Assembly: GCA_029777095.1 (NCBI GenBank)
Contig: JAKOTS010000019.1
Span: forward strand, 1 to 64,000
From: Actinomycetes bacterium
GTDB taxonomy: Bacteria > Actinomycetota > Actinomycetes > Actinomycetales > Microbacteriaceae
Length of the DNA: 64,000 nt
Direction: 5' to 3'
Both the position numbers and the translations under genes were made by a program. Shown in pieces: positions 1 through 64,000 of the stretch. Below the pieces are notes generated by a model. The model saw nothing but the letters and a program-made list of their open reading frames with translations. It was not told where the DNA came from and ran no database searches. Every line of letters begins with the position of its first letter. The first letter of the stretch is position 1.

Positions 1-1170
1 GGCGCGTTTCTGCCCGCGCAAGACGAGGTATTTCCTGATCGCGATCACTTTGGGCGCATCTTCTACAACCAGGCGCAAATGTCGGCCGAGCGCATCCCGC
101 AGATCGCGGCGGTGCTCGGCTCGTGCACCGCCGGCGGCGCCTACGTGCCCGCGATGAGCGACGAGACCGTGATCGTGCGCGGGCAGGGCACGATTTTTCT
201 CGGTGGCCCACCCCTCGTGAAAGCTGCGATCGGCGAGGTCGTCACGCCCGAGGCGCTCGGCGGGGGCGAACTGCACGCCCGCGTCTCGGGGGTCGTCGAT
301 CACCTGGCCGAGAACGATGACCACGCGCTTGAGATCGTGCGCGACATCATTGGGACGCTCCCGCCGCCCGCCGCGCCCGCGTGGACCGTGTGGCCAAGCG
401 CCGATCCGCTGGTGTCCGCCGACGAACTCCTCGGTGTCGTGCCCGTCGATGTCAACCAGCCCTATGACGTGCGCGAGGTGATCGCCCGGCTCGTCGATGC
501 GAGCGCGTTTCACGAGTTCAAGCGCGAATTCGGCGAGACGCTGGTGACGGGGTTCGCGCGCATCGACGGGCATCCGGTGGGCATCATCGCGAACAACGGC
601 GTGCTCTTCAGTGAGGGCGCCCAGAAGGGGGCCCACTTCATCGAGCTGTGTGACCAACGCGGCACACCGCTGTTGTTTCTGCAGAACATCTCGGGCTTCA
701 TGGTGGGGCGCGAGGCCGAGGCCGGCGGCATTGCCAAGCACGGCGCCAAGATGGTCACGGCCGTGGCGACAACCCGCGTGCCAAAACTGACCGTCATCAT
801 CGGCGGCTCGTTCGGCGCCGGCAACTACTCGATGAGTGGACGCGCCTCCTCCCCGCGCTTTCTGTGGATGTGGCCGGCGGCCCGCATATCGGTGATGGGC
901 GGCGCGCAGGCCGCTTCGGTGCTCGCGACGGTGAAACGCGAACAGTACGAAGCGCGTGGCGAGCAGTGGGATGCCGCGGCCGACGCAGCAGTTCAGGCAC
1001 CCATTCGCGACCAGTACGAAGCGCAGGGGAGCCCCTACTATTCGACCGCGCGGCTCTGGGACGACGGCATCATCGACCCCGCCGACACCCGGCGCCTGCT
1101 GAGCCTGGCCCTCGATGTGTGCAGCCGCACGCCGCTGCCCGAACCTCGCTTCGGCCTGTTCCGGATGTGA
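1..1170 (+). CDS. acyl-CoA carboxylase carboxyltransferase (beta) subunit, methylcrotonyl-CoA carboxylase-like; 5' truncated by window edge
   Basis: Frame 1 is open from base 1 ([34 protein letters not shown]...); carboxyltransferase motifs [16 protein letters not shown] and [15 protein letters not shown]. Confidence 0.93.
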
Positions 1171-1175
1171 TCGCC

Positions 1176-3161
1176 ATGCCGAAATCAACGCTCTCGAAAC
1201 CGCCATTTCACACCGTGCTCGTCGCCAACCGAGGCGAGATTGCGCGGCGGATCATCCGCACGCTGCGGCGTCTCGGCATCCGCTCGGTCGCCGTATATAG
1301 CGATGCGGATGCCACGGCCGCCCATGTGCAAGAAGCCGACATTGCCGTGCGGCTCGGCCCCGCGCCCGCCACCGCCTCGTATCTTCGCGCCGACGCGATC
1401 ATCGCGGCCGCGCGTGACACGGGCGCGGAGGCCGTGCACCCGGGGTATGGATTCCTCGCCGAAAACGCCGACTTTGCGCGCGCCTGCGCCGAGGCAGGGC
1501 TGGTGTTCGTCGGGCCCGGGGTCGAGGCGCTCGAGATCATGGGCGACAAGATTCGGGCGAAGGCGCACGTCGCGGCCTTCGGCGTGCCGGTGATCGCGGG
1601 GGCGGCGGAGCTCGAACCCGGTGCGGGCGGGGAGGCGGAGCTTGTGGCTGCGGCATCCGCTCTCGGTTTTCCGTTGCTTGTGAAGCCCTCGGCCGGCGGC
1701 GGCGGCAAAGGCATGCAGGAGGTGCGCTCGGCGACTGAGCTTCCGGCGGCCCTCGCCGCCGCACGGAGGATCGCCGCCGCGGCGTTTGGCGACGACACGC
1801 TCCTGCTCGAGCGGCTGATCGAACGCCCGCGGCACATTGAGGTGCAGGTGCTGGCCGACGGGCACGGCACCGTCATCTCGCTCGGTGAGCGCGAGTGCAC
1901 CCTGCAGCGGCGGCACCAGAAGGTGGTCGAAGAGGCGCCGTCACCGATGATCGATTCCGTCACCCGGCAGCGCCTTGGCGAGGCGGCCTGCGCCGCTGCG
2001 CGCAGCGTCGATTACGTGGGCGCCGGCACGGTCGAGTTTCTCGTTTCCGCCGAAGCGCCCGACGAATTCGCCTTCATCGAGATGAATACCCGGCTCCAGG
2101 TCGAGCACGCCGTGACCGAGCTGGTGACCGGCATCGACCTGGTCGAACAGCAGCTCCGCATCGCGGCCGGTGAACGGCTCGGTCTCGGGCAAGACGACGT
2201 ACACATCGACGGGCACGCGATCGAGGCGCGGGTCTATGCCGAGAGCCCCGAGCGCGGATTTTTGCCAGCAACGGGCCGCATGTTGTGCTGGCATGAGCCG
2301 CACGGTGAGGGAGTGCGGGTGGATGCCGCGGCCCGCACCGGCGACAGCATCACCGCCGACTACGACCCGATGATCGCCAAGGTGATCGCGCACGGCGACG
2401 ACCGCGAACAAGCGCTCGCACGGCTCGATGCGGCCCTCGCCGACACCGTGGTGCTCGGGCTCGACACCAACATTCGCTTCCTCCGGGTGCTGCTCGCGGA
2501 AGACGCGGTGCTGGCAGGCGAGCTCGATACTGGCCTCATTGCGCGGATGCCGCAGCTGCTGCCACGTACGACCGCACCCGCCGCGGTGCTCGGGGCCGCG
2601 GCGTCGACGTTGGCGGCGGCGCTCGCGCTCGACGAGGCGCTGGACGACAGAGTTGCATCCGCTGCCTCGCCGACGTGGTTGCGCGCCGATGCGTGGCGGA
2701 TCGGCGGCGCGCAGCCGCGAACCTTCACGTTCTTGGTCGGCGATGGCGAGCCGCCCGTCGAGGTCGCCGTGGCACCTGGCGAGGAGGGCATCTCCACGGC
2801 CCGCGCCGAAGATGGCAACATCTGGGTGCACGCGGCGGGGGAGACGTACGAGCTTCGCCCGTGGAGTCGGCGCGAGTTGCTCGAACGGCAACTCGCCGGG
2901 CGCGTTCGGGCCGAGGCATCCACCGTGCCAGACGTTCGTGCCCCCATGCCGGGAACCGTCGTTGCCATCGCTGTCGCGACCGGCGATCTTGTTGCGGCGG
3001 GCGACACGCTCGTGACGATCGAGGCGATGAAGATGGAGCACCCCGCGACCGCCCCGCACGCCGGTGTCGTGCATCTGGGCGTTGCTGTCGGCGACCTCGT
3101 GGCACGCGATCAAGTCGTTGCACACGTTGTCGCAGCACCAGCCGAAGGAGACATCCCATGA
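1176..3161 (+). CDS. biotin carboxylase / biotin carboxyl carrier fusion (acyl-CoA carboxylase alpha subunit)
   Basis: VLVANRGEIARRIIRTLRRLG, GGGGKGMQ, and C-terminal biotinyl motif EAMKMEH; ATG at 1176 in frame with the longer ORF. Confidence 0.95.
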   Translation: MPKSTLSKPPFHTVLVANRGEIARRIIRTLRRLGIRSVAVYSDADATAAHVQEADIAVRLGPAPATASYLRADAIIAAARDTGAEAVHPGYGFLAENADFARACAEAGLVFVGPGVEALEIMGDKIRAKAHVAAFGVPVIAGAAELEPGAGGEAELVAAASALGFPLLVKPSAGGGGKGMQEVRSATELPAALAAARRIAAAAFGDDTLLLERLIERPRHIEVQVLADGHGTVISLGERECTLQRRHQKVVEEAPSPMIDSVTRQRLGEAACAAARSVDYVGAGTVEFLVSAEAPDEFAFIEMNTRLQVEHAVTELVTGIDLVEQQLRIAAGERLGLGQDDVHIDGHAIEARVYAESPERGFLPATGRMLCWHEPHGEGVRVDAAARTGDSITADYDPMIAKVIAHGDDREQALARLDAALADTVVLGLDTNIRFLRVLLAEDAVLAGELDTGLIARMPQLLPRTTAPAAVLGAAASTLAAALALDEALDDRVASAASPTWLRADAWRIGGAQPRTFTFLVGDGEPPVEVAVAPGEEGISTARAEDGNIWVHAAGETYELRPWSRRELLERQLAGRVRAEASTVPDVRAPMPGTVVAIAVATGDLVAAGDTLVTIEAMKMEHPATAPHAGVVHLGVAVGDLVARDQVVAHVVAAPAEGDIP

Positions 3162-4375
3162 GCCACAGCACGCACGAGGGGGCCGGGGTGCCACTGCAGA
3201 GCGATGCGTTGCTCGGCGACGAGGAACGGCAACTGCGCGCGGTCGTGACCGCGTTCGCCGACGAGGTCATCGCACCGCAGTCGTATGAGGCCGATCGCAC
3301 GCACACCCTCTCGCTACCGATTGTTCGGCAAATGGGCGAGCTCGGGCTGTTTGGTCTTCCGTTCCCCGAGGAGGTGGGCGGGCAGGGCGGGGGCTACTTC
3401 TCGCTCTGTCTTGCGATCGAGGCGATCGCCCGGGTTGATCAATCGATGGCGATCACGCTCGAGGCGGGCGTGGGCCTGGGCGCAATGCCACTGTTTCGTT
3501 TCGGTAACCAGGCCCAGCAGCAGCGATGGTTGCCGGATCTCATCGCGGGCCGCGCACTCGCGGGCTTTGGCCTGACCGAGGCTGAGGCGGGTTCCGACGC
3601 TGGCGCGACGCGCACGCGAGCTCGCCTCGACGGCGACGACTGGGTGATTAACGGCAGCAAGCAGTTCATCACCAACTCGGGCACCGCGATCACGAGTCTC
3701 GTCACCGTGACCGCCGTGACGGGGGAGCGCACGCGCGCCGATGGCAGCGTCGGCAAAGAGCTCTCGACGATTATCGTGCCGTCGGGCACGCCCGGGTTCA
3801 CGGTGGAGCCCGCATACGACAAGGTCGGGTGGCACGCGAGCGACACGCATCCGCTCACGTTCATTGATGCGAGGGTGCCCGCGACCAACCTGCTGGGCGA
3901 GCGGGGCCGGGGGTTCGCCGGCTTTCTTGAGACTCTCGATGAGGGGCGGATCGCGGTGGCGGCCCTCGCGACGGGCGCGGCGATCGGATGCCTCGAACAG
4001 GCGATCTCCTACGCGGGCGCCCGCACGGTCTTTGGTTCGCCGCTCGGCACCCGCCAGCACATCGCGTTCATGATCGCGGGCATGCAAGCCCGGGTGCACA
4101 CCGCGCAGCTCGCGTGGCAGCACGCGGCGCGGCTGCGAGATGGTGGGCATCCGTTCAAAGTTGAGGCGGCGATCGCGAAACTCGTGGCCGGCGACGCTGC
4201 CATGGCGAATGCCCGAGAGGCCACCCAGATCTTTGGCGGCAACGGGTTCATGAACGAGTTCGTTGTTGCCCGGCACTACCGGGATTCGAAGATTCTCGAG
4301 ATCGGTGAGGGCACGACGGAGGTGCAGCTGATGGTGATTTCACGCGAACTGGGGTTGGGGGAAGATCGTGGATGA
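3158..4375 (+). CDS. acyl-CoA dehydrogenase (isovaleryl-CoA dehydrogenase-like)
   Basis: ATGA overlap with upstream gene; AGFGLTEAEAGSDAGATRT, QIFGGNGFMNEF, RDSKILEIGEGTTEVQ. Confidence 0.93.
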   Translation: MSHSTHEGAGVPLQSDALLGDEERQLRAVVTAFADEVIAPQSYEADRTHTLSLPIVRQMGELGLFGLPFPEEVGGQGGGYFSLCLAIEAIARVDQSMAITLEAGVGLGAMPLFRFGNQAQQQRWLPDLIAGRALAGFGLTEAEAGSDAGATRTRARLDGDDWVINGSKQFITNSGTAITSLVTVTAVTGERTRADGSVGKELSTIIVPSGTPGFTVEPAYDKVGWHASDTHPLTFIDARVPATNLLGERGRGFAGFLETLDEGRIAVAALATGAAIGCLEQAISYAGARTVFGSPLGTRQHIAFMIAGMQARVHTAQLAWQHAARLRDGGHPFKVEAAIAKLVAGDAAMANAREATQIFGGNGFMNEFVVARHYRDSKILEIGEGTTEVQLMVISRELGLGEDRG

Positions 4376-4865
4376 GCCCGGAGGCCGCGCGATCGAGCAG
4401 CGGGGGCTCTATTTTGAGGAATTCGAGCTCGGCGCGCGTTACCTGCACAACCCCGGACGCACCGCCACCGAGGCCGACAACGTGCTGTTCACCACCCTGA
4501 CGATGAACACCCAAGCACTGCACCTCGACGCCGCGTTTGCGGCGACCCAGCCGTTCGGGCGGCCCCTCATCAACTCGATGTGGACCCTTTCGACGATGGT
4601 CGGCGCCTCGGTCGCCCAGCTCACCCAGGGCACGCTGGTGGCCCAGCTCGGCATGCGAGAAATCTCATTCCCGCACCCGCTCTTCGCGGGCGACACCCTC
4701 TATACCGAGACGACCCCGCTCACGGCCCGGCTCTCTGCCTCACGACCGGGCCAGGGCATCGTCGTGCTGGCTCACACGGGCCGAAACCAGCGTGGCGAGG
4801 TGGTCGCAAGGGCGAGCCGTACAGCGTTGGTGTGGTGCATTGGGCGGGGCGGGGCATCCACATGA
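4368..4865 (+). CDS. MaoC family (hotdog) acyl-CoA hydratase
   Basis: GTG start overlapping upstream gene; LYFEEFELGARYLHNPGRTATEADNVLFTTLTMN, FAGDTLYTET; 165 aa. Confidence 0.85.
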   Translation: MDEPGGRAIEQRGLYFEEFELGARYLHNPGRTATEADNVLFTTLTMNTQALHLDAAFAATQPFGRPLINSMWTLSTMVGASVAQLTQGTLVAQLGMREISFPHPLFAGDTLYTETTPLTARLSASRPGQGIVVLAHTGRNQRGEVVARASRTALVWCIGRGGAST

Positions 4866-5692
4866 CATTCGCACTCGGCCCCGCGCTCCTGTTTTGTCCG
4901 GCCGACCGGCCCGATCGCTACGCGAAGGCCCTCGAGCGCGCGGACGCAGTGATTCTCGACCTCGAAGATGCCGTCGCGCCCGGTGCGAAGGCAGCCGCGC
5001 GGGAAGCGCTGGCAGATCGCGCGACCGCGCTCGACCCGGCGCGCGTGATCGTGCGTGTGAACCCGGCGGGCACGACAACGTGCGACCTCGATCTCGAAGC
5101 GCTCGCGAAGACCTCGTACCGGCGCGTGATGGTTGCGAAGGCCGAAGATCCGCGCGGGCTCGACGCGCTCGACGGCTTCGAGGTGATCGCGCTGTGTGAG
5201 ACGGCGCGAGGCGTCGCGGCGGCAGAGGCGCTTGCCGCACACCCCAGCGTCGTCGCCCTGATGTGGGGCGCCGAAGACCTCGTTGCGTCTATGGGTGGCA
5301 CCTCGAGCCGCGACGCGAAGGGGCAGTACCGCGACGTCGCCCGCCACGCCCGCGCGCGGGTGCTCCTTGCCGCGGCGGCGCACGACCGCGCGGCGATCGA
5401 CGCCGTCTACCTCGACATTGCCGACCGTGCAGGGTTGCAAGACGAGGCGATGGATGCCGCAGCCTCAGGATTCACCGCGACCGCGTGCATCCACCCATCG
5501 CAGGTCGAGACGATCCGGGCAGCCTTCGCGCCGAGTCCCGATGCGATCGCTCGGGCATCAAGACTCCTGGATGCCGCCGCCAGAGCGGGCACCGGGGTGT
5601 TCGTGTTCGATGGGCTCATGGTCGACAGCCCGCTCCTGCGGCACGCGGAGGCGACCCTGCGGCGGGCGGGAGTGCTGGGGCCAACGCGTTAG
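4862..5692 (+). CDS. HpcH/HpaI (CitE-like) CoA ester lyase
   Basis: ALLFCPADRPDRYAKALERADAVILDLEDAVAP; LMWGAEDLVASMGG; ATGA-type overlap with MaoC gene. Confidence 0.9.
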   Translation: MTFALGPALLFCPADRPDRYAKALERADAVILDLEDAVAPGAKAAAREALADRATALDPARVIVRVNPAGTTTCDLDLEALAKTSYRRVMVAKAEDPRGLDALDGFEVIALCETARGVAAAEALAAHPSVVALMWGAEDLVASMGGTSSRDAKGQYRDVARHARARVLLAAAAHDRAAIDAVYLDIADRAGLQDEAMDAAASGFTATACIHPSQVETIRAAFAPSPDAIARASRLLDAAARAGTGVFVFDGLMVDSPLLRHAEATLRRAGVLGPTR

Positions 5693-6543
5693 AGCTGCGG
5701 CAACTCTGCGGCGAGCGCGGTCAGCACTTCGCTCGTGCCGGCATCGATCTTGACGGCCGCGCGGGCATCGGCACGGGTTTCGCCACGGTTCACAATCACC
5801 ACCGGCAGCTCGCGCCTGCGCGCACGCTCGACGAGCCGAATGCCCGAGTTCACCACCAACGACGACCCGGCGACCACGAGCGCCTCGCTGCTGTGCACGA
5901 TCGCCTCGGCCTCGCGAAAGCGCTCGGCCGGCACAAACTCGCCAAAGAAGACGACGTCGGGTTTGAGCACGCCCCCACACACGGTGCAATCAGGAACGAT
6001 GAATCCATCGGCCGACTCGGGGCGCACGTCGCCATCCGGGCCAAGTGCAACCTCCGGCGAAACCGCGATCCAGGGGTTTTGTCGCTCGAGCTGCTCCGAG
6101 ACGTCCTCGCGCGCAAAACTCTGACCGCACCGCAGGCAATTCACCCGGTTCATCGTGCCGTGCAGGTCGACCACGCGCGCGCTCCCGGCCCGCACGTGCA
6201 GGCCGTCGACGTTTTGCGTGACGACGCCGGTCGCGATGCCCCGCTGTTCAAGCTCTGCGACTGCGCGGTGGCCCGCGTTTGGCTGGATCGTCGAAAACCG
6301 GTGCCAGCCGAGGTGACTGCCGATCCAGTAGCGACGCCGGGCTGCGGCATCCGCCAAGAATTGTGGACCGGTCATGGGCGCGTTTCGAGGCGGCGTCCCC
6401 ACCCCGCGATAGTCGGGAATCCCGCTGTCGGTAGAGACGCCTGCACCGGTGAGGAACGCGAGCCGCCGCCCCGACAACACCTCAACGGCACGTGCAAGCG
6501 ACTGCTCGGCCGCGGCATCCAACTCACCGACCTGCTGTGTCAC
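5689..6543 (-). CDS. Sir2 family NAD-dependent protein deacylase
   Basis: LTGAGVSTDSGIPDYRG, TQNVDGLHVRAG, paired Cys motifs CLRCG and CTVCGG. Confidence 0.93.
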   Translation of the reverse strand: MTQQVGELDAAAEQSLARAVEVLSGRRLAFLTGAGVSTDSGIPDYRGVGTPPRNAPMTGPQFLADAAARRRYWIGSHLGWHRFSTIQPNAGHRAVAELEQRGIATGVVTQNVDGLHVRAGSARVVDLHGTMNRVNCLRCGQSFAREDVSEQLERQNPWIAVSPEVALGPDGDVRPESADGFIVPDCTVCGGVLKPDVVFFGEFVPAERFREAEAIVHSSEALVVAGSSLVVNSGIRLVERARRRELPVVIVNRGETRADARAAVKIDAGTSEVLTALAAELPQL

Positions 6544-6647
6544 GCGCGTCTCCTTCGCATCGATGCGAGTCTACGCACCGGTGCGCGGCGAGCGCCGAGG
6601 GGTGGCAAAGTGGATGCTGCGCCCACCGCGCACCCGAAAGGACCCCC

Positions 6648-7463
6648 ATGCGAGTAATTCGCCTCTCTGCGGCCGACGGCGACACCCTCGCCGCGGCCCT
6701 TACCGACTACCGCGACCTCACCGATGTGGCGTTGCGGCGCGTGACGGAACCCGCGGAGGGGCTCTACATCGCGGAGTCGGCGAAGGTGATCGCGAGGGCC
6801 ATCGCCGCGGGCCACGTGCCGCGCTCGGTGCTGCTGCAGGAGCGCTGGCTCGGCGATATCGAACCGCTCCTCGAAGCGCATCCCGACGTGCCCGTCTACG
6901 TCGCGCCGGCCGAGAGTATCGAGGCGATCACAGGGTTCGACGTGCACCGCGGCGCGCTCGCCTCGATGCAGCGACCGGTGCTCGCAGACCCGCGCGAGTT
7001 GCTGCATACTGCCCGGCGCGTGGTCGTGCTCGAAGACATCGTCGACCACACCAACGTGGGTGCAATCTTCCGTTCGGTCGCGGGGCTCGGCGCCGACGCC
7101 GTCTTCGTGACGCCACGCTGTGCCGATCCGCTCTATCGCCGTAGCGTGCGGGTGAGCATGGGCACCGTGTTGCAGGTGCCGTGGACCCGCCTGCCCGAAT
7201 GGCACGAGGCGCGCCCCATTTTTGAAGAGGCGGGATTCCACATCGCCGCGTTCGCGCTTGCCAATGACGCCGTCTCGCTCGATGTGTTCGCCGCGGACCC
7301 ACCCGAGCGGGTCGCCCTGCTCATGGGCGCCGAGGGCGATGGCCTCAGCAAGCGAGCCCTTGCGGCCGCCGACAGTATCGTCTCGATCCCGATGCTGCAC
7401 GGCGTCGACTCGCTCAACGTTGCCTCTGCCAGCGCCGTCGCGTTGTGGGCGCTACGGCGCTAG
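6648..7463 (+). CDS. SpoU/TrmH family RNA 2'-O-methyltransferase
   Basis: VLEDIVDHTNVGAIFRSVAGLGAD, LMGAEGDGLS, IPMLHGVDSLNVASASAVALW. Confidence 0.93.
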   Translation: MRVIRLSAADGDTLAAALTDYRDLTDVALRRVTEPAEGLYIAESAKVIARAIAAGHVPRSVLLQERWLGDIEPLLEAHPDVPVYVAPAESIEAITGFDVHRGALASMQRPVLADPRELLHTARRVVVLEDIVDHTNVGAIFRSVAGLGADAVFVTPRCADPLYRRSVRVSMGTVLQVPWTRLPEWHEARPIFEEAGFHIAAFALANDAVSLDVFAADPPERVALLMGAEGDGLSKRALAAADSIVSIPMLHGVDSLNVASASAVALWALRR

Positions 7464-8450
7464 CGCGGGGCAGCGCCGCTGAGAGTCGTCCGCCCAACTC
7501 GATCGCGTGCTTCTCCAGCAGATGCCACGAGGCGTAGCCCGCCGCGGTCGACAGCACCAGCACGACGATGATGTTCCAGCCCAGGGGTAATGGCCCCCAC
7601 AGTGCGATCAGCGCCTGCTGGATCGGGAACGCCCACAAGTACATTCCGTACGACGGATCACCCGCTCGACGCACCATCCTTGCCACGCCATTGGTGCGCG
7701 ATCCCACGGCGACCACCGAGTACGGCACGACAAGGCTCGCGGCGATCAAGCCTTGGTCGCCGTCGATGAAGAGCAGGGCGGCCATTCCGGCCAGCCCCGG
7801 CCACAGGGCAAGCGCTCGGGCGCCCGCACCTTCGCGAGCAGTGACCCCACTAATAAGAACACCACGGCGATCGCGGTAATCCGGAGCGGGCGCTCGATCG
7901 GCAGCAAGATCGTGGTGCTCAGCAGCCCCGCTGCCAGCACTGCTCGGGTGATGAAACTGAAACGTGCGCCCACGATGCCGAGCAACACGATCACGAGGTA
8001 GCAACAGAACTCGGGCCCCAGGCTCCACAGCGAGCCGTTCACAGCCCGCTGGTCATTCTCTAAGAACAGTCCCGGTAGGTCGTACTGCGCGAACAGCGTC
8101 ATGTTCAACAGGTATTGCCACGTCTGGCCCGAGCCCCAGTAGCCGGCTGCGGGAAACACCGTCAGCAGCGGGCCAACAACGAACACCGTCACCAGCACAA
8201 CCAGGATCAGCGCCGGGAAAATCCTCAGGCACCTCCGGATCATGAAGACGGCAGGTCTGGGGGAGCGAGCCCAGCTCACGCTGAGGAGATATCCACTGAT
8301 CGAGAAGAAGATGTAGACCCCGAGGTGGTGAATCGTGACGCCGCCCAGCGTCGGCACGCCGGGGATGCCGAGCAGCGACCACGAGTGTCCGACCACGACC
8401 ATCGCCGCGGCGACGAGCCGCAGCACGTCGAAGAAGTTGGAAGGTCGCAC
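7414..8450 (-). pseudogene. acyltransferase 3 (OafA-like) membrane protein, split by a -1 frameshift near 7800-7830
   Basis: ORF 7746..8450 (FDVLRLVAAAMVVVGHSW...FLLVGSLLAKVRAPERL) continues in another frame in 7414..8028 (ALWPGLAGMAALLFIDGDQGLIAASL...SYGMYLWAFPIQQ). Confidence 0.7.
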
Positions 8451-8499
8451 GTCGAGTCGCCATCAAGCGCTCGGACAATGACCGACGCAGACGGTGAAG

Positions 8500-9039
8500 C
8501 TATTCGGAGAGCTGGCCGGCCAGCACCGATCGTGCGCGCGAGAGCCGGCTGCGCACGGTCGCTGCCCGCTTGCCGAGGATGGTCGCGACTTCTTCCTGGG
8601 TGAAGCCTTCCCAGTAGACGAGCGTGATGATCTCCTGGTCTACTGCAGGCAGCGCTGAGATGAGCTGGCGGACGTGTGCTGCCAGGTCTGGAGCGAGCCC
8701 CGAGGCGGCACCGTCGAGGTCAGCGGTCAGGTCTGTGGTGATGTTCGCCCGCAGCCGGTCGCCGAGAGCCACGCGGCGACGCCCGCCGCGGCGGTGCTGC
8801 GAAAGCACATTCCGGGCGATTCCGAACAGCCACGGTTTGATTGACTCTGGAGCGATACCTTCGCGCTTCGAGCTTTTCCACGCTGCAAGGAACGTCTCGC
8901 TGACGAGATCCGCGGCGTCCTCCTCCGGAGTCACCCGCCTGATGAAAAAGCCGAGCAACGCGGGCGCCGCATCCTTGAATGCCTGCGCTATGTCGGCAGT
9001 GCCTTCCGTGAGCGGCCTCTGCGGCACGATCGTGGTCAC
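8500..9039 (-). CDS. ECF-type RNA polymerase sigma factor
   Basis: Region 2 AADLVSETFLAAWK; region 4 LPAVDQEIITLVYWEGFTQEEVATILGKRAATVRSRLSRAR; probable GTG start at 9039 overlapping upstream gene. Confidence 0.9.
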   Translation of the reverse strand: MTTIVPQRPLTEGTADIAQAFKDAAPALLGFFIRRVTPEEDAADLVSETFLAAWKSSKREGIAPESIKPWLFGIARNVLSQHRRGGRRRVALGDRLRANITTDLTADLDGAASGLAPDLAAHVRQLISALPAVDQEIITLVYWEGFTQEEVATILGKRAATVRSRLSRARSVLAGQLSE

Positions 9040-9629
9040 CGGAGCTGCCCAGTGCAGTCGCTCGTCAACTCTGCGCCGCCGCTCCCGCTGATGTTGAGCT
9101 CGACGAGCGTGTCTGTGAGAAGGAACGACACGAGGGAGAAGTTGAACGCGTCGTGGTCGGCCAGAAACTCGCCTTCTGGGATCCACTCTGAGGAGGCCGG
9201 CAGCGTGTCTGGACCGGCCGCCTGTTCGCCGGTGAGTACCTGTGCGTAGTTGTAGATGCGCTGGCCGACGTCGTCGAAGTTATGGGTTTCGTAGTACTCG
9301 ACCACCGTGGCCGATCGGGGTGCGAAGAGTGAGCCGCCTTCGATCTGGGCTGTGCACGAAACGGCGACACCCGTGTCGGTGGTGTACTCGACCGCGATCG
9401 GTAGGTCTGCGCGAAGCAGATCGTCGACGAACACCGCGCCAGCCGTGAGCGCACCGACGGCCAGCATTGCCCCCGGGATAAGCCAAAGTGCTCGCCGTGG
9501 TTTGCGCACCCGGCTCGCGGGGCGGCGCGCGTCCGTAACGACCGCGTGGAGCGCGGCGACCGTCGAGGGAGACGCTTCGTAACCGCGTGCGCTGCCTTTG
9601 AGCAGCTCGTCAACGGTTGGCTTCTGCAT
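9036..9629 (-). CDS. single-TM protein of unknown function, candidate anti-sigma partner of the ECF factor
   Basis: 197 aa; cytoplasmic-like N-terminus then TM ALWLIPGAMLAVGALTAGAVFV; 4-bp overlap with ECF gene; SD ggagg before ATG. Confidence 0.75.
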   Translation of the reverse strand: MQKPTVDELLKGSARGYEASPSTVAALHAVVTDARRPASRVRKPRRALWLIPGAMLAVGALTAGAVFVDDLLRADLPIAVEYTTDTGVAVSCTAQIEGGSLFAPRSATVVEYYETHNFDDVGQRIYNYAQVLTGEQAAGPDTLPASSEWIPEGEFLADHDAFNFSLVSFLLTDTLVELNISGSGGAELTSDCTGQLR

Positions 9630-9738
9630 GGTGCCTCCAATTCTTCACCGAAGGCGGGTGTTGCGCCTTCACAGAGGAAATGGCCGGCACGCCCCGAAGT
9701 GTTGCACAGGCTCCAGAAATTCTTCGGACAGGTCGTCG

Positions 9739-10605
9739 CTACCCCGCGTCCCCGGACGTGGTCCCGGGCAACACCCCGAAGGGGCCCGGCTCGGGCCGCT
9801 TCGCCGTGATCGCGTCGCCAGACGACTCATGACGGATGCGCCGCAGCACCCAGGGCACGAGAAACTCGCGCGCCCAGACGAGGTCTTCGGTGCGAGCCTG
9901 ACGCCAGGTGGTGAGGGGGAGCGGCCCTGGTTGCAACGGGCGAAGCCCGGCATCGACGTTGAGGCCGCGCAAAACCATTCGCGCGATCTCGTGGTGCCCG
10001 AGCGCGTTGGGGTGCAGCCGGTCATCGGCCCAGAACCTCGAGTCCTGCACCTCTTTGAGCGCCCACATGTCGGCGACGATCGCATCATATTTCTCGGCGA
10101 TCGCCCGCACGTTTTCGTTGTAAATCGCGACTTTGCCGCGCAGGCGTCGAAACACCGGCGAGAATCCGACATCGACACCGGTGAATACGACCACCGTGGC
10201 CCCCGACCCGCTGAGCCGCGCGATCGCATCCTCAAATCGCAACGCGATCGCGTCGGGATCGGTCCCGGGCCGGATCACGTCGTTGCCACCGGCCGAGATC
10301 GTCACCAGATCCGGCTTGAGCGCAACGGCCGTGTCGAGCTGCTCGGCCATGATCTGCTCGATGAGCTTGCCGCGCACTGCGAGGTTCGCGTACGCAAAGT
10401 CGGGCGCACTTTGACTCAGCACCTCGGCTACACGGTCTGCCCAGCCCCGATTGCCGCCGGGCAGCGAGGGCTCAGGATCGCCGACACCCTCAGTAAACGA
10501 ATCACCGAGCGCGACGTAGCGCCGCCATGGGTGCAGATCTGGGGATGCCGGGGGTGGGGCATCCATCTTCTGATCTGCTGTTTCTTCGTCATGGGGACTC
10601 GACAT
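9739..10605 (-). CDS. SGNH/GDSL hydrolase
   Basis: YVALGDSFTEGVGD, SAGGNDVIRPG, DDRLHPNALGH; likely ATG at 10605. Confidence 0.9.
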   Translation of the reverse strand: MSSPHDEETADQKMDAPPPASPDLHPWRRYVALGDSFTEGVGDPEPSLPGGNRGWADRVAEVLSQSAPDFAYANLAVRGKLIEQIMAEQLDTAVALKPDLVTISAGGNDVIRPGTDPDAIALRFEDAIARLSGSGATVVVFTGVDVGFSPVFRRLRGKVAIYNENVRAIAEKYDAIVADMWALKEVQDSRFWADDRLHPNALGHHEIARMVLRGLNVDAGLRPLQPGPLPLTTWRQARTEDLVWAREFLVPWVLRRIRHESSGDAITAKRPEPGPFGVLPGTTSGDAG

Positions 10606-10689
10606 GCGAGGGATCCTTTCGTTTGCGCTTGTGACGCCCCTCGAGGCTAGCAAGAGCGGGCACGGCAATGTCAGGGGCCTCGGTTAGGC

Positions 10690-12579
10690 TTGACCATCGT
10701 GTACGAAATGGGTGAGTCGGCGGTGAATGGGTTGGCAAACGAGACTCCCGACACCGAACCGACCGCACCCCCGGGCCCGCACCTGGGCAGCTTCGCGGCC
10801 GAGCAACTCTCGCCGTCGTACCCTCAGCGAGCCCCATGGGGCACCGCGCAACGCCTGCGCGCCTGGCAGGCAGAAGCGCTCGATGTGTACTTCGCCGAGG
10901 GCGAGGGCACCGGCCCCCGCGACTTCCTCGCTTCCGCGACCCCGGGCGCGGGCAAGACCACGTTCGCGCTCCGGCTCGCGACCGAGCTCATCCGTCGCGG
11001 CGTGATCGATCGGATCGTGGTCGTTGCGCCCACCGAGCACCTGAAGACGCAGTGGGCTGATGCCGCTGCGCGCGTCTCGATCCGGCTCGACCCGAACTTC
11101 ACGAACAAGCACTGGGCGCCCTCCCGGCAGTACCACGGGGTCGTCGTGACCTATGCGCAGGTCGCCGCGAAGGCTTCAGTGCACCAACGGATCACCGAAG
11201 AGGCGCGCACCCTCGTGGTTCTCGACGAGGTGCACCACGGCGGCGATGCGCTCAGCTGGGGTGACGCGATTCGCGATTCGTATGGCCGCGCCACGCGCCG
11301 GCTGTTGCTCTCGGGCACGCCGTTTCGGAGCGACACCGCGCCGATTCCGTTCGTCGAATACCTGCCCGACGACAAGGGCATCCGCCTCTCGCGCACCGAC
11401 TACAACTACGGCTATGGCCGCGCCCTCGCCGATGGCGTCGTGCGGCCCGTCATCTTCATGGTCTACGCGGGGCACATGCGCTGGCGCACGACGACCGGCG
11501 ACGAGATGGAAGCGCATCTTGGCCAAGACAACACAAAAGACGTCAACGCGCAGGCGTGGCGCACCGCCCTGAACCCCGAGGGCGACTGGATTCCGGCGGT
11601 GCTGCGCTCCGCGGATCGCCGCCTCGAAGAGGTGCGCCAGCAGATTCCCGATGCGGGCGGGCTGGTGATCGCGACCGACCAGACGGCGGCTCGGGCCTAC
11701 GCGACGATTCTCGAGGGCCTGACCGGTGAGATGCCGACCGTGGTGCTTTCGGATGAGGCTGAGGCATCCGGTCGCATTGAAACCTTCGCGAACAGCACCA
11801 GCCGGTGGATGGTGGCGGTGCGCATGGTGTCGGAGGGCGTTGACGTGCCGCGTCTCTCGGTGGGCGTCTATGCAACGTCGGCGTCGACCCCATTGTTTTT
11901 TGCGCAGGCGATCGGTCGCTTTGTGCGGGCCCGACGTCGTGGCGAGACGGCAAGCATTTTCGTGCCCAACGTGCCGCAGCTGCTCGCCCTCGCCAACGAG
12001 ATGGAGCGTGAGCGCGATCACGCCCTCGATCGCGACCCAACGGGCGAAGACGAATGGTCGCTTGACGAAGACGCGATGGATGCCGCGGAGCGCGAAGACA
12101 AGGCCTCCGACGCGCTCACGCAGGAGTTCACCTACCAAGCGCTCGGGTCGGTCGCCCACTTCGATCGCGTGCTGTTCGACGGCAAAGAGTTTGGCGAGCT
12201 GGCCCAGCCTGGCACCGAAGAAGAGCACGAGTTTATTGGGATCCCGGGTCTGCTCGAACCCGAGCACGTGCACGAGTTGCTGATGCAGCGCCAGGCACGC
12301 CAGACGCGCCACCGGCACTCGCGCGAGGCGCAAGCGACCGCTGCGCCCGGCACGGGCGAGCCCGCCTCGACGCTGCCGGCCCCCCTGCACCGCACGCTCA
12401 AGGAGCAGCGCCAGCTGCTCAACAGCCTGGTCGGCCTGTATTCGCGCCAGAGCGGCGAGGCGCACGGCCTGGTGCACGCCGAGTTGCGCCGCGTGTGCGG
12501 CGGGCCGGCGGTGTCGCACGCGACGGTGGCGCAGTTGCAGTCGCGCATCGAAGTCCTTCGCGCGCGCGTCCGGCAGTAG
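10690..12579 (+). CDS. DEAD/DEAH (SF2) helicase
   Basis: Walker A ATPGAGKTT, DEVH box LVVLDEVHHGG, SGTPFRSD, AIGRFVRARR; TTG start, GTG at 10699 is an alternative. Confidence 0.9.
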   Translation: MTIVYEMGESAVNGLANETPDTEPTAPPGPHLGSFAAEQLSPSYPQRAPWGTAQRLRAWQAEALDVYFAEGEGTGPRDFLASATPGAGKTTFALRLATELIRRGVIDRIVVVAPTEHLKTQWADAAARVSIRLDPNFTNKHWAPSRQYHGVVVTYAQVAAKASVHQRITEEARTLVVLDEVHHGGDALSWGDAIRDSYGRATRRLLLSGTPFRSDTAPIPFVEYLPDDKGIRLSRTDYNYGYGRALADGVVRPVIFMVYAGHMRWRTTTGDEMEAHLGQDNTKDVNAQAWRTALNPEGDWIPAVLRSADRRLEEVRQQIPDAGGLVIATDQTAARAYATILEGLTGEMPTVVLSDEAEASGRIETFANSTSRWMVAVRMVSEGVDVPRLSVGVYATSASTPLFFAQAIGRFVRARRRGETASIFVPNVPQLLALANEMERERDHALDRDPTGEDEWSLDEDAMDAAEREDKASDALTQEFTYQALGSVAHFDRVLFDGKEFGELAQPGTEEEHEFIGIPGLLEPEHVHELLMQRQARQTRHRHSREAQATAAPGTGEPASTLPAPLHRTLKEQRQLLNSLVGLYSRQSGEAHGLVHAELRRVCGGPAVSHATVAQLQSRIEVLRARVRQ

Positions 12580-12754
12580 GGCGACACCGCGGCACGCCGC
12601 ACCCTTCGGACAGCCGAAAACCTGCCAATCCGAGCCCCCACGGTGATTCAGTTCGGGCCCGTCACTACGGTTGAAATTGCGAGTGCGGTGGGCGGAAGCA
12701 TCCACCCCGTATCTTGCCGCGAATATTCGCCGCACGACAATTCCGGAGGACACC

Positions 12755-13861
12755 CTGAGTACGTCATCTGCGCCCGCGCAGCCGAACATGCCCGTGGGCA
12801 CGCACGCCGAACGTCGCCAGTGGGCGCGCTATCTCGTCAGCGAACGCGCCGAAGCCGATGTCTACCGTTCGCTCGCGAAGCGGCGCGACGGCGAGGAGCG
12901 CGAGATTTTGCTTGCCCTCGCCGAGGCGGAGCAGCGCCACGAAGCACACTGGCTCGAACTGCTTGGCGGTGAGCCCGCGCGCTTGCCACGTGCGTCGGCC
13001 CGCAGTCGCATGCTCGGGTTCTTGGCGCGCAACTTTGGCTCGATCTTCGTGCTCGCCCTCGCCCAGAACGCCGAGGCGCGCTCGCCCTACAGCAGCGATC
13101 CCGCGGCGACCCCGGCTATGGCGGCCGACGAACGGATCCACCACGAGGTCGTCCGCGGCATTGCGGCGCGCGGGCGCCGTCGTCTTTCCGGCACGTTTCG
13201 CGCCGCAGTCTTTGGCGCGAATGACGGCCTTGTCAGCAACCTCGCACTTGTGATGGGCGTTGGCGCGACCGGCGTCGCACCACAGTTCGTGCTGTTCAGC
13301 GGCATTGCGGGCCTGCTTGCCGGTGCGCTTTCGATGGGCGCCGGCGAGTTCGTCTCAGTGCGTTCACAACGCGAGCTTTTGGATGCCACTGAGCCCAGCG
13401 CCTTCGCCGACGACGTCTTGCCCGACCTCAACCTCGATGCCAACGAGCTCGCCCTGGTCTATCGCAGCCGCGGTGTCGCCCCAGACGAGGCGCTCGCACA
13501 GGCCCGCGACGTGCTGGCATCGGCGCAGGTGCCCGGCTCGGGCGCCGTCATTTCAGGCCAGCGCGGTGACCATGGTGAGGTCGTCGGCAGCGCGTGGGGC
13601 GCCGCGCTTTCGAGCTTCATGTTCTTCGCGTGCGGCGCGATCATTCCCGTCTTGCCGTGGATCTTCGGACTCACCGGCGTCACCGCCGTCATCATCGCGC
13701 TCATCCTCGTCGGAATCGCGCTCCTTGCCACGGGCGCCACGGTCGGCCTCCTTTCGGGCGGGCCGCCGCTCCGCCGGGCGCTGCGCCAGCTTGCAATCGG
13801 GTTCGGCGCCGCCGCGGTGACCTATGCACTCGGCCTGCTCTTCGGCGTGTCGATGGGCTAA
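12755..13861 (+). CDS. VIT1/CCC1-type transporter with N-terminal ferritin-like domain
   Basis: Ferritin-like ERAEADVYRSLAKRRDGEEREILLALAEAEQRHEAHW; VIT motifs AAVFGANDGLVSNLALVMGVG and GALSMGAGEFVSVRSQRE; start is CTG 12755 or ATG 12788. Confidence 0.9.
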   Translation: MSTSSAPAQPNMPVGTHAERRQWARYLVSERAEADVYRSLAKRRDGEEREILLALAEAEQRHEAHWLELLGGEPARLPRASARSRMLGFLARNFGSIFVLALAQNAEARSPYSSDPAATPAMAADERIHHEVVRGIAARGRRRLSGTFRAAVFGANDGLVSNLALVMGVGATGVAPQFVLFSGIAGLLAGALSMGAGEFVSVRSQRELLDATEPSAFADDVLPDLNLDANELALVYRSRGVAPDEALAQARDVLASAQVPGSGAVISGQRGDHGEVVGSAWGAALSSFMFFACGAIIPVLPWIFGLTGVTAVIIALILVGIALLATGATVGLLSGGPPLRRALRQLAIGFGAAAVTYALGLLFGVSMG

Positions 13862-13918
13862 CAGTCCGCCCGTCCGTCACATTCGGCGCCGGCATGGCCG
13901 TCTCGATACTGTCGATGG

Positions 13919-15064
13919 ATGCATGCTTCCACGCGTAAACGTCGTCGCCGCTGGCCCTGGATCGTGCTGGGCTCGGTCGCCCTTGTCCTGGTCTTAGCCA
14001 CGGGCGGCATCGTCTTCGGCGGCACGCAGGTGTTGCTGACGCCGCACCACGGCATGGTGACCGCGCTCGGCAAGGTGATCGCCGTCGACGACAACGAGAT
14101 CACGCTTTCGCGAACGGATGCCGCTACCCGCGTTGGCACGTATGGCCTGGTGTGGGATGGTGCCGACGGTGAACAGACCGGATCAGCGGTTATTGGCCCG
14201 GTGCTCACAAGCACAGCCAAGACCGTGACGCGACCCATCTCGAACGTGATCGGTCGGCTGAGCGCGGGCACTGAGGTACAACTGAACCCCAACATTCACA
14301 CGCGTGACCCGAAGGTGTCGCTGGGCATCGACTTCAGCAACGTCGCCGTCGACGGCGAGCTCGGCGCGATGCCCGCATGGCAGGTCCCCGGCACCGGCTC
14401 TACCTGGGTCTTGTTCGTGCATGGCATCGACGGGCAGCGCGAGAGCGGCCTTCGCCCGCTGCCGACCATCGTCGACGCCGAACTGCCCACATTGCTCATC
14501 ACGTACCGAAACGACGTGGGCGCGCCAGCAAGCCCGAGCGGCCTCATCGCGCTCGGCCAGACCGAATGGCGCGACCTCGAGGCCGCCGCCGACTATGCAC
14601 TCACGCAGGGTGCAACCTCGTTCGTGCTGTACGGCGATTCGATGGGCGGCAGCATCGTGACGCAGTTCATGCACCAGTCACCGCACGCAGAGCGCGTCGT
14701 CGGGATGGTGTTGGATGCCCCGGTCCTCAACTGGGCTGGCGTCTTGCAAGGGCAGGCGGAACGCCTGCATCTCGGCTTCTTGACAACCCCGCTGCAGGCC
14801 GCGGTCGAATGGCGCGGAGACATCAGCCTCGCGATGCTCGACGAACTCGACCAGACCGCGGCATTCGAGCACCTGCCGATCCTGCTTTTTCAGGGACTCG
14901 CCGATCCGCTGGTCCCGCCGGCGGAGAGCGAATCGTTCGCGAATGCCCTCCCGGGTGCGCGTTATGTCCCTGTCGCCGACGCAGGGCACATCCAGAGCTG
15001 GAACGTTGACCCCGAAACCTACGAGGGGCACCTCGCCGATTTCTTGGGTCAGTTCGCGCCGTGA
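13919..15064 (+). CDS. alpha/beta hydrolase with N-terminal TM anchor
   Basis: TM IVLGSVALVLVLATGGIVFGG; nucleophile elbow YGDSMGGS; catalytic His region VADAGHIQSW. Confidence 0.85.
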   Translation: MHASTRKRRRRWPWIVLGSVALVLVLATGGIVFGGTQVLLTPHHGMVTALGKVIAVDDNEITLSRTDAATRVGTYGLVWDGADGEQTGSAVIGPVLTSTAKTVTRPISNVIGRLSAGTEVQLNPNIHTRDPKVSLGIDFSNVAVDGELGAMPAWQVPGTGSTWVLFVHGIDGQRESGLRPLPTIVDAELPTLLITYRNDVGAPASPSGLIALGQTEWRDLEAAADYALTQGATSFVLYGDSMGGSIVTQFMHQSPHAERVVGMVLDAPVLNWAGVLQGQAERLHLGFLTTPLQAAVEWRGDISLAMLDELDQTAAFEHLPILLFQGLADPLVPPAESESFANALPGARYVPVADAGHIQSWNVDPETYEGHLADFLGQFAP

Positions 15065-15067
15065 GCC

Positions 15068-15100
15068 GCATTGCCGCGTGCACAACGCACGCGGCAATGC
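15068..15100. terminator. hairpin at a convergent gene junction, terminator-like but without U-tract
   Basis: gcattgccgcgtgc-acaac-gcacgcggcaatgc: 14-bp perfect stem, 5-nt loop. Confidence 0.65.
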
Positions 15101-15112
15101 GCGTAGAGCCTG

Positions 15113-16423
15113 CTAGCGATCAGTTCGCGTGATGGCCGGGATGACGTACGACTGGTCGATGACCTCGCGCGCCGGCTCGTACATGCGCAGCACGGGTCGG
15201 AAATCACCCTCCGGGGTTGGGAGCCAGTTGGCACGGGCGCGCGGGTCGGCCGGTTCTTCCCGCGACATCGTGATGACGAGGGAGCCGTCTGCCTCGTATT
15301 GGATTCCGGGTGTGCGGTCGCCGATCGAGTAGCGCTTGATCGGGTTCGCAACGAGGTAGTAGTTGGGCACGTCATACATCGTCAACGACCAGAAGGCACC
15401 CACAGTGGGGGTGGGGTCAAGGTGCAACGTGTACGTGTGGGCACCCGAAATGGGTTCGCCCAGTTCGTCGACATACGTGGCCGTGTAGGCCGCTTCGAAC
15501 GACTGATTGCCCCAGAGACCCCCAAGCGCCGCCCCCGCACGCTGCACGAGGCGGCGCTGCGGGTCGGCGATGATGAATTCTGGGTCGTTCTCTGACCCGA
15601 CTTCGAAGTAGTCGAGGTTGTAGTCGAACGAGTGATACGCGAGGTTCCAGCCGTTGACGATCGCGTTTCCACCGCCGGAGGCGAGCACGCCCTCGAGCGT
15701 GGCCTTTGCTGCAAGGTAGCCGCTCTCGCGCGTCGCAGCGCCCTCCGGCGTGTCAGCGCTCAATGCCGCGACGTTGGCCGCCTGCAGAGCCTCGTCGCGG
15801 GGCGCCGGCGGGAACTCGCGGCTCCAGGTAAGGTACTTCGCCCAGAAGTCCCCGGCTTCGCTTGCTTCTTCGGCGGGATGGGGGAGCCCCTTCGGAACCG
15901 CCGTCGCATCGAGCGGCGCGAGCGTGGTCGCATCCTGAAGCGCGTGGACCTCGGGCAGATCGTCATCGCCCGACACCGCCCAGCGTCCGACAATTGATGC
16001 GATCCGGGTCGGCACGCGCACCACAGTGGTCGCGGCCGGCGCATCGCCAGCCCAGTCGTGAGGAACGAGCAGGAACTGCGCGGCGTCGCTTCCCGTGGCG
16101 CGGTGCCCGATGTATGCGAAGTTGTCGGTCCAGGCGCTGACGAACTGCAAGACGAAGTAGCGGCCGGCCGTGGCTGGTACCGAGAGCAGGATCGGTCCCA
16201 CGCTCAGGTCAAGCTGCGCCATCGAATAGAGCGTGTCGTTGTTGATCGTGACGAACGTGTCGTTGTGGTCGGCGAGGGTGCGCGCGTGGCTGAACGTATT
16301 CCAAGCCGCCGCGGGGTTCTTGCCAACACCGGTCGTTTCGTAACGCGTCACCTGATCGAGGTTGAACACGAGCGGGAAGCCGAACATGTAGGCGGTGACG
16401 AGATCGTCTGGTGTGGTGGTCAT
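15113..16423 (-). CDS. DUF1254-DUF1214 fusion protein
   Basis: DTFVTINNDTLYSMAQLDLS (DUF1254); FWSLTMYDVPNYYLVANPIKRYSIGDRTPG...NWLPTPEGDFRPVLRMYEP (DUF1214). Confidence 0.88.
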   Translation of the reverse strand: MTTTPDDLVTAYMFGFPLVFNLDQVTRYETTGVGKNPAAAWNTFSHARTLADHNDTFVTINNDTLYSMAQLDLSVGPILLSVPATAGRYFVLQFVSAWTDNFAYIGHRATGSDAAQFLLVPHDWAGDAPAATTVVRVPTRIASIVGRWAVSGDDDLPEVHALQDATTLAPLDATAVPKGLPHPAEEASEAGDFWAKYLTWSREFPPAPRDEALQAANVAALSADTPEGAATRESGYLAAKATLEGVLASGGGNAIVNGWNLAYHSFDYNLDYFEVGSENDPEFIIADPQRRLVQRAGAALGGLWGNQSFEAAYTATYVDELGEPISGAHTYTLHLDPTPTVGAFWSLTMYDVPNYYLVANPIKRYSIGDRTPGIQYEADGSLVITMSREEPADPRARANWLPTPEGDFRPVLRMYEPAREVIDQSYVIPAITRTDR

Positions 16424-16475
16424 GCGCGTGGTGGTCCTTTGAGAGGGGTGAAGGGGGTGAAATCGGGCTTCGGGG

Positions 16476-17147
16476 CTAGAACGCGCCGATGCCCTTGCCG
16501 ATGACGTTCGCGCCGAGCACGACGAAGAGCACGGTCATGATGACCGCGTTGTTCGCGGTAAGCCACGCACGCACACTTGTCAGTGCCTTGGCTGCGGTCT
16601 GCGGCGCAAATGCAGCAAAGAGGACGGGGATGAGCACGGTCAGCGCGGCGATCACGCTAAACACGATGATCGCGACGACGAGCGCGCCCGTGTCAAGCGA
16701 TGCGCGTCCGATGGTTGTGCCGGCGGCCGCCTCAACGAGGAGGTTTTTTGGATTGAGCGCCGCCAGGGCGAACGCGAGTCCGACGGCCGCCAACACGCCC
16801 ATGCTGTCGATTTTTGACATCCAGGCCGGCAGCTCTGGCGTGACACCCGGGGCCGGCCGTGAGCGCCACTGCCGCCAGCCGAGAAAGAGTAGGCCCGCAC
16901 CGAGCACGATCTGGACAACGCCCAGGATCGGCTTCGACGCGGTCGGGTCAGCAGCGGTAACCGCATCGGCGAGCAGCGAGAACACCGTGGTCGCCACGAG
17001 GATCCCGACGAGCCAGCCCACAAGGAATCCGAAGCCCAAACGGAGCGCCCGTGGCGACATCAGCATGAGGATCACGGCAATGATCGGGATGGGGCTAATC
17101 GCGATGGCGACCGCGTTGGTCAGAGTCGAACCGATGACGTCAAACAA
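16476..17147 (-). CDS. GAP family (Sap-like, LysE-type) membrane protein
   Basis: AIAISPIPIIAVILMLMSPRA, LNPKNLLVEAAAG, six predicted hydrophobic helices. Confidence 0.8.
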   Translation of the reverse strand: MFDVIGSTLTNAVAIAISPIPIIAVILMLMSPRALRLGFGFLVGWLVGILVATTVFSLLADAVTAADPTASKPILGVVQIVLGAGLLFLGWRQWRSRPAPGVTPELPAWMSKIDSMGVLAAVGLAFALAALNPKNLLVEAAAGTTIGRASLDTGALVVAIIVFSVIAALTVLIPVLFAAFAPQTAAKALTSVRAWLTANNAVIMTVLFVVLGANVIGKGIGAF

Positions 17148-17229
17148 TGCTGTGTTCCTCTTTCAAAACCCGTCGCCGCCGAAAGGGCGTCTGGCGATCT
17201 GGGGCATGGATGTGGGTCGTGCGAAATGA

Positions 17230-18174
17230 CTAGGCGTTGATCGCGGGGAACGACCAGCGTCCCTCAAGGATTTCAGCGCGCGGGCGGTACAACCGCACGA
17301 GATAGTTCCAGCCCTCGGTCAGCGGGAGGAAGTTCGGGGCCGCGGGATCTCCACCAAATCGAACCGTGATCGAGCCATCCGCGTCGCGGATGCCCGTCAC
17401 GCTGTTGACGCTGTAGATACCAAACTCGTTCGGTTCGAAGTATCCATCGGCGTTGTAGAGCGAGATCGACCAGAAGCCGTCTACCGGAACGTCCCCAACG
17501 GTGAGCGTGTATTCACCAACGGGAAGTCCCGGCTCAACGTTGATGTACGACGCCTCAGCCTCGGGGAGCCCGCCCCAGCCCGATGCGGTTCCGAGCAGGT
17601 GACGAAGCGGGTCAACCGCTTCGCGGGGCCCGAAACAGCCTTCGAGCCCACTCAGTCCCTTCGAAAGTGTGAGCACCGCATCGCGCGTCTCAGTGAACGA
17701 CTCGACGTCGAAGGGCGCCGGTGCAAATTGGCCCGCCGCGGCCGACGTCAGGCTGAGCCCGTCCTGCAGGGCGTTGACCACCGCAACGTCGTCGGCATTC
17801 TCGGGATCGACAAGGATGCGCGCCGCCGCGAGGACGAAGTCGCTGCCGAGCTCTTCGGCGGTCAGCTCGTACGTGCCCGCGGCGTGGAGCACTCGGTTGA
17901 TGTAGTGATCCTGGTTGACCAGCATCATTGAGATATACCGGCCGCTGGCTTCAGGAATCGTGACCGTCGCGCCCTGCGATACGTCGATGATTGCCGCGCT
18001 GTACAGCGTGTCGCGGTTCATGCGGATGACGGTTTGCTCTTCGACCGGGGTGGGGCCACGGAAGTGGTTCCAGACGTTCGACGAACCGGCCGCGGCCGCG
18101 ATTCCAGCAAACATCCGCTCGCTCTCAACGCGTGCAAAATTCTCGAACGTGACTAGAGCAGGCAGAGTGGTCAT
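17230..18174 (-). CDS. DUF1254-DUF1214 protein
   Basis: VIRMNRDTLYSAAIIDVS; FWSISLYNADGYFEPNEFGIYSVNSVTG; ATG at 18174. Confidence 0.85.
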   Translation of the reverse strand: MTTLPALVTFENFARVESERMFAGIAAAAGSSNVWNHFRGPTPVEEQTVIRMNRDTLYSAAIIDVSQGATVTIPEASGRYISMMLVNQDHYINRVLHAAGTYELTAEELGSDFVLAAARILVDPENADDVAVVNALQDGLSLTSAAAGQFAPAPFDVESFTETRDAVLTLSKGLSGLEGCFGPREAVDPLRHLLGTASGWGGLPEAEASYINVEPGLPVGEYTLTVGDVPVDGFWSISLYNADGYFEPNEFGIYSVNSVTGIRDADGSITVRFGGDPAAPNFLPLTEGWNYLVRLYRPRAEILEGRWSFPAINA

Positions 18175-18292
18175 GACATCATCATCCTGGAAATCGTGCG
18201 TGTTCCGCATCATCCTCGACGGATGATTCGCGTTTGCCTTTGGGTATGAAGCGGGCAGGCTGGCGAGGCGGACACATGCGCGGAGGGATGCA

Positions 18293-19185
18293 ATGGCGGA
18301 ACTGATCATTGGCGAGATGCTCGGATCGCCCGGAGTACCGGCCGTGCTCGACGCCACCAAGTTCAACCGGCACACATTCTGGTGCGGGCAAAGCGGCAGT
18401 GGCAAGACGTACGCACTCGGGGTCGTGCCCGAACAATTGCTCCTGCACACCGAACTCCCGATCCTGGTTCTCGACCCCAACGCCGATTTTGTGCGGCTCC
18501 CCGAGATGCGTCCGAACGCGAGCGAAGCGGATGCCGCGCGCTGGGCTGAACTCGACTTGCGCGTGTTTCGCTCGGGTGGCGCTGAGGGGGCCGCATGGAG
18601 AATCTCCAGGTGCTCGACTGGGATGTCTGGTCGTGGGGTACATCCTCGGTGCTCGATGTCATTGACGAGCGTCCACGGGCAACGGTCCTCGACCTCGGTG
18701 GATTCGCGATTCCCGCCGAGTCCCGGGTGGCCGCACTTGCGACGCTGGATCACCTGTGGGCGCGCCGCGAAGAGCGATTCCCGATTCTGGTTGTGATCGA
18801 CGAAGCCCACAACCTTTGTTCGCCGGAGCCTGCCACCGCCGTCGAACGCGCCCTGACCGAGCGGTTGATTCAGATCGCCGCGGAGGGCCGCAAGTTTGGC
18901 ATGTGGCTGTTTCTCTCAACGCAACGCCCGACCAAGATCCATCCCAATGTGCTCTCGCAGTGCGACAACCTGGGTCTTATGCGAGTGAATGCGCCACGAG
19001 ATCTCGCTGAGCTCGCCGCTGTCTTCGGTTTCGCGCCGGAAGAGTCGATCCGTCATGCGCAAGACTTCGCCCAAGGCCAGGCTCTGTTTGCGGGTGGTTT
19101 CGTGAAGCAGCCCAGCTTCGTACAGATGGGGGAGCGGCTCTCGGAAGAGGCTGGCGGCGACGTACGAGTGCCATGGCGGGACTAA
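18293..19185 (+). pseudogene. HerA/DUF87-like ATP-binding protein with internal deletion and frame change
   Basis: Walker A WCGQSGSGKT in ORF 18293..18796; Walker B ILVVIDEAHN and STQRPTKIHPNVLSQCDNL in a different frame, ORF 18595..19185; frames meet near 18595. Confidence 0.65.
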
Positions 19186-19219
19186 GCGCGCCGCCAGCTT
19201 GGTACCGATTGGCCCACCG

Positions 19220-21847
19220 CTACCGGCGTGTTTGCACGGCGGCACGCCGCGTGCCGACACCGAGCTTGCGATAGATCGATCGCTGGTGGGTGCGCACAGT
19301 GTTGACCGAAACAAACAGGGCAGCGGCAATCTCGCCCGCCGTCAGGGCCGTTCGCAGATAGCCGAGTACCTCGCGTTCGCGGCTCGACAAGCCGGCACCG
19401 ACGGCATCGCCACCCGCGCTGGTTTCATGTTCGGCGAGGCGCGCGGCGATGAACACCGCGTGCGGGGAGCCTGCGACCGCATGATCGGCGAGCAGTGCAT
19501 GCAAAGCCGGCTCGGACGAGATGAACGGCAGGATCACTCCCTCCGACGTTGCGGCGTCGAGCGCACGACCGATGTGCCGATGGGCGCGCTGTGAATCACC
19601 GTGTGCGTGGGCGACAAGCGCCGCGGTCGTCTCCGCGGCTAGCGCGACATACGAGACGGCGCGCTCATCGATGCTCAATTGCGCGAGCAGTTCCATCGCA
19701 AGCGCAGAATCGCCAGCGCGCCGCGCGAGTTCGGCGCCCACGACGCGGAGGGTTGGCACGTTCGCTGTCGTTCGAAATTGCCGAACGACAGCGAGCGTCC
19801 GCTCACGATCGCCGTCAGCGAGCAGGAGCGTGGCATGGACGAGGCCGCGGTAGGCGGGCCAGGGCACGCCGTGGGTGTCGGCGTGACCGATGCCGTCGAG
19901 GTGCGCGCGGGCGTCGTAGAGCTCGCGCGGGTTGCCTCGTATGGCCGCCATGAACGTGAGATACACCCGCCCGAGCGCTGAATACGATTCCGGGTGCCCG
20001 CCGGTGGCGACCAGCGCGTTGAACGCGTCGGATGCCTCGTCAAAGCGGCCCTGCCAGAATGCGGCGACGCCGAGCGCAAACAGCCCGATACCCCCGTCGT
20101 AGTGCCCCCACTCTCCGTCAGCGGCGTTGGCCACGAGCTCGTCATCGAGCAACCGTTCGGCCTCGGCGAATCGCCCGGCATAGGTTAGCGCGAATAGGAG
20201 GTTCGAACCGGCGCGGTGTCTGAGGGTTTCGCGACGCCAGAGGCGCGCTTCGTCCCACGCGGTGCGCAAGAGGCGGGATGCCTCGGTGAAGTCCCGGCGG
20301 AGCCGGAGCCGGGTCCACCCGAGCAGAAAGAACCGGTAGGCGTAGGTTGCTTGACTGCCAACGCCCAGCGACAGGCAGTGCGCTGCGTCGTCGGCAGCTC
20401 GGGCGAGCTGATCGGGTTCGTCCAAGACAAAGAGCGCCGCGAATGCGCGCGTCGACTCGAAGCCCGCATCGCTTCCGCCGAGGGTCAGCGCGTTTTCGAA
20501 CAAGAGCCGGGCACCCGAGCGGTCACCGAGAAGATTGAGGCAGGCCGCACGAATCAGCAGCACCTCGGGGTCTTGGGCCGACGCCTCGGGCAACGACAGG
20601 CAGCTCATCAGCAGCGGACCGGCCCCGGAGTCGATGATGACGCGGATCCAGGTCGATTGGATCAGGGAATGTGTGAGCTCGGCGTCGCCCGCAAGCACGG
20701 CATGCGCCAGCGCTTCGGTCGGGCAGTCCGATGCGAGCTCGCGTGCGGCGATGGCGTTGAGGTTGCGAGTCTTGCTGACGCTCGCCCGCGAAACGATCTT
20801 TCGGCATGCCCGGGCAAACACCGGGTGCCACCGATACGTGGTGTTCGAGCGCGCGTCGCCGGGCACAAGAAATAACCCCGACCGCACGCATTCTTCGAGC
20901 AGCGCCTCAGCATCGTCGCGGCCACTCAGCGCGGCGGCGATCCCCGGGTCGAGGCGGTCAACCGTGGTCGCTGCAAGCACAAACTCGCGGAGCGACGACG
21001 ACAGCGGTGGCAACACGTGCGCAGCCACAAAGTCGACGAGCAGTCTTTCCTGCAGCATTGCATCGCCATGCCCGCCTCGCGCGGCAAATTCGTGAAGGTG
21101 CAGCGCGAGGGGCCAACCGCCGGTCGCCGACCACCGCTCCGCCGCGACGTCAGGATGAAGCGTGAGTCCTCGCGCCGCGGCATCCGCCGTCAGTTCTTCA
21201 AGGGTGAGCGCGAGTTCGTGAGGCATGAGCACGGCGTGCGGATGCGCGGCGGCGAGCTTCGCGTGCCACCCGAGAATTTCGGGTCGTCCGGCGACGACGA
21301 ACTGCAGTCGACCGCGTGTGAGCGCGATGAGGGGATCGATGACGCGTGCACCAAGGAGCGCACCGGCGTGGTGCGCGTCGTCGATGACGATCACGACCGG
21401 CCGCAGGAAGCCGGCAACCACCGTCACGATGTGGGCGATGGTGTCTCGCGCGCCGAGCGACGGCTCGAATTCAATCAAGGTGCCGGGAGCGGCGTCACCC
21501 GAGCCCGCATCCGAGACCGCATCCGAGAGCAGCTCGAGGGCGGCGAGGATGCCGTGCAGCACGCGCAGCTCATCGTCGTGGGGCGTGAGCGCGAGCCACG
21601 CGGTCGCGTCTTCGCGTGCACGCGCCCAGGCGCTGAGCAGCACTGTCTTGCCATAGCCCGCAGGGCCGGCGACGATCGCGACCCCTGTGCGAGCGGTCAT
21701 CTCGTCAAGCCGTGCCAGAAGGCGTGGCCTTGGCGTCAGTCCGTCTAATGCCGGGGGAGCCGAGGTCAGAAACCACGGAGATTGCGCCCGAGAAAGGGAA
21801 GGTCTTGGGGGCATTGAATAAGGATATCGTGCGCGATCGCAACTCAT
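19220..21847 (-). CDS. LuxR family (MalT/LAL-type) transcriptional regulator
   Basis: Walker A GPAGYGKT; C-terminal HTH LSSREREVLGYLRTALTAGEIAAALFVSVNTVRTHQRSIYRKLGV; 875 aa. Confidence 0.92.
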   Translation of the reverse strand: MSCDRARYPYSMPPRPSLSRAQSPWFLTSAPPALDGLTPRPRLLARLDEMTARTGVAIVAGPAGYGKTVLLSAWARAREDATAWLALTPHDDELRVLHGILAALELLSDAVSDAGSGDAAPGTLIEFEPSLGARDTIAHIVTVVAGFLRPVVIVIDDAHHAGALLGARVIDPLIALTRGRLQFVVAGRPEILGWHAKLAAAHPHAVLMPHELALTLEELTADAAARGLTLHPDVAAERWSATGGWPLALHLHEFAARGGHGDAMLQERLLVDFVAAHVLPPLSSSLREFVLAATTVDRLDPGIAAALSGRDDAEALLEECVRSGLFLVPGDARSNTTYRWHPVFARACRKIVSRASVSKTRNLNAIAARELASDCPTEALAHAVLAGDAELTHSLIQSTWIRVIIDSGAGPLLMSCLSLPEASAQDPEVLLIRAACLNLLGDRSGARLLFENALTLGGSDAGFESTRAFAALFVLDEPDQLARAADDAAHCLSLGVGSQATYAYRFFLLGWTRLRLRRDFTEASRLLRTAWDEARLWRRETLRHRAGSNLLFALTYAGRFAEAERLLDDELVANAADGEWGHYDGGIGLFALGVAAFWQGRFDEASDAFNALVATGGHPESYSALGRVYLTFMAAIRGNPRELYDARAHLDGIGHADTHGVPWPAYRGLVHATLLLADGDRERTLAVVRQFRTTANVPTLRVVGAELARRAGDSALAMELLAQLSIDERAVSYVALAAETTAALVAHAHGDSQRAHRHIGRALDAATSEGVILPFISSEPALHALLADHAVAGSPHAVFIAARLAEHETSAGGDAVGAGLSSREREVLGYLRTALTAGEIAAALFVSVNTVRTHQRSIYRKLGVGTRRAAVQTRR

Positions 21848-21946
21848 TGTTTGTGCATGACTTCGCCGCGGAACCCTCTCGCCGGGCTAGAGCGCCGGGT
21901 AGGGCCGGAGGCGCGACACGCAGGTGCGCACCGGTGCCCGGAATGC

Positions 21947-21986
21947 GAAAGGCCCTGATCAGATTGCTCTGATCAGGGCCTTTCTT
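21947..21986 (-). terminator. strong hairpin downstream of tRNA-Leu
   Basis: aaaggccctgatcag-attgct-ctgatcagggccttt: 15-bp perfect stem. Confidence 0.8.
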
Positions 21987-21991
21987 ACCTG

Positions 21992-22076
21992 TGCGCGAAG
22001 GGGGACTTGAACCCCCACGCCCAATAAGGGCACTAGCACCTCAAGCTAGCGCGTCTACCAATTCCGCCACCCGCGC
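21992..22076 (-). tRNA. tRNA-Leu(GAG)
   Basis: Minus strand gcgcgggtggcggaattggtagacgcgctagcttgaggtgctagtgccc...gggggttcaagtcccccttcgcgca; stem ctagc/gctag around loop ttGAGgt. Confidence 0.95.
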
Positions 22077-22299
22077 AGGTTTTGAGTTTTCACTCGCTTG
22101 GCAGTTTGTTTCCCTGCCGAGGTAAGACGTTACCACGTTTAATCGCCACCTAAAAACCGAGCCGGTCGCGGCGTGTTCGGTCATCCCGGAGTTGGGAATG
22201 ACGCCGCGTGGCGGCATCCGGAATCGCCTTCGTGAAGTACGCGCGACGGGTATGCCGTCAGCCAACATTGGTGTCTGCGTACCGGGTAGCGTGACTGTC

Positions 22300-23604
22300 A
22301 TGCCCAACACTGCCGACGAGAATCTGCCCGAGGTTGCGCGCGTTGCCGCCGACCTGATTCGCTTTGACACCTCCAACTATGGGGAGGGCAAAGCGAACGG
22401 TGAACGCGAGGCCGCGGAGTATGTGGGGGAGTACCTCACATCATTGGGGCTCACGCCCGAGTTCTACGAGCCGATCCCGCGCCGCACCAACGTCATGGCC
22501 CGCGTACCGGGACGCAATCCCGATAAGCCGGCGCTCGTGTTGCATGGCCATCTCGACGTCGTGCCCGCCATTGCCGAAGCATGGAGCGTAGACCCGTTCG
22601 CCGGGATCATCAAAGACGGTGTGCTGTGGGGTCGCGGCGCGGTTGACATGAAAAACATGAACGCGATGATTTTGACGTCGATTGCCGAGTTGCTTCGCGC
22701 GGGCGAGCAGCCTGAGCGCGACATCATCGTCGTGATGTTCGCCGACGAGGAGGCGGGAGGCAGCGAGGGATCGCAGCTCGTAGTCACGCACCGCCCCGAG
22801 TGGTTCGCCGGCGCGACCGAGGCGATCAGTGAGGTCGGCGGGTATTCGATCATGGTCGACGACCGGCGGGCCTACCTCTTGCAGGTAGGCGAGAAGGCAC
22901 TGCTGTGGATCCGCCTGCGCGCCACCGGGCCCGCGGGCCATGGCTCGCGTCTGCAGCCCAACAACGCAGTGACGCGGCTGGCAGAAGCCGTCGTCGCGCT
23001 CGGACGCACCGAGTGGCCCATCGCCCTGACCGACACAACGCGCGAGCTCCTCGAGGGCTTGTCGGCCCTCGCCGAGACCGACAGCACCGACCCAGACGAG
23101 ATTGCTGGCCACACCGGCGCCGCCGAGGGATTCATCCGCTCGACACTGCGCACGACGACGAACCCCACGGTCCTCGCCGCGGGCTACAAGCACAACGTCA
23201 TCCCCGACACGGCCGAAGCGCTGATCGATGTGCGCGTGATCCCGGGCACCGAAGACGTAGCCCTCGCCGACATCCAGGGCATCGTCGGCGACGACATCAC
23301 GATCGAAATCGTGCACCAAGACATCGGGCTCGAGGTGCCGTTCGCGGGCGAGCTTGTGCAGGCAATGGTCGGCGCGCTCGGTGCGCACGACCCGGGCGTG
23401 CCGGTCATCCCGTACCTGATGGGCGGCGGCACCGATAACAAGGCCCTCAGCCGATTGGGCATCGCGGGCTACGGCTTCGCACCGCTCCGGCTCCCCGCCG
23501 ACCTCGACTTCACGGGGATGTTCCACGGTGTCGACGAGCGTGTGCCCGTTGATGCGCTCGTCTTCGGGCAAAAGGTGCTCACCGACCTCCTGCGCACGTA
23601 CTGA
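22300..23604 (+). CDS. M20/M25/M40 family metallopeptidase
   Basis: LVLHGHLDVVPA, WGRGAVDMKNMNAM, MFADEEAGGSEGS. Confidence 0.93.
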   Translation: MPNTADENLPEVARVAADLIRFDTSNYGEGKANGEREAAEYVGEYLTSLGLTPEFYEPIPRRTNVMARVPGRNPDKPALVLHGHLDVVPAIAEAWSVDPFAGIIKDGVLWGRGAVDMKNMNAMILTSIAELLRAGEQPERDIIVVMFADEEAGGSEGSQLVVTHRPEWFAGATEAISEVGGYSIMVDDRRAYLLQVGEKALLWIRLRATGPAGHGSRLQPNNAVTRLAEAVVALGRTEWPIALTDTTRELLEGLSALAETDSTDPDEIAGHTGAAEGFIRSTLRTTTNPTVLAAGYKHNVIPDTAEALIDVRVIPGTEDVALADIQGIVGDDITIEIVHQDIGLEVPFAGELVQAMVGALGAHDPGVPVIPYLMGGGTDNKALSRLGIAGYGFAPLRLPADLDFTGMFHGVDERVPVDALVFGQKVLTDLLRTY

Positions 23605-23658
23605 TCAAATTTCCGGCATCATTGGATGCTGCAAGTCTGACGAACGAAGGATGCCCGA

Positions 23659-24483
23659 ATGCACTTGATCGAAGCGATCATCCTCGGCTTGGTGCAGGGG
23701 CTCACCGAGTTCTTGCCGATCTCATCGAGCGCCCACCTCCGCATCCTGGGTGAGTTTCTCCCGTCGGCAACAGACCCCGGGGCGACATTCACCGCGATCA
23801 CGCAGATCGGCACCGAGCTTGCAGTGCTGGTCTATTTTGCGAAGACGATCGGGCGGGTCATCGCGCAGTGGTGGCGTTCGCTCTTTGGCCGGGTGCCCCG
23901 CAACGATCCGGATGCCCGCATGGGCTGGCTCATTATTGTGGGGACGATCCCGATCGGCATACTCGGCTTCTTGCTGCAAGACGTGATCCGCACCACGTTC
24001 CGCAGCCTCTGGGTCGTCGCGATCATGCTCATCGTGTTCGGCATCCTCCTCGGCCTCGCTGACAGGTTCGGTAAGCGCAATCGTGAGCTGACCCAGCTCA
24101 CGTACCCGCACGGCATCACCCTCGGCTTTGCTCAGGCACTCGCACTCATTCCGGGCGTCTCGCGTTCCGGCGCGACGACGACGGTGGGCCTCGCGCTCGG
24201 CTATCGCCGGCCCGCCGCCGCTGAATACGCGTTCTTGCTCGCGGTACCCGCGGTCTTCGGCAGCGGGTTCTACGAACTGCTCACGAGCTTCAAAGAGCCG
24301 GGCGTCTACAGCCTGTTCGAAACTGGCGTGGCGACCGTGGTCGCATTCGGCGTCGGCCTCGCGGTCATTGCCTTCCTGATGGAATACATCAAGAAGCGCA
24401 GCTTCATGCCGTTCGTGGTCTACCGCATCGCCCTCGGCATCGTGCTCATCGTGCTGCTGGCGGTTGGCGTGCTCCAGCCGTAG
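23659..24483 (+). CDS. uppP: undecaprenyl-diphosphate phosphatase
   Basis: [37 protein letters not shown]. Confidence 0.96.
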
Positions 24484-24573
24484 GACGCGCGGTAGAGCAC
24501 CCACCGGGCTGAAGCGCCCGCCCAGCGTACCCACCGGTTCGGCGATGACGCTGAGCGCCCTGCGACGACGCGC

Positions 24574-25440
24574 TTAGCGCCTGGGAGTGCCGTCGCGGCC
24601 CGGTTTGCCGGGCCCGTCGCCGTCGCGGCGCAGGTAGCGTTCGAAGGCCTGCGCAATGCCGTCGCCGGATGCCTCGGGAGAGTCGACCATGTCGCGGGTG
24701 CGTTCGAGCTGCCGAATGTACTCAGACATCTCGTCGTCGTCTTCGGCGGCAGCGTTAATCGTTGCTTCCCACGCGGTCGATTCAGTGGCGAGGTCGCCAC
24801 GCGGAAGCTGCGCGCCGGTGAGGTCTTCGAGACGATCGAGGAGCGCGAGGGTTGCCTTCGGCGAGGGGGAGTGGCCTGCCACGTAGTGGGGCACGCTCGC
24901 CCAGAGCGACGCCGTCGGGATCCCAACCTTTTCGGCCGCAGCGTTCAATACGCTGAGGATGCCCACCGGGCCCTCGTAGGTGCTGCGCTCGAAGTCCATC
25001 GCGTCGCGAAGCACCTCATTCTCGCTCCCCGCTTGGACCCGAATCGGCCTGGTGTGCGGCGCGTCGGCGAGCATCGAACCGAGCGACACGATGCCCGTGA
25101 TGTCTTCACGCAGCGCCACGTCAATCAGTTCGTGGGCAAACGACTTCCATGCACGTGAGGGCTCTGCGCCCATCAGCTGCCAGAGCTGGGTGCCACGCAC
25201 GCGTCGCTGCGGGCGGAGGACGGTCGCCTCGGGCCACGTGAGCACCCGCTGACCCTCGGCATCCATGCCAATTGTTGGCCGGTTGTACTGGTAATCGAAA
25301 TAGAGTTCGGGGTCGACAGAAAAGACCGGCTCGTACGGTTGCGCGTCACGAATCACGCGCAGTGCCGCGGATGCCGCTTCTCCTGCGTCGTTCCAACCGT
25401 CAAATGCGACGACCAGAACCCTGCGACCCAACCCGTCCAT
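24574..25440 (-). CDS. PAC2 family protein
   Basis: VVAFDGWNDAGEAASAAL, SLGSMLADAPHTRP, ASVPHYVAGHSPSPKATLALL. Confidence 0.9.
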   Translation of the reverse strand: MDGLGRRVLVVAFDGWNDAGEAASAALRVIRDAQPYEPVFSVDPELYFDYQYNRPTIGMDAEGQRVLTWPEATVLRPQRRVRGTQLWQLMGAEPSRAWKSFAHELIDVALREDITGIVSLGSMLADAPHTRPIRVQAGSENEVLRDAMDFERSTYEGPVGILSVLNAAAEKVGIPTASLWASVPHYVAGHSPSPKATLALLDRLEDLTGAQLPRGDLATESTAWEATINAAAEDDDEMSEYIRQLERTRDMVDSPEASGDGIAQAFERYLRRDGDGPGKPGRDGTPRR

Positions 25441-25541
25441 CTCGCCCCTATCCTGCCCACTCGTGGCGTTCCATCAAGAATAGGCCGTCCTACCGACACC
25501 GTCACCTGAGTGACGCGCGCCGGCGTCGGTAGGCTGGGCGA

Positions 25542-27343
<1,802 letters not shown>

Positions 27344-27348
27344 CAATC

Positions 27349-28314
27349 GTGCGCAAGCTCCCACTTCTTTTTGCCGTCCTCGGCACCTCGGCCCTTGTCC
27401 TCTCTGGTTGCTCGGGTGCTACGCCCGTCCCATTCGGTGCCGGCTGCGAGAGCCTCGCGGTCACGAATCCCGACGTCACAGAGCTCATCACCGTCGAAGG
27501 AGAGCCGGGTACGGCACCTGACGTGACGATGTACAGCCCGCTGTTCACAGCCGAAACGGCCCACAGCGTGGTGACTCCGGGCACCGGTCGCGTGCTTGAC
27601 GACGCGAACCAACTGACGCAGCTCGACATGGCGCTCTACAGCGGGAGCAGCGGCGAGCGGCTCGTGACCACCGCGTTCGGTGACGAGAATGCGGCCGAGC
27701 CGATCGCGCTCTCGACCTGGGGCCAGACCTTCCAGGGCCTTGAAAAGGGCCTGATGTGTGCAACCGAGGGCTCGCGAGTGATCGTGGCGATGGCGTCTGA
27801 CGACATCGCGTTCGGCCAGGGCATGGCAGGGCTCGGCATCGCACCCGGAGAGACCGTCGTGGCGGTGGTCGACGTTCGCACCGTCATGCGCTCGAAGGCC
27901 GACGGTAAAGATCAGCTCGTGACGGGCCACGGCCTGCCGAGCGTGGTGCGCGCCGAGGATGGCCAGCCCGGCGTGACGGTTCCGTTTGGCGAGCCGCCTG
28001 CCGATTTGGTGGTCGAGACGCTGAAGCGTGGCGACGGCGATGTCGTGCAGACGGGCGACACCGTCTTCGTGCAGTACACGGGCCTGACCTGGAACGAGAA
28101 AGAGGTCTTCGACTCGTCCTGGGGTGGTCCCGCGCGCGCCATGTCGCTCGATGGCATCATTCCCGGCTTCGCGCAGGCGCTCGAGGGGCAGACCGTTGGC
28201 TCGCAGGTGCTTGCCGTCATTCCCCCCGAGCTCGGGTACGGCGACCAGGCGAGCGGCAAGATTCCGGCCGGCGCAACGCTCGTGTTCGTGGTCGACATCC
28301 TCGGGATCGGCTGA
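27349..28314 (+). CDS. lipoprotein FKBP-type peptidyl-prolyl isomerase
   Basis: Lipobox LVLSGC; C-terminal FKBP GDTVFVQYTGLTWNEKEVFDSSW...IPPELGYGDQASGKIPAGATLVFVVDIL. Confidence 0.92.
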   Translation: MRKLPLLFAVLGTSALVLSGCSGATPVPFGAGCESLAVTNPDVTELITVEGEPGTAPDVTMYSPLFTAETAHSVVTPGTGRVLDDANQLTQLDMALYSGSSGERLVTTAFGDENAAEPIALSTWGQTFQGLEKGLMCATEGSRVIVAMASDDIAFGQGMAGLGIAPGETVVAVVDVRTVMRSKADGKDQLVTGHGLPSVVRAEDGQPGVTVPFGEPPADLVVETLKRGDGDVVQTGDTVFVQYTGLTWNEKEVFDSSWGGPARAMSLDGIIPGFAQALEGQTVGSQVLAVIPPELGYGDQASGKIPAGATLVFVVDILGIG

Positions 28315-28335
28315 ATCGGCCTCTAGGATGGGCGC

Positions 28336-29322
28336 GTGTCTGCAGTGATCGTGCGCCCAGAAGAGCGCCAACTCAATCTGGTGCTCGCGCTTGTCGCAAC
28401 GCCCAATGGGCTCAGCAAAGAACAGATCCTTGGGAGCGTCCAGGGTTATGCCGAGCGAGCCGGTGGTGACCGCCGTGCGCTCGAGAAGATGTTCGAGCGC
28501 GACAAACAAGACCTCCGTGAAGCGGGCATCCCGATTCTCACGCTCGGGGCAATCGACGATCCCGACAACAACCACGAGTCGCGCTACACGATTCCGAAAA
28601 CCGAGTACGAGCTCCCCGACGACATCACCTTCTCACCAGCCGAAATCGCAATGCTCAACGTTGCGGCAGCCGTGTGGAGCCAGGGCTCGCTCTCGGGTGC
28701 CGCGCAGAGCGCCCTGATGAAAATTCGTTCGCTCGGTATCGACGTCGACGAGCCGATCCTGGGGTACGCGCCGCGTATCAACCTTCGGGATCTCGCATTT
28801 CCCGCACTCCAGGTCGCAAACGAGAAGGCACTCGTGGTGACCTTCAATTACCTCCGCCCCGGTGAAGACCGTGCGCGCCTGCGTACCGTCGAACCGCATG
28901 CCCTGCTCGAATACGAGGGCCGCTGGCACCTGTTTGGCTATGACCACACCCGCGATGGCGAGCGCACATTCTTGCTTTCTCGCATCGCCGGTGCGGTCAC
29001 GATCACCGACACACCTTTTCCTGCAGAGCGACGCGAGGGTGCGGCATCCCGTGCACGCGCTGCCCTCGATGAGCTCGCGGCGCGGCAGATTGCGCTCATT
29101 GAAGTGACGCCGGGAACAGAAGCGGCGCTGCGGCTCGCGCGCCGCGGCACGATCAACGGTGACGCCCTACGATTGCCGTTCGTTGACGCGCACGTGCTGG
29201 CCGATGAACTCGCATCTTTTGGGCCCGAGGTCGTGGTGCGAAGCCCCGAGCACCTGCGCGACCTCGTCATCGCCCGGCTCACCCGTGTTCGCGCGGCCCA
29301 CACCGAGGAGGCGCGGGCATGA
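28336..29322 (+). CDS. pafB: WYL domain transcriptional regulator, PafB-like
   Basis: WYL region VVTFNYLRPGEDRARLRTVEPHALLEYEGRWHLFGYDHTRDGERTFLLSRIAG; synteny with pafC-tatA-tatC-helY. Confidence 0.88.
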   Translation: MSAVIVRPEERQLNLVLALVATPNGLSKEQILGSVQGYAERAGGDRRALEKMFERDKQDLREAGIPILTLGAIDDPDNNHESRYTIPKTEYELPDDITFSPAEIAMLNVAAAVWSQGSLSGAAQSALMKIRSLGIDVDEPILGYAPRINLRDLAFPALQVANEKALVVTFNYLRPGEDRARLRTVEPHALLEYEGRWHLFGYDHTRDGERTFLLSRIAGAVTITDTPFPAERREGAASRARAALDELAARQIALIEVTPGTEAALRLARRGTINGDALRLPFVDAHVLADELASFGPEVVVRSPEHLRDLVIARLTRVRAAHTEEARA

Positions 29323-30281
29323 GCGTCAGCAGGCGTCCACTTCTCGCGGGCGATCGCCTCGTGCTGATGCTGACCCTTGTTCCGTACCTCATCGAAAAGG
29401 GTGAGGTCTCGATCACCGATGCGGCCGCCGACTTCGGCGTCTCACCGGCCGAGATGCGCCGCAGCGTCGAGGTCATTGCGGTCTCGGGCGTGCCCGGCGA
29501 CGGCGGCTTCTACATGCACAACGACCTCTTCGACATCGATTGGGATGCCCTGGAGCAACGCGAAGAGATCGTGTTGCTGAGCCATGTGGCAATCGACCGC
29601 ACACCGAAGTTCACCTCGCGCGAGGCGTCGGCGCTCATCGCTGGGCTCCTCGCGTCGAGCGGGATCCCGGGTGTCAGCGAACGGAGCAAGGTCGCCAATC
29701 TGGTCGAGAAGCTCGCGCAGGGGGCGTCCGCCGCGCCGGCCGAGCTTGCGATCACGGTCGGGCAGGTCGATGCACTGCAGGCGAGCATCGCCGATGCGCT
29801 CGAGCGCGGCGTGACGCTGACGTTCGATTACCGCCCCCTCGACGGTCAGGTTGAGCGCCGTACTGTCGACCCGGTGCGCGTGTTCTCGAATGACACCGCG
29901 TGGTACCTGCGGGCCTGGTGCCACAACCGCCAGGCCGAGCGCACGTTCCTCTTCGATCGCATCACAAACCTCCTGGTCACCGACGCGCCCTCGGCCACCC
30001 ACGAGCAGGCGGCGGTCACGATGTTCCAGCCCTCCGATCACGATGTCACAGTGACCGTGCACTACAACGAGAGCCTCGCGCCGCTGCTTGGCGCGTATCT
30101 CGATGGCGCCACAGTGACGACGAACAAGGCCACCGCCACCGCGATCGTGCGCGTGGCGCACCTGCACAGTCTCAAGCGCCTTGCGGCACGCCTGGGCGGG
30201 CAGCTCGTGGTTGACACGCCTGCCGAAGCGCGGAGGGTGATCGCCGAGTGGGCCGAGGCGGGTCTTGCCCGTTACACCTGA
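29319..30281 (+). CDS. pafC: WYL domain transcriptional regulator, PafC-like
   Basis: LTFDYRPLDGQVERRTVDPVRVFSNDTAWYLRAWCHNRQAERTFLFDRITNL; 4-bp overlap with pafB. Confidence 0.88.
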   Translation: MSVSRRPLLAGDRLVLMLTLVPYLIEKGEVSITDAAADFGVSPAEMRRSVEVIAVSGVPGDGGFYMHNDLFDIDWDALEQREEIVLLSHVAIDRTPKFTSREASALIAGLLASSGIPGVSERSKVANLVEKLAQGASAAPAELAITVGQVDALQASIADALERGVTLTFDYRPLDGQVERRTVDPVRVFSNDTAWYLRAWCHNRQAERTFLFDRITNLLVTDAPSATHEQAAVTMFQPSDHDVTVTVHYNESLAPLLGAYLDGATVTTNKATATAIVRVAHLHSLKRLAARLGGQLVVDTPAEARRVIAEWAEAGLARYT

Positions 30282-30347
30282 CATACAGGTGGGCGCGATC
30301 ATTGCGGGTTACACTAGAAGCTCAGACCGCGACACGACGGAGAGAAA

Positions 30348-30620
30348 ATGTTTGGCAACGCATTCCAAGGATGGCACCTGCTGATCATCCTCGTCGTCAT
30401 CCTCCTCTTGTTCGGCGCAGCCAAGTTGCCCGCGCTCGCGAAGAGCATGGGCCAGTCGGCTCGTGTCTTCAAGGGCGAGATGAAGGCAATGAAGAACGAC
30501 GACACGACGGATGCCGCGGCAAACGGTGTCGCTTCCTCGACCGCCGTCGAGCCTGGCGCTGAGAGCGGCCCGTCTGCAGACGCCGCGCCGGTACGGCGCA
30601 CCACCGATCCTTCGGCATAG
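30348..30620 (+). CDS. tatA: Sec-independent translocase subunit TatA
   Basis: GWHLLIILVVILLLFGAAKLPALAKSMGQSARVFKGEMKAM. Confidence 0.95.
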   Translation: MFGNAFQGWHLLIILVVILLLFGAAKLPALAKSMGQSARVFKGEMKAMKNDDTTDAAANGVASSTAVEPGAESGPSADAAPVRRTTDPSA

Positions 30621-30626
30621 CAAGCG

Positions 30627-31448
30627 GTGACCACCGCCGATGCCAACCGGGTAACCGTCCGGAGTGGCAAGAGTCGCGAGCGGCGCATGTCGCTCGGCGC
30701 TCACCTCCTTGAACTCCGCCGAAGATTTCTGATTTCGGCTGCCGCACTTGTTGTCGGCATGATCATCGCGTTTTTCATCGCCGACCCGATCATCCATCTG
30801 CTGACTGAGCCCATCCGTGAGATCGCGGATCGCCGCGGCATCCCGAACAGCGCGCTGCTCAACTTCGGCACGATCACGGCAGGATTCGACTTCCGCCTGC
30901 GCATGGCCTTCTCGATCGGCGTGTTCATCGCCGCGCCGATGCTGTTGTACCAGGTGTGGGCATTCATCATGCCTGGCCTCACGCGCAAAGAGGTCAAGTA
31001 CACGGTCGGCTTTCTCTGCGCCGCGATTCCGCTGTTTTTTGCGGGCTGTGCTGCCGGCTGGTTCGTCATGCCCAACATCATTGAGTTGATGTCGAGGTTT
31101 GTGCCAGAGGGCGGCGTGAACTTTTTCAATTACAAGGAGTACTACGACTTCATCTTCAAGCTCCTCCTGGTGCTTGGCGTGGCGTTCGTGTTGCCCGTCG
31201 CGCTCGTGCTGCTCAATTTTGCGGGCATGATGACGGGCAAGGCGATCCTCAAGGCCTGGCGCTGGGCGATCCTCACGATCACGCTCTTCACGGCGATGGC
31301 CACCCCGGCCGCCGACGTCGTGTCGATGTTCATGCTCGCGGTCCCGATGATCGTGCTCTATTTCGCCGCCGTACTCGTCGCAATACTGCACGACCGGCAG
31401 GTCGCGAAGCGGCGCGCGAAAGACCCCGTGCTTGGAGGGCTGGCGTGA
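30627..31448 (+). CDS. tatC: Sec-independent translocase subunit TatC
   Basis: MSLGAHLLELRRRFLISAAAL, polytopic; VWAFIMPGLTRKEVKY. Confidence 0.95.
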   Translation: MTTADANRVTVRSGKSRERRMSLGAHLLELRRRFLISAAALVVGMIIAFFIADPIIHLLTEPIREIADRRGIPNSALLNFGTITAGFDFRLRMAFSIGVFIAAPMLLYQVWAFIMPGLTRKEVKYTVGFLCAAIPLFFAGCAAGWFVMPNIIELMSRFVPEGGVNFFNYKEYYDFIFKLLLVLGVAFVLPVALVLLNFAGMMTGKAILKAWRWAILTITLFTAMATPAADVVSMFMLAVPMIVLYFAAVLVAILHDRQVAKRRAKDPVLGGLA

Positions 31449-33892
31449 CCGAGGCTGATGCAGCGACCCCCGCAGAGCGGTTTGCCGCCGCGCGCGCGGT
31501 GCAGCGGCATCCCAAGACCGTCGCCTTTTCGGCGATGCAACGGTTTGATCTCGACCCGTTTCAGATCGAGGGATGCCACGCGCTCGAAGAGGGCCGCAGC
31601 GTTCTGGTCGCCGCGCCCACGGGTGCCGGCAAGACGATTGTGGGGGAGTTCGCCGTCCACCTCGCGATGACGACGACCCGCGACAAGGTGTTCTATACGA
31701 CGCCGATCAAGGCGCTGAGCAATCAGAAGTTTCACGAGCTCGGCGAGGTCTACGGCGCCGATCAGGTGGGGCTGCTGACCGGTGACACGAACATCAACGG
31801 CAACGCCCGCATCGTGGTCATGACGACCGAGGTGCTGCGCAACATGCTCTACGCCGACTCACCCGCGCTGAACGAGTTGCGCTTTGTGATCATGGACGAG
31901 GTGCACTACCTCGCCGACCGCTTCCGCGGTGCGGTGTGGGAAGAGGTGCTGATTCACCTGCCGTCGAGCGTGAAGCTCGTGTCGCTGAGCGCGACCGTGT
32001 CGAACGCCGAAGAGTTCGGCGATTGGCTCCAGGAGGTGCGCGGCGACACCGAAGTCGTGGTTTCTGAGGTGCGGCCCGTGCCGCTCGACCAGCACGTGTA
32101 CCTCCGCGGCGAGCTGGTGCCGCTCTTCGACTCGCACAAGACCTCGACAGTCAACCGTGACCTGTTGCGACAGCGACAAGGCGGCGGAGGCGGCGACCGG
32201 GGCGGGCACGGCGGCCGTTCAGGTGGCCGCGGTGGCCGCGGTGGCGGGCAATACGGGCATCGCCCGCCGGCCTCGCGACCGGCCCGCGTCGATCGCGCCC
32301 ACGTTGTCGACCTGCTCGACCGCAACAACCTGTTGCCCGCGATCTTCTTTATCTTTTCGCGCGTCGGGTGCGAGGCGGCGGTGCAACAGGTGCGCCGCTC
32401 GGGTCTTCGCCTGACCACGGCCGAAGAACGCGACGAGATTCGTGCCATCGTCGACGACCGGTGCCGCACACTGCGCGACGAAGACCTCGCCGTGCTTGGT
32501 TATTGGGAGTGGCGCGACAACCTCGAACGGGGCATCGCCGCACACCACGCGGGCATGCTGCCCGCGTTCAAAGAGGTCGTCGAAGAGCTCTTCCAGCGCA
32601 AGCTCGTCAAGGCCGTGTTCGCGACCGAGACGCTCGCGCTCGGCATCAACATGCCAGCGCGCACCGTCGTGCTGGAGAAGCTCGAAAAGTTCAATGGCGA
32701 GGCCCGCGTTCCGATCACGCCGGGGGAGTACACCCAGCTCACCGGGCGCGCAGGCCGGCGCGGCATCGACGTTGAGGGCCATGCCGTCATTCTTTGGCAC
32801 GATTCGCTCGACGCCGAGGCCGTGGCATCCCTCGCCTCAAAGCGCACGTACCCGCTCAACTCGAGCTTTCGGCCCACGTACAACATGGCGGTCAACCTCA
32901 TTGACCAGTTCGGCAGGGCGCGGGCACGCCAGATTCTCGAGTCGTCGTTTGCGCAATTTCAGGCCGATCGCGCGGTTGTTGGCCTCGCGCGGCGCGTGCA
33001 CGAGCAAGAGACCTCGCTCGAGGGCTACACCAAGTCGATGACCTGCCATCTCGGCGACTTTGCCGAGTACTCGGGCATGCGCCGCGAGCTCAGCGACCTC
33101 GAGAAGCTGAACCGGCGCGACGTGACGGCCTCCCGGGCCACGCATGACGCGCGCCTCGCGCAGATCACCTCGCTTCGCAAGCGCCTCTCGCGCCACGCGT
33201 GCGACAAATGCCCCGACCGCGAACAGCACGCTCGCTGGGCCGAGCGGTACTGGAAGCTACGCCGCGAAACCGACAAGCTCCGCCGCCAGATCGACACGCG
33301 TACCGGCACGGTCGCGCGCATCTTCGACCGCGTACTCGATGTCTTGCGCTCGCTCGACTACGTGCGCGTCGACGAACATGGCGAGGCAACGCTCACCGAC
33401 GCCGGCCGCACGATGCGCCGTATCTACGGCGAACGCGACCTGCTCGTTGCCGAGTCGCTGCGCCTCGGACTCTGGGACGATTTGGATGCCGCCAGCCTCG
33501 CCGCCCTCGCAAGCTGCATGGTCTACGAACCCCGCCGTGACGATGGCGTCGGCGAGCACGGCATTCCCCGCGGCAAGTTCCGCGCGGCGCTCGAAGCAAC
33601 CGGAGACCTGTGGGCGCGTCTCGACGACCTCGAACGTGACAGCCGACTCCCCGGCTCCGAACCACTCGCACCCGGGCTCGCCCGGGCAATGCAGTCGTGG
33701 TCTCGCGGCGCCACGCTCGATCGGGTGCTGAGCGAGGCAGACATGGCTGCCGGCGACTTCGTGCGCGTGACGAAGCAGACGATCGACCTGCTCGATCAGC
33801 TCTCGATCGTCGGCGACGGCGAACTCGGCCGCACCGCGCGCCAGGCGCTCGAATCGGTACGCCGCGGCATCGTGGCGTACTCCACGGCATGA
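31445..33892 (+). CDS. helY: HelY/Mtr4-like DEAD/DEAH RNA helicase
   Basis: APTGAGKTIVGEFAVH, VIMDEVHYLADRFRG, FATETLALGINMPARTVV, TQLTGRAGRRGID. Confidence 0.94.
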   Translation: MTEADAATPAERFAAARAVQRHPKTVAFSAMQRFDLDPFQIEGCHALEEGRSVLVAAPTGAGKTIVGEFAVHLAMTTTRDKVFYTTPIKALSNQKFHELGEVYGADQVGLLTGDTNINGNARIVVMTTEVLRNMLYADSPALNELRFVIMDEVHYLADRFRGAVWEEVLIHLPSSVKLVSLSATVSNAEEFGDWLQEVRGDTEVVVSEVRPVPLDQHVYLRGELVPLFDSHKTSTVNRDLLRQRQGGGGGDRGGHGGRSGGRGGRGGGQYGHRPPASRPARVDRAHVVDLLDRNNLLPAIFFIFSRVGCEAAVQQVRRSGLRLTTAEERDEIRAIVDDRCRTLRDEDLAVLGYWEWRDNLERGIAAHHAGMLPAFKEVVEELFQRKLVKAVFATETLALGINMPARTVVLEKLEKFNGEARVPITPGEYTQLTGRAGRRGIDVEGHAVILWHDSLDAEAVASLASKRTYPLNSSFRPTYNMAVNLIDQFGRARARQILESSFAQFQADRAVVGLARRVHEQETSLEGYTKSMTCHLGDFAEYSGMRRELSDLEKLNRRDVTASRATHDARLAQITSLRKRLSRHACDKCPDREQHARWAERYWKLRRETDKLRRQIDTRTGTVARIFDRVLDVLRSLDYVRVDEHGEATLTDAGRTMRRIYGERDLLVAESLRLGLWDDLDAASLAALASCMVYEPRRDDGVGEHGIPRGKFRAALEATGDLWARLDDLERDSRLPGSEPLAPGLARAMQSWSRGATLDRVLSEADMAAGDFVRVTKQTIDLLDQLSIVGDGELGRTARQALESVRRGIVAYSTA

Positions 33893-35529
33893 CCGACCTG
33901 CCGGCTGGTGCGGTGCGCGCGGCTGGCGCGCCCGACGAGCCGGCGCCCGAGCCCGCGCCTCACACGCCGAGCCCCGGCGCGTCGCGGCGACGCCGGCCGT
34001 TCATGCCGATGTCGTTCGCGCTGCTTGCGGCCGTGGCATCCGGTCTGATCAGCGACCTCGCGTTTCCTGATATCGGCGTCTGGCCCCTGATCTTTCCGGG
34101 GGTCGCGCTCATGCTGCTCGCCCTCATCGGCCGGAGCGTCTGGGGGAGCGTCCTTGTCGGCGTCGCCGGGGGCCTCTCGTTCTTCTTGATTCACCTCGCG
34201 TTCGTTGCCCGCTACCTCGGGCCCGTCCCTTGGGTCGCGCTCGGGGTACTCGAAGCACTCATTTTCGCGTTCGGTGCGGTGGGGATCGCGCTGGCGTATC
34301 GATGGATGCCTCGCCCCACCCCCGCGGTGCGCCTCATCGCCCTGCCCGCCCTCGTCGCGGCCATTTGGGTGACCCGCGAAACCATCGCCGGCATGTTTCC
34401 GTATGGCGGGTTCCCCTGGGGTCGCGTGGGCCTCAGCCAGTCGGAGAGCCCGCTTGCCGAACTCGCGTCGTGGATCGGGGTCTCCGGGCTCTCATTCGTG
34501 ATCGTGGCGATCATCGCCTCGGCGATCGAGTGGGCCCGTATGCGGGCATGGCGAAGCTTGCGCGTGGGCGCACTCTCGGCGATGCCCGCGCTGGGTGCGC
34601 TGGTCGTCGCCCTCCTCATCCCGCAGTGGGCTACGACCCCCGCCGGCAGCTTCACGGTCGCCACGGTGCAGGGCAACGGCCCAGCCGGCTATTTCGATCA
34701 GCGCCGGCCCGGCGACGTGCTGCTTGCACAGCTTGCCGCCACCGCGCCTCTGCGCGAGACGAAGGGCATTGACGTGCTGGTGTGGCCCGAGGGGAGCGTC
34801 GACATCGATCCGCTCCGCGACGCCTCGGTGGCGCGTGCCCTCGATTCGCTTTCGCGGCAGCTGGATGCGCCCATCCTCCTGAACGCCATCACCAACCGCG
34901 GCGACGAGTACTTCAACACGTCAATGCTGTGGGACGACGGCACGACCGCCGACACGGTGCCGATCTACGACAAGCGCAACCCCGTGCCATTTGGCGAGTA
35001 CGTGCCAAACCGCGACTTCTTCGCGGCGCTTGCCCCAGAGCTGATTGGCATGATCGGGCGCGACTACACGCCCGGCACCAATACGCCGGTGTTCGACATC
35101 AACGGCACCCTCGCTGGCCTCGCCATCTGCTTCGACGTGATCTACGACGACCTCGTGTGGGAGGGCGCCCGCGAGGGGGCGCAGGTGTTCCTCTTCCAGA
35201 CCAACAACGCCGACTTCCGCGGCACGGATGAGAATCAGCAGCAACTCGCCATCGCGCGCATGCGCGCAATCGAGACGGGCCGCTCGGTCGTCAACAGCTC
35301 GACGGTGGGCGCGAGCCAGGTGATCGCACCTGATGGCTCGACGCTCGACGCACTTGCAGCCGATGTTGCGGGTTCGATGGTCACCGAGGTCGAGCTCCGG
35401 GAGGGGCTCACGCCGGCCGTGGTGCTCGGGGGATGGGTTCCGGGGGTGCTGGCACTCGGCGCGCTCGGTGGCCTGCTGGTGGGGGGCCTGCGGGCGGGCG
35501 TGGTGGCCCGGCGGGCCAAGCGACCCTGA
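33889..35529 (+). CDS. lnt: apolipoprotein N-acyltransferase
   Basis: Multiple TMs plus nitrilase domain VWPEGSVDIDP, YDKRNPVPFGEYVP, ICFDVIYDDLV. Confidence 0.93.
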   Translation: MTDLPAGAVRAAGAPDEPAPEPAPHTPSPGASRRRRPFMPMSFALLAAVASGLISDLAFPDIGVWPLIFPGVALMLLALIGRSVWGSVLVGVAGGLSFFLIHLAFVARYLGPVPWVALGVLEALIFAFGAVGIALAYRWMPRPTPAVRLIALPALVAAIWVTRETIAGMFPYGGFPWGRVGLSQSESPLAELASWIGVSGLSFVIVAIIASAIEWARMRAWRSLRVGALSAMPALGALVVALLIPQWATTPAGSFTVATVQGNGPAGYFDQRRPGDVLLAQLAATAPLRETKGIDVLVWPEGSVDIDPLRDASVARALDSLSRQLDAPILLNAITNRGDEYFNTSMLWDDGTTADTVPIYDKRNPVPFGEYVPNRDFFAALAPELIGMIGRDYTPGTNTPVFDINGTLAGLAICFDVIYDDLVWEGAREGAQVFLFQTNNADFRGTDENQQQLAIARMRAIETGRSVVNSSTVGASQVIAPDGSTLDALAADVAGSMVTEVELREGLTPAVVLGGWVPGVLALGALGGLLVGGLRAGVVARRAKRP

Positions 35530-35567
35530 GCCAGCACTGCCCGCGCTCACCCGCTCCCAGAAACAAC

Positions 35568-35600
35568 GAACGTCGACAACCAGATCGGTTGTCGACGTTC
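35568..35600. terminator. bidirectional hairpin between lnt and rbpA
   Basis: gaacgtcgacaacc-agatc-ggttgtcgacgttc, about 14-bp stem. Confidence 0.75.
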
Positions 35601-35613
35601 AGAGAAAGGGTGC

Positions 35614-35988
35614 TTAGGCCCCGATCTTCTGCTTCGTTGAGGTGCCACGACGGGCGCGCAAGAATTCAAGTCGCTCATCGAGGAGCTCCTGGAGCTCTTC
35701 ACGGGTGCGACGCTCAAGGAGCATGTCCCAGTGCGTGCGGGCAACCTTGTCGCCACTGTGGTCAATGACCACGGGAGCGTTGTTAATCGTGAGCGCGGAT
35801 TCCTCGCCGCAGGTGCGGCATTCCCATGCTTCCGGTGCCTCGGCGTCGGCGGCAAACGTCACCGTCGTCACTCGATCACACACGGTGCAGGTGTACTGGT
35901 GCTCTGCACGCTCACTAAACACGACGCCATCTTCGCTCTGTAGGCTCTGGGCGCCGAGTCGCATACCTCGAAGGCTGCGATCTGCCAT
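35614..35988 (-). CDS. rbpA: RNA polymerase-binding protein RbpA
   Basis: MADRSLRGMRLGAQSLQSEDGVVFSERAEHQYTCTVCDRVTTVTFAADAEAPEAWECRTCGEES; RTHWDMLLERRTREELQELLDERL. Confidence 0.96.
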   Translation of the reverse strand: MADRSLRGMRLGAQSLQSEDGVVFSERAEHQYTCTVCDRVTTVTFAADAEAPEAWECRTCGEESALTINNAPVVIDHSGDKVARTHWDMLLERRTREELQELLDERLEFLRARRGTSTKQKIGA

Positions 35989-36117
35989 GTTATGGCTCCT
36001 CTCAGTCGTATCCAGGTATAACGTTGCCGCCTGTGTGGATCATCCGAAAGGTGCACCCAGCGCTTGAACTCTCAGGCAATACTCAGGCGCGGTGCTAATT
36101 CCGTGATGTATATGTCG

Positions 36118-36912
36118 TTATTTGCGTTCCGCGACGACCTGAAGTGCAACATCGGCACGATCGGTGACGATGCCGTCGACTCCGGCATCGAGAAGACGGC
36201 GCATGTCATCGCTCTCGTTCACGGTCCATACGTGCACCTCGATGCCGAGCTCGTGTGCCATTGCGATCAGCCGTGGCGACAGCACCCGTAGGCGACCCTG
36301 GCGCTCGGGAATCTGCACTGCATCGATCCCACGAAGGGTACGGGCGGCAAGCCACCGGGCGCGAAGCCAGACGGCGATCACCAGCTTCACGACGGTGAAC
36401 GTGCCGGGGGATGCCGCGGGTCGTTGATTCGCGCCCGCCCGCATGATCGCCGCCATCGCCGTGCGGCGCCGCGCATCAGAAAATGCCGTGAGCAGCACGC
36501 GCTCGGCGTGTGAAGCGACGATTGGGCCCACCGCCTGCACGGCCGTGTCGGCCTTCACATCGATGTTGAAGCGCGTGTTTGGAAAGCGCACGAGCGCCTC
36601 CTCGAGCGTGATGAGGCCGCCGCGCGATTCCATCAATGCCCGCAGTTCAGACGCGTCGACCTGCAAAAGTGTGCGCGGGTCGCCGAGCACGCGCTGCAGG
36701 TTGTCGTCGTGAAAGAGCACGACGACACCGTCGCGGGTGAGGTGGCAGTCAGACTCGACGAACTCCGCGCCGGCCGCGACCGCGTCGGCCACCGCTTGCG
36801 CGGAGTTTTCGGCGATGCCGCGGGCTGCGGCATCCGCTGTCACCAACCCTCGATGGGCAAGGACTCGCGGATGCCGCGTGCCTACGAAATATGGATGCTG
36901 CTGACCCACCAC
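36118..36912 (-). CDS. glycerophosphodiester phosphodiesterase
   Basis: LAHRGLVTADAAARGIAENSAQAVADAVAAGAEFVESDCHLTRDGVVVLFHDDNLQRV. Confidence 0.93.
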   Translation of the reverse strand: MVGQQHPYFVGTRHPRVLAHRGLVTADAAARGIAENSAQAVADAVAAGAEFVESDCHLTRDGVVVLFHDDNLQRVLGDPRTLLQVDASELRALMESRGGLITLEEALVRFPNTRFNIDVKADTAVQAVGPIVASHAERVLLTAFSDARRRTAMAAIMRAGANQRPAASPGTFTVVKLVIAVWLRARWLAARTLRGIDAVQIPERQGRLRVLSPRLIAMAHELGIEVHVWTVNESDDMRRLLDAGVDGIVTDRADVALQVVAERK

Positions 36913-36933
36913 GTTCGATGCCCGGTGACGCGC

Positions 36934-38037
36934 CTACGGCGCGTCGGGCTGCGGGGGAGCGGGCGGGGTCGACGTCGCTGACCCGGCCTGCTCGGCGAGG
37001 CCTGCTGCCGCGCGCGCGGCTGCCTCGGCCTCGGCGCTGGCTGCGCTTGCCGATGCAGCCGCTGCCGACGCATCACGCGGACGGCGCGTGACGGGCGACG
37101 CCGCGCCAGTCGCAACCGGTGCGCGCGGGATCCCGAAATCGGGTCCGCCCCGCCCGGCGAACGCCCCGCCGATGCCCTTGAGCGCCTCGGTGAGCTCGCT
37201 CGGCACGATCCAGAGCTTGCTGGAGGGGCTGTCGGCGATCTTCGGGAGCGTCTGGAGGTACTGGTAGGCGAGGAGCTTGTCGTCAACGCCACCCACGTGG
37301 ATCGCGTTGAACACGGTCTCGATCGCTTCTGCTTCACCCTGGGCGCGCAGGACAGCGGCCTGCTTGTCACCCTCGGCACGGAGGATCTCGGCCTGTCGGG
37401 CGCCCTCCGCCGTGAGAATCGCGGACTGCTTCGTGCCCTCGGCGGTGAGAATCAGTGCACGACGGTCACGCTCGGCGCGCATCTGCTTCTCCATTGAGTC
37501 TTGAATCGACAGCGGCGGGTCAATCGCCTTGAGCTCCACACGGCCGACACGGATGCCCCACTTGCCGGTCGCCTCATCGAGCACGATGCGGAGCTGTCCG
37601 TTGATCTCGTCGCGGCTCGTGAGCGCCTCTTCAAGGTTGAGGCCACCCACGACGTTGCGAAGCGTGGTGGTGGTGAGCTGTTCGACGGCGCCGAGATAGT
37701 TGCGGATCTCGTAGGTCGCGGCGCGCGCGTCGGTCACCTGAAAGTAGACAACCGTGTCGATCGAGACGACGAGGTTGTCTTCGGTGATCACCGGCTGCGG
37801 CGGGAACGAGACAACCTGCTCACGCATGTCGATCAGCGGGCGCACCCGGTCGATGAACGGCACGAGCAGGTTCAGGCCCGGCTCGAGCGTCTTGTGATAG
37901 CGGCCGAGCCGCTCAACCACGCCGGCAGCAGCCTGCGGAATGATGCGGATCGACCGAACGATAACGACCACCACGAAGATGAAGACCGCAAGCGCGAGCA
38001 CCCATCCGATCGCCGTGGGGATGAAACTGTCATTCAT
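36934..38037 (-). CDS. SPFH/Band 7 (stomatin-like) membrane protein
   Basis: AAAGVVERLGRYHKTLEPGLNLLVPFIDRVRPLIDMREQVVSFPPQPVITEDN; ATG at 38037. Confidence 0.93.
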   Translation of the reverse strand: MNDSFIPTAIGWVLALAVFIFVVVVIVRSIRIIPQAAAGVVERLGRYHKTLEPGLNLLVPFIDRVRPLIDMREQVVSFPPQPVITEDNLVVSIDTVVYFQVTDARAATYEIRNYLGAVEQLTTTTLRNVVGGLNLEEALTSRDEINGQLRIVLDEATGKWGIRVGRVELKAIDPPLSIQDSMEKQMRAERDRRALILTAEGTKQSAILTAEGARQAEILRAEGDKQAAVLRAQGEAEAIETVFNAIHVGGVDDKLLAYQYLQTLPKIADSPSSKLWIVPSELTEALKGIGGAFAGRGGPDFGIPRAPVATGAASPVTRRPRDASAAAASASAASAEAEAAARAAAGLAEQAGSATSTPPAPPQPDAP

Positions 38038-38516
38038 GATGTTTCGGCTTCCTTTGAGGGATGTTGCACCGGGGTGACGTATGCGGTCGCCCCGTCGATC
38101 GCGGCAACCGCGATGAGTGTTCCTGGATCGATGTCGGCCTCGCGCGAGCGCGCGGTCCAGATGTCGCCATTGCTGAGCTTGACCTGACCGGCTAGGTGGG
38201 TGACCGTGCTGGTCACCTGCCCGCGGAGGCCGATCAGCGCCGCGACGTTGGACTTTGCCGGGTCTGCACCGCGGCGAAGTCGCCGCAGCAACGGTGGTCG
38301 GAGGAACAGGATGAGCACCGCGGCGGTGAGCGCCGCGATGATCGCCTGAAGCCAGATGGGAGCACCCGAGAGGTCTGCGATGAGCCCGGCAATGCCACCG
38401 ATACCGAGCATCAAAAACGTGAACTCGAGGGTCAATGCTTCGATCGTGAAAAAGAGCAGGATCAGCACCAACCAGCCGATCCATGCGAACTGTTCGATGG
38501 TTTGGATGAACTCCAC
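38034..38516 (-). CDS. NfeD family membrane protein
   Basis: TM-rich N-terminus, C-terminal OB-like ALIGLRGQVTSTVTHLAGQVKLSNGDIWTARS; overlaps SPFH gene. Confidence 0.88.
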   Translation of the reverse strand: MEFIQTIEQFAWIGWLVLILLFFTIEALTLEFTFLMLGIGGIAGLIADLSGAPIWLQAIIAALTAAVLILFLRPPLLRRLRRGADPAKSNVAALIGLRGQVTSTVTHLAGQVKLSNGDIWTARSREADIDPGTLIAVAAIDGATAYVTPVQHPSKEAETS

Positions 38517-38668
38517 AGTGCACCTCCTGTTGGGCCAAACCTAGCACGCAGGGTGTGCCGCAACGCGGTGTCGAGGCACGCCATCCGCGCCGGAATTGGT
38601 AGGCTCGAAGGGTCGCGCGAGCGGCCGTCGCGGGCCACCGCGAGTCACCCAGAAGCAGGAGCACTATC

Positions 38669-39430
38669 GTGTCAAACCCCCTCGCCCCCGGCTCACTCAA
38701 CGGCAAGCGCGTGCTCGTCACGGGCTCGTCCCGCGGCATCGGTGCAGACACCGTCCGCTACTTCGCCGAAGCCGGCGCAGACATCGTGGTGAACTACCGC
38801 AACAAGGGCGCGCGTGCCGAGAAACTCGGCACGACCCTCCGTGAGCTCGGCGGCCGCGTGATCGTCGCCGGCGCCGATCTCACCGACCCCGCCTCTGTAA
38901 AGGGCATGTTCGACACCATCGCTGGCGAGTACGGCGGCCTCGACATTCTTGTCTTGAATGCCTCCGGAGGCATGGAAGCCGGCATGGCTGAGGACTACGC
39001 CCTCACGCTCAACCGCGACGCACAATTGAACGTGCTCGATGCGGCATTGCCCCTGCTCGGCGAGGGGTCGCGCGTCGTGTTTGTGACGAGCCACCAGGCC
39101 CACTTCATTCGCACCACGCCAACGATGCCCGAGTACGAGCCGGTTGCGCTCAGCAAGCGCGCCGGCGAAGACGCGCTGCGCGAGCGGATCCCGGGTCTTG
39201 CAGAGCGCGGCATCGGCTTCACCGTCGTCTCGGGCGACATGATCGAGGGCACGATCACGGCAACGCTGCTCGAGCGGGCAAATCCGGGTGCCATCTCGGC
39301 CCGCAAAGACGCCGCCGGCAAGCTTTACAACGTCTCAGAGTTCGCAGCCGAAATCGCCGCGGCCGCGGTCGACCCAGTTCCCGAAGACAACACCCGCCTC
39401 GTCGGCGACATCACCGACTTCGCGAGCTAG
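38669..39430 (+). CDS. SDR family oxidoreductase
   Basis: GKRVLVTGSSRGIGADTVRYFAEAGADIVVNYRNKGARAEKL; LDILVLNASGG. Confidence 0.93.
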   Translation: MSNPLAPGSLNGKRVLVTGSSRGIGADTVRYFAEAGADIVVNYRNKGARAEKLGTTLRELGGRVIVAGADLTDPASVKGMFDTIAGEYGGLDILVLNASGGMEAGMAEDYALTLNRDAQLNVLDAALPLLGEGSRVVFVTSHQAHFIRTTPTMPEYEPVALSKRAGEDALRERIPGLAERGIGFTVVSGDMIEGTITATLLERANPGAISARKDAAGKLYNVSEFAAEIAAAAVDPVPEDNTRLVGDITDFAS

Positions 39431-39437
39431 GAGCAAC

Positions 39438-41438
39438 ATGCGCGCCGCCGATATTGAGAAGCTCGTTTCTGTCTCTCGTCCGGCGGTCGCGCCAGACGGA
39501 ACGTTTGCGATCGCTGCCGTCTCTCGCCCCGATCTGCGGGCAAACCTTGACGTTGGCCAGCTCTGGCGTTTCGACCTCGAGGGCAGGGCACCGGCGCGCA
39601 GGCTCACGCGTGGCGTTGCCGATCGCGCGCCCGCGCTCTCGCCCGACGGTGCGCTGATCGCATTCCTTCGCGGTGATACATCCAATAAGCCGCAGATCCA
39701 TGTGATCGCGGCCGGCGGCAGCGAGCCCGTGCAGGTCACCGACCAGCCGCTCGGTGTGAGCGAGTTTGCGTGGTCGCCCGACAGCGAACGCCTTGCCTAC
39801 GTCGCTCGCGTGCCCGAGCCGGGTCGGTACGGTTCGATTGAGGGTTTGGATGCCGCAGCCGAAGCGCCGCGCCACATCACAGGCATCCGCTGGCATGCGA
39901 ACGGCGTCGGCTACATCGGCGACCGTCCTGCCCACGTCTTTGTGGTGCCCGCGCCCGATGTGAACGCAGAGCCGCTGTACGCTGCGGCGCCCGCGTTGCC
40001 AGGGGAGTGGGGCACCGACGGTGAGTCGCAGGGGGTGCCGGCGGCATCCACTCAACTGACGCACGGAACCGCCAGCTATGGCGGCGTCGTCTTCACGGCC
40101 GATGGCACCGAGGTGCTCGCGGGCGTCGACGAGATCGAAGCACGTACGCGCGATTTGCGCGCGCGCCTCGTGGCGATTTCGGTCGACGGGGGAGCGGAGC
40201 GCGAAGTGCTCTCGGTCGACGCGGGTCTCAGCGTCAACGAGATTGCCGTGCTGCCTGATGGCACGATTGCGCTGCTGGCCTCGGATGCCGGCGCCGGTGG
40301 CATCGACTTCATCGCGCCGGGCGTCGCGCTGTTCTTGCTGCGTGATGGCGTACCCGTCCAGATCACCGACCCCGAGCTCTATGACCTCGGCGAGGTTGGG
40401 AGTCACATCGGTGCGATCGGCGACGACGTGCTCGTGCAGGACCGCACCCGCGGATGCCTGCGACTCTTGCGCGTTACACGTGCCGGAGGGGTGACCGAAG
40501 TGCTCGGTGGCGACGTGGAGGTACTTGGGCACGGCGTTGCGGGCGATCGTATCGTCGCCACCATCGCCAATGCCGAGACCTTTGGCGAGATCGTTGTCAT
40601 CGAGGGCGGCGCCGGCAGCGAACCGCGAACACTGACCAACTTTGGCGCAGCGCTTCGCGAGACCGGCTTGGTCGCGCCGCGAGAAATCACCGTCACCGCG
40701 CGCGACGGCGCCGAGGTGCACGGCTGGATCGCGACGCCCGCAGGGGAGGGGCCGCACCCGGTGATCCTTAACATTCACGGTGGGCCGTTCGCGCAGTACA
40801 GCGTGCACGTCTTCGATGAGACGCAGGTGCTTGTGGATGCCGGCTACGCCGTCGTGTACTGCAACCCGCGCGGCTCTGCCGGCTATGGGCGGGAGCATGG
40901 GCGAAGCATCCGCGGCGCTATGGGCACCGTCGATTACACCGACGTGTTGGATTTTCTTGAGGGTGCGCTTGCGAGCGATGTGACGCTTGACGCTGGGCGC
41001 CTCGGCATCATGGGCGGTTCATACGGCGGCTTCATGACCGCATGGGTGATCGCGCACGATCACCGGTTCGCCGGCGCGATTGTTGAACGTGGATTCCTCG
41101 ACCCCGTGTCGTTTCAGGGCACGAGCGACATCGGCTCGTTCTTCGGCGACGAATATGCGGGGACGTCGCCCGAGGCGATGGCCGCCCAGAGCCCGATGGC
41201 CCACGCCGGAAGCGTCACGACGCCCACGCTCGTGATGCACTCGGAGCTTGATTTCCGCTGCCCCCTCGAGCAGGCGACGCGGTATTACACGGCGCTCAAG
41301 CGCGCGGATGTCGATGCCGAGATGCTGATTTTTCCGGGGGAGAACCACGAGCTCAGCAGGGGCGGACAGCCACGCCACCGCGTGCAGCGGTTTGCCGCGG
41401 TGCTCGATTGGTGGGCTCGGCGACTGCCCGTGCACTAG
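39438..41438 (+). CDS. S9 family peptidase (prolyl oligopeptidase/acylaminoacyl peptidase-like)
   Basis: HPVILNIHGGPFAQYS, MGGSYGGFMTAWV, HSELDFRCPLEQA, FPGENHELSRGG. Confidence 0.94.
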   Translation: MRAADIEKLVSVSRPAVAPDGTFAIAAVSRPDLRANLDVGQLWRFDLEGRAPARRLTRGVADRAPALSPDGALIAFLRGDTSNKPQIHVIAAGGSEPVQVTDQPLGVSEFAWSPDSERLAYVARVPEPGRYGSIEGLDAAAEAPRHITGIRWHANGVGYIGDRPAHVFVVPAPDVNAEPLYAAAPALPGEWGTDGESQGVPAASTQLTHGTASYGGVVFTADGTEVLAGVDEIEARTRDLRARLVAISVDGGAEREVLSVDAGLSVNEIAVLPDGTIALLASDAGAGGIDFIAPGVALFLLRDGVPVQITDPELYDLGEVGSHIGAIGDDVLVQDRTRGCLRLLRVTRAGGVTEVLGGDVEVLGHGVAGDRIVATIANAETFGEIVVIEGGAGSEPRTLTNFGAALRETGLVAPREITVTARDGAEVHGWIATPAGEGPHPVILNIHGGPFAQYSVHVFDETQVLVDAGYAVVYCNPRGSAGYGREHGRSIRGAMGTVDYTDVLDFLEGALASDVTLDAGRLGIMGGSYGGFMTAWVIAHDHRFAGAIVERGFLDPVSFQGTSDIGSFFGDEYAGTSPEAMAAQSPMAHAGSVTTPTLVMHSELDFRCPLEQATRYYTALKRADVDAEMLIFPGENHELSRGGQPRHRVQRFAAVLDWWARRLPVH

Positions 41439-41460
41439 GTTAGCTGCCGCACGCCGCACA

Positions 41461-41518
41461 AAAAACCGCAGGCCAACCCGTAGATTCTTATGAAATCAGG
41501 GGTTGACCTGCGGTTTTT
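41461..41518. terminator. bidirectional intrinsic terminator
   Basis: aaaaaccgcaggccaaccc ... gggttgacctgcggttttt, 18 of 19 positions paired, T-tracts on both strands. Confidence 0.85.
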
Positions 41519-41541
41519 ACGCGGTGATAACGCGCCTTCGG

Positions 41542-42102
41542 CTACGCCTTCTTGCCGAAACTGAATGCGCGAATGATCTGCAAGATGCCGAGCACGACCA
41601 GCGCGATTCCCAGCAACCACCAGAGCGCAACGGCGCCCAGGAGCGGGGAGAAGCAGAGGACGCCACCGGCGATGATGCTGATGATCGCGAAGAAGATCGA
41701 GAAGCCCTTGGATGACGAGTCGCCCAGTGTGGTCAGCGCCACGATGCCTTCGATGATCCACATGATTCCCACCATCACGCCGAGGAAGACGGCGAGCCAG
41801 GCGGTCGTGAGGACGAGGTTTGTGAACGCCAGGATGCCGGCGATGATGAACACGAGGCCGAGGACGATGTGGCCGACGCGCGCCCATCCGCCCATTGCCT
41901 TGGCGAAGATGCCGAGACCGGCATACACGAGTCCGCCGACGACGGCGTAGATCGCGATGATTGCCGCGACGACCATTGCGGTCTTGTTGGGCCAAACGAG
42001 AACGAGAATTCCAACGATGAGGGCGATAACGCCGCCGACACCGAGTGCGGTGCGAATCCCGTTTGTGACGGGGCTCGCAGTGGGAGCGTTTGTAGTGGAC
42101 AT
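41542..42102 (-). CDS. HdeD family (DUF308) membrane protein
   Basis: Six hydrophobic helices; NKTAMVVAAIIAIYAVVGGL, GWARVGHIVLGLVFIIAGILAF, MWIIEGIVALTTLG. Confidence 0.85.
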   Translation of the reverse strand: MSTTNAPTASPVTNGIRTALGVGGVIALIVGILVLVWPNKTAMVVAAIIAIYAVVGGLVYAGLGIFAKAMGGWARVGHIVLGLVFIIAGILAFTNLVLTTAWLAVFLGVMVGIMWIIEGIVALTTLGDSSSKGFSIFFAIISIIAGGVLCFSPLLGAVALWWLLGIALVVLGILQIIRAFSFGKKA

Positions 42103-42339
42103 GATTCACCCTTCTGAGAATCAACTGTGAAGTTGCGGTCTAAGGTTAGGGCACATTTGCGGCGCGCAGAAGCCACCCCGCGGGTCGCACCGACGGTGTT
42201 TCCAGAAATTCACCCGGCACTTCATCCGCGCGGCGCCCGAACCCGTGTTTACAGCCGCGGATTCTGGCGTCTTACCGCTTGCTGATAATGCACATTATGT
42301 CAGTTCAGAATTGCGGAACGCTTCCCCGACTCTGTCGCC

Positions 42340-43428
42340 TTATGAACGCAGCCCGCGAATCGTCCGTGACAGCACGCCGACGATGTGCCGAAGCATCCCG
42401 AGAAACACAATCGCCCACACCACAACCGCGATGATGAGCGTGATGTTGCCGATCGATTCGACGAGCGGCAACGATTCGACCCGCCCGAGGTTGATTGACG
42501 CGACCGCGAACATCCCGATCGGAAAAACGATGGACCAGAGCGCCGCCACGTAGCCCAACGGAATCTTGTGCATCACGTGTCGCCACACGCCCGCGCCGAT
42601 GAGCAGCGGAATAAGCCACACGCAGAAACTCCAGAAGACGACGATGGTCCCGCCGATCAGCGTGCGCGTCGCATCGATCATCGGGGTCGACTGCATGTCG
42701 ACGATGTTGGTGCCGGCGACCACCGCGATCGCCATCGCGCCCATCGCCACCCAAAATGGGGGCTCGAACTCACGCGGCGTGATGCCGAAGTGGATGATGC
42801 GCAGCAGGACGAGCAACGCGACGCCGGCATAGATGGCGACCCCGACCGTCCACGACAGCACGGCGAGGATGCTGATCCACTCCGCATCCTCAGCAAAAAG
42901 GGGTTGCACCTGCGCCATGCCAATTGCGAGCGACTGGCTCGCCACTGCCCAGACGAACCAGGTACCGTTCGTGCGCGCCAGGATCGGTCTGCCGTCGCGA
43001 GTCATGAATACCTGCCATGGCAGCAGGTAGCCGAACACAAACCACAACACCGCACCAAAAAACAGCAGCGGCACCGCAATGCTCCCCAGGCCTTCTTGCA
43101 GCAGCCGGACCGCGAGCACATCGGTACCCGCAACGACCGTGAAGTACGCGAATGCCGTTTCGGGATCGCGGAAGTCGTGCAGCATGGCGCTTCGATGCGT
43201 GACCGCCCGCCAGATGTACAGCACCCAGAGCACCACGAACGAGGCCGCTGTGAGCCAAAGCAGCACCCTAGACAGCACGACGATACCCCCGAGATCGAGC
43301 CCGATCGAGACGATTCCGGTGGCCATGACGAGCGCAAAATAGCCGGGCGAGAGGTGCTCGATTTCGGCTCTCAGCGCCGGCCCGCGAGCTGCCTGTCGTT
43401 TCGCGTCCGGCTCACTGAGTTCTTGCAT
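42340..43428 (-). CDS. TDT/SLAC1 family transporter (TehA-like)
   Basis: EIEHLSPGYFALVMATGIVSIGLDLGG and about ten TM helices. Confidence 0.85.
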   Translation of the reverse strand: MQELSEPDAKRQAARGPALRAEIEHLSPGYFALVMATGIVSIGLDLGGIVVLSRVLLWLTAASFVVLWVLYIWRAVTHRSAMLHDFRDPETAFAYFTVVAGTDVLAVRLLQEGLGSIAVPLLFFGAVLWFVFGYLLPWQVFMTRDGRPILARTNGTWFVWAVASQSLAIGMAQVQPLFAEDAEWISILAVLSWTVGVAIYAGVALLVLLRIIHFGITPREFEPPFWVAMGAMAIAVVAGTNIVDMQSTPMIDATRTLIGGTIVVFWSFCVWLIPLLIGAGVWRHVMHKIPLGYVAALWSIVFPIGMFAVASINLGRVESLPLVESIGNITLIIAVVVWAIVFLGMLRHIVGVLSRTIRGLRS

Positions 43429-43436
43429 ACTTCAGG

Positions 43437-44423
43437 TTAGGCAGAATGGCGTTCGTGCGGCGGCTTGCTACGGAGCCGTCCGACCGGTGGGTCCATCGCG
43501 GTTGCGCTTTCTGCCGCGGTGAGCCGGGCGCCCGCAATGCGCGACGCGCGAAATGCCCACCACGCAAGTGGATGCCGGTTGCCCCGGTGGTACACGCGAT
43601 GCGGTGCCGGTCGACCTTTGCCGCCGGCCACACCGACCGCGGCACACAAGCTGGGCAAGATGGCGCGCGCCGCCTCTGCGTACCCCTCATCAGATGGATG
43701 CAGGTGGTCACGCTCGGAGAACAGCTCTGGGGTCTTTCGAAACAGTGTGCCGAGCGTGTCTGCGAGCGAAACAGATCTGCCGCCTTCGCGGAGCACCACG
43801 AATGCTTGGCTCGTCGCGAGCAGCCGGCACCACCAGTGCAAGAAAAACCGCAGCGGTTCAAAAATTGGATGCACGGCACCCAGGTCGGCACACGTCGCGA
43901 CAATGACTTGGGAGCCTCTCCCCCGCAGCTCGCGCACCACCTCCATCAACGGAATCAGCGAGTCTGTGAGGCGACGCCCGTGCATGACGTCGTTGACACC
44001 GATGATGATGAGCACAACATCTGGCGTGCTCAGTGTGTGCAGCCGCACCAGCTGGGTGATCAGGCCGGTGCTCTCGGCCCCCACTTCGGCCACATTCGTC
44101 AGGTCGACGGGGCGACCGGATGCCTCAGACAACTCTTTCGCCAAGAGCACGCCGGGTGCGAAGTCAGGGTCTTTTGCGCCGTAACCGACAGCGAGCGAGT
44201 CCCCCATCACCCCAAACCGAATCGGTGCGCCCGCTCGCTCGGCGCCGTACACCCCGCTGTGCGGAAACACCGATCTCATTCGGGTGGGCACCAGCCGCTC
44301 GCGAGCGATCAAGGCCTCCGCCGCCATCACCGCCCCGAGTGTCAGAACGCTGACGACCGTCGAGACCGTGACCACCAACGTGTCGCGTGCGAGCCGTCGT
44401 TCGCTACGGGTGATTTTGGCCAT
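43437..44423 (-). CDS. SGNH/GDSL hydrolase with N-terminal TM
   Basis: FGVMGDSLAVGYGAKDPD, IIGVNDVMHGR, RDHLHPSDEGY; TM VVTVSTVVSVLTLGAVMAAEAL. Confidence 0.88.
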   Translation of the reverse strand: MAKITRSERRLARDTLVVTVSTVVSVLTLGAVMAAEALIARERLVPTRMRSVFPHSGVYGAERAGAPIRFGVMGDSLAVGYGAKDPDFAPGVLLAKELSEASGRPVDLTNVAEVGAESTGLITQLVRLHTLSTPDVVLIIIGVNDVMHGRRLTDSLIPLMEVVRELRGRGSQVIVATCADLGAVHPIFEPLRFFLHWWCRLLATSQAFVVLREGGRSVSLADTLGTLFRKTPELFSERDHLHPSDEGYAEAARAILPSLCAAVGVAGGKGRPAPHRVYHRGNRHPLAWWAFRASRIAGARLTAAESATAMDPPVGRLRSKPPHERHSA

Positions 44424-44504
44424 GATGTCCCCCCCTGCTTCATTGCCAGGAACCATTTGATCGTCAGCGTACGCCCAACCTCAGACGCGGAGGCGAATCT
44501 CGTC

Positions 44505-44798
44505 TCAGCCGTTTCGCGCGACCCGCCGGTTGTGCGTCGCGATTGACAACAGTGCCGCCCCCGGACCCGCAAGCACGAGCAAAAAGGGCCAGTACCAGCC
44601 GGTCGTACCAAGCAGAACGGCGCCAATCACCAGCAGCGCCGCACCGAGCGCTCTCAGCGAAGTCGAGCCCAGCGGGCGCACCTGGGCGTTCCGCCAATAC
44701 GGGATCTTGGTCGACGGGTTTGCACGCAGCGTCATACCGAGGGCGCGTTGGAATAGCAGCATCCCGAGCAGTGCCGTGAGCCCACCGAATACCGTCAT
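44505..44798 (-). CDS. small membrane protein of unknown function
   Basis: 97 aa with hydrophobic segments VFGGLTALLGMLLF and ALGAALLVIGAVLLGTTGWYWPFLLVLAGPGAALL. Confidence 0.65.
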   Translation of the reverse strand: MTVFGGLTALLGMLLFQRALGMTLRANPSTKIPYWRNAQVRPLGSTSLRALGAALLVIGAVLLGTTGWYWPFLLVLAGPGAALLSIATHNRRVARNG

Positions 44799-44820
44799 CG
44801 TTCGAGATTATCGCGTTTGA

Positions 44821-45510
44821 TCAGGATGCCTCGGCCCGCGGCCCTCCGCCTTTGAGGTCAGGCGGCGAGAGCTCGAACTGCCGCGCAAGTGCGTACGCCG
44901 CGCCCCGATCTCGTTCATCGACGACGAATACCCGGCCGATGAGCAGTGCCGCGTGATGCGGTACATCAATCCGGATCATGCCTGCGGGCGTATCGCCGTT
45001 CCATCCCTGCGCGCTGAGAAAGAACGCACCGGCGGCGCTTCCTGTGGTGCGCGTGCCGACATAGGCAAAGTTTGCGCCGCTCCGCGGATCGGTGAACTGA
45101 ATGCTGTAGTAGCGATGCTCCATTGCCGGCACATGCAGCACCCGCGGGCCGGGCTTCACATCAAGCCAGCCACAGAGGTAGAGCACATCATCGGTGCCGG
45201 TAGCCAGCACGCTGCCAGAAGTCGCAGACTGGGACGAACTCAGGGGAACAGCGTAGAGCGTGTTCACCGGAATGGGACCGCCGCCCATCCCCCGCTTCGT
45301 AAAAATGCGTTTGAACCCACCGACGGTGATTCGCGGCCAGAAGAAGATGAAGATTGCGGTGCCAACTACCCACACGGGCACGGCCACCGACACGAGCAGG
45401 ATGATCGACGAGGGTCCGCCGCTTGCGAGTCGCTGGACGATCACCCAGGCGAAAATCATCATGATCACGATGGTGACCAGCACGCCGTGCTTGAGGATGA
45501 GACGGTTCAC
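44821..45510 (-). CDS. membrane-anchored DUF1254 protein
   Basis: N-terminal TMs VLVTIVIMMIFAWVIV and IILLVSVAVPVWVVGTAIFIFFW; DDVLYLCGWLDVKPGPRVLHVPAMEHRYYSIQFTDPRSGANFAYVGTRTTGS. Confidence 0.82.
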   Translation of the reverse strand: MNRLILKHGVLVTIVIMMIFAWVIVQRLASGGPSSIILLVSVAVPVWVVGTAIFIFFWPRITVGGFKRIFTKRGMGGGPIPVNTLYAVPLSSSQSATSGSVLATGTDDVLYLCGWLDVKPGPRVLHVPAMEHRYYSIQFTDPRSGANFAYVGTRTTGSAAGAFFLSAQGWNGDTPAGMIRIDVPHHAALLIGRVFVVDERDRGAAYALARQFELSPPDLKGGGPRAEAS

Positions 45511-46112
45511 GGCCGCCGCTCAACAACCGAAGGCAGCTGGTAGGAACCATCGAGGATGGCCGGGCCCGGCAGGTAGGCACGCAGCATCAGCTTGAACCGG
45601 CCGGATGGTGTGGGCAGCCAGTTCGTGCCCAGCTCCACTGTTTCATACGCCTGCAGCAGGATGTCGACGGAGCCGTCGGCATTCGGCACCAAGCCGGCGC
45701 GGCTGTCTACGCTCGCACGGCCAGACGCTCCAGCAACGATGTAACCGGCGGTGTCCGTCGCGGTGAGCGACCAGAAGGCACTGTGTGGTGGCAGCTGGCC
45801 GGGCGGAAAGTGCAGGCAGTAGGTGTGGGCGCCCCGCAACAACTCCCCTGCCGCATCGCGGGTCGCCGTCCAATAGGCGGCCTCTTCGAAGACGTTCACA
45901 ACGGGGAGAGCCTTTTGCAGCGCGGCGCGCACGACAATCCCGTTGCCGGGTTGCCCGGCCCCGCGGATCGAGCTCCAGCCGTTAACCGTCGTGGTCTGGC
46001 TGCGTGCGACAGCGTTCAACACCACGACCGCGGTCAAGTACCCAAACGCCAGGCCCATGATCAGCCCTTGCACAATGCCGGAGCCCGCCACCCACGCGAA
46101 GAAGGCGCTCAT
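45507..46112 (-). CDS. membrane-anchored DUF1214 protein
   Basis: N-terminal TM; AYWTATRDAAGELLRGAHTYCLHFPPGQLPPHSAFWSLTATDTAGYIV...NWLPTPSGRFKLMLRAYLP; 4-bp overlap with DUF1254 gene. Confidence 0.82.
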   Translation of the reverse strand: MSAFFAWVAGSGIVQGLIMGLAFGYLTAVVVLNAVARSQTTTVNGWSSIRGAGQPGNGIVVRAALQKALPVVNVFEEAAYWTATRDAAGELLRGAHTYCLHFPPGQLPPHSAFWSLTATDTAGYIVAGASGRASVDSRAGLVPNADGSVDILLQAYETVELGTNWLPTPSGRFKLMLRAYLPGPAILDGSYQLPSVVERRP

Positions 46113-46125
46113 GCCGCAACCCGCG

Positions 46126-46317
46126 TCACAGCGCGCCGATCCGGAGCAGCACCACGACCGTCACGATCACGGCGACAGAAAGGAGCAGAATCGACCACCC
46201 CTGCCAAGTCGCCGGGTGCCAGCCCACGCCCACCCCATTGCGACGGAACCAGGGCCGGTGCTGCTTGCCTGCCGCGCTCTTGACATTGCTGGGCGGCTGA
46301 GGTGTGTCAGTGGACAT
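46126..46317 (-). CDS. 63-aa single-TM protein, possible subunit of the split DUF1214/DUF1254 cassette
   Basis: MSTDTPQPPSNVKSAAGKQHRPWFRRNGVGVGWHPATWQGWSILLLSVAVIVTVVVLLRIGAL; ends 13 bp before the DUF1214 start. Confidence 0.65.
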   Translation of the reverse strand: MSTDTPQPPSNVKSAAGKQHRPWFRRNGVGVGWHPATWQGWSILLLSVAVIVTVVVLLRIGAL

Positions 46318-46462
46318 CTGCGTTCTCCCATCGCCGCGGCCGCGGGCCAGCGAAGCACACCCGCGGTGAAAAGCTACGCGCGCAACCGCAAAATCTCTAT
46401 GGGTGTGGCGCGCAACTCGCGCGCCGCGAGCCGCGCCACCTCGCGCGCAGAGGCGGGCGACC

Positions 46463-46759
46463 CTACGTTGGCTCGTCGTCCGCGGACACTTCAATGACGA
46501 TGCGCCCGCTCGCCTCGATGACGCCTCGACCCTTGTCTGGTGTCGGCGCTGGGATCGGGAGTTCTTGCTCGGCCTCCCAGACTGTTCGGGCTTCGGAGGC
46601 GGACGGATGGAAGATGTCGTCCATGCCGAGCATCCCAGCCGTCGCAATGCGCGTCGCGCTGTTGCGCTTGCGGTGATGAACGGAGAGTGCGACAGCGACG
46701 ACCGCGATCACACCCGCGACGAGGAGTACGATCGTCACCCAACCGGAGATGACACCCAT
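46463..46759 (-). CDS. small single-TM protein of unknown function
   Basis: 98 aa, TM GWVTIVLLVAGVIAVVAVALSV then charged tail. Confidence 0.6.
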   Translation of the reverse strand: MGVISGWVTIVLLVAGVIAVVAVALSVHHRKRNSATRIATAGMLGMDDIFHPSASEARTVWEAEQELPIPAPTPDKGRGVIEASGRIVIEVSADDEPT

Positions 46760-46768
46760 AGCCCCATG

Positions 46769-47260
46769 TTAGGCACGTGCGCGGCTCATCCTGAAGTTGC
46801 GCAGGACCACTCCCCCGATGCTCGGATACTGCACCTGCTCGAGCGTGAATCCGTGCGCTTCGAAGAACGGTCGCGCGGTGACGCTCACGTTCGCCCATAA
46901 CCGCGTGGCACCAAGCGCTGCCGCGCGCTCTTGCGCCTCACGCAGCAGCGCGCCCGCGACGCCTTGGCGCGCGTGTTCAGGGGAGACGAACATCATGTCG
47001 ATGTATCCGTCGCTCTGCACATCGGAGAAGCCCACCACGTTGCCGTCAACTTCGGCGACGAAACTGTTGCGTCGCATCATCGCCGCATGCCACGTCACCG
47101 TGTCGCGATCCTCCGGCCGCGCCCACGCGAGCACCTGGGCTTCGGAGTAATCGGGGGCGGCGGTTACGGTAATTGCCGCGACAAATACCGCCAGCGTCGC
47201 TTCGGCATCATCCGCCGCGTATGGGCGAATCCGCGCGACAGATGATGGCCGTGCGTGCAT
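46769..47260 (-). CDS. GNAT family N-acetyltransferase
   Basis: VGFSDVQSDGYIDMMFVSPEHARQGVAGALLREAQERAAALGATRLWANVSVTARPFFEAHGF. Confidence 0.92.
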   Translation of the reverse strand: MHARPSSVARIRPYAADDAEATLAVFVAAITVTAAPDYSEAQVLAWARPEDRDTVTWHAAMMRRNSFVAEVDGNVVGFSDVQSDGYIDMMFVSPEHARQGVAGALLREAQERAAALGATRLWANVSVTARPFFEAHGFTLEQVQYPSIGGVVLRNFRMSRARA

Positions 47261-47286
47261 GCGCGCTTCCTTCAGTACTGGCCTGA

Positions 47287-47439
47287 CTACTCGGACTTGC
47301 GAACGGGAGGGGGCCCTTGCGGGTCGAACGATCCGCCCTCATTGACCCAGTCCGAAATATCGGCGGCTTCTTCTCGCGTGACCGGCTTTGGCTTTCTCCG
47401 CCGGAACCATGAGCTCATCGTCTCTTTGATCTTCGACAT
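47287..47439 (-). CDS. 50-aa basic protein of unknown function
   Basis: MSKIKETMSSWFRRRKPKPVTREEAADISDWVNEGGSFDPQGPPPVRKSE; fills the gap between neighbours. Confidence 0.5.
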   Translation of the reverse strand: MSKIKETMSSWFRRRKPKPVTREEAADISDWVNEGGSFDPQGPPPVRKSE

Positions 47440-47532
47440 GTTCGCACCATAACAAGTTTCGCGAGTTGCGGCATGCGAGACCGCGTTGGGGACGCCCGGC
47501 GCAGTGTCGCAGCGGCGCGTTAGCCTTTCTCT

Positions 47533-48117
47533 ATGCCCAGAGTCATCTTCTACACCGCGACGACGCTCAATGGATTTCTTGCCGACGACCACGACTCGCT
47601 CGAGTGGTTGTTTGCCGTCCAGCAGGATGAGGACTCGTTCGCGCCGTTCATCGCGAATATCGGCGCGATCGTGCAGGGTTCGACGACCTTCGAGTGGGTC
47701 GTTGCACATGAAGGGCTGGCCGAGCATCCCGAAAAATGGCCTGCGTTCTATGGCGCGCGGCCAACCTGGGTGTTCACGACTCGGCGGCTGACACAGATTC
47801 CCGGCGCCGAGGTGCGGTTCGCGTCAGGGTCGGTGCGAGAGGCTTGGCCCGAGATTGCGGCGGCCGCTGGTGACCTTGACGTCTGGGTCGTCGGCGGTGG
47901 CGACCTCGTCGGACAATTCGCCGATGCGGGCCTACTCGACGAGCTCCGAGTGCAGATTGCCCCTGTCACGCTGGCTTCGGGCAGGCCTCTCCTCCCCCGC
48001 GACCTCGCCTCCGATCGGCTACACCTCGAGTCGATCGCCCAGAACGGGCAGTTCGCCGAGCTTGTCTACACCGTGCGGCGCCCCGACCAGCCCGAGGAGG
48101 CACGCGATGCCGTCTGA
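47533..48117 (+). CDS. dihydrofolate reductase family (RibD C-terminal-like) protein
   Basis: VIFYTATTLNGFLADDHDSLEWLFAVQ; DVWVVGGGDLVGQFADAGLLDELRVQIAPVTLASGRPLLP. Confidence 0.9.
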   Translation: MPRVIFYTATTLNGFLADDHDSLEWLFAVQQDEDSFAPFIANIGAIVQGSTTFEWVVAHEGLAEHPEKWPAFYGARPTWVFTTRRLTQIPGAEVRFASGSVREAWPEIAAAAGDLDVWVVGGGDLVGQFADAGLLDELRVQIAPVTLASGRPLLPRDLASDRLHLESIAQNGQFAELVYTVRRPDQPEEARDAV

Positions 48118-48643
48118 AGCATCTGCCGGCCCACCGGAATCACCGGATTGGCGCCGAATCCTGGCGGCGCTGCTGAACGCTGACGCCCGACGCATCTTTG
48201 CCGAGACCGTCATCAGCGCGAGTGCGCCGGTGCCCGCAGCCCGTCGCGATCGCGCATTGCAGCAGCTCCAGGCACTCGGGCTCATCGAGAGAGATGCGGC
48301 CGGCGAGCCGCGCCCCTCCGACGTACCGCTCCGCGCCGCGCTGAGCGGCGCCCAAGCACCTCGGGCACGAGGCCCAGAACGTTTTCTCGACCGCCACGGC
48401 CGCATCGATCGCTACCCCTCGGGCTTTGCCGAACGTGTCGCGCTGCTCGAGTTCGTGCTTGCGAAAGCTGTTCCGCTCGGCGCGGTGCTCGATGAGCGAA
48501 CGCTCGGTGCGGCGCTGTCACCGTTCACGAACGATGTCGCGGCACTTCGCCGATATCTCGTCGACCATGAGCTCCTCGAACGAACGCCGACCGGTTCGGA
48601 GTACGCGCGCGTCGCCCCACCCGAGGCACCGGCCGGCGCATAG
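48107..48643 (+). CDS. DUF2087 domain protein
   Basis: RFLDRHGRIDRYPSGFAERVALLEFVL...NDVAALRRYLVDHELLERTPTGSEY; overlaps upstream gene. Confidence 0.82.
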   Translation: MPSEASAGPPESPDWRRILAALLNADARRIFAETVISASAPVPAARRDRALQQLQALGLIERDAAGEPRPSDVPLRAALSGAQAPRARGPERFLDRHGRIDRYPSGFAERVALLEFVLAKAVPLGAVLDERTLGAALSPFTNDVAALRRYLVDHELLERTPTGSEYARVAPPEAPAGA

Positions 48644-48661
48644 ACGGCGTACGCCGGGCAC

Positions 48662-49426
48662 CTACTCGCCTTCGTGGGGCTCCATGCGATGCCACGTGCC
48701 GAACTTCGGGTCGAGCCCGTCACCCGACGAGGTGCGGGTGATGCGGCGCTTCATCCACGGGCCAACGTGTTCGCGGTAGTAGTCCCAGCCGCGGGGGCCC
48801 GCCGCAGGCAGCGCTGGCATCGTCCACCATTCGGGCTCAGGCTCGAAGCCCAGCGCGGTCAGCACGCGCGCCGCGACACGGTGGTGCCCTCGTGAGTTCA
48901 TGTGCAGGCGGTCTTCCGACCAGTATGGCGGTGTCGCGAGTTCGCGGTCGGGCCAGTTGAAGGCACGAATCACGTCGTCGCGGTCGGCAAAGTGATCTTC
49001 GACGGCCTGGGAGAGCTCGTCGCCCCTGCGCTGGATCATGTTCTTCATTGGTAGCTGCTGTGCCGGGTTCGCGCCGGAGAGCAAAATGAGCTTGACGCCC
49101 GCTTCATCGCACCGATGAATCACCTGCTCGAATGCATCGACGATGTGCGCCACCTTCGTGCGCGGACGCAAAACATCATTGCCACCGCCATTGAACGAGA
49201 GGTGTGTGGGCTGCAGCGAGAGCGCCCGCTCAAGCTGCTCGTTAACGATGGGCCACACCAACTTCCCGCGAATCGCAAGGTTTGCGTAGTCAATGGGCTC
49301 GTCGCTGGCGTTCGCCCAGCCCTGCGCGACAAGATCCGCCCACCCACGGGGACGGCCATCCGGGAGCTCGTCGCCGACGCCCTCGGTGAATGAGTCGCCA
49401 ATGGCGACAAAGCGAATCTTTTGCAC
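48662..49426 (-). CDS. SGNH/GDSL hydrolase
   Basis: FVAIGDSFTEGVGDELPDGRPRGWADLVAQGWA, SFNGGGNDVLRPR, EDRLHMNSRGHHRVA. Confidence 0.92.
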   Translation of the reverse strand: MQKIRFVAIGDSFTEGVGDELPDGRPRGWADLVAQGWANASDEPIDYANLAIRGKLVWPIVNEQLERALSLQPTHLSFNGGGNDVLRPRTKVAHIVDAFEQVIHRCDEAGVKLILLSGANPAQQLPMKNMIQRRGDELSQAVEDHFADRDDVIRAFNWPDRELATPPYWSEDRLHMNSRGHHRVAARVLTALGFEPEPEWWTMPALPAAGPRGWDYYREHVGPWMKRRITRTSSGDGLDPKFGTWHRMEPHEGE

Positions 49427-49506
49427 CGCTCCACTTTAGAGGCCTGCGGGCGCCGCACCGGAATTCGTTGCACCACTTTTTCGGCGGCGCCACAAAACCG
49501 TCTGAA

Positions 49507-50556
49507 CTACTCCCCGAGCAACTCGCGCACGCGCGGCGCGACCTTGGTGCCATACAACTCGATGCTGCGCATCATGTGCTCGTGCGACAGGGTGCCGGTC
49601 GAGAACTTCATGTCGAAGCGCTCCGCGCCCAGCGTGCGCAGCGTGCCAGCGATTTTCTGCGCCACGGTTTCGGGCGATCCCACATACGTTGAGCCATCGG
49701 GACCAATCTCACGCTCGAACGATGCCCGCGTGTACGCAGGCCAGCCCCGCTCTCGGCCGATGGTGTTGTGGAGCGCCTCGAACCCGGCGTAGGCCTCTTC
49801 GCGAGCCTGCTCGTCGGTATCGGCGATGTGCCCGGGTGAGTGCACGCCGATGGGCAGCGGCTCGCGCTCATACGAGTCGACCGCCCGGTAGTAGAGGTCT
49901 ACAAACTGCCGGAATCGGTGCGAAGGGCCGCCGATGATCGCAAGCATCAGGCCGAGCCCATGCCGAGCGGTACGCACGACTGACTCGGGGCTACCTCCGA
50001 CGCCGACCCAGGCCTTCAACCCATGCTCTGTCTTCGGGTAGACATCGGCCGCGTCGAGTGCCGCACGCGTCGTCCCCTGCCACGTGACCGGCTTCTCGGT
50101 CAGCAACTGGGTGAAGAGCTCGAGTTTCTCCTCGAACAGCACCTCGTAATCACGCAGATCGTAGCCAAACAGCGGGAACGATTCGATGAACGAGCCGCGA
50201 CCCAGAATCACTTCGGCACGACCGTTGGATACGGCATCCAGCGTCGCGAAACGCTCGAACACGCGCACCGGATCGTCGCTCGAAAGCACGGTCACCGCGG
50301 TCCCGAGGTGAATGTTCTTGGTACGGCCGGCGGCCGCCGCCAACACGATCTCGGGGCTCGAGATCGCGAAGTCGGGACGGTGGTGCTCCCCCACACCGAA
50401 GAATGCCAGGCCGACCTCATCGGCCAGCACGGCTTCGTCGACCACGTTTCGGATCGTCTGCGCGTCTGACAGCAACTCGCCGTCGGCTCCGCGAGTCACG
50501 TCGCCGAACGTGTCGAGTCCGAGCTGGATGTCGGCCGGGTTGATCTGGGTGCTCAT
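49507..50556 (-). CDS. LLM class flavin-dependent oxidoreductase
   Basis: VGLAFFGVGEHHRPDFAISSPEIVLAAAAGRTKNIHLGTAVTVLSSDDPVRVFERFATLDAVSNGRAEVILGRGSF. Confidence 0.94.
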   Translation of the reverse strand: MSTQINPADIQLGLDTFGDVTRGADGELLSDAQTIRNVVDEAVLADEVGLAFFGVGEHHRPDFAISSPEIVLAAAAGRTKNIHLGTAVTVLSSDDPVRVFERFATLDAVSNGRAEVILGRGSFIESFPLFGYDLRDYEVLFEEKLELFTQLLTEKPVTWQGTTRAALDAADVYPKTEHGLKAWVGVGGSPESVVRTARHGLGLMLAIIGGPSHRFRQFVDLYYRAVDSYEREPLPIGVHSPGHIADTDEQAREEAYAGFEALHNTIGRERGWPAYTRASFEREIGPDGSTYVGSPETVAQKIAGTLRTLGAERFDMKFSTGTLSHEHMMRSIELYGTKVAPRVRELLGE

Positions 50557-50628
50557 CGGGGGCGCCCCTTTCTATTCACTCGCATGTAACCGCACGGCTC
50601 GCCCACACATTCCCGAGTGAGGCGCCGG

Positions 50629-52302
50629 TTATCCGAGCAGTGCCCTGCGTAGCGTGTCGAGCCCGACTCCGCCGAGATCGAGTGCGCGCTTGTGGAACGC
50701 CTTGATGTCGAAGTCGGCACCCTCGCGGGCCTCGACCTCGTCGCGCACGTTCTCCCAAATACGCTGACCGACCTTGTACGAAGGTGCTTGGCCCGGCCAC
50801 CCGAGATAGCGGTTGACCTCAAAGCGCACGAACGCCTCGGGCATGTTGACGTTCTGCATCATGAACTCAAGCGCGTAGTCCGCGTCCCAGATGCCCTGCC
50901 CGTCGAGGCGTGGCTTGCCGAGGTGCACACCGATGTCGAGCACCACGCGCGCCGCGCGCATGCGCTGGCCATCAAGCATCCCGAGCCGGTCGGCCGGGTC
51001 GTCGAGGTAGCCAAGCTGCTGCATCAGGCGCTCCGCGTAGAGCGCCCAGCCCTCAGCGTGGCCCGACGAACCCGCAAGCTGCCGACGCCAACTGTTGAGC
51101 TGCGCGCGATTCGCGACGCCCTGCCCGATCTGGAGGTGGTGGCCCGGAACACCCTCGTGGTACACCGTCGTCAGCTCGCGCCACGTGTCGAACTCGGTCA
51201 CGCCCTCGGGCACCGACCACCACATGCGGCCGGGGCGCGAGAAGTCATCGCTCGGGCCGGTGTAATAAATGCCGCCCTCCTGCGTGGGCGCGATCATGCA
51301 CTCGAGCGTGCGAATCTCGGCGGGAATGTCGAAGTGCGTCGCACCCAGCTCAGCGACCGCGCGGTCGCTCGTCTCCTGCATCCACTTCTGGAGCGCTTCG
51401 GTGCCCTGCAATTTGCGGGACGGGTCTTTCTCGAGAAACGCGACTGCTTCTTCGACGGATGCCCCGGGCAAGATCTCGTTCGCAATCGCCTCCTGTTCGG
51501 CGACCATCCGGGCGAGCTCCTGAATGCCCCACTCGTAGGTCTCATCGAGGTCGATCGTTGCGCCCAAAAAGCGGCGGGATGCCAGCGCGTACTGCTCGCG
51601 ACCCACACCGTCTTGTTCGGTCGCGACCGGCGCAAGCTCGTTCTGCATGAAACTGGCAAGCGTGTCGTATGCGCCGCGCGCCAAGTCTGCGTGCTGGCCC
51701 AACTCGCCCAGCAGTGCGGCCGAAAGCTCACCGTCTGCTGGCGCCGCCTCGGCGGCAAACGCGGCAAAGAAGCCATCGTCGGCGGTGTAACGGGCGATCT
51801 GCGTGACAACCTCGAGCACCTGGCGGCGAGCGGGCACCACGCCCTGGCGCATGCCTTCGCGAAGCGTCTCGATGTACCCGTCGATCGCTGCCGGCACCGC
51901 GCTCAAACGGCGCGAAATGATCGACCAGTCGTCTTCGGTGTCGGTCGGCATGAGGTCGTAGACCGAACGAATCTGCTGTGCGGGCGACTCGATGACGTTA
52001 AGGTCGCGCAGGTGCGTCTTCGCTTCGTACTGTTCGAGCATGAGGTTGAGCTCGGCCGTGAGGTCGGTCTTCGTGACCGCATCGATGTCGTCGACCGGTT
52101 CGAGCTCTGCAAGCGCCGCCACGGTGTTCCGCGCCGCCGCGGCAATCGCGTCGTGGCCAGCGGGCGTCTGGTCGCTATGCCGGTGGTTCTGTTCGGTGCG
52201 GCCGATGTACGTGCCGACCTCGGGAATCAACTGGACGAAGGTGTCGACCCATGCATCGGCGACGTGGTCGATCGCGGTCGCGGGGCGCTGCGTAGCTGTC
52301 AT
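50629..52302 (-). CDS. DUF885 family protein (peptidase-like)
   Basis: ELTTVYHEGVPGHHLQIGQGV, SGHAEGWALYAERLMQQLGYLDDPADRLGML. Confidence 0.92.
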   Translation of the reverse strand: MTATQRPATAIDHVADAWVDTFVQLIPEVGTYIGRTEQNHRHSDQTPAGHDAIAAAARNTVAALAELEPVDDIDAVTKTDLTAELNLMLEQYEAKTHLRDLNVIESPAQQIRSVYDLMPTDTEDDWSIISRRLSAVPAAIDGYIETLREGMRQGVVPARRQVLEVVTQIARYTADDGFFAAFAAEAAPADGELSAALLGELGQHADLARGAYDTLASFMQNELAPVATEQDGVGREQYALASRRFLGATIDLDETYEWGIQELARMVAEQEAIANEILPGASVEEAVAFLEKDPSRKLQGTEALQKWMQETSDRAVAELGATHFDIPAEIRTLECMIAPTQEGGIYYTGPSDDFSRPGRMWWSVPEGVTEFDTWRELTTVYHEGVPGHHLQIGQGVANRAQLNSWRRQLAGSSGHAEGWALYAERLMQQLGYLDDPADRLGMLDGQRMRAARVVLDIGVHLGKPRLDGQGIWDADYALEFMMQNVNMPEAFVRFEVNRYLGWPGQAPSYKVGQRIWENVRDEVEAREGADFDIKAFHKRALDLGGVGLDTLRRALLG

Positions 52303-52360
52303 AGTCCGAGCCTACGACCGTGAACCGGGCACTGCCAGTGCGCGCCACCCGGGCGTGGCG

Positions 52361-55021
52361 TTAGTGCCCCGCTTCGTCCCAGTTCACCCCGCGGCCAAGC
52401 TGCACGTCGAGCGGCACTGAGAGCTGCGCGGCGCCCGACATCTGCTCGCGAACGATCCGTTCCGCCGCGTCCCACTCCCCCGGTGCGACCTCGACGACAA
52501 GCTCATCGTGGATCTGCATGAGTACGCGTGAGCGGAGCCCCTCGGTTTTGATGTCAGTGCTGATTCGGTGCAGCGCAATCTTCATGATGTCGGCCGCGCT
52601 GCCCTGGATCGGCGCGTTCAGCGCCGCACGCTCGGCGTTTTCGCGCTGCACCCGGTTGGTGCTGTTGATGTCGGGGAACGGACGACGACGGCCAAAAATC
52701 GTCGTCGTGTAGCCGTCTTCCTTCGCCTGCATGACCGAACCGCGCAGGTAGTCACGCACGGCACCAAAGCGCTCGAAGTAGCCGGTCATCAGCGATTTTG
52801 CTTCGGATTGGTCGATGCGCAGCTGCTTGGCGAGGCCGAAGGCGCTCAGGCCGTAGACCAGGCCATACGACATTGCCTTCACCTTGGTGCGCATGGCCGA
52901 TGTCACGTCGGCCGCGTCGACGCCGAAAACCTGGGCACCCACAAAGCGGTGGAGGTCTTCGCCCGCGTTGAACGCCGCGATCAGCCCCGGGTCGCCCGAG
53001 AGGTGCGCCATGATTCGCATTTCGATCTGCGAGTAGTCGGCAGTGAGCAGTGTCTCGTAGCCGGTGCCAACCTGGAATGCCGCGCGAATGCGACGGCTCT
53101 CTTCGGTGCGTACCGGAATGTTCTGCAGGTTGGGATCGGTGCTCGAAATACGCCCCGTCGTGCTCCCGGTCTGCACATAGGTCGTGTGGATGCGACCGTC
53201 GCTGCCGATAGCGGCATCGAGCGTCTCAATAATCTGCCGCAGCTTCGTCGCCTCGCGGTGCTGCAGGAGCAGGTCGAGGAACGGGTGCGGGTTCGTGTCT
53301 TGCAGCTTGGTGAGCTCGGCGGCATCCGTCGAATGCCCAGTCTTCGTCGCACGAGTCTTGGGCATGTCGAGCTGGTCAAACAGCACCTCTTGCAGCTGCT
53401 TGGGCGAACCGAGGTTGACCTCGCGGCCGATCACCTCGTAGGCCCGGCTGGCAAGGTCGGTGGCGCGGGCGCCGAGCTCGGCCGAAAAGGTCGAGAGCTG
53501 CTCGTGCGAGACCGAAACCCCGGCGAGCTCCATCTCGGCAAGCGCCATGAGCGTCGGCATCTCGATGTCGACCAGCACGCTGAGAGAGCCCTCATCGAGC
53601 TCGTCACGCAGCGCATCGGCCACCCGGAGCGCGTACCAGGCGTGGAGCGCCGGGCTGACCTCTTCGGTTTCGGGAAGCAGTTGATTCGGGTCGCCCTGCG
53701 GCAGGGTCTCGCCAAGAAAACGGTCGACGAGGTCGGCGAGCGTCTTGTCAGGCAGCGTGGGGCTTCGCAGCCACCCGGCGATCAGAGTGTCGAACGCGAG
53801 GCCGGCGAGGGGCACTCCCGCGCGGCTGAGCGCACGGACCTGCGGCTTCGCGTCATGAAAAATCTTTGGCGAATCGGAGGCAAGCCACGCCTCGAACGGC
53901 GCGACGTCGACGCTGCCGATCGTCCATGGCAGTTCGACGGCCTCCGTCGCTGTTGCAAGCCCGGCCGACACGATCGCGCCACCGATCGAGCGGACCTCGA
54001 CGCTCACCCCGAGCGGGCTTGCCGCCATCGCCCGCGCGAGCCAAGCTTCAAGCTCTTCGTCGAGCAGGTGTTGCACGCTTGGCACGGTAACGGATGCCCC
54101 GCCCCCGGCGCTCTGCACCGACGCCGCGTCGATCCCCTCAAGGTCGAGCACTCGCTGCAACATCTGCCGAAACTCAAGGCGCGCAAAAATGTCACGGACC
54201 TCGCCCGCGTTCATCGGTTGCATCGCGAGATCGGCGGGTGTGACGGGCAGTTCGACATTGGTGATGAGACGGTTGAGCCGGCGATTGCGCTCGGCATTCT
54301 CGCGGTGCTCGCGCAGGTTTGCGCCGACGACGCCCTTGATCTCGTCGGCGTGGGCGAGGATCTCTTCGAGCGAGCCGAACTGGTTGATCCATTTCACCGC
54401 GGTCTTCTCGCCGACCTTGGGAATACCGGGGAGATTATCGCTGGTCTCACCCACGAGCGCCGCGATCTCGGGATATTGTTCGGGCCGGACGCCATATTTT
54501 TCGAACACAGCGTCGGGGTCGTAGCGCTTGAGTTGCGAGACACCCTGCACCGACGGATAGAGCAGGGTGACGTCGTCGTTCACAAGCTGGATCGTGTCGC
54601 GGTCGCCCGAGACAACAAGCACGGTGAACCCTGCCGCATCGGCCTGCGCGGCGAGGGTTGCCAGAATGTCGTCGGCCTCGAAGTCTTCTTTTTGAATCGT
54701 GACAATGCTCATTGCGGCAAGCGCTTCTTGCAGCAGCGGAATCTGCCCCTTGAACTCGACAGGCGTCTCGTTGCGGGTGCCCTTGTATTCGGGATATTCG
54801 CGCGTGCGGAACGATTGGCGCGACATGTCGAACGCCACCGCGATGTGGGTGGGCTTCTCCGCCTTGATGAGGTTGATGAGCATGGCGAGAAACCCATGGA
54901 TCGCGTTGGTGTGCTGGCCATCTCTCGTGCGAAAACTGTCGACCGGAAGCGCGAAAAACGCACGGTAGGCAAGCGAATGACCGTCAACGATCAGGAGGGT
55001 AGGCTTTTCGGAATCCGACAC
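52361..55021 (-). CDS. polA: DNA polymerase I
   Basis: 5' nuclease LLIVDGHSLAYRAFFALP; polymerase motifs DYSQIEMRIMAHLSGD, RRRPFPDINSTN, MQIHDELVVE. Confidence 0.96.
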   Translation of the reverse strand: MSDSEKPTLLIVDGHSLAYRAFFALPVDSFRTRDGQHTNAIHGFLAMLINLIKAEKPTHIAVAFDMSRQSFRTREYPEYKGTRNETPVEFKGQIPLLQEALAAMSIVTIQKEDFEADDILATLAAQADAAGFTVLVVSGDRDTIQLVNDDVTLLYPSVQGVSQLKRYDPDAVFEKYGVRPEQYPEIAALVGETSDNLPGIPKVGEKTAVKWINQFGSLEEILAHADEIKGVVGANLREHRENAERNRRLNRLITNVELPVTPADLAMQPMNAGEVRDIFARLEFRQMLQRVLDLEGIDAASVQSAGGGASVTVPSVQHLLDEELEAWLARAMAASPLGVSVEVRSIGGAIVSAGLATATEAVELPWTIGSVDVAPFEAWLASDSPKIFHDAKPQVRALSRAGVPLAGLAFDTLIAGWLRSPTLPDKTLADLVDRFLGETLPQGDPNQLLPETEEVSPALHAWYALRVADALRDELDEGSLSVLVDIEMPTLMALAEMELAGVSVSHEQLSTFSAELGARATDLASRAYEVIGREVNLGSPKQLQEVLFDQLDMPKTRATKTGHSTDAAELTKLQDTNPHPFLDLLLQHREATKLRQIIETLDAAIGSDGRIHTTYVQTGSTTGRISSTDPNLQNIPVRTEESRRIRAAFQVGTGYETLLTADYSQIEMRIMAHLSGDPGLIAAFNAGEDLHRFVGAQVFGVDAADVTSAMRTKVKAMSYGLVYGLSAFGLAKQLRIDQSEAKSLMTGYFERFGAVRDYLRGSVMQAKEDGYTTTIFGRRRPFPDINSTNRVQRENAERAALNAPIQGSAADIMKIALHRISTDIKTEGLRSRVLMQIHDELVVEVAPGEWDAAERIVREQMSGAAQLSVPLDVQLGRGVNWDEAGH

Positions 55022-55072
55022 CTCACCAGCCTACCGGCGGGCACTGACGCTCGCCCCTAAGGAGTTCATCCC

Positions 55073-55540
55073 ATGGCAAACGACATCATCAGCGATGTTT
55101 CGAATCACGTTGCAGAAGCACAGTCGAGCCCCGAAGCGACGGACACCGTGAAGAAGCGCGGAAGCGGCGGCAGCCTCGGCGACAAGATGGGCCTCGAAGT
55201 GCTCGAGCTCACCGTAGACCGCGCCGTTGCCACCATGCCTGTCGAAGGCAATACACAGCCGATGGGCATCATGCACGGCGGCGCCTACGTGGTGCTCGGC
55301 GAATCGCTTGGATCGATGAGCGCCAGTCTGCACGCCGGCCCCGGCCGGTTTGCGGTGGGCGTCGACATCAACGCCACCCACACGGGCTCGGCCACCTCCG
55401 GTCTCGTCACCGGCGTCTGCACGCCCGTGCACCTCGGCCGCTCGATCACCGTGCACGAGATCGTGATCACGGATGAAACCGGGCGCCGCTGCTCGACGAT
55501 CCGCATCACGAACATGCTCCGCGACCGTCCGAAGGCGTAG
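55073..55540 (+). CDS. hotdog fold thioesterase (PaaI-like)
   Basis: GNTQPMGIMHGGAYVVLGESLGSMSASLHAGPG; VGVDINATHTGSATSG. Confidence 0.9.
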   Translation: MANDIISDVSNHVAEAQSSPEATDTVKKRGSGGSLGDKMGLEVLELTVDRAVATMPVEGNTQPMGIMHGGAYVVLGESLGSMSASLHAGPGRFAVGVDINATHTGSATSGLVTGVCTPVHLGRSITVHEIVITDETGRRCSTIRITNMLRDRPKA

Positions 55541-55592
55541 CCCACGAGAGGGCGCAGCTCACACCATCGCTCTTCGCGCACCGAGCGCAAAC

Positions 55593-55626
55593 AAAAAAGC
55601 GGCCCGCATCTGCGGGCCGCTTTTTT
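55593..55626. terminator. bidirectional intrinsic terminator
   Basis: aaaaaagcggcccgca-tc-tgcgggccgctttttt, A/T tracts on both strands. Confidence 0.88.
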
Positions 55627-55630
55627 CGTA

Positions 55631-56248
55631 CTAGTCCTTCTTTGGAGCGAGCTGCTCGATGATCGCCTTCGCCACATCTTGCATGGTCAGGCGGCGATCC
55701 ATCGATGCCTTCCGAATCCAACGGAAGGCCTCGGGCTCGGTGAGCCCCATCTTCTCGTTGAGCAGGCCCTTGGCACGATCGACCAGCTTGCGAGTCTCGA
55801 AACGCTCGACCAGGTCACCGACCTCGGCCTCGAGCGTGATGATCTGCTGGTAGCGGCTGAGTGCAATCTCGATCGCAGGCAGCAGGTCGTTGGGGGTGAA
55901 TGGCTTCACCACGTAGGCCAGCGCACCGGCCTCGCTCGCGCGTTCGACCAGTTCTTTCTGGCTGAACGCGGTCAGGAGCACCACGGGGGCGATATGTGCC
56001 TTATTGATTCGCTCGGCGGCGCTGATGCCGTCTAGCTGCGGCATCTTGACGTCCATGATGACAAGGTCGGGACGAAGCTCGGTGGCAAGGGCCACGGCCG
56101 TCTCACCGTCGCCTGCTTCACCGACAACCTCAAAGCCGTTGTCACGGAGGATCTCAACGATGTCGAGTCGGATCAACGATTCGTCTTCAGCGACGACAAC
56201 GCGACGCGGGGTAGGTGCCGCGGGCGGAATGGATTCTGGCTCAGTCAC
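55631..56248 (-). CDS. response regulator with C-terminal ANTAR domain (PdtaR-like)
   Basis: Receiver VVVAEDESLIRLDIVEIL, VIMDVKMPQLDG; ANTAR RKLVDRAKGLLNEKMGLTEPEAFRWIRKASMDRRLTMQDVAKAII. Confidence 0.94.
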   Translation of the reverse strand: MTEPESIPPAAPTPRRVVVAEDESLIRLDIVEILRDNGFEVVGEAGDGETAVALATELRPDLVIMDVKMPQLDGISAAERINKAHIAPVVLLTAFSQKELVERASEAGALAYVVKPFTPNDLLPAIEIALSRYQQIITLEAEVGDLVERFETRKLVDRAKGLLNEKMGLTEPEAFRWIRKASMDRRLTMQDVAKAIIEQLAPKKD

Positions 56249-56286
56249 GTATCCATCTTAGGATATGGTCTATCAGGTACGTACCA

Positions 56287-56369
56287 GCCGGTGTGGCGGA
56301 ATGGTAGACGCGGAGCACTCAAAATGCTTTGCTCGTGAGGGCGTGTGGGTTCGAGTCCCACCACCGGTA
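56287..56369 (+). tRNA. tRNA-Leu(CAA)
   Basis: gccggtgtggcggaatggtagacgcggagcactcaaaatgctttgctcg...gtgggttcgagtcccaccaccggta; loop ctCAAaa. Confidence 0.95.
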
Positions 56370-56374
56370 CAACA

Positions 56375-56408
56375 AGAAGAAGGCCGTCCCAATGGGGCGG
56401 CCTTCTTC
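56375..56408 (+). terminator. terminator downstream of tRNA-Leu(CAA)
   Basis: agaaggccg-tcccaatgggg-cggccttct stem followed by tctg. Confidence 0.7.
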
Positions 56409-56455
56409 TGATTCGGCTCCTGCGCGCGGCCAGTACGGCCCCGCGCAGGAGTGCG

Positions 56456-57907
56456 CTACGTGCGCGCGGCCGTGTAGGCCGGAGCCGCTCCGTGCACGGC
56501 GTCGCCGACCTTGTGCACGCGAATGTCGTTCGTCGAACCCACGATTCCTGGGGGCGAACCCGAAATCACGACGACCTTGTCTCCGACCTGTGCCTTGCCA
56601 GCGCGAAGCAGAATCTCGTCGATCTGCAGGTACATCAGGTCGGTGTGCTCAACCCGCTCGACAAGGGTCGTCTGCACGCCCCAGGTCAGCGCGAGACGCC
56701 GGCGAATACCCGGCTCGGGCGTGAAAGCAAGCATCGGAATGCTCGAACGCAGGCGCGACATGCGCCGTGCCGAGTCTCCGGATTCGGTGAAGATACACAG
56801 GTACTTCGCGCGGACGAAGTTCGCGACCTCGACCGCCGCCATGGTGATGGCGCCGCCCTGGGTGCGCGGGGTGACGTTGAGTGGGGCAATACGGTCGAGC
56901 CCGTGCTCTTCGGTCGAATCCACGATGCGGGCCATCGTTTCGACCACCTGCACCGGGTACTTTCCGACGCTCGTCTCACCGCTGAGCATCACCGCGTCGG
57001 CGCCATCGAGCACGGCGTTCGCCACGTCGCTGGTCTCGGCGCGGGTCGGCACAGGGTTGTCGATCATCGATTCGAGCATCTGCGTCGCAACGATCACCGG
57101 CTTCGCCATGCGGCGCGCGAACTCGACGGCCTTCTTCTGCACGATCGGCACCGCTTCGAGCGGCAGCTCGACACCAAGGTCGCCGCGCGCCACCATGATG
57201 GCATCGAACGCGTCGACGATCTCTTCAAGGTGCTCGACGGCCTGCGGCTTCTCGATCTTGGCGATCACCGGAACCCGGCGGCCCTCCTCGTCCATGATGA
57301 AGTGCACGCGCTGCACGTCTTGCGCGTCGCGCACGAACGAGAGCGCGATGAGGTCCGCGCCGATGCGCAGCGCCCAGCGCAGGTCATCTTCGTCTTTTTC
57401 GCTCAGCGCCGGAACATTCACCGCAACGCCCGGCAGGTTGATGCCCTTGTTGTCTGAAACGTTGCCGGCTACCACGACGCGCGTGGTGACCACGGTGTCG
57501 CTTGCCTCGGTCACCTCGACGCGTACCTTGCCGTCGTCGATGAGGAGGAAGTCCCCCGGCTGCACGTCCTTCGGGAGCCCCTTGAACGTCGTCGAGACGA
57601 TATCTTTCGTGCCAAGGATGTCGTCGGTCGTGATCTTGAACGTGTCGCCCACCTCGAGGAAGTGGGGACCGGCCTCGAACTTGCCCAGACGGATCTTCGG
57701 GCCCTGCAGGTCAACCAGTACCGCAACAGCACGACCCGCGTCATCCGCAGCCTTTCGCACGTTCGCGTAACTGATCTCGTGCACGGCATGATCGCCGTGG
57801 CTGAGGTTGAGCCGTGCCACGTCGACGCCCGCGTCGATGATCGCCCGCACCGTGGCATATGTCGAGGTCGCCGGGCCAAGCGTGGCGACGATTTTCGCGC
57901 GTCTCAT
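56456..57907 (-). CDS. pyk: pyruvate kinase
   Basis: RRAKIVATLGPATS, DVARLNLSHGDHAVH, MVARGDLGVELPLEAVP, GADAVMLSGETSVGKYP. Confidence 0.97.
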   Translation of the reverse strand: MRRAKIVATLGPATSTYATVRAIIDAGVDVARLNLSHGDHAVHEISYANVRKAADDAGRAVAVLVDLQGPKIRLGKFEAGPHFLEVGDTFKITTDDILGTKDIVSTTFKGLPKDVQPGDFLLIDDGKVRVEVTEASDTVVTTRVVVAGNVSDNKGINLPGVAVNVPALSEKDEDDLRWALRIGADLIALSFVRDAQDVQRVHFIMDEEGRRVPVIAKIEKPQAVEHLEEIVDAFDAIMVARGDLGVELPLEAVPIVQKKAVEFARRMAKPVIVATQMLESMIDNPVPTRAETSDVANAVLDGADAVMLSGETSVGKYPVQVVETMARIVDSTEEHGLDRIAPLNVTPRTQGGAITMAAVEVANFVRAKYLCIFTESGDSARRMSRLRSSIPMLAFTPEPGIRRRLALTWGVQTTLVERVEHTDLMYLQIDEILLRAGKAQVGDKVVVISGSPPGIVGSTNDIRVHKVGDAVHGAAPAYTAART

Positions 57908-57977
57908 TGAATGTTGCTCCAGAGGTTAATTGGGGATGCTGGTGCGAAAAAACAGCGCATACACGCCTACCCGTAGC

Positions 57978-59444
57978 CTACGCCGGGTGCAGGCCAATGG
58001 CGATGTCCCTCGGCCCCACCGGCACGGGCAACGCCGACTCCCCCATCAGGAACGCATCGACCCGAGCGGCCGCCGCGCGACCCTCGGCGATCGCCCACAC
58101 AATCAGCGACTGGCCACGACCAGCATCGCCTGCCGCGTAGACGCTCGGCTCGGTCGCAGCATAGTGATCGTCGCGCTCGATGAGACCGCTCGACGTGAAC
58201 CGCACCCCCAGCTGCGTCTCGAGGTTGTGGCGTTCCGGACCCGTGAACCCCATGGCGATGAGTACGAGATCTGCGGGAATTTCACGCTCCGTACCGCCCT
58301 TGGGCACGCGCCGGCCATCGACATACTCGGTCTCGGCAACCCGCAGGGCTCGCACGCGACCCTGGTCGTCACCCAGAAACTCGACGGTCGATGCGAGATA
58401 GACGCGCTCGCCGCCCTCCTCGTGCGCAGACTGCACCTCAAAGATCGTCGGCATGGTCGGCCACGGTTGTGCGTCGGTTCGGGATGCCGCGGGCTGCGTG
58501 CCGATCGCAAGGTTGGTCACGCTCAGCGCACCCTGGCGATGAGCCGTGCCGATGCAGTCGGCACCGGTGTCGCCGCCACCGATCACCACGACGTGCTTGC
58601 CCGCAGCCGTGACCTGGTCTGGAACGTCGTCGCCCGCGACCGCCTTGTTCGACGCCACGAGGTAGTCCATCGCGAACTCCACGCCACCAAGGTCGCGGCC
58701 CGGAATCGCGATATCGCGCGGGACGGTCGCGCCGGTTGCCACCACGACGGCGTCGTAGCGGGTTCGCAGTTCTTCCCACGTCACATCGACGCCAATGTGC
58801 ACACCCGCGCGAAAACGGGTGCCCTCCTCGCGCATCTGGCGCATCCGAGCATCAATGTGGTGCTTTTCCATCTTGAAGTCGGGGATCCCGTAGCGAAGCA
58901 ACCCGCCGATTCGCTCATCGCGCTCGAACACGGCAACCGTGTGGCCGGCACGGGTCAGCTGCTGCGCGGCCGCGAGCCCCGCAGGCCCCGAACCAACCAC
59001 CGCGACAGTCTTTCCGGTCAGGCGTCCGGGTGGCTCGGCTTCGATCCAACCGCTCGCAAATGCCTGGTCAACGATCGATACCTCGATCTGCTTGATCGTG
59101 ACGGCGGGCTGGTTAATGCCGAGCACGCACGAGCTCTCACACGGCGCCGGGCACAGACGCCCGGTGAACTCAGGAAAGTTGTTCGTTGCGTGCAGCCGCT
59201 CGCTCGCCTCGCGGCCCTCGCCGCGACGGGTCAGATCGTTCCACTCCGGAATCAGGTTTCCGAGCGGGCATCCCTGATGACAGAACGGGATGCCGCAGTC
59301 CATACAACGACCGGCCTGTCGGCGCAGCACTGCCCCGTCGCCGGGCTCGTACACCTCGTTCCAGTCCATGATTCGCACCGGTACCGGGCGCCGTGCCGGC
59401 AACTCGCGTTCCGTCACCTTCATAAAGCCTTTTGCGTCAGCCAC
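57978..59444 (-). CDS. gltD: glutamate synthase small subunit
   Basis: [63 protein letters not shown]. Confidence 0.96.
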
Positions 59445-62400
59445 CAGTCACCTCCAGGATTCGGTTCCACACAGTTTCGCCATCGGGGTCGAGCCCCGTG
59501 GCCACGGCATCGCGTCGCAGGTCGCGCACGGCCGCATAATCGCGGGGCAGCACCCGCACGAAGTCATTCACTGCAGAGTCGAACTGCTCGAGCACACCCG
59601 CGGCCAAGACCGAACCGGTCTCGAGGGCGTGTGCCGTGAGCAGTTCACGAAGCGTTTCGGCATCAGCGGCATCGAGTTCGGAGAGCAGGAGCTCCCCCGA
59701 CGCCAGCGCCTCGCGGTTCACCCGTTCCGCCTCGAGACGGTAGATGTACGCCGTGCCACCCGACATTCCGGCCCCGAGGTTTCGCCCGGTCGGGCCCAGG
59801 ATCACCGCGAGCCCGCCGGTCATGTATTCGAGCGCGTGGTCGCCCACGCCCTCGACGACCGCGGTGGCGCCCGAGTTGCGCACGAAGAACCGTTCACCGA
59901 CAACACCGGAGAGGAACATGGTTCCGCTCGTGGCGCCGTAGCCGATCACGTTGCCAGCGACGACGTTTTCGGCGGCGACGAAGGCCGCATCGCGCGGCGG
60001 TCGCAACGAAATCTGGCCTCCCGAGAGTCCCTTGCCGACGTAGTCGTTCGCGTCGCCCTCGAGCCGGAGCGTGATGCCACGCGGAATGAAAGCGCCGAAC
60101 GATTGCCCCGCCGAACCCGTGAGATTCAGGGTGATCGAGCCAGCCGGCATCCCCTTTTCGCCGTGCGCATGCGTGACGTGATTGCCGAGCATGGTGCCGA
60201 CCGCTCGGGCCGTATTGCGAACGGGAAGGTCGAAGGCAATCGATCCACCGTCGCGGATCACACCGCCGACCTGCGCGAGCAGGGGCGCGTCGAAGTGCTC
60301 GCCGAGTTCGTGCTCTTGCGAGCGCGTGTTGCGGCGGGGCTCATCGGCATCAAACACCGGGCCGGTGAGGATCGGTGCCAGGTCGAGCCCGCTCGCTTTC
60401 CAGTGTTCGACCGCCCCGTTGATGTCGAGCATTTCGTTGCGCCCGACCGCCTCGTCAATCGAGCGGAAGCCCAACTCGGCAAGGTGCTCGCGCACCTCCT
60501 GGGCGATGAACTCGAAGAAGTTCACGACGAACTCTGGCTTTCCGGTGAAGCGTTCACGAAGCACGGGGTTCTGTGTCGCGACGCCGACCGGGCACGTATC
60601 GAGGTGACACACCCGCATCATGATGCAGCCAGAGACCACGAGCGGCGCCGTCGCAAAGCCGAATTCTTCTGCACCGAGCAGCGCGCCGATCACGACGTCG
60701 CGCCCGGTCTTCAACTGCCCGTCGACCTGCACGACCACGCGGTCGCGCATGCCGTTGAGCATCAGCGTCTGCTGGGTCTCTGCGAGCCCAAGCTCCCAGG
60801 GCGTGCCGGCGTGCTTGAGCGAGTTGAGCGGGCTGGCGCCCGTTCCGCCGTCGTGACCCGAGACCAGGATCACATCGCTCAGCGCCTTCGCCACGCCGGC
60901 GGCGACCGCACCGATGCCCGACTGGCTCACGAGCTTCGTGTGAATGCGCGCCTCGGGGTTCGCCCGCTTGAGGTCGAAGATCAACTGCTTGAGGTCTTCG
61001 ATCGAATAGATGTCGTGGTGCGGGGGCGGCGAAATGAGCCCGACACCGGGGGTGGCGTGGCGAGTGCGCGCCACCCACGGGTAGACCTTGCCGGGTGGCA
61101 ACTGCCCGCCCTCGCCCGGCTTCGCGCCCTGCGCGAGCTTGATCTGAATATCGTCGGCGGTCGCGAGGTACTGGCTCGTTACCCCGAAGCGCCCCGATGC
61201 GACCTGCTTGATCGCACTGCGGCGGGCCGGGTCGACGAGCCGTTCGGGGTCTTCGCCGCCCTCGCCCGTGTTTGACTTCGCGCCGATCGAGTTCATCGCA
61301 ATCGCGAGCGTCTCGTGCGCCTCTTTCGAGATCGAGCCGTAGCTCATCGCTCCGGTTGAGAAGCGCTTGACAATGGATGCCACTGACTCGACCTCATCGA
61401 TCGGCACCGGCTTGCGGATCCCGTGCTTGAACCGGAACAGCCCTCGCAGCGTCTTGAGCTCGGATGCCTGCTCATCCACCAGCGCCGTGTATTCGCGGAA
61501 GACGTCGTAGCGGCGGGTGCGGGTGGAGTGCTGCAGCCGAAAGACCGTCTCGGGGTTGAACAAGTGGGGCGAACCATCGCGCCGCCACTGGTACTCGCCG
61601 CCGTTCCACAGGCGTTCGTGCGCGCGCGCCGCTTCGTCTTCGGGGTAGGCGTAGTCGTGACGGGCCTGATTCTCTGCAGCGACCTCTTCGATGCCGATGC
61701 CGCCGAGCTTCGACTCGGTGCCGGTGAAATAGGCGTCGACGAACGCCTGTGAGAGCCCGACGGCCTCGAATGTCTGCGCTCCGGCATACGACGAGACGGT
61801 CGAGATGCCCATCTTCGACATGATCTTCAACACGCCCTTCCCGAGGGCATAGATGAGATTCTTCACCGCGGTCTCGGGCGTGATGCCCGTGATCGCACCA
61901 GTGCGGACCAGGTGCTCGGCGGTCTCCATCGCCAGATACGGGTTCACGGCAGATGCGCCGTAGCCGATCAGGGTCGCGACGTGGTGCACCTCACGCACAT
62001 CACCCGCCTCGACAACGAGGCCAACCTTCATGCGGTTCTCGTTGCGGATGAGGTGGTGGTGGATCGCCGAGACCATCAGCAACGACGGGATTGGCACCAG
62101 GTCTTTATTTGAGTCGCGGTCAGAGAGCACGACGTACTCGACACCAGCCGCGATCGCGTGGTCGACCTCAGCACACATCGCCGCGATCCGCGCCTCCATC
62201 GTGCCGGGGCCCGCATCGAAGTGGTAGAGCCCACGAATCGTGACCGATGAGCGCTCGGGGAACGCCCGGCCGAGGTGCTGGATCTTCGCAAGCTCGTCGT
62301 TATCGATCACCGGGAAGTCGAGGATGACGGCCCGTGCATGATCGGGACCCTCCGAAAGCAGGTTCTGCGTGGGTCCGAGACCGAGCGAGAGCGACGTCAC

Positions 62401-63984
62401 AACCTCTTCGCGGATCGCATCGAGCGGCGGATTCGTGACCTGCGCAAACTGCTGCGTGAAGTAGTCAAACAAGAGGCGCGGCCGCTCGCTCAACACGGCA
62501 ATGGGTGTGTCGCTGCCCATCGCACCGAGGGGCTCGGCGCCATGCTGGCCCATCGGAGTCAGCAGGATCCGGACCTCTTCTTCGGTGTAGCCGAAGGTGC
62601 GCTGGCGCCGGGTGATCGATGCCGCGGGGTGCACGATGTGCTCGCGCTCCGGGAGCGATGCCAAATGGATGGCACCGGCATCCAGCCACTGCCCCCACGG
62701 CGAGAGTGACGCAAGATCCGACTTGATCTCGTCGTCTTCGATGATGCGGCCGGCCGCGGTGTCGACGAGGAACATCTTGCCAGGCTGCAGGCGCCCGCGG
62801 CGCTTGATGCGCTCGGGGGCGAACTCGAGCACGCCGGTCTCACTCGCGGCGACGATCAGGCCGTCGGTCGTTTCGGTCCAGCGCCCGGGCCGCAGCCCGT
62901 TGCGGTCAAGTGTGGCGCCGACGAGCGTGCCGTCGGTGAATGTGAGCGCGGCGGGGCCGTCCCACGGCTCCATCTGCATCGAGTGGTACTCGTAGAACGC
63001 GCGGAGGTCCGGGTCCATACCCGGCTGCTTTTCGTACGCTTCGGGCACCATCATCATGACGGCGTGCGGCAGGCTGCGGCCGCTCAGGGTGAGAAGTTCG
63101 AGCACCTCATCGAACGACGCCGAGTCGCTCGCGCCGGGTGTGCAGATGGGCAGCAGCGGGCGGATGTCGCCGAGCAGCTCTGAAGCGAGCTGCGATTGCC
63201 GCGCGCGCATCCAGTTTCGGTTGCCGCTGACCGTGTTGATCTCGCCATTGTGGGCGAGCATTCGCAACGGCTGCGCAAGCGGCCACGAGGGGAACGTGTT
63301 CGTCGAGTAGCGGGAGTGCACGACGGCGAGCATGCTCGCGAAACGCGGGTCGCTGAGGTCGGGAAAGAACGGTTCAAGCTGCAACGTCGTGAGCATCCCC
63401 TTGTAGCCGAGCGTGCGGGCCGAAAGGGAAACAAAATACGCGCCGAGCTGATGCTCGGCGCGTTTGCGTAGACGGAAGGTGCGGCGGTCAAGTTCGACCC
63501 CAGCAAGTGCAGGAGTGAACCCGGTCCCGGTTCGAGTGACGAAGAGCTGTTCGAACGCGGGGCGCGCGTCACGTGCGAGTGTGCCGAGGTGTGCTTCATC
63601 GGTCGGCACTTCGCGCCAACCCAGCACTGCGAGACCCTCGGCAAGGGCGATGTCTTCGATGGCGCGCTTCATTGCCTCGCGCTCGATGCGCTCGAGCGGC
63701 AAGAACGCCAGCCCGGCCGCGTACTCCCCCACCGGCGGCAGGTCAAAGCCAGCCACGGCGCGCAAGAATTCATCGGGCATCTGCGTCAGGATGCCGGCAC
63801 CATCGCCGGTGCCCGCGTCAGAGCCGATCGCCCCGCGGTGCTCGAGATTGCGCAGCGCTGTGAGCGCCGCTTCCACAATGTCGTGGCCCGCGGTACCGCG
63901 CAGCGTTGCCACCATGGCAAGGCCACAGGCATCCTTCTCGAATGCGGGGTTATACATCCCCTGGCGCGCTGGATACCCAGACAC
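59437..63984 (-). CDS. gltB: glutamate synthase large subunit
   Basis: [50 protein letters not shown]/Fe-S region [33 protein letters not shown] start 16 bp from window end. Confidence 0.96.
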
Positions 63985-64000
63985 GGTGGATTTTTGGGGG

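Follow-up and report, generated by a model that had tools for sequence, protein, structure and literature searches.

The window, the whole 64,000-nucleotide stretch of DNA analyzed here, contains three tightly packed genes in which the DUF1214 and DUF1254 domains, fused in soluble proteins encoded elsewhere in the same window, are carried by separate proteins with N-terminal transmembrane (TM) segments. This arrangement raises three questions: (i) do the two split proteins form a unit, (ii) does the small membrane protein encoded immediately upstream belong to it and (iii) on which side of the membrane would the two domains meet?

All three genes lie on the minus strand. The first encodes a 63-residue single-TM protein (46126..46317) with the segment PWFRRNGVGVGWHPATWQGW immediately N-terminal to its TM; this ORF has no match in Pfam or NCBIfam. 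It is followed after 13 nt by the ATG start of a 201-residue DUF1214 protein (45507..46112; PF06742, E=1.4e-28, 100.1 bits against a Pfam cut-off of 25), which has one TM at residues ~17–35 by hydropathy and its domain at residues 77–183. The third gene starts with GTG and encodes a 229-residue DUF1254 protein (44821..45510; PF06863, E=9.1e-28, 97.5 bits against a cut-off of 22.2) with two TMs (~10–28 and ~36–54) ahead of the domain at residues 95–216. Low-confidence AlphaFold models of both split proteins have the same N-terminal helices. The last two genes share a 4-bp stop/start overlap, GTGA (45507..45510, minus strand), which suggests that their translation may be coupled. The GC content of the cassette shows no deviation that stands out. 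The packing, TM counts and overlap described in the initial annotation are all borne out, as is its assignment of soluble, fused proteins to 15113..16423 and 17230..18174 (minus strand). These are the two further DUF1214 proteins of the genome, each with both domains in one chain and, judged by sequence, neither a hydrophobic stretch nor a signal peptide at the N-terminus. They are encoded close together in the window and belong to different subfamilies.

With the DUF1254 protein as query, TM-bearing homologues were found in nine other genomes among 350 of the host family. Eight are full-length at 55–66% identity and the ninth matches at 39% over residues 33–216; the remaining matches in these 350 genomes are far weaker and nearly all lie inside the long frames of fused proteins. 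A DUF1214 homologue (49–68% identity) is located directly upstream at all nine loci, and such side-by-side homologues in nine genomes are far above chance expectation. The spacing between the two genes is −4 or +1 in all 10 host-family pairs, the window pair included, and adjacency with DUF1214 preceding DUF1254 holds in 10/10 host-family pairs as well as in 10/10 alphaproteobacterial pairs; among both groups, no intact locus with just one split member was seen. Domain trees of DUF1214 and DUF1254 branch alike within the host family. The split genes are co-inherited as a conserved two-gene unit, and since no other neighbor is consistently conserved among the 10 host-family loci, we take the pair to be the unit. 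Among 397 sampled genomes from the phylum and 248 from the order, and with isolated ambiguous fragments such as the contig-end-truncated L043 set aside, the sole TM-type split match is the window's own, so the split variant seems to be limited to the host family within the phylum. The plasmid homologues examined by annotation or ORF are of the fused types.

The pair should also be considered in relation to the fused proteins from which a split form might have arisen. Both split proteins align by sequence to different parts of a single solved chain, 3u07 (VPA0106), and their best Foldseek matches are 3u07 and 3vb9/2p3y (VPA0735), although the query models are poor (single-chain predictions with a mean pLDDT of 52 and 46, made with only three window homologues as input, an alignment lacking the depth needed for calls on an interface), and the shared fold is therefore a low-confidence call. 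Nearly all columns that are >90% conserved in the fused proteins are retained across the two split chains. The retained signature residues are D108, Y111, D117, R133, Y134, R193 and D201 in DUF1254 and Y80, D86, Y98, W114, D146, N164, W165, R178, Y180 and P182 in DUF1214. The exceptions are N106, which is T in most split pairs, and Y119, which is T in all of them; because these two near-invariant positions are altered, the activity of the split pair may differ from that of the fused proteins. The window pair thus has the same two domains and signature residues as VPA0735 and VPA0106. Unlike those proteins, which hold both domains in one chain with DUF1254 first, it consists of two genes in the reverse order, bears N-terminal TMs and lacks part of the linker. 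Reversal of the domain order argues that the pair did not come from a simple break or stop codon in a fused gene. This also weighs against the possibility that the split proteins are functionless, decaying by-products of such a gene, as does the maintenance of open frames, TMs and signature residues at 39–66% identity across several genera. It is true that two of the three copies linked to the small gene are pseudogenes and that the split pair is absent from the window's congeners in the samples searched, but decay can hardly account for the pair as a whole, and we consider it very improbable.

The initial annotation allowed that the split might not be new because pairs occur in other phyla, and this proved correct. 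A short DUF1214 gene is present in 10 of 114 Alphaproteobacteria, with a DUF1254 gene directly after it in all 10 and an N-terminal TM on both products. We take this pair to be of the COG5402/COG5436 type. Like the window pair, it consists of separate, adjacent, TM-anchored proteins in the same order, and the split as such is therefore not new. The two types differ in that the alphaproteobacterial proteins have one TM each and likely face outward, whereas in nine of the 10 host-family pairs the DUF1254 protein has two TMs and is rich in K/R on their C-terminal side. The alphaproteobacterial sequences are also very diverged from the window pair and occupy a long separate branch. In the domain trees, host-family and alphaproteobacterial pairs each form one strongly supported clade, the two are well apart, and the host-family pairs are placed among fused proteins. 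The free trees hint at two independent origins of the split, but a single common split clade survives AU testing (p = 0.34 and 0.45 for the single domains and 0.81 for both together), and we do not claim two origins.

The initial annotation further proposed that the small protein is a third subunit, and expected its gene to be conserved beside other split pairs. That expectation fails: the small gene is missing beside all nine other intact pairs in the 350 host-family genomes. What survives of the proposal is a link to one sub-lineage. Only two more of the 350 genomes, G518 and G551, carry a window-type small gene. Each also has an intact pair elsewhere, and such an overlap between small-gene and pair genomes would arise by chance with p ~6e-4 (36/60726, with the window genome excluded and kinship among genomes ignored). 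In both genomes the small gene is located directly upstream of a decayed DUF1214 gene (L221 on G518:C41 and L253 on G551:C1, remnants of small gene–DUF1214(–DUF1254) cassettes), at ~13 nt in G518 as in the window, so that it precedes an intact or decayed DUF1214 gene in 3/3 cases. The small ORF is open at both remnants and, with dN of 0.13 and dS of 0.58 between the two copies (dN/dS ~0.22), the gene is under purifying selection. At the same two loci the damage or loss extends to both pair members and in no case to just one.

These linkages, together with the selection on the small gene, count in favor of a three-part membrane complex with the 63-residue protein as an obligate subunit. The nine intact pairs that lack the gene are difficult to accommodate in such a complex, and so is an intact small gene that has outlasted the pair at the two decayed loci. 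Furthermore, seven of those nine pairs (L212, L213, L214, L216, L217, L218 and L219) have a TANNNT hexamer ending 6–7 nt ahead of the DUF1214 start, with no Shine–Dalgarno sequence. The hexamer has a background frequency of 0.6% at ATG/GTG codons, and neither the window nor L221 has it; in both, the small gene lies ahead of DUF1214. The hexamer is likely a leaderless promoter, in which case transcription of these seven pairs probably begins at DUF1214 itself. With a wider family of small proteins that exists without the pair (below), we regard the obligate three-part complex as improbable. The small gene is tied to one sub-lineage of the pair, neither generally needed by the pair nor lost with it, and its product is an occasional neighbor rather than a core subunit.

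The wider family is evident from a scan of the genome collection for GWxPxTWQGW, which gave at least 115 stretches, many in Patescibacteria and some in Actinomycetota and Proteobacteria. Almost all of the 115 listed are small proteins with WFxRxxxGWGWTPxTWQGW preceding a TM. The window protein has the whole motif (WFxRxxxGxGWxPxTWQGW) and matches a profile of this broad family, built without it, at E=1.2e-14. It differs from the rest in being short, with one TM and a longer N-terminus, and only the window type was found adjoining DUF1214: neither DUF1214 nor DUF1254 is near the small gene at any of the 115 loci among the matches listed (836 kb, searched by tblastn and profile), and DUF1214 is wholly absent from 13 of 14 carrier genomes tested. 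The WFxRxxYGWGWTPxTWQGW proteins (L069–L183, for example L084 and L082) are mostly 80–105 residues long, are very common in Patescibacteria and have no Pfam or NCBIfam entry. A short membrane protein and an MsrB-looking protein recur among their neighbors, and there is no consistent partner gene among the 115 loci listed. Weak matches to the small protein in the window's genus were taken as chance, as was one on contig 50 of G000 that lies inside another gene; the protein has no plasmid match.

Our interpretation of these observations is that the pair at 44821–46112 is probably a membrane-tethered heterodimer that rebuilds a two-domain protein of the VPA0735/VPA0106 type, with the small protein outside its core. 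The DUF1214 and DUF1254 proteins would be produced together from their overlapping genes and anchored, the former by its single TM and the latter by a two-TM hairpin. The domains would then meet on one face of the membrane, restoring the combination that the soluble relatives carry in one chain. The 63-residue protein, from a separate family of small membrane proteins, would have become associated with a single sub-lineage of the pair, which it may tune or escort. A heterodimer is the most likely state given the retained residues, the 3u07 matches, the matching trees and the joint decay in the remnant loci. We infer both the heterodimer and its placement on the cytoplasmic face, the positive-inside rule being the sole basis of our topology calls.

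For the nine pairs of the common form, the DUF1214 protein has no K/R ahead of its TM and 1–5 in the 20 residues that follow, and the DUF1254 protein has 1–2 K/R ahead of TM1, 0–2 in the loop and 3–5 directly past TM2. By the positive-inside rule this distribution would place both domains in the cytoplasm, most likely the side on which the common form is exposed. An overlooked, charged N-terminal extension of the DUF1214 protein is unlikely in the seven loci with a TANNNT hexamer, since the hexamer supports the annotated start. Past its TM, however, the DUF1214 protein is sparsely charged and carries an AVA-like motif, and for these reasons an outward or cleaved form of it keeps some probability. 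The diverged host-family pair L220 follows a different pattern: both of its proteins have a single TM with five K/R ahead and 1–2 after, and both domains look to be outside. In most of the alphaproteobacterial split proteins, K/R residues are likewise more numerous ahead of the TM than behind it. From these charge patterns, the two partners appear to switch membrane side jointly, which a complex would demand.

The alphaproteobacterial and L220 patterns would also fit a general arrangement in which both domains lie outside the cytoplasm, as they probably do in Alphaproteobacteria, and act on the envelope; the DUF1254 protein lmo1241 is upregulated alongside the envelope-stress response of Listeria (PMC12791056), in keeping with such a role. 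The common-form charge patterns point the other way, above all the 3–5 K/R directly after TM2 of DUF1254, and no signal peptide is apparent in the sequences of the window's fused relatives. An outward-facing window pair is consequently unlikely, though it retains appreciable weight. A fuller version of the cytoplasmic heterodimer holds that the common pair changed sides jointly relative to the outward alphaproteobacterial and L220 pairs, by way of the two-TM hairpin, and that the small TWQGW protein was recruited in one lineage. This combined proposal is tentative, with the balance leaning somewhat against it, but the predicted joint change of membrane side would provide a testable case of topology evolution.

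The literature that we found contains no tested function for the fused DUF1254/DUF1214 family, despite the solved structures. Beyond lmo1241, the published leads are diverse: bll2664-bll2663, with DUF1254, belongs to the NnrR regulon of Bradyrhizobium (PMC6710368), CC_2518 responds to iron in Caulobacter (PMC3751524), and a Malassezia protein has been guessed to be a jelly-roll glycosyl hydrolase (PMC4634964). Our guess is that the family binds or hydrolyzes a ligand at the membrane surface. For the split pair, a possible substrate there is a hydrophobic or glycan ligand, although we think it rather unlikely that this specific suggestion is right. DUF1254/DUF1214 proteins are widespread, and the split pair offers a handle on them. 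Its natural division into two co-retained membrane proteins suggests that the domains are mutually dependent and act at a membrane surface, and it opens the two halves to separate deletion or tagging.

Closely downstream of the cassette (42340–44798, minus strand) are genes for a 97-residue membrane protein, a GDSL/SGNH hydrolase and a SLAC1-type channel. This arrangement is not common to the other pair loci; in the window, all three genes may be co-transcribed with the cassette.
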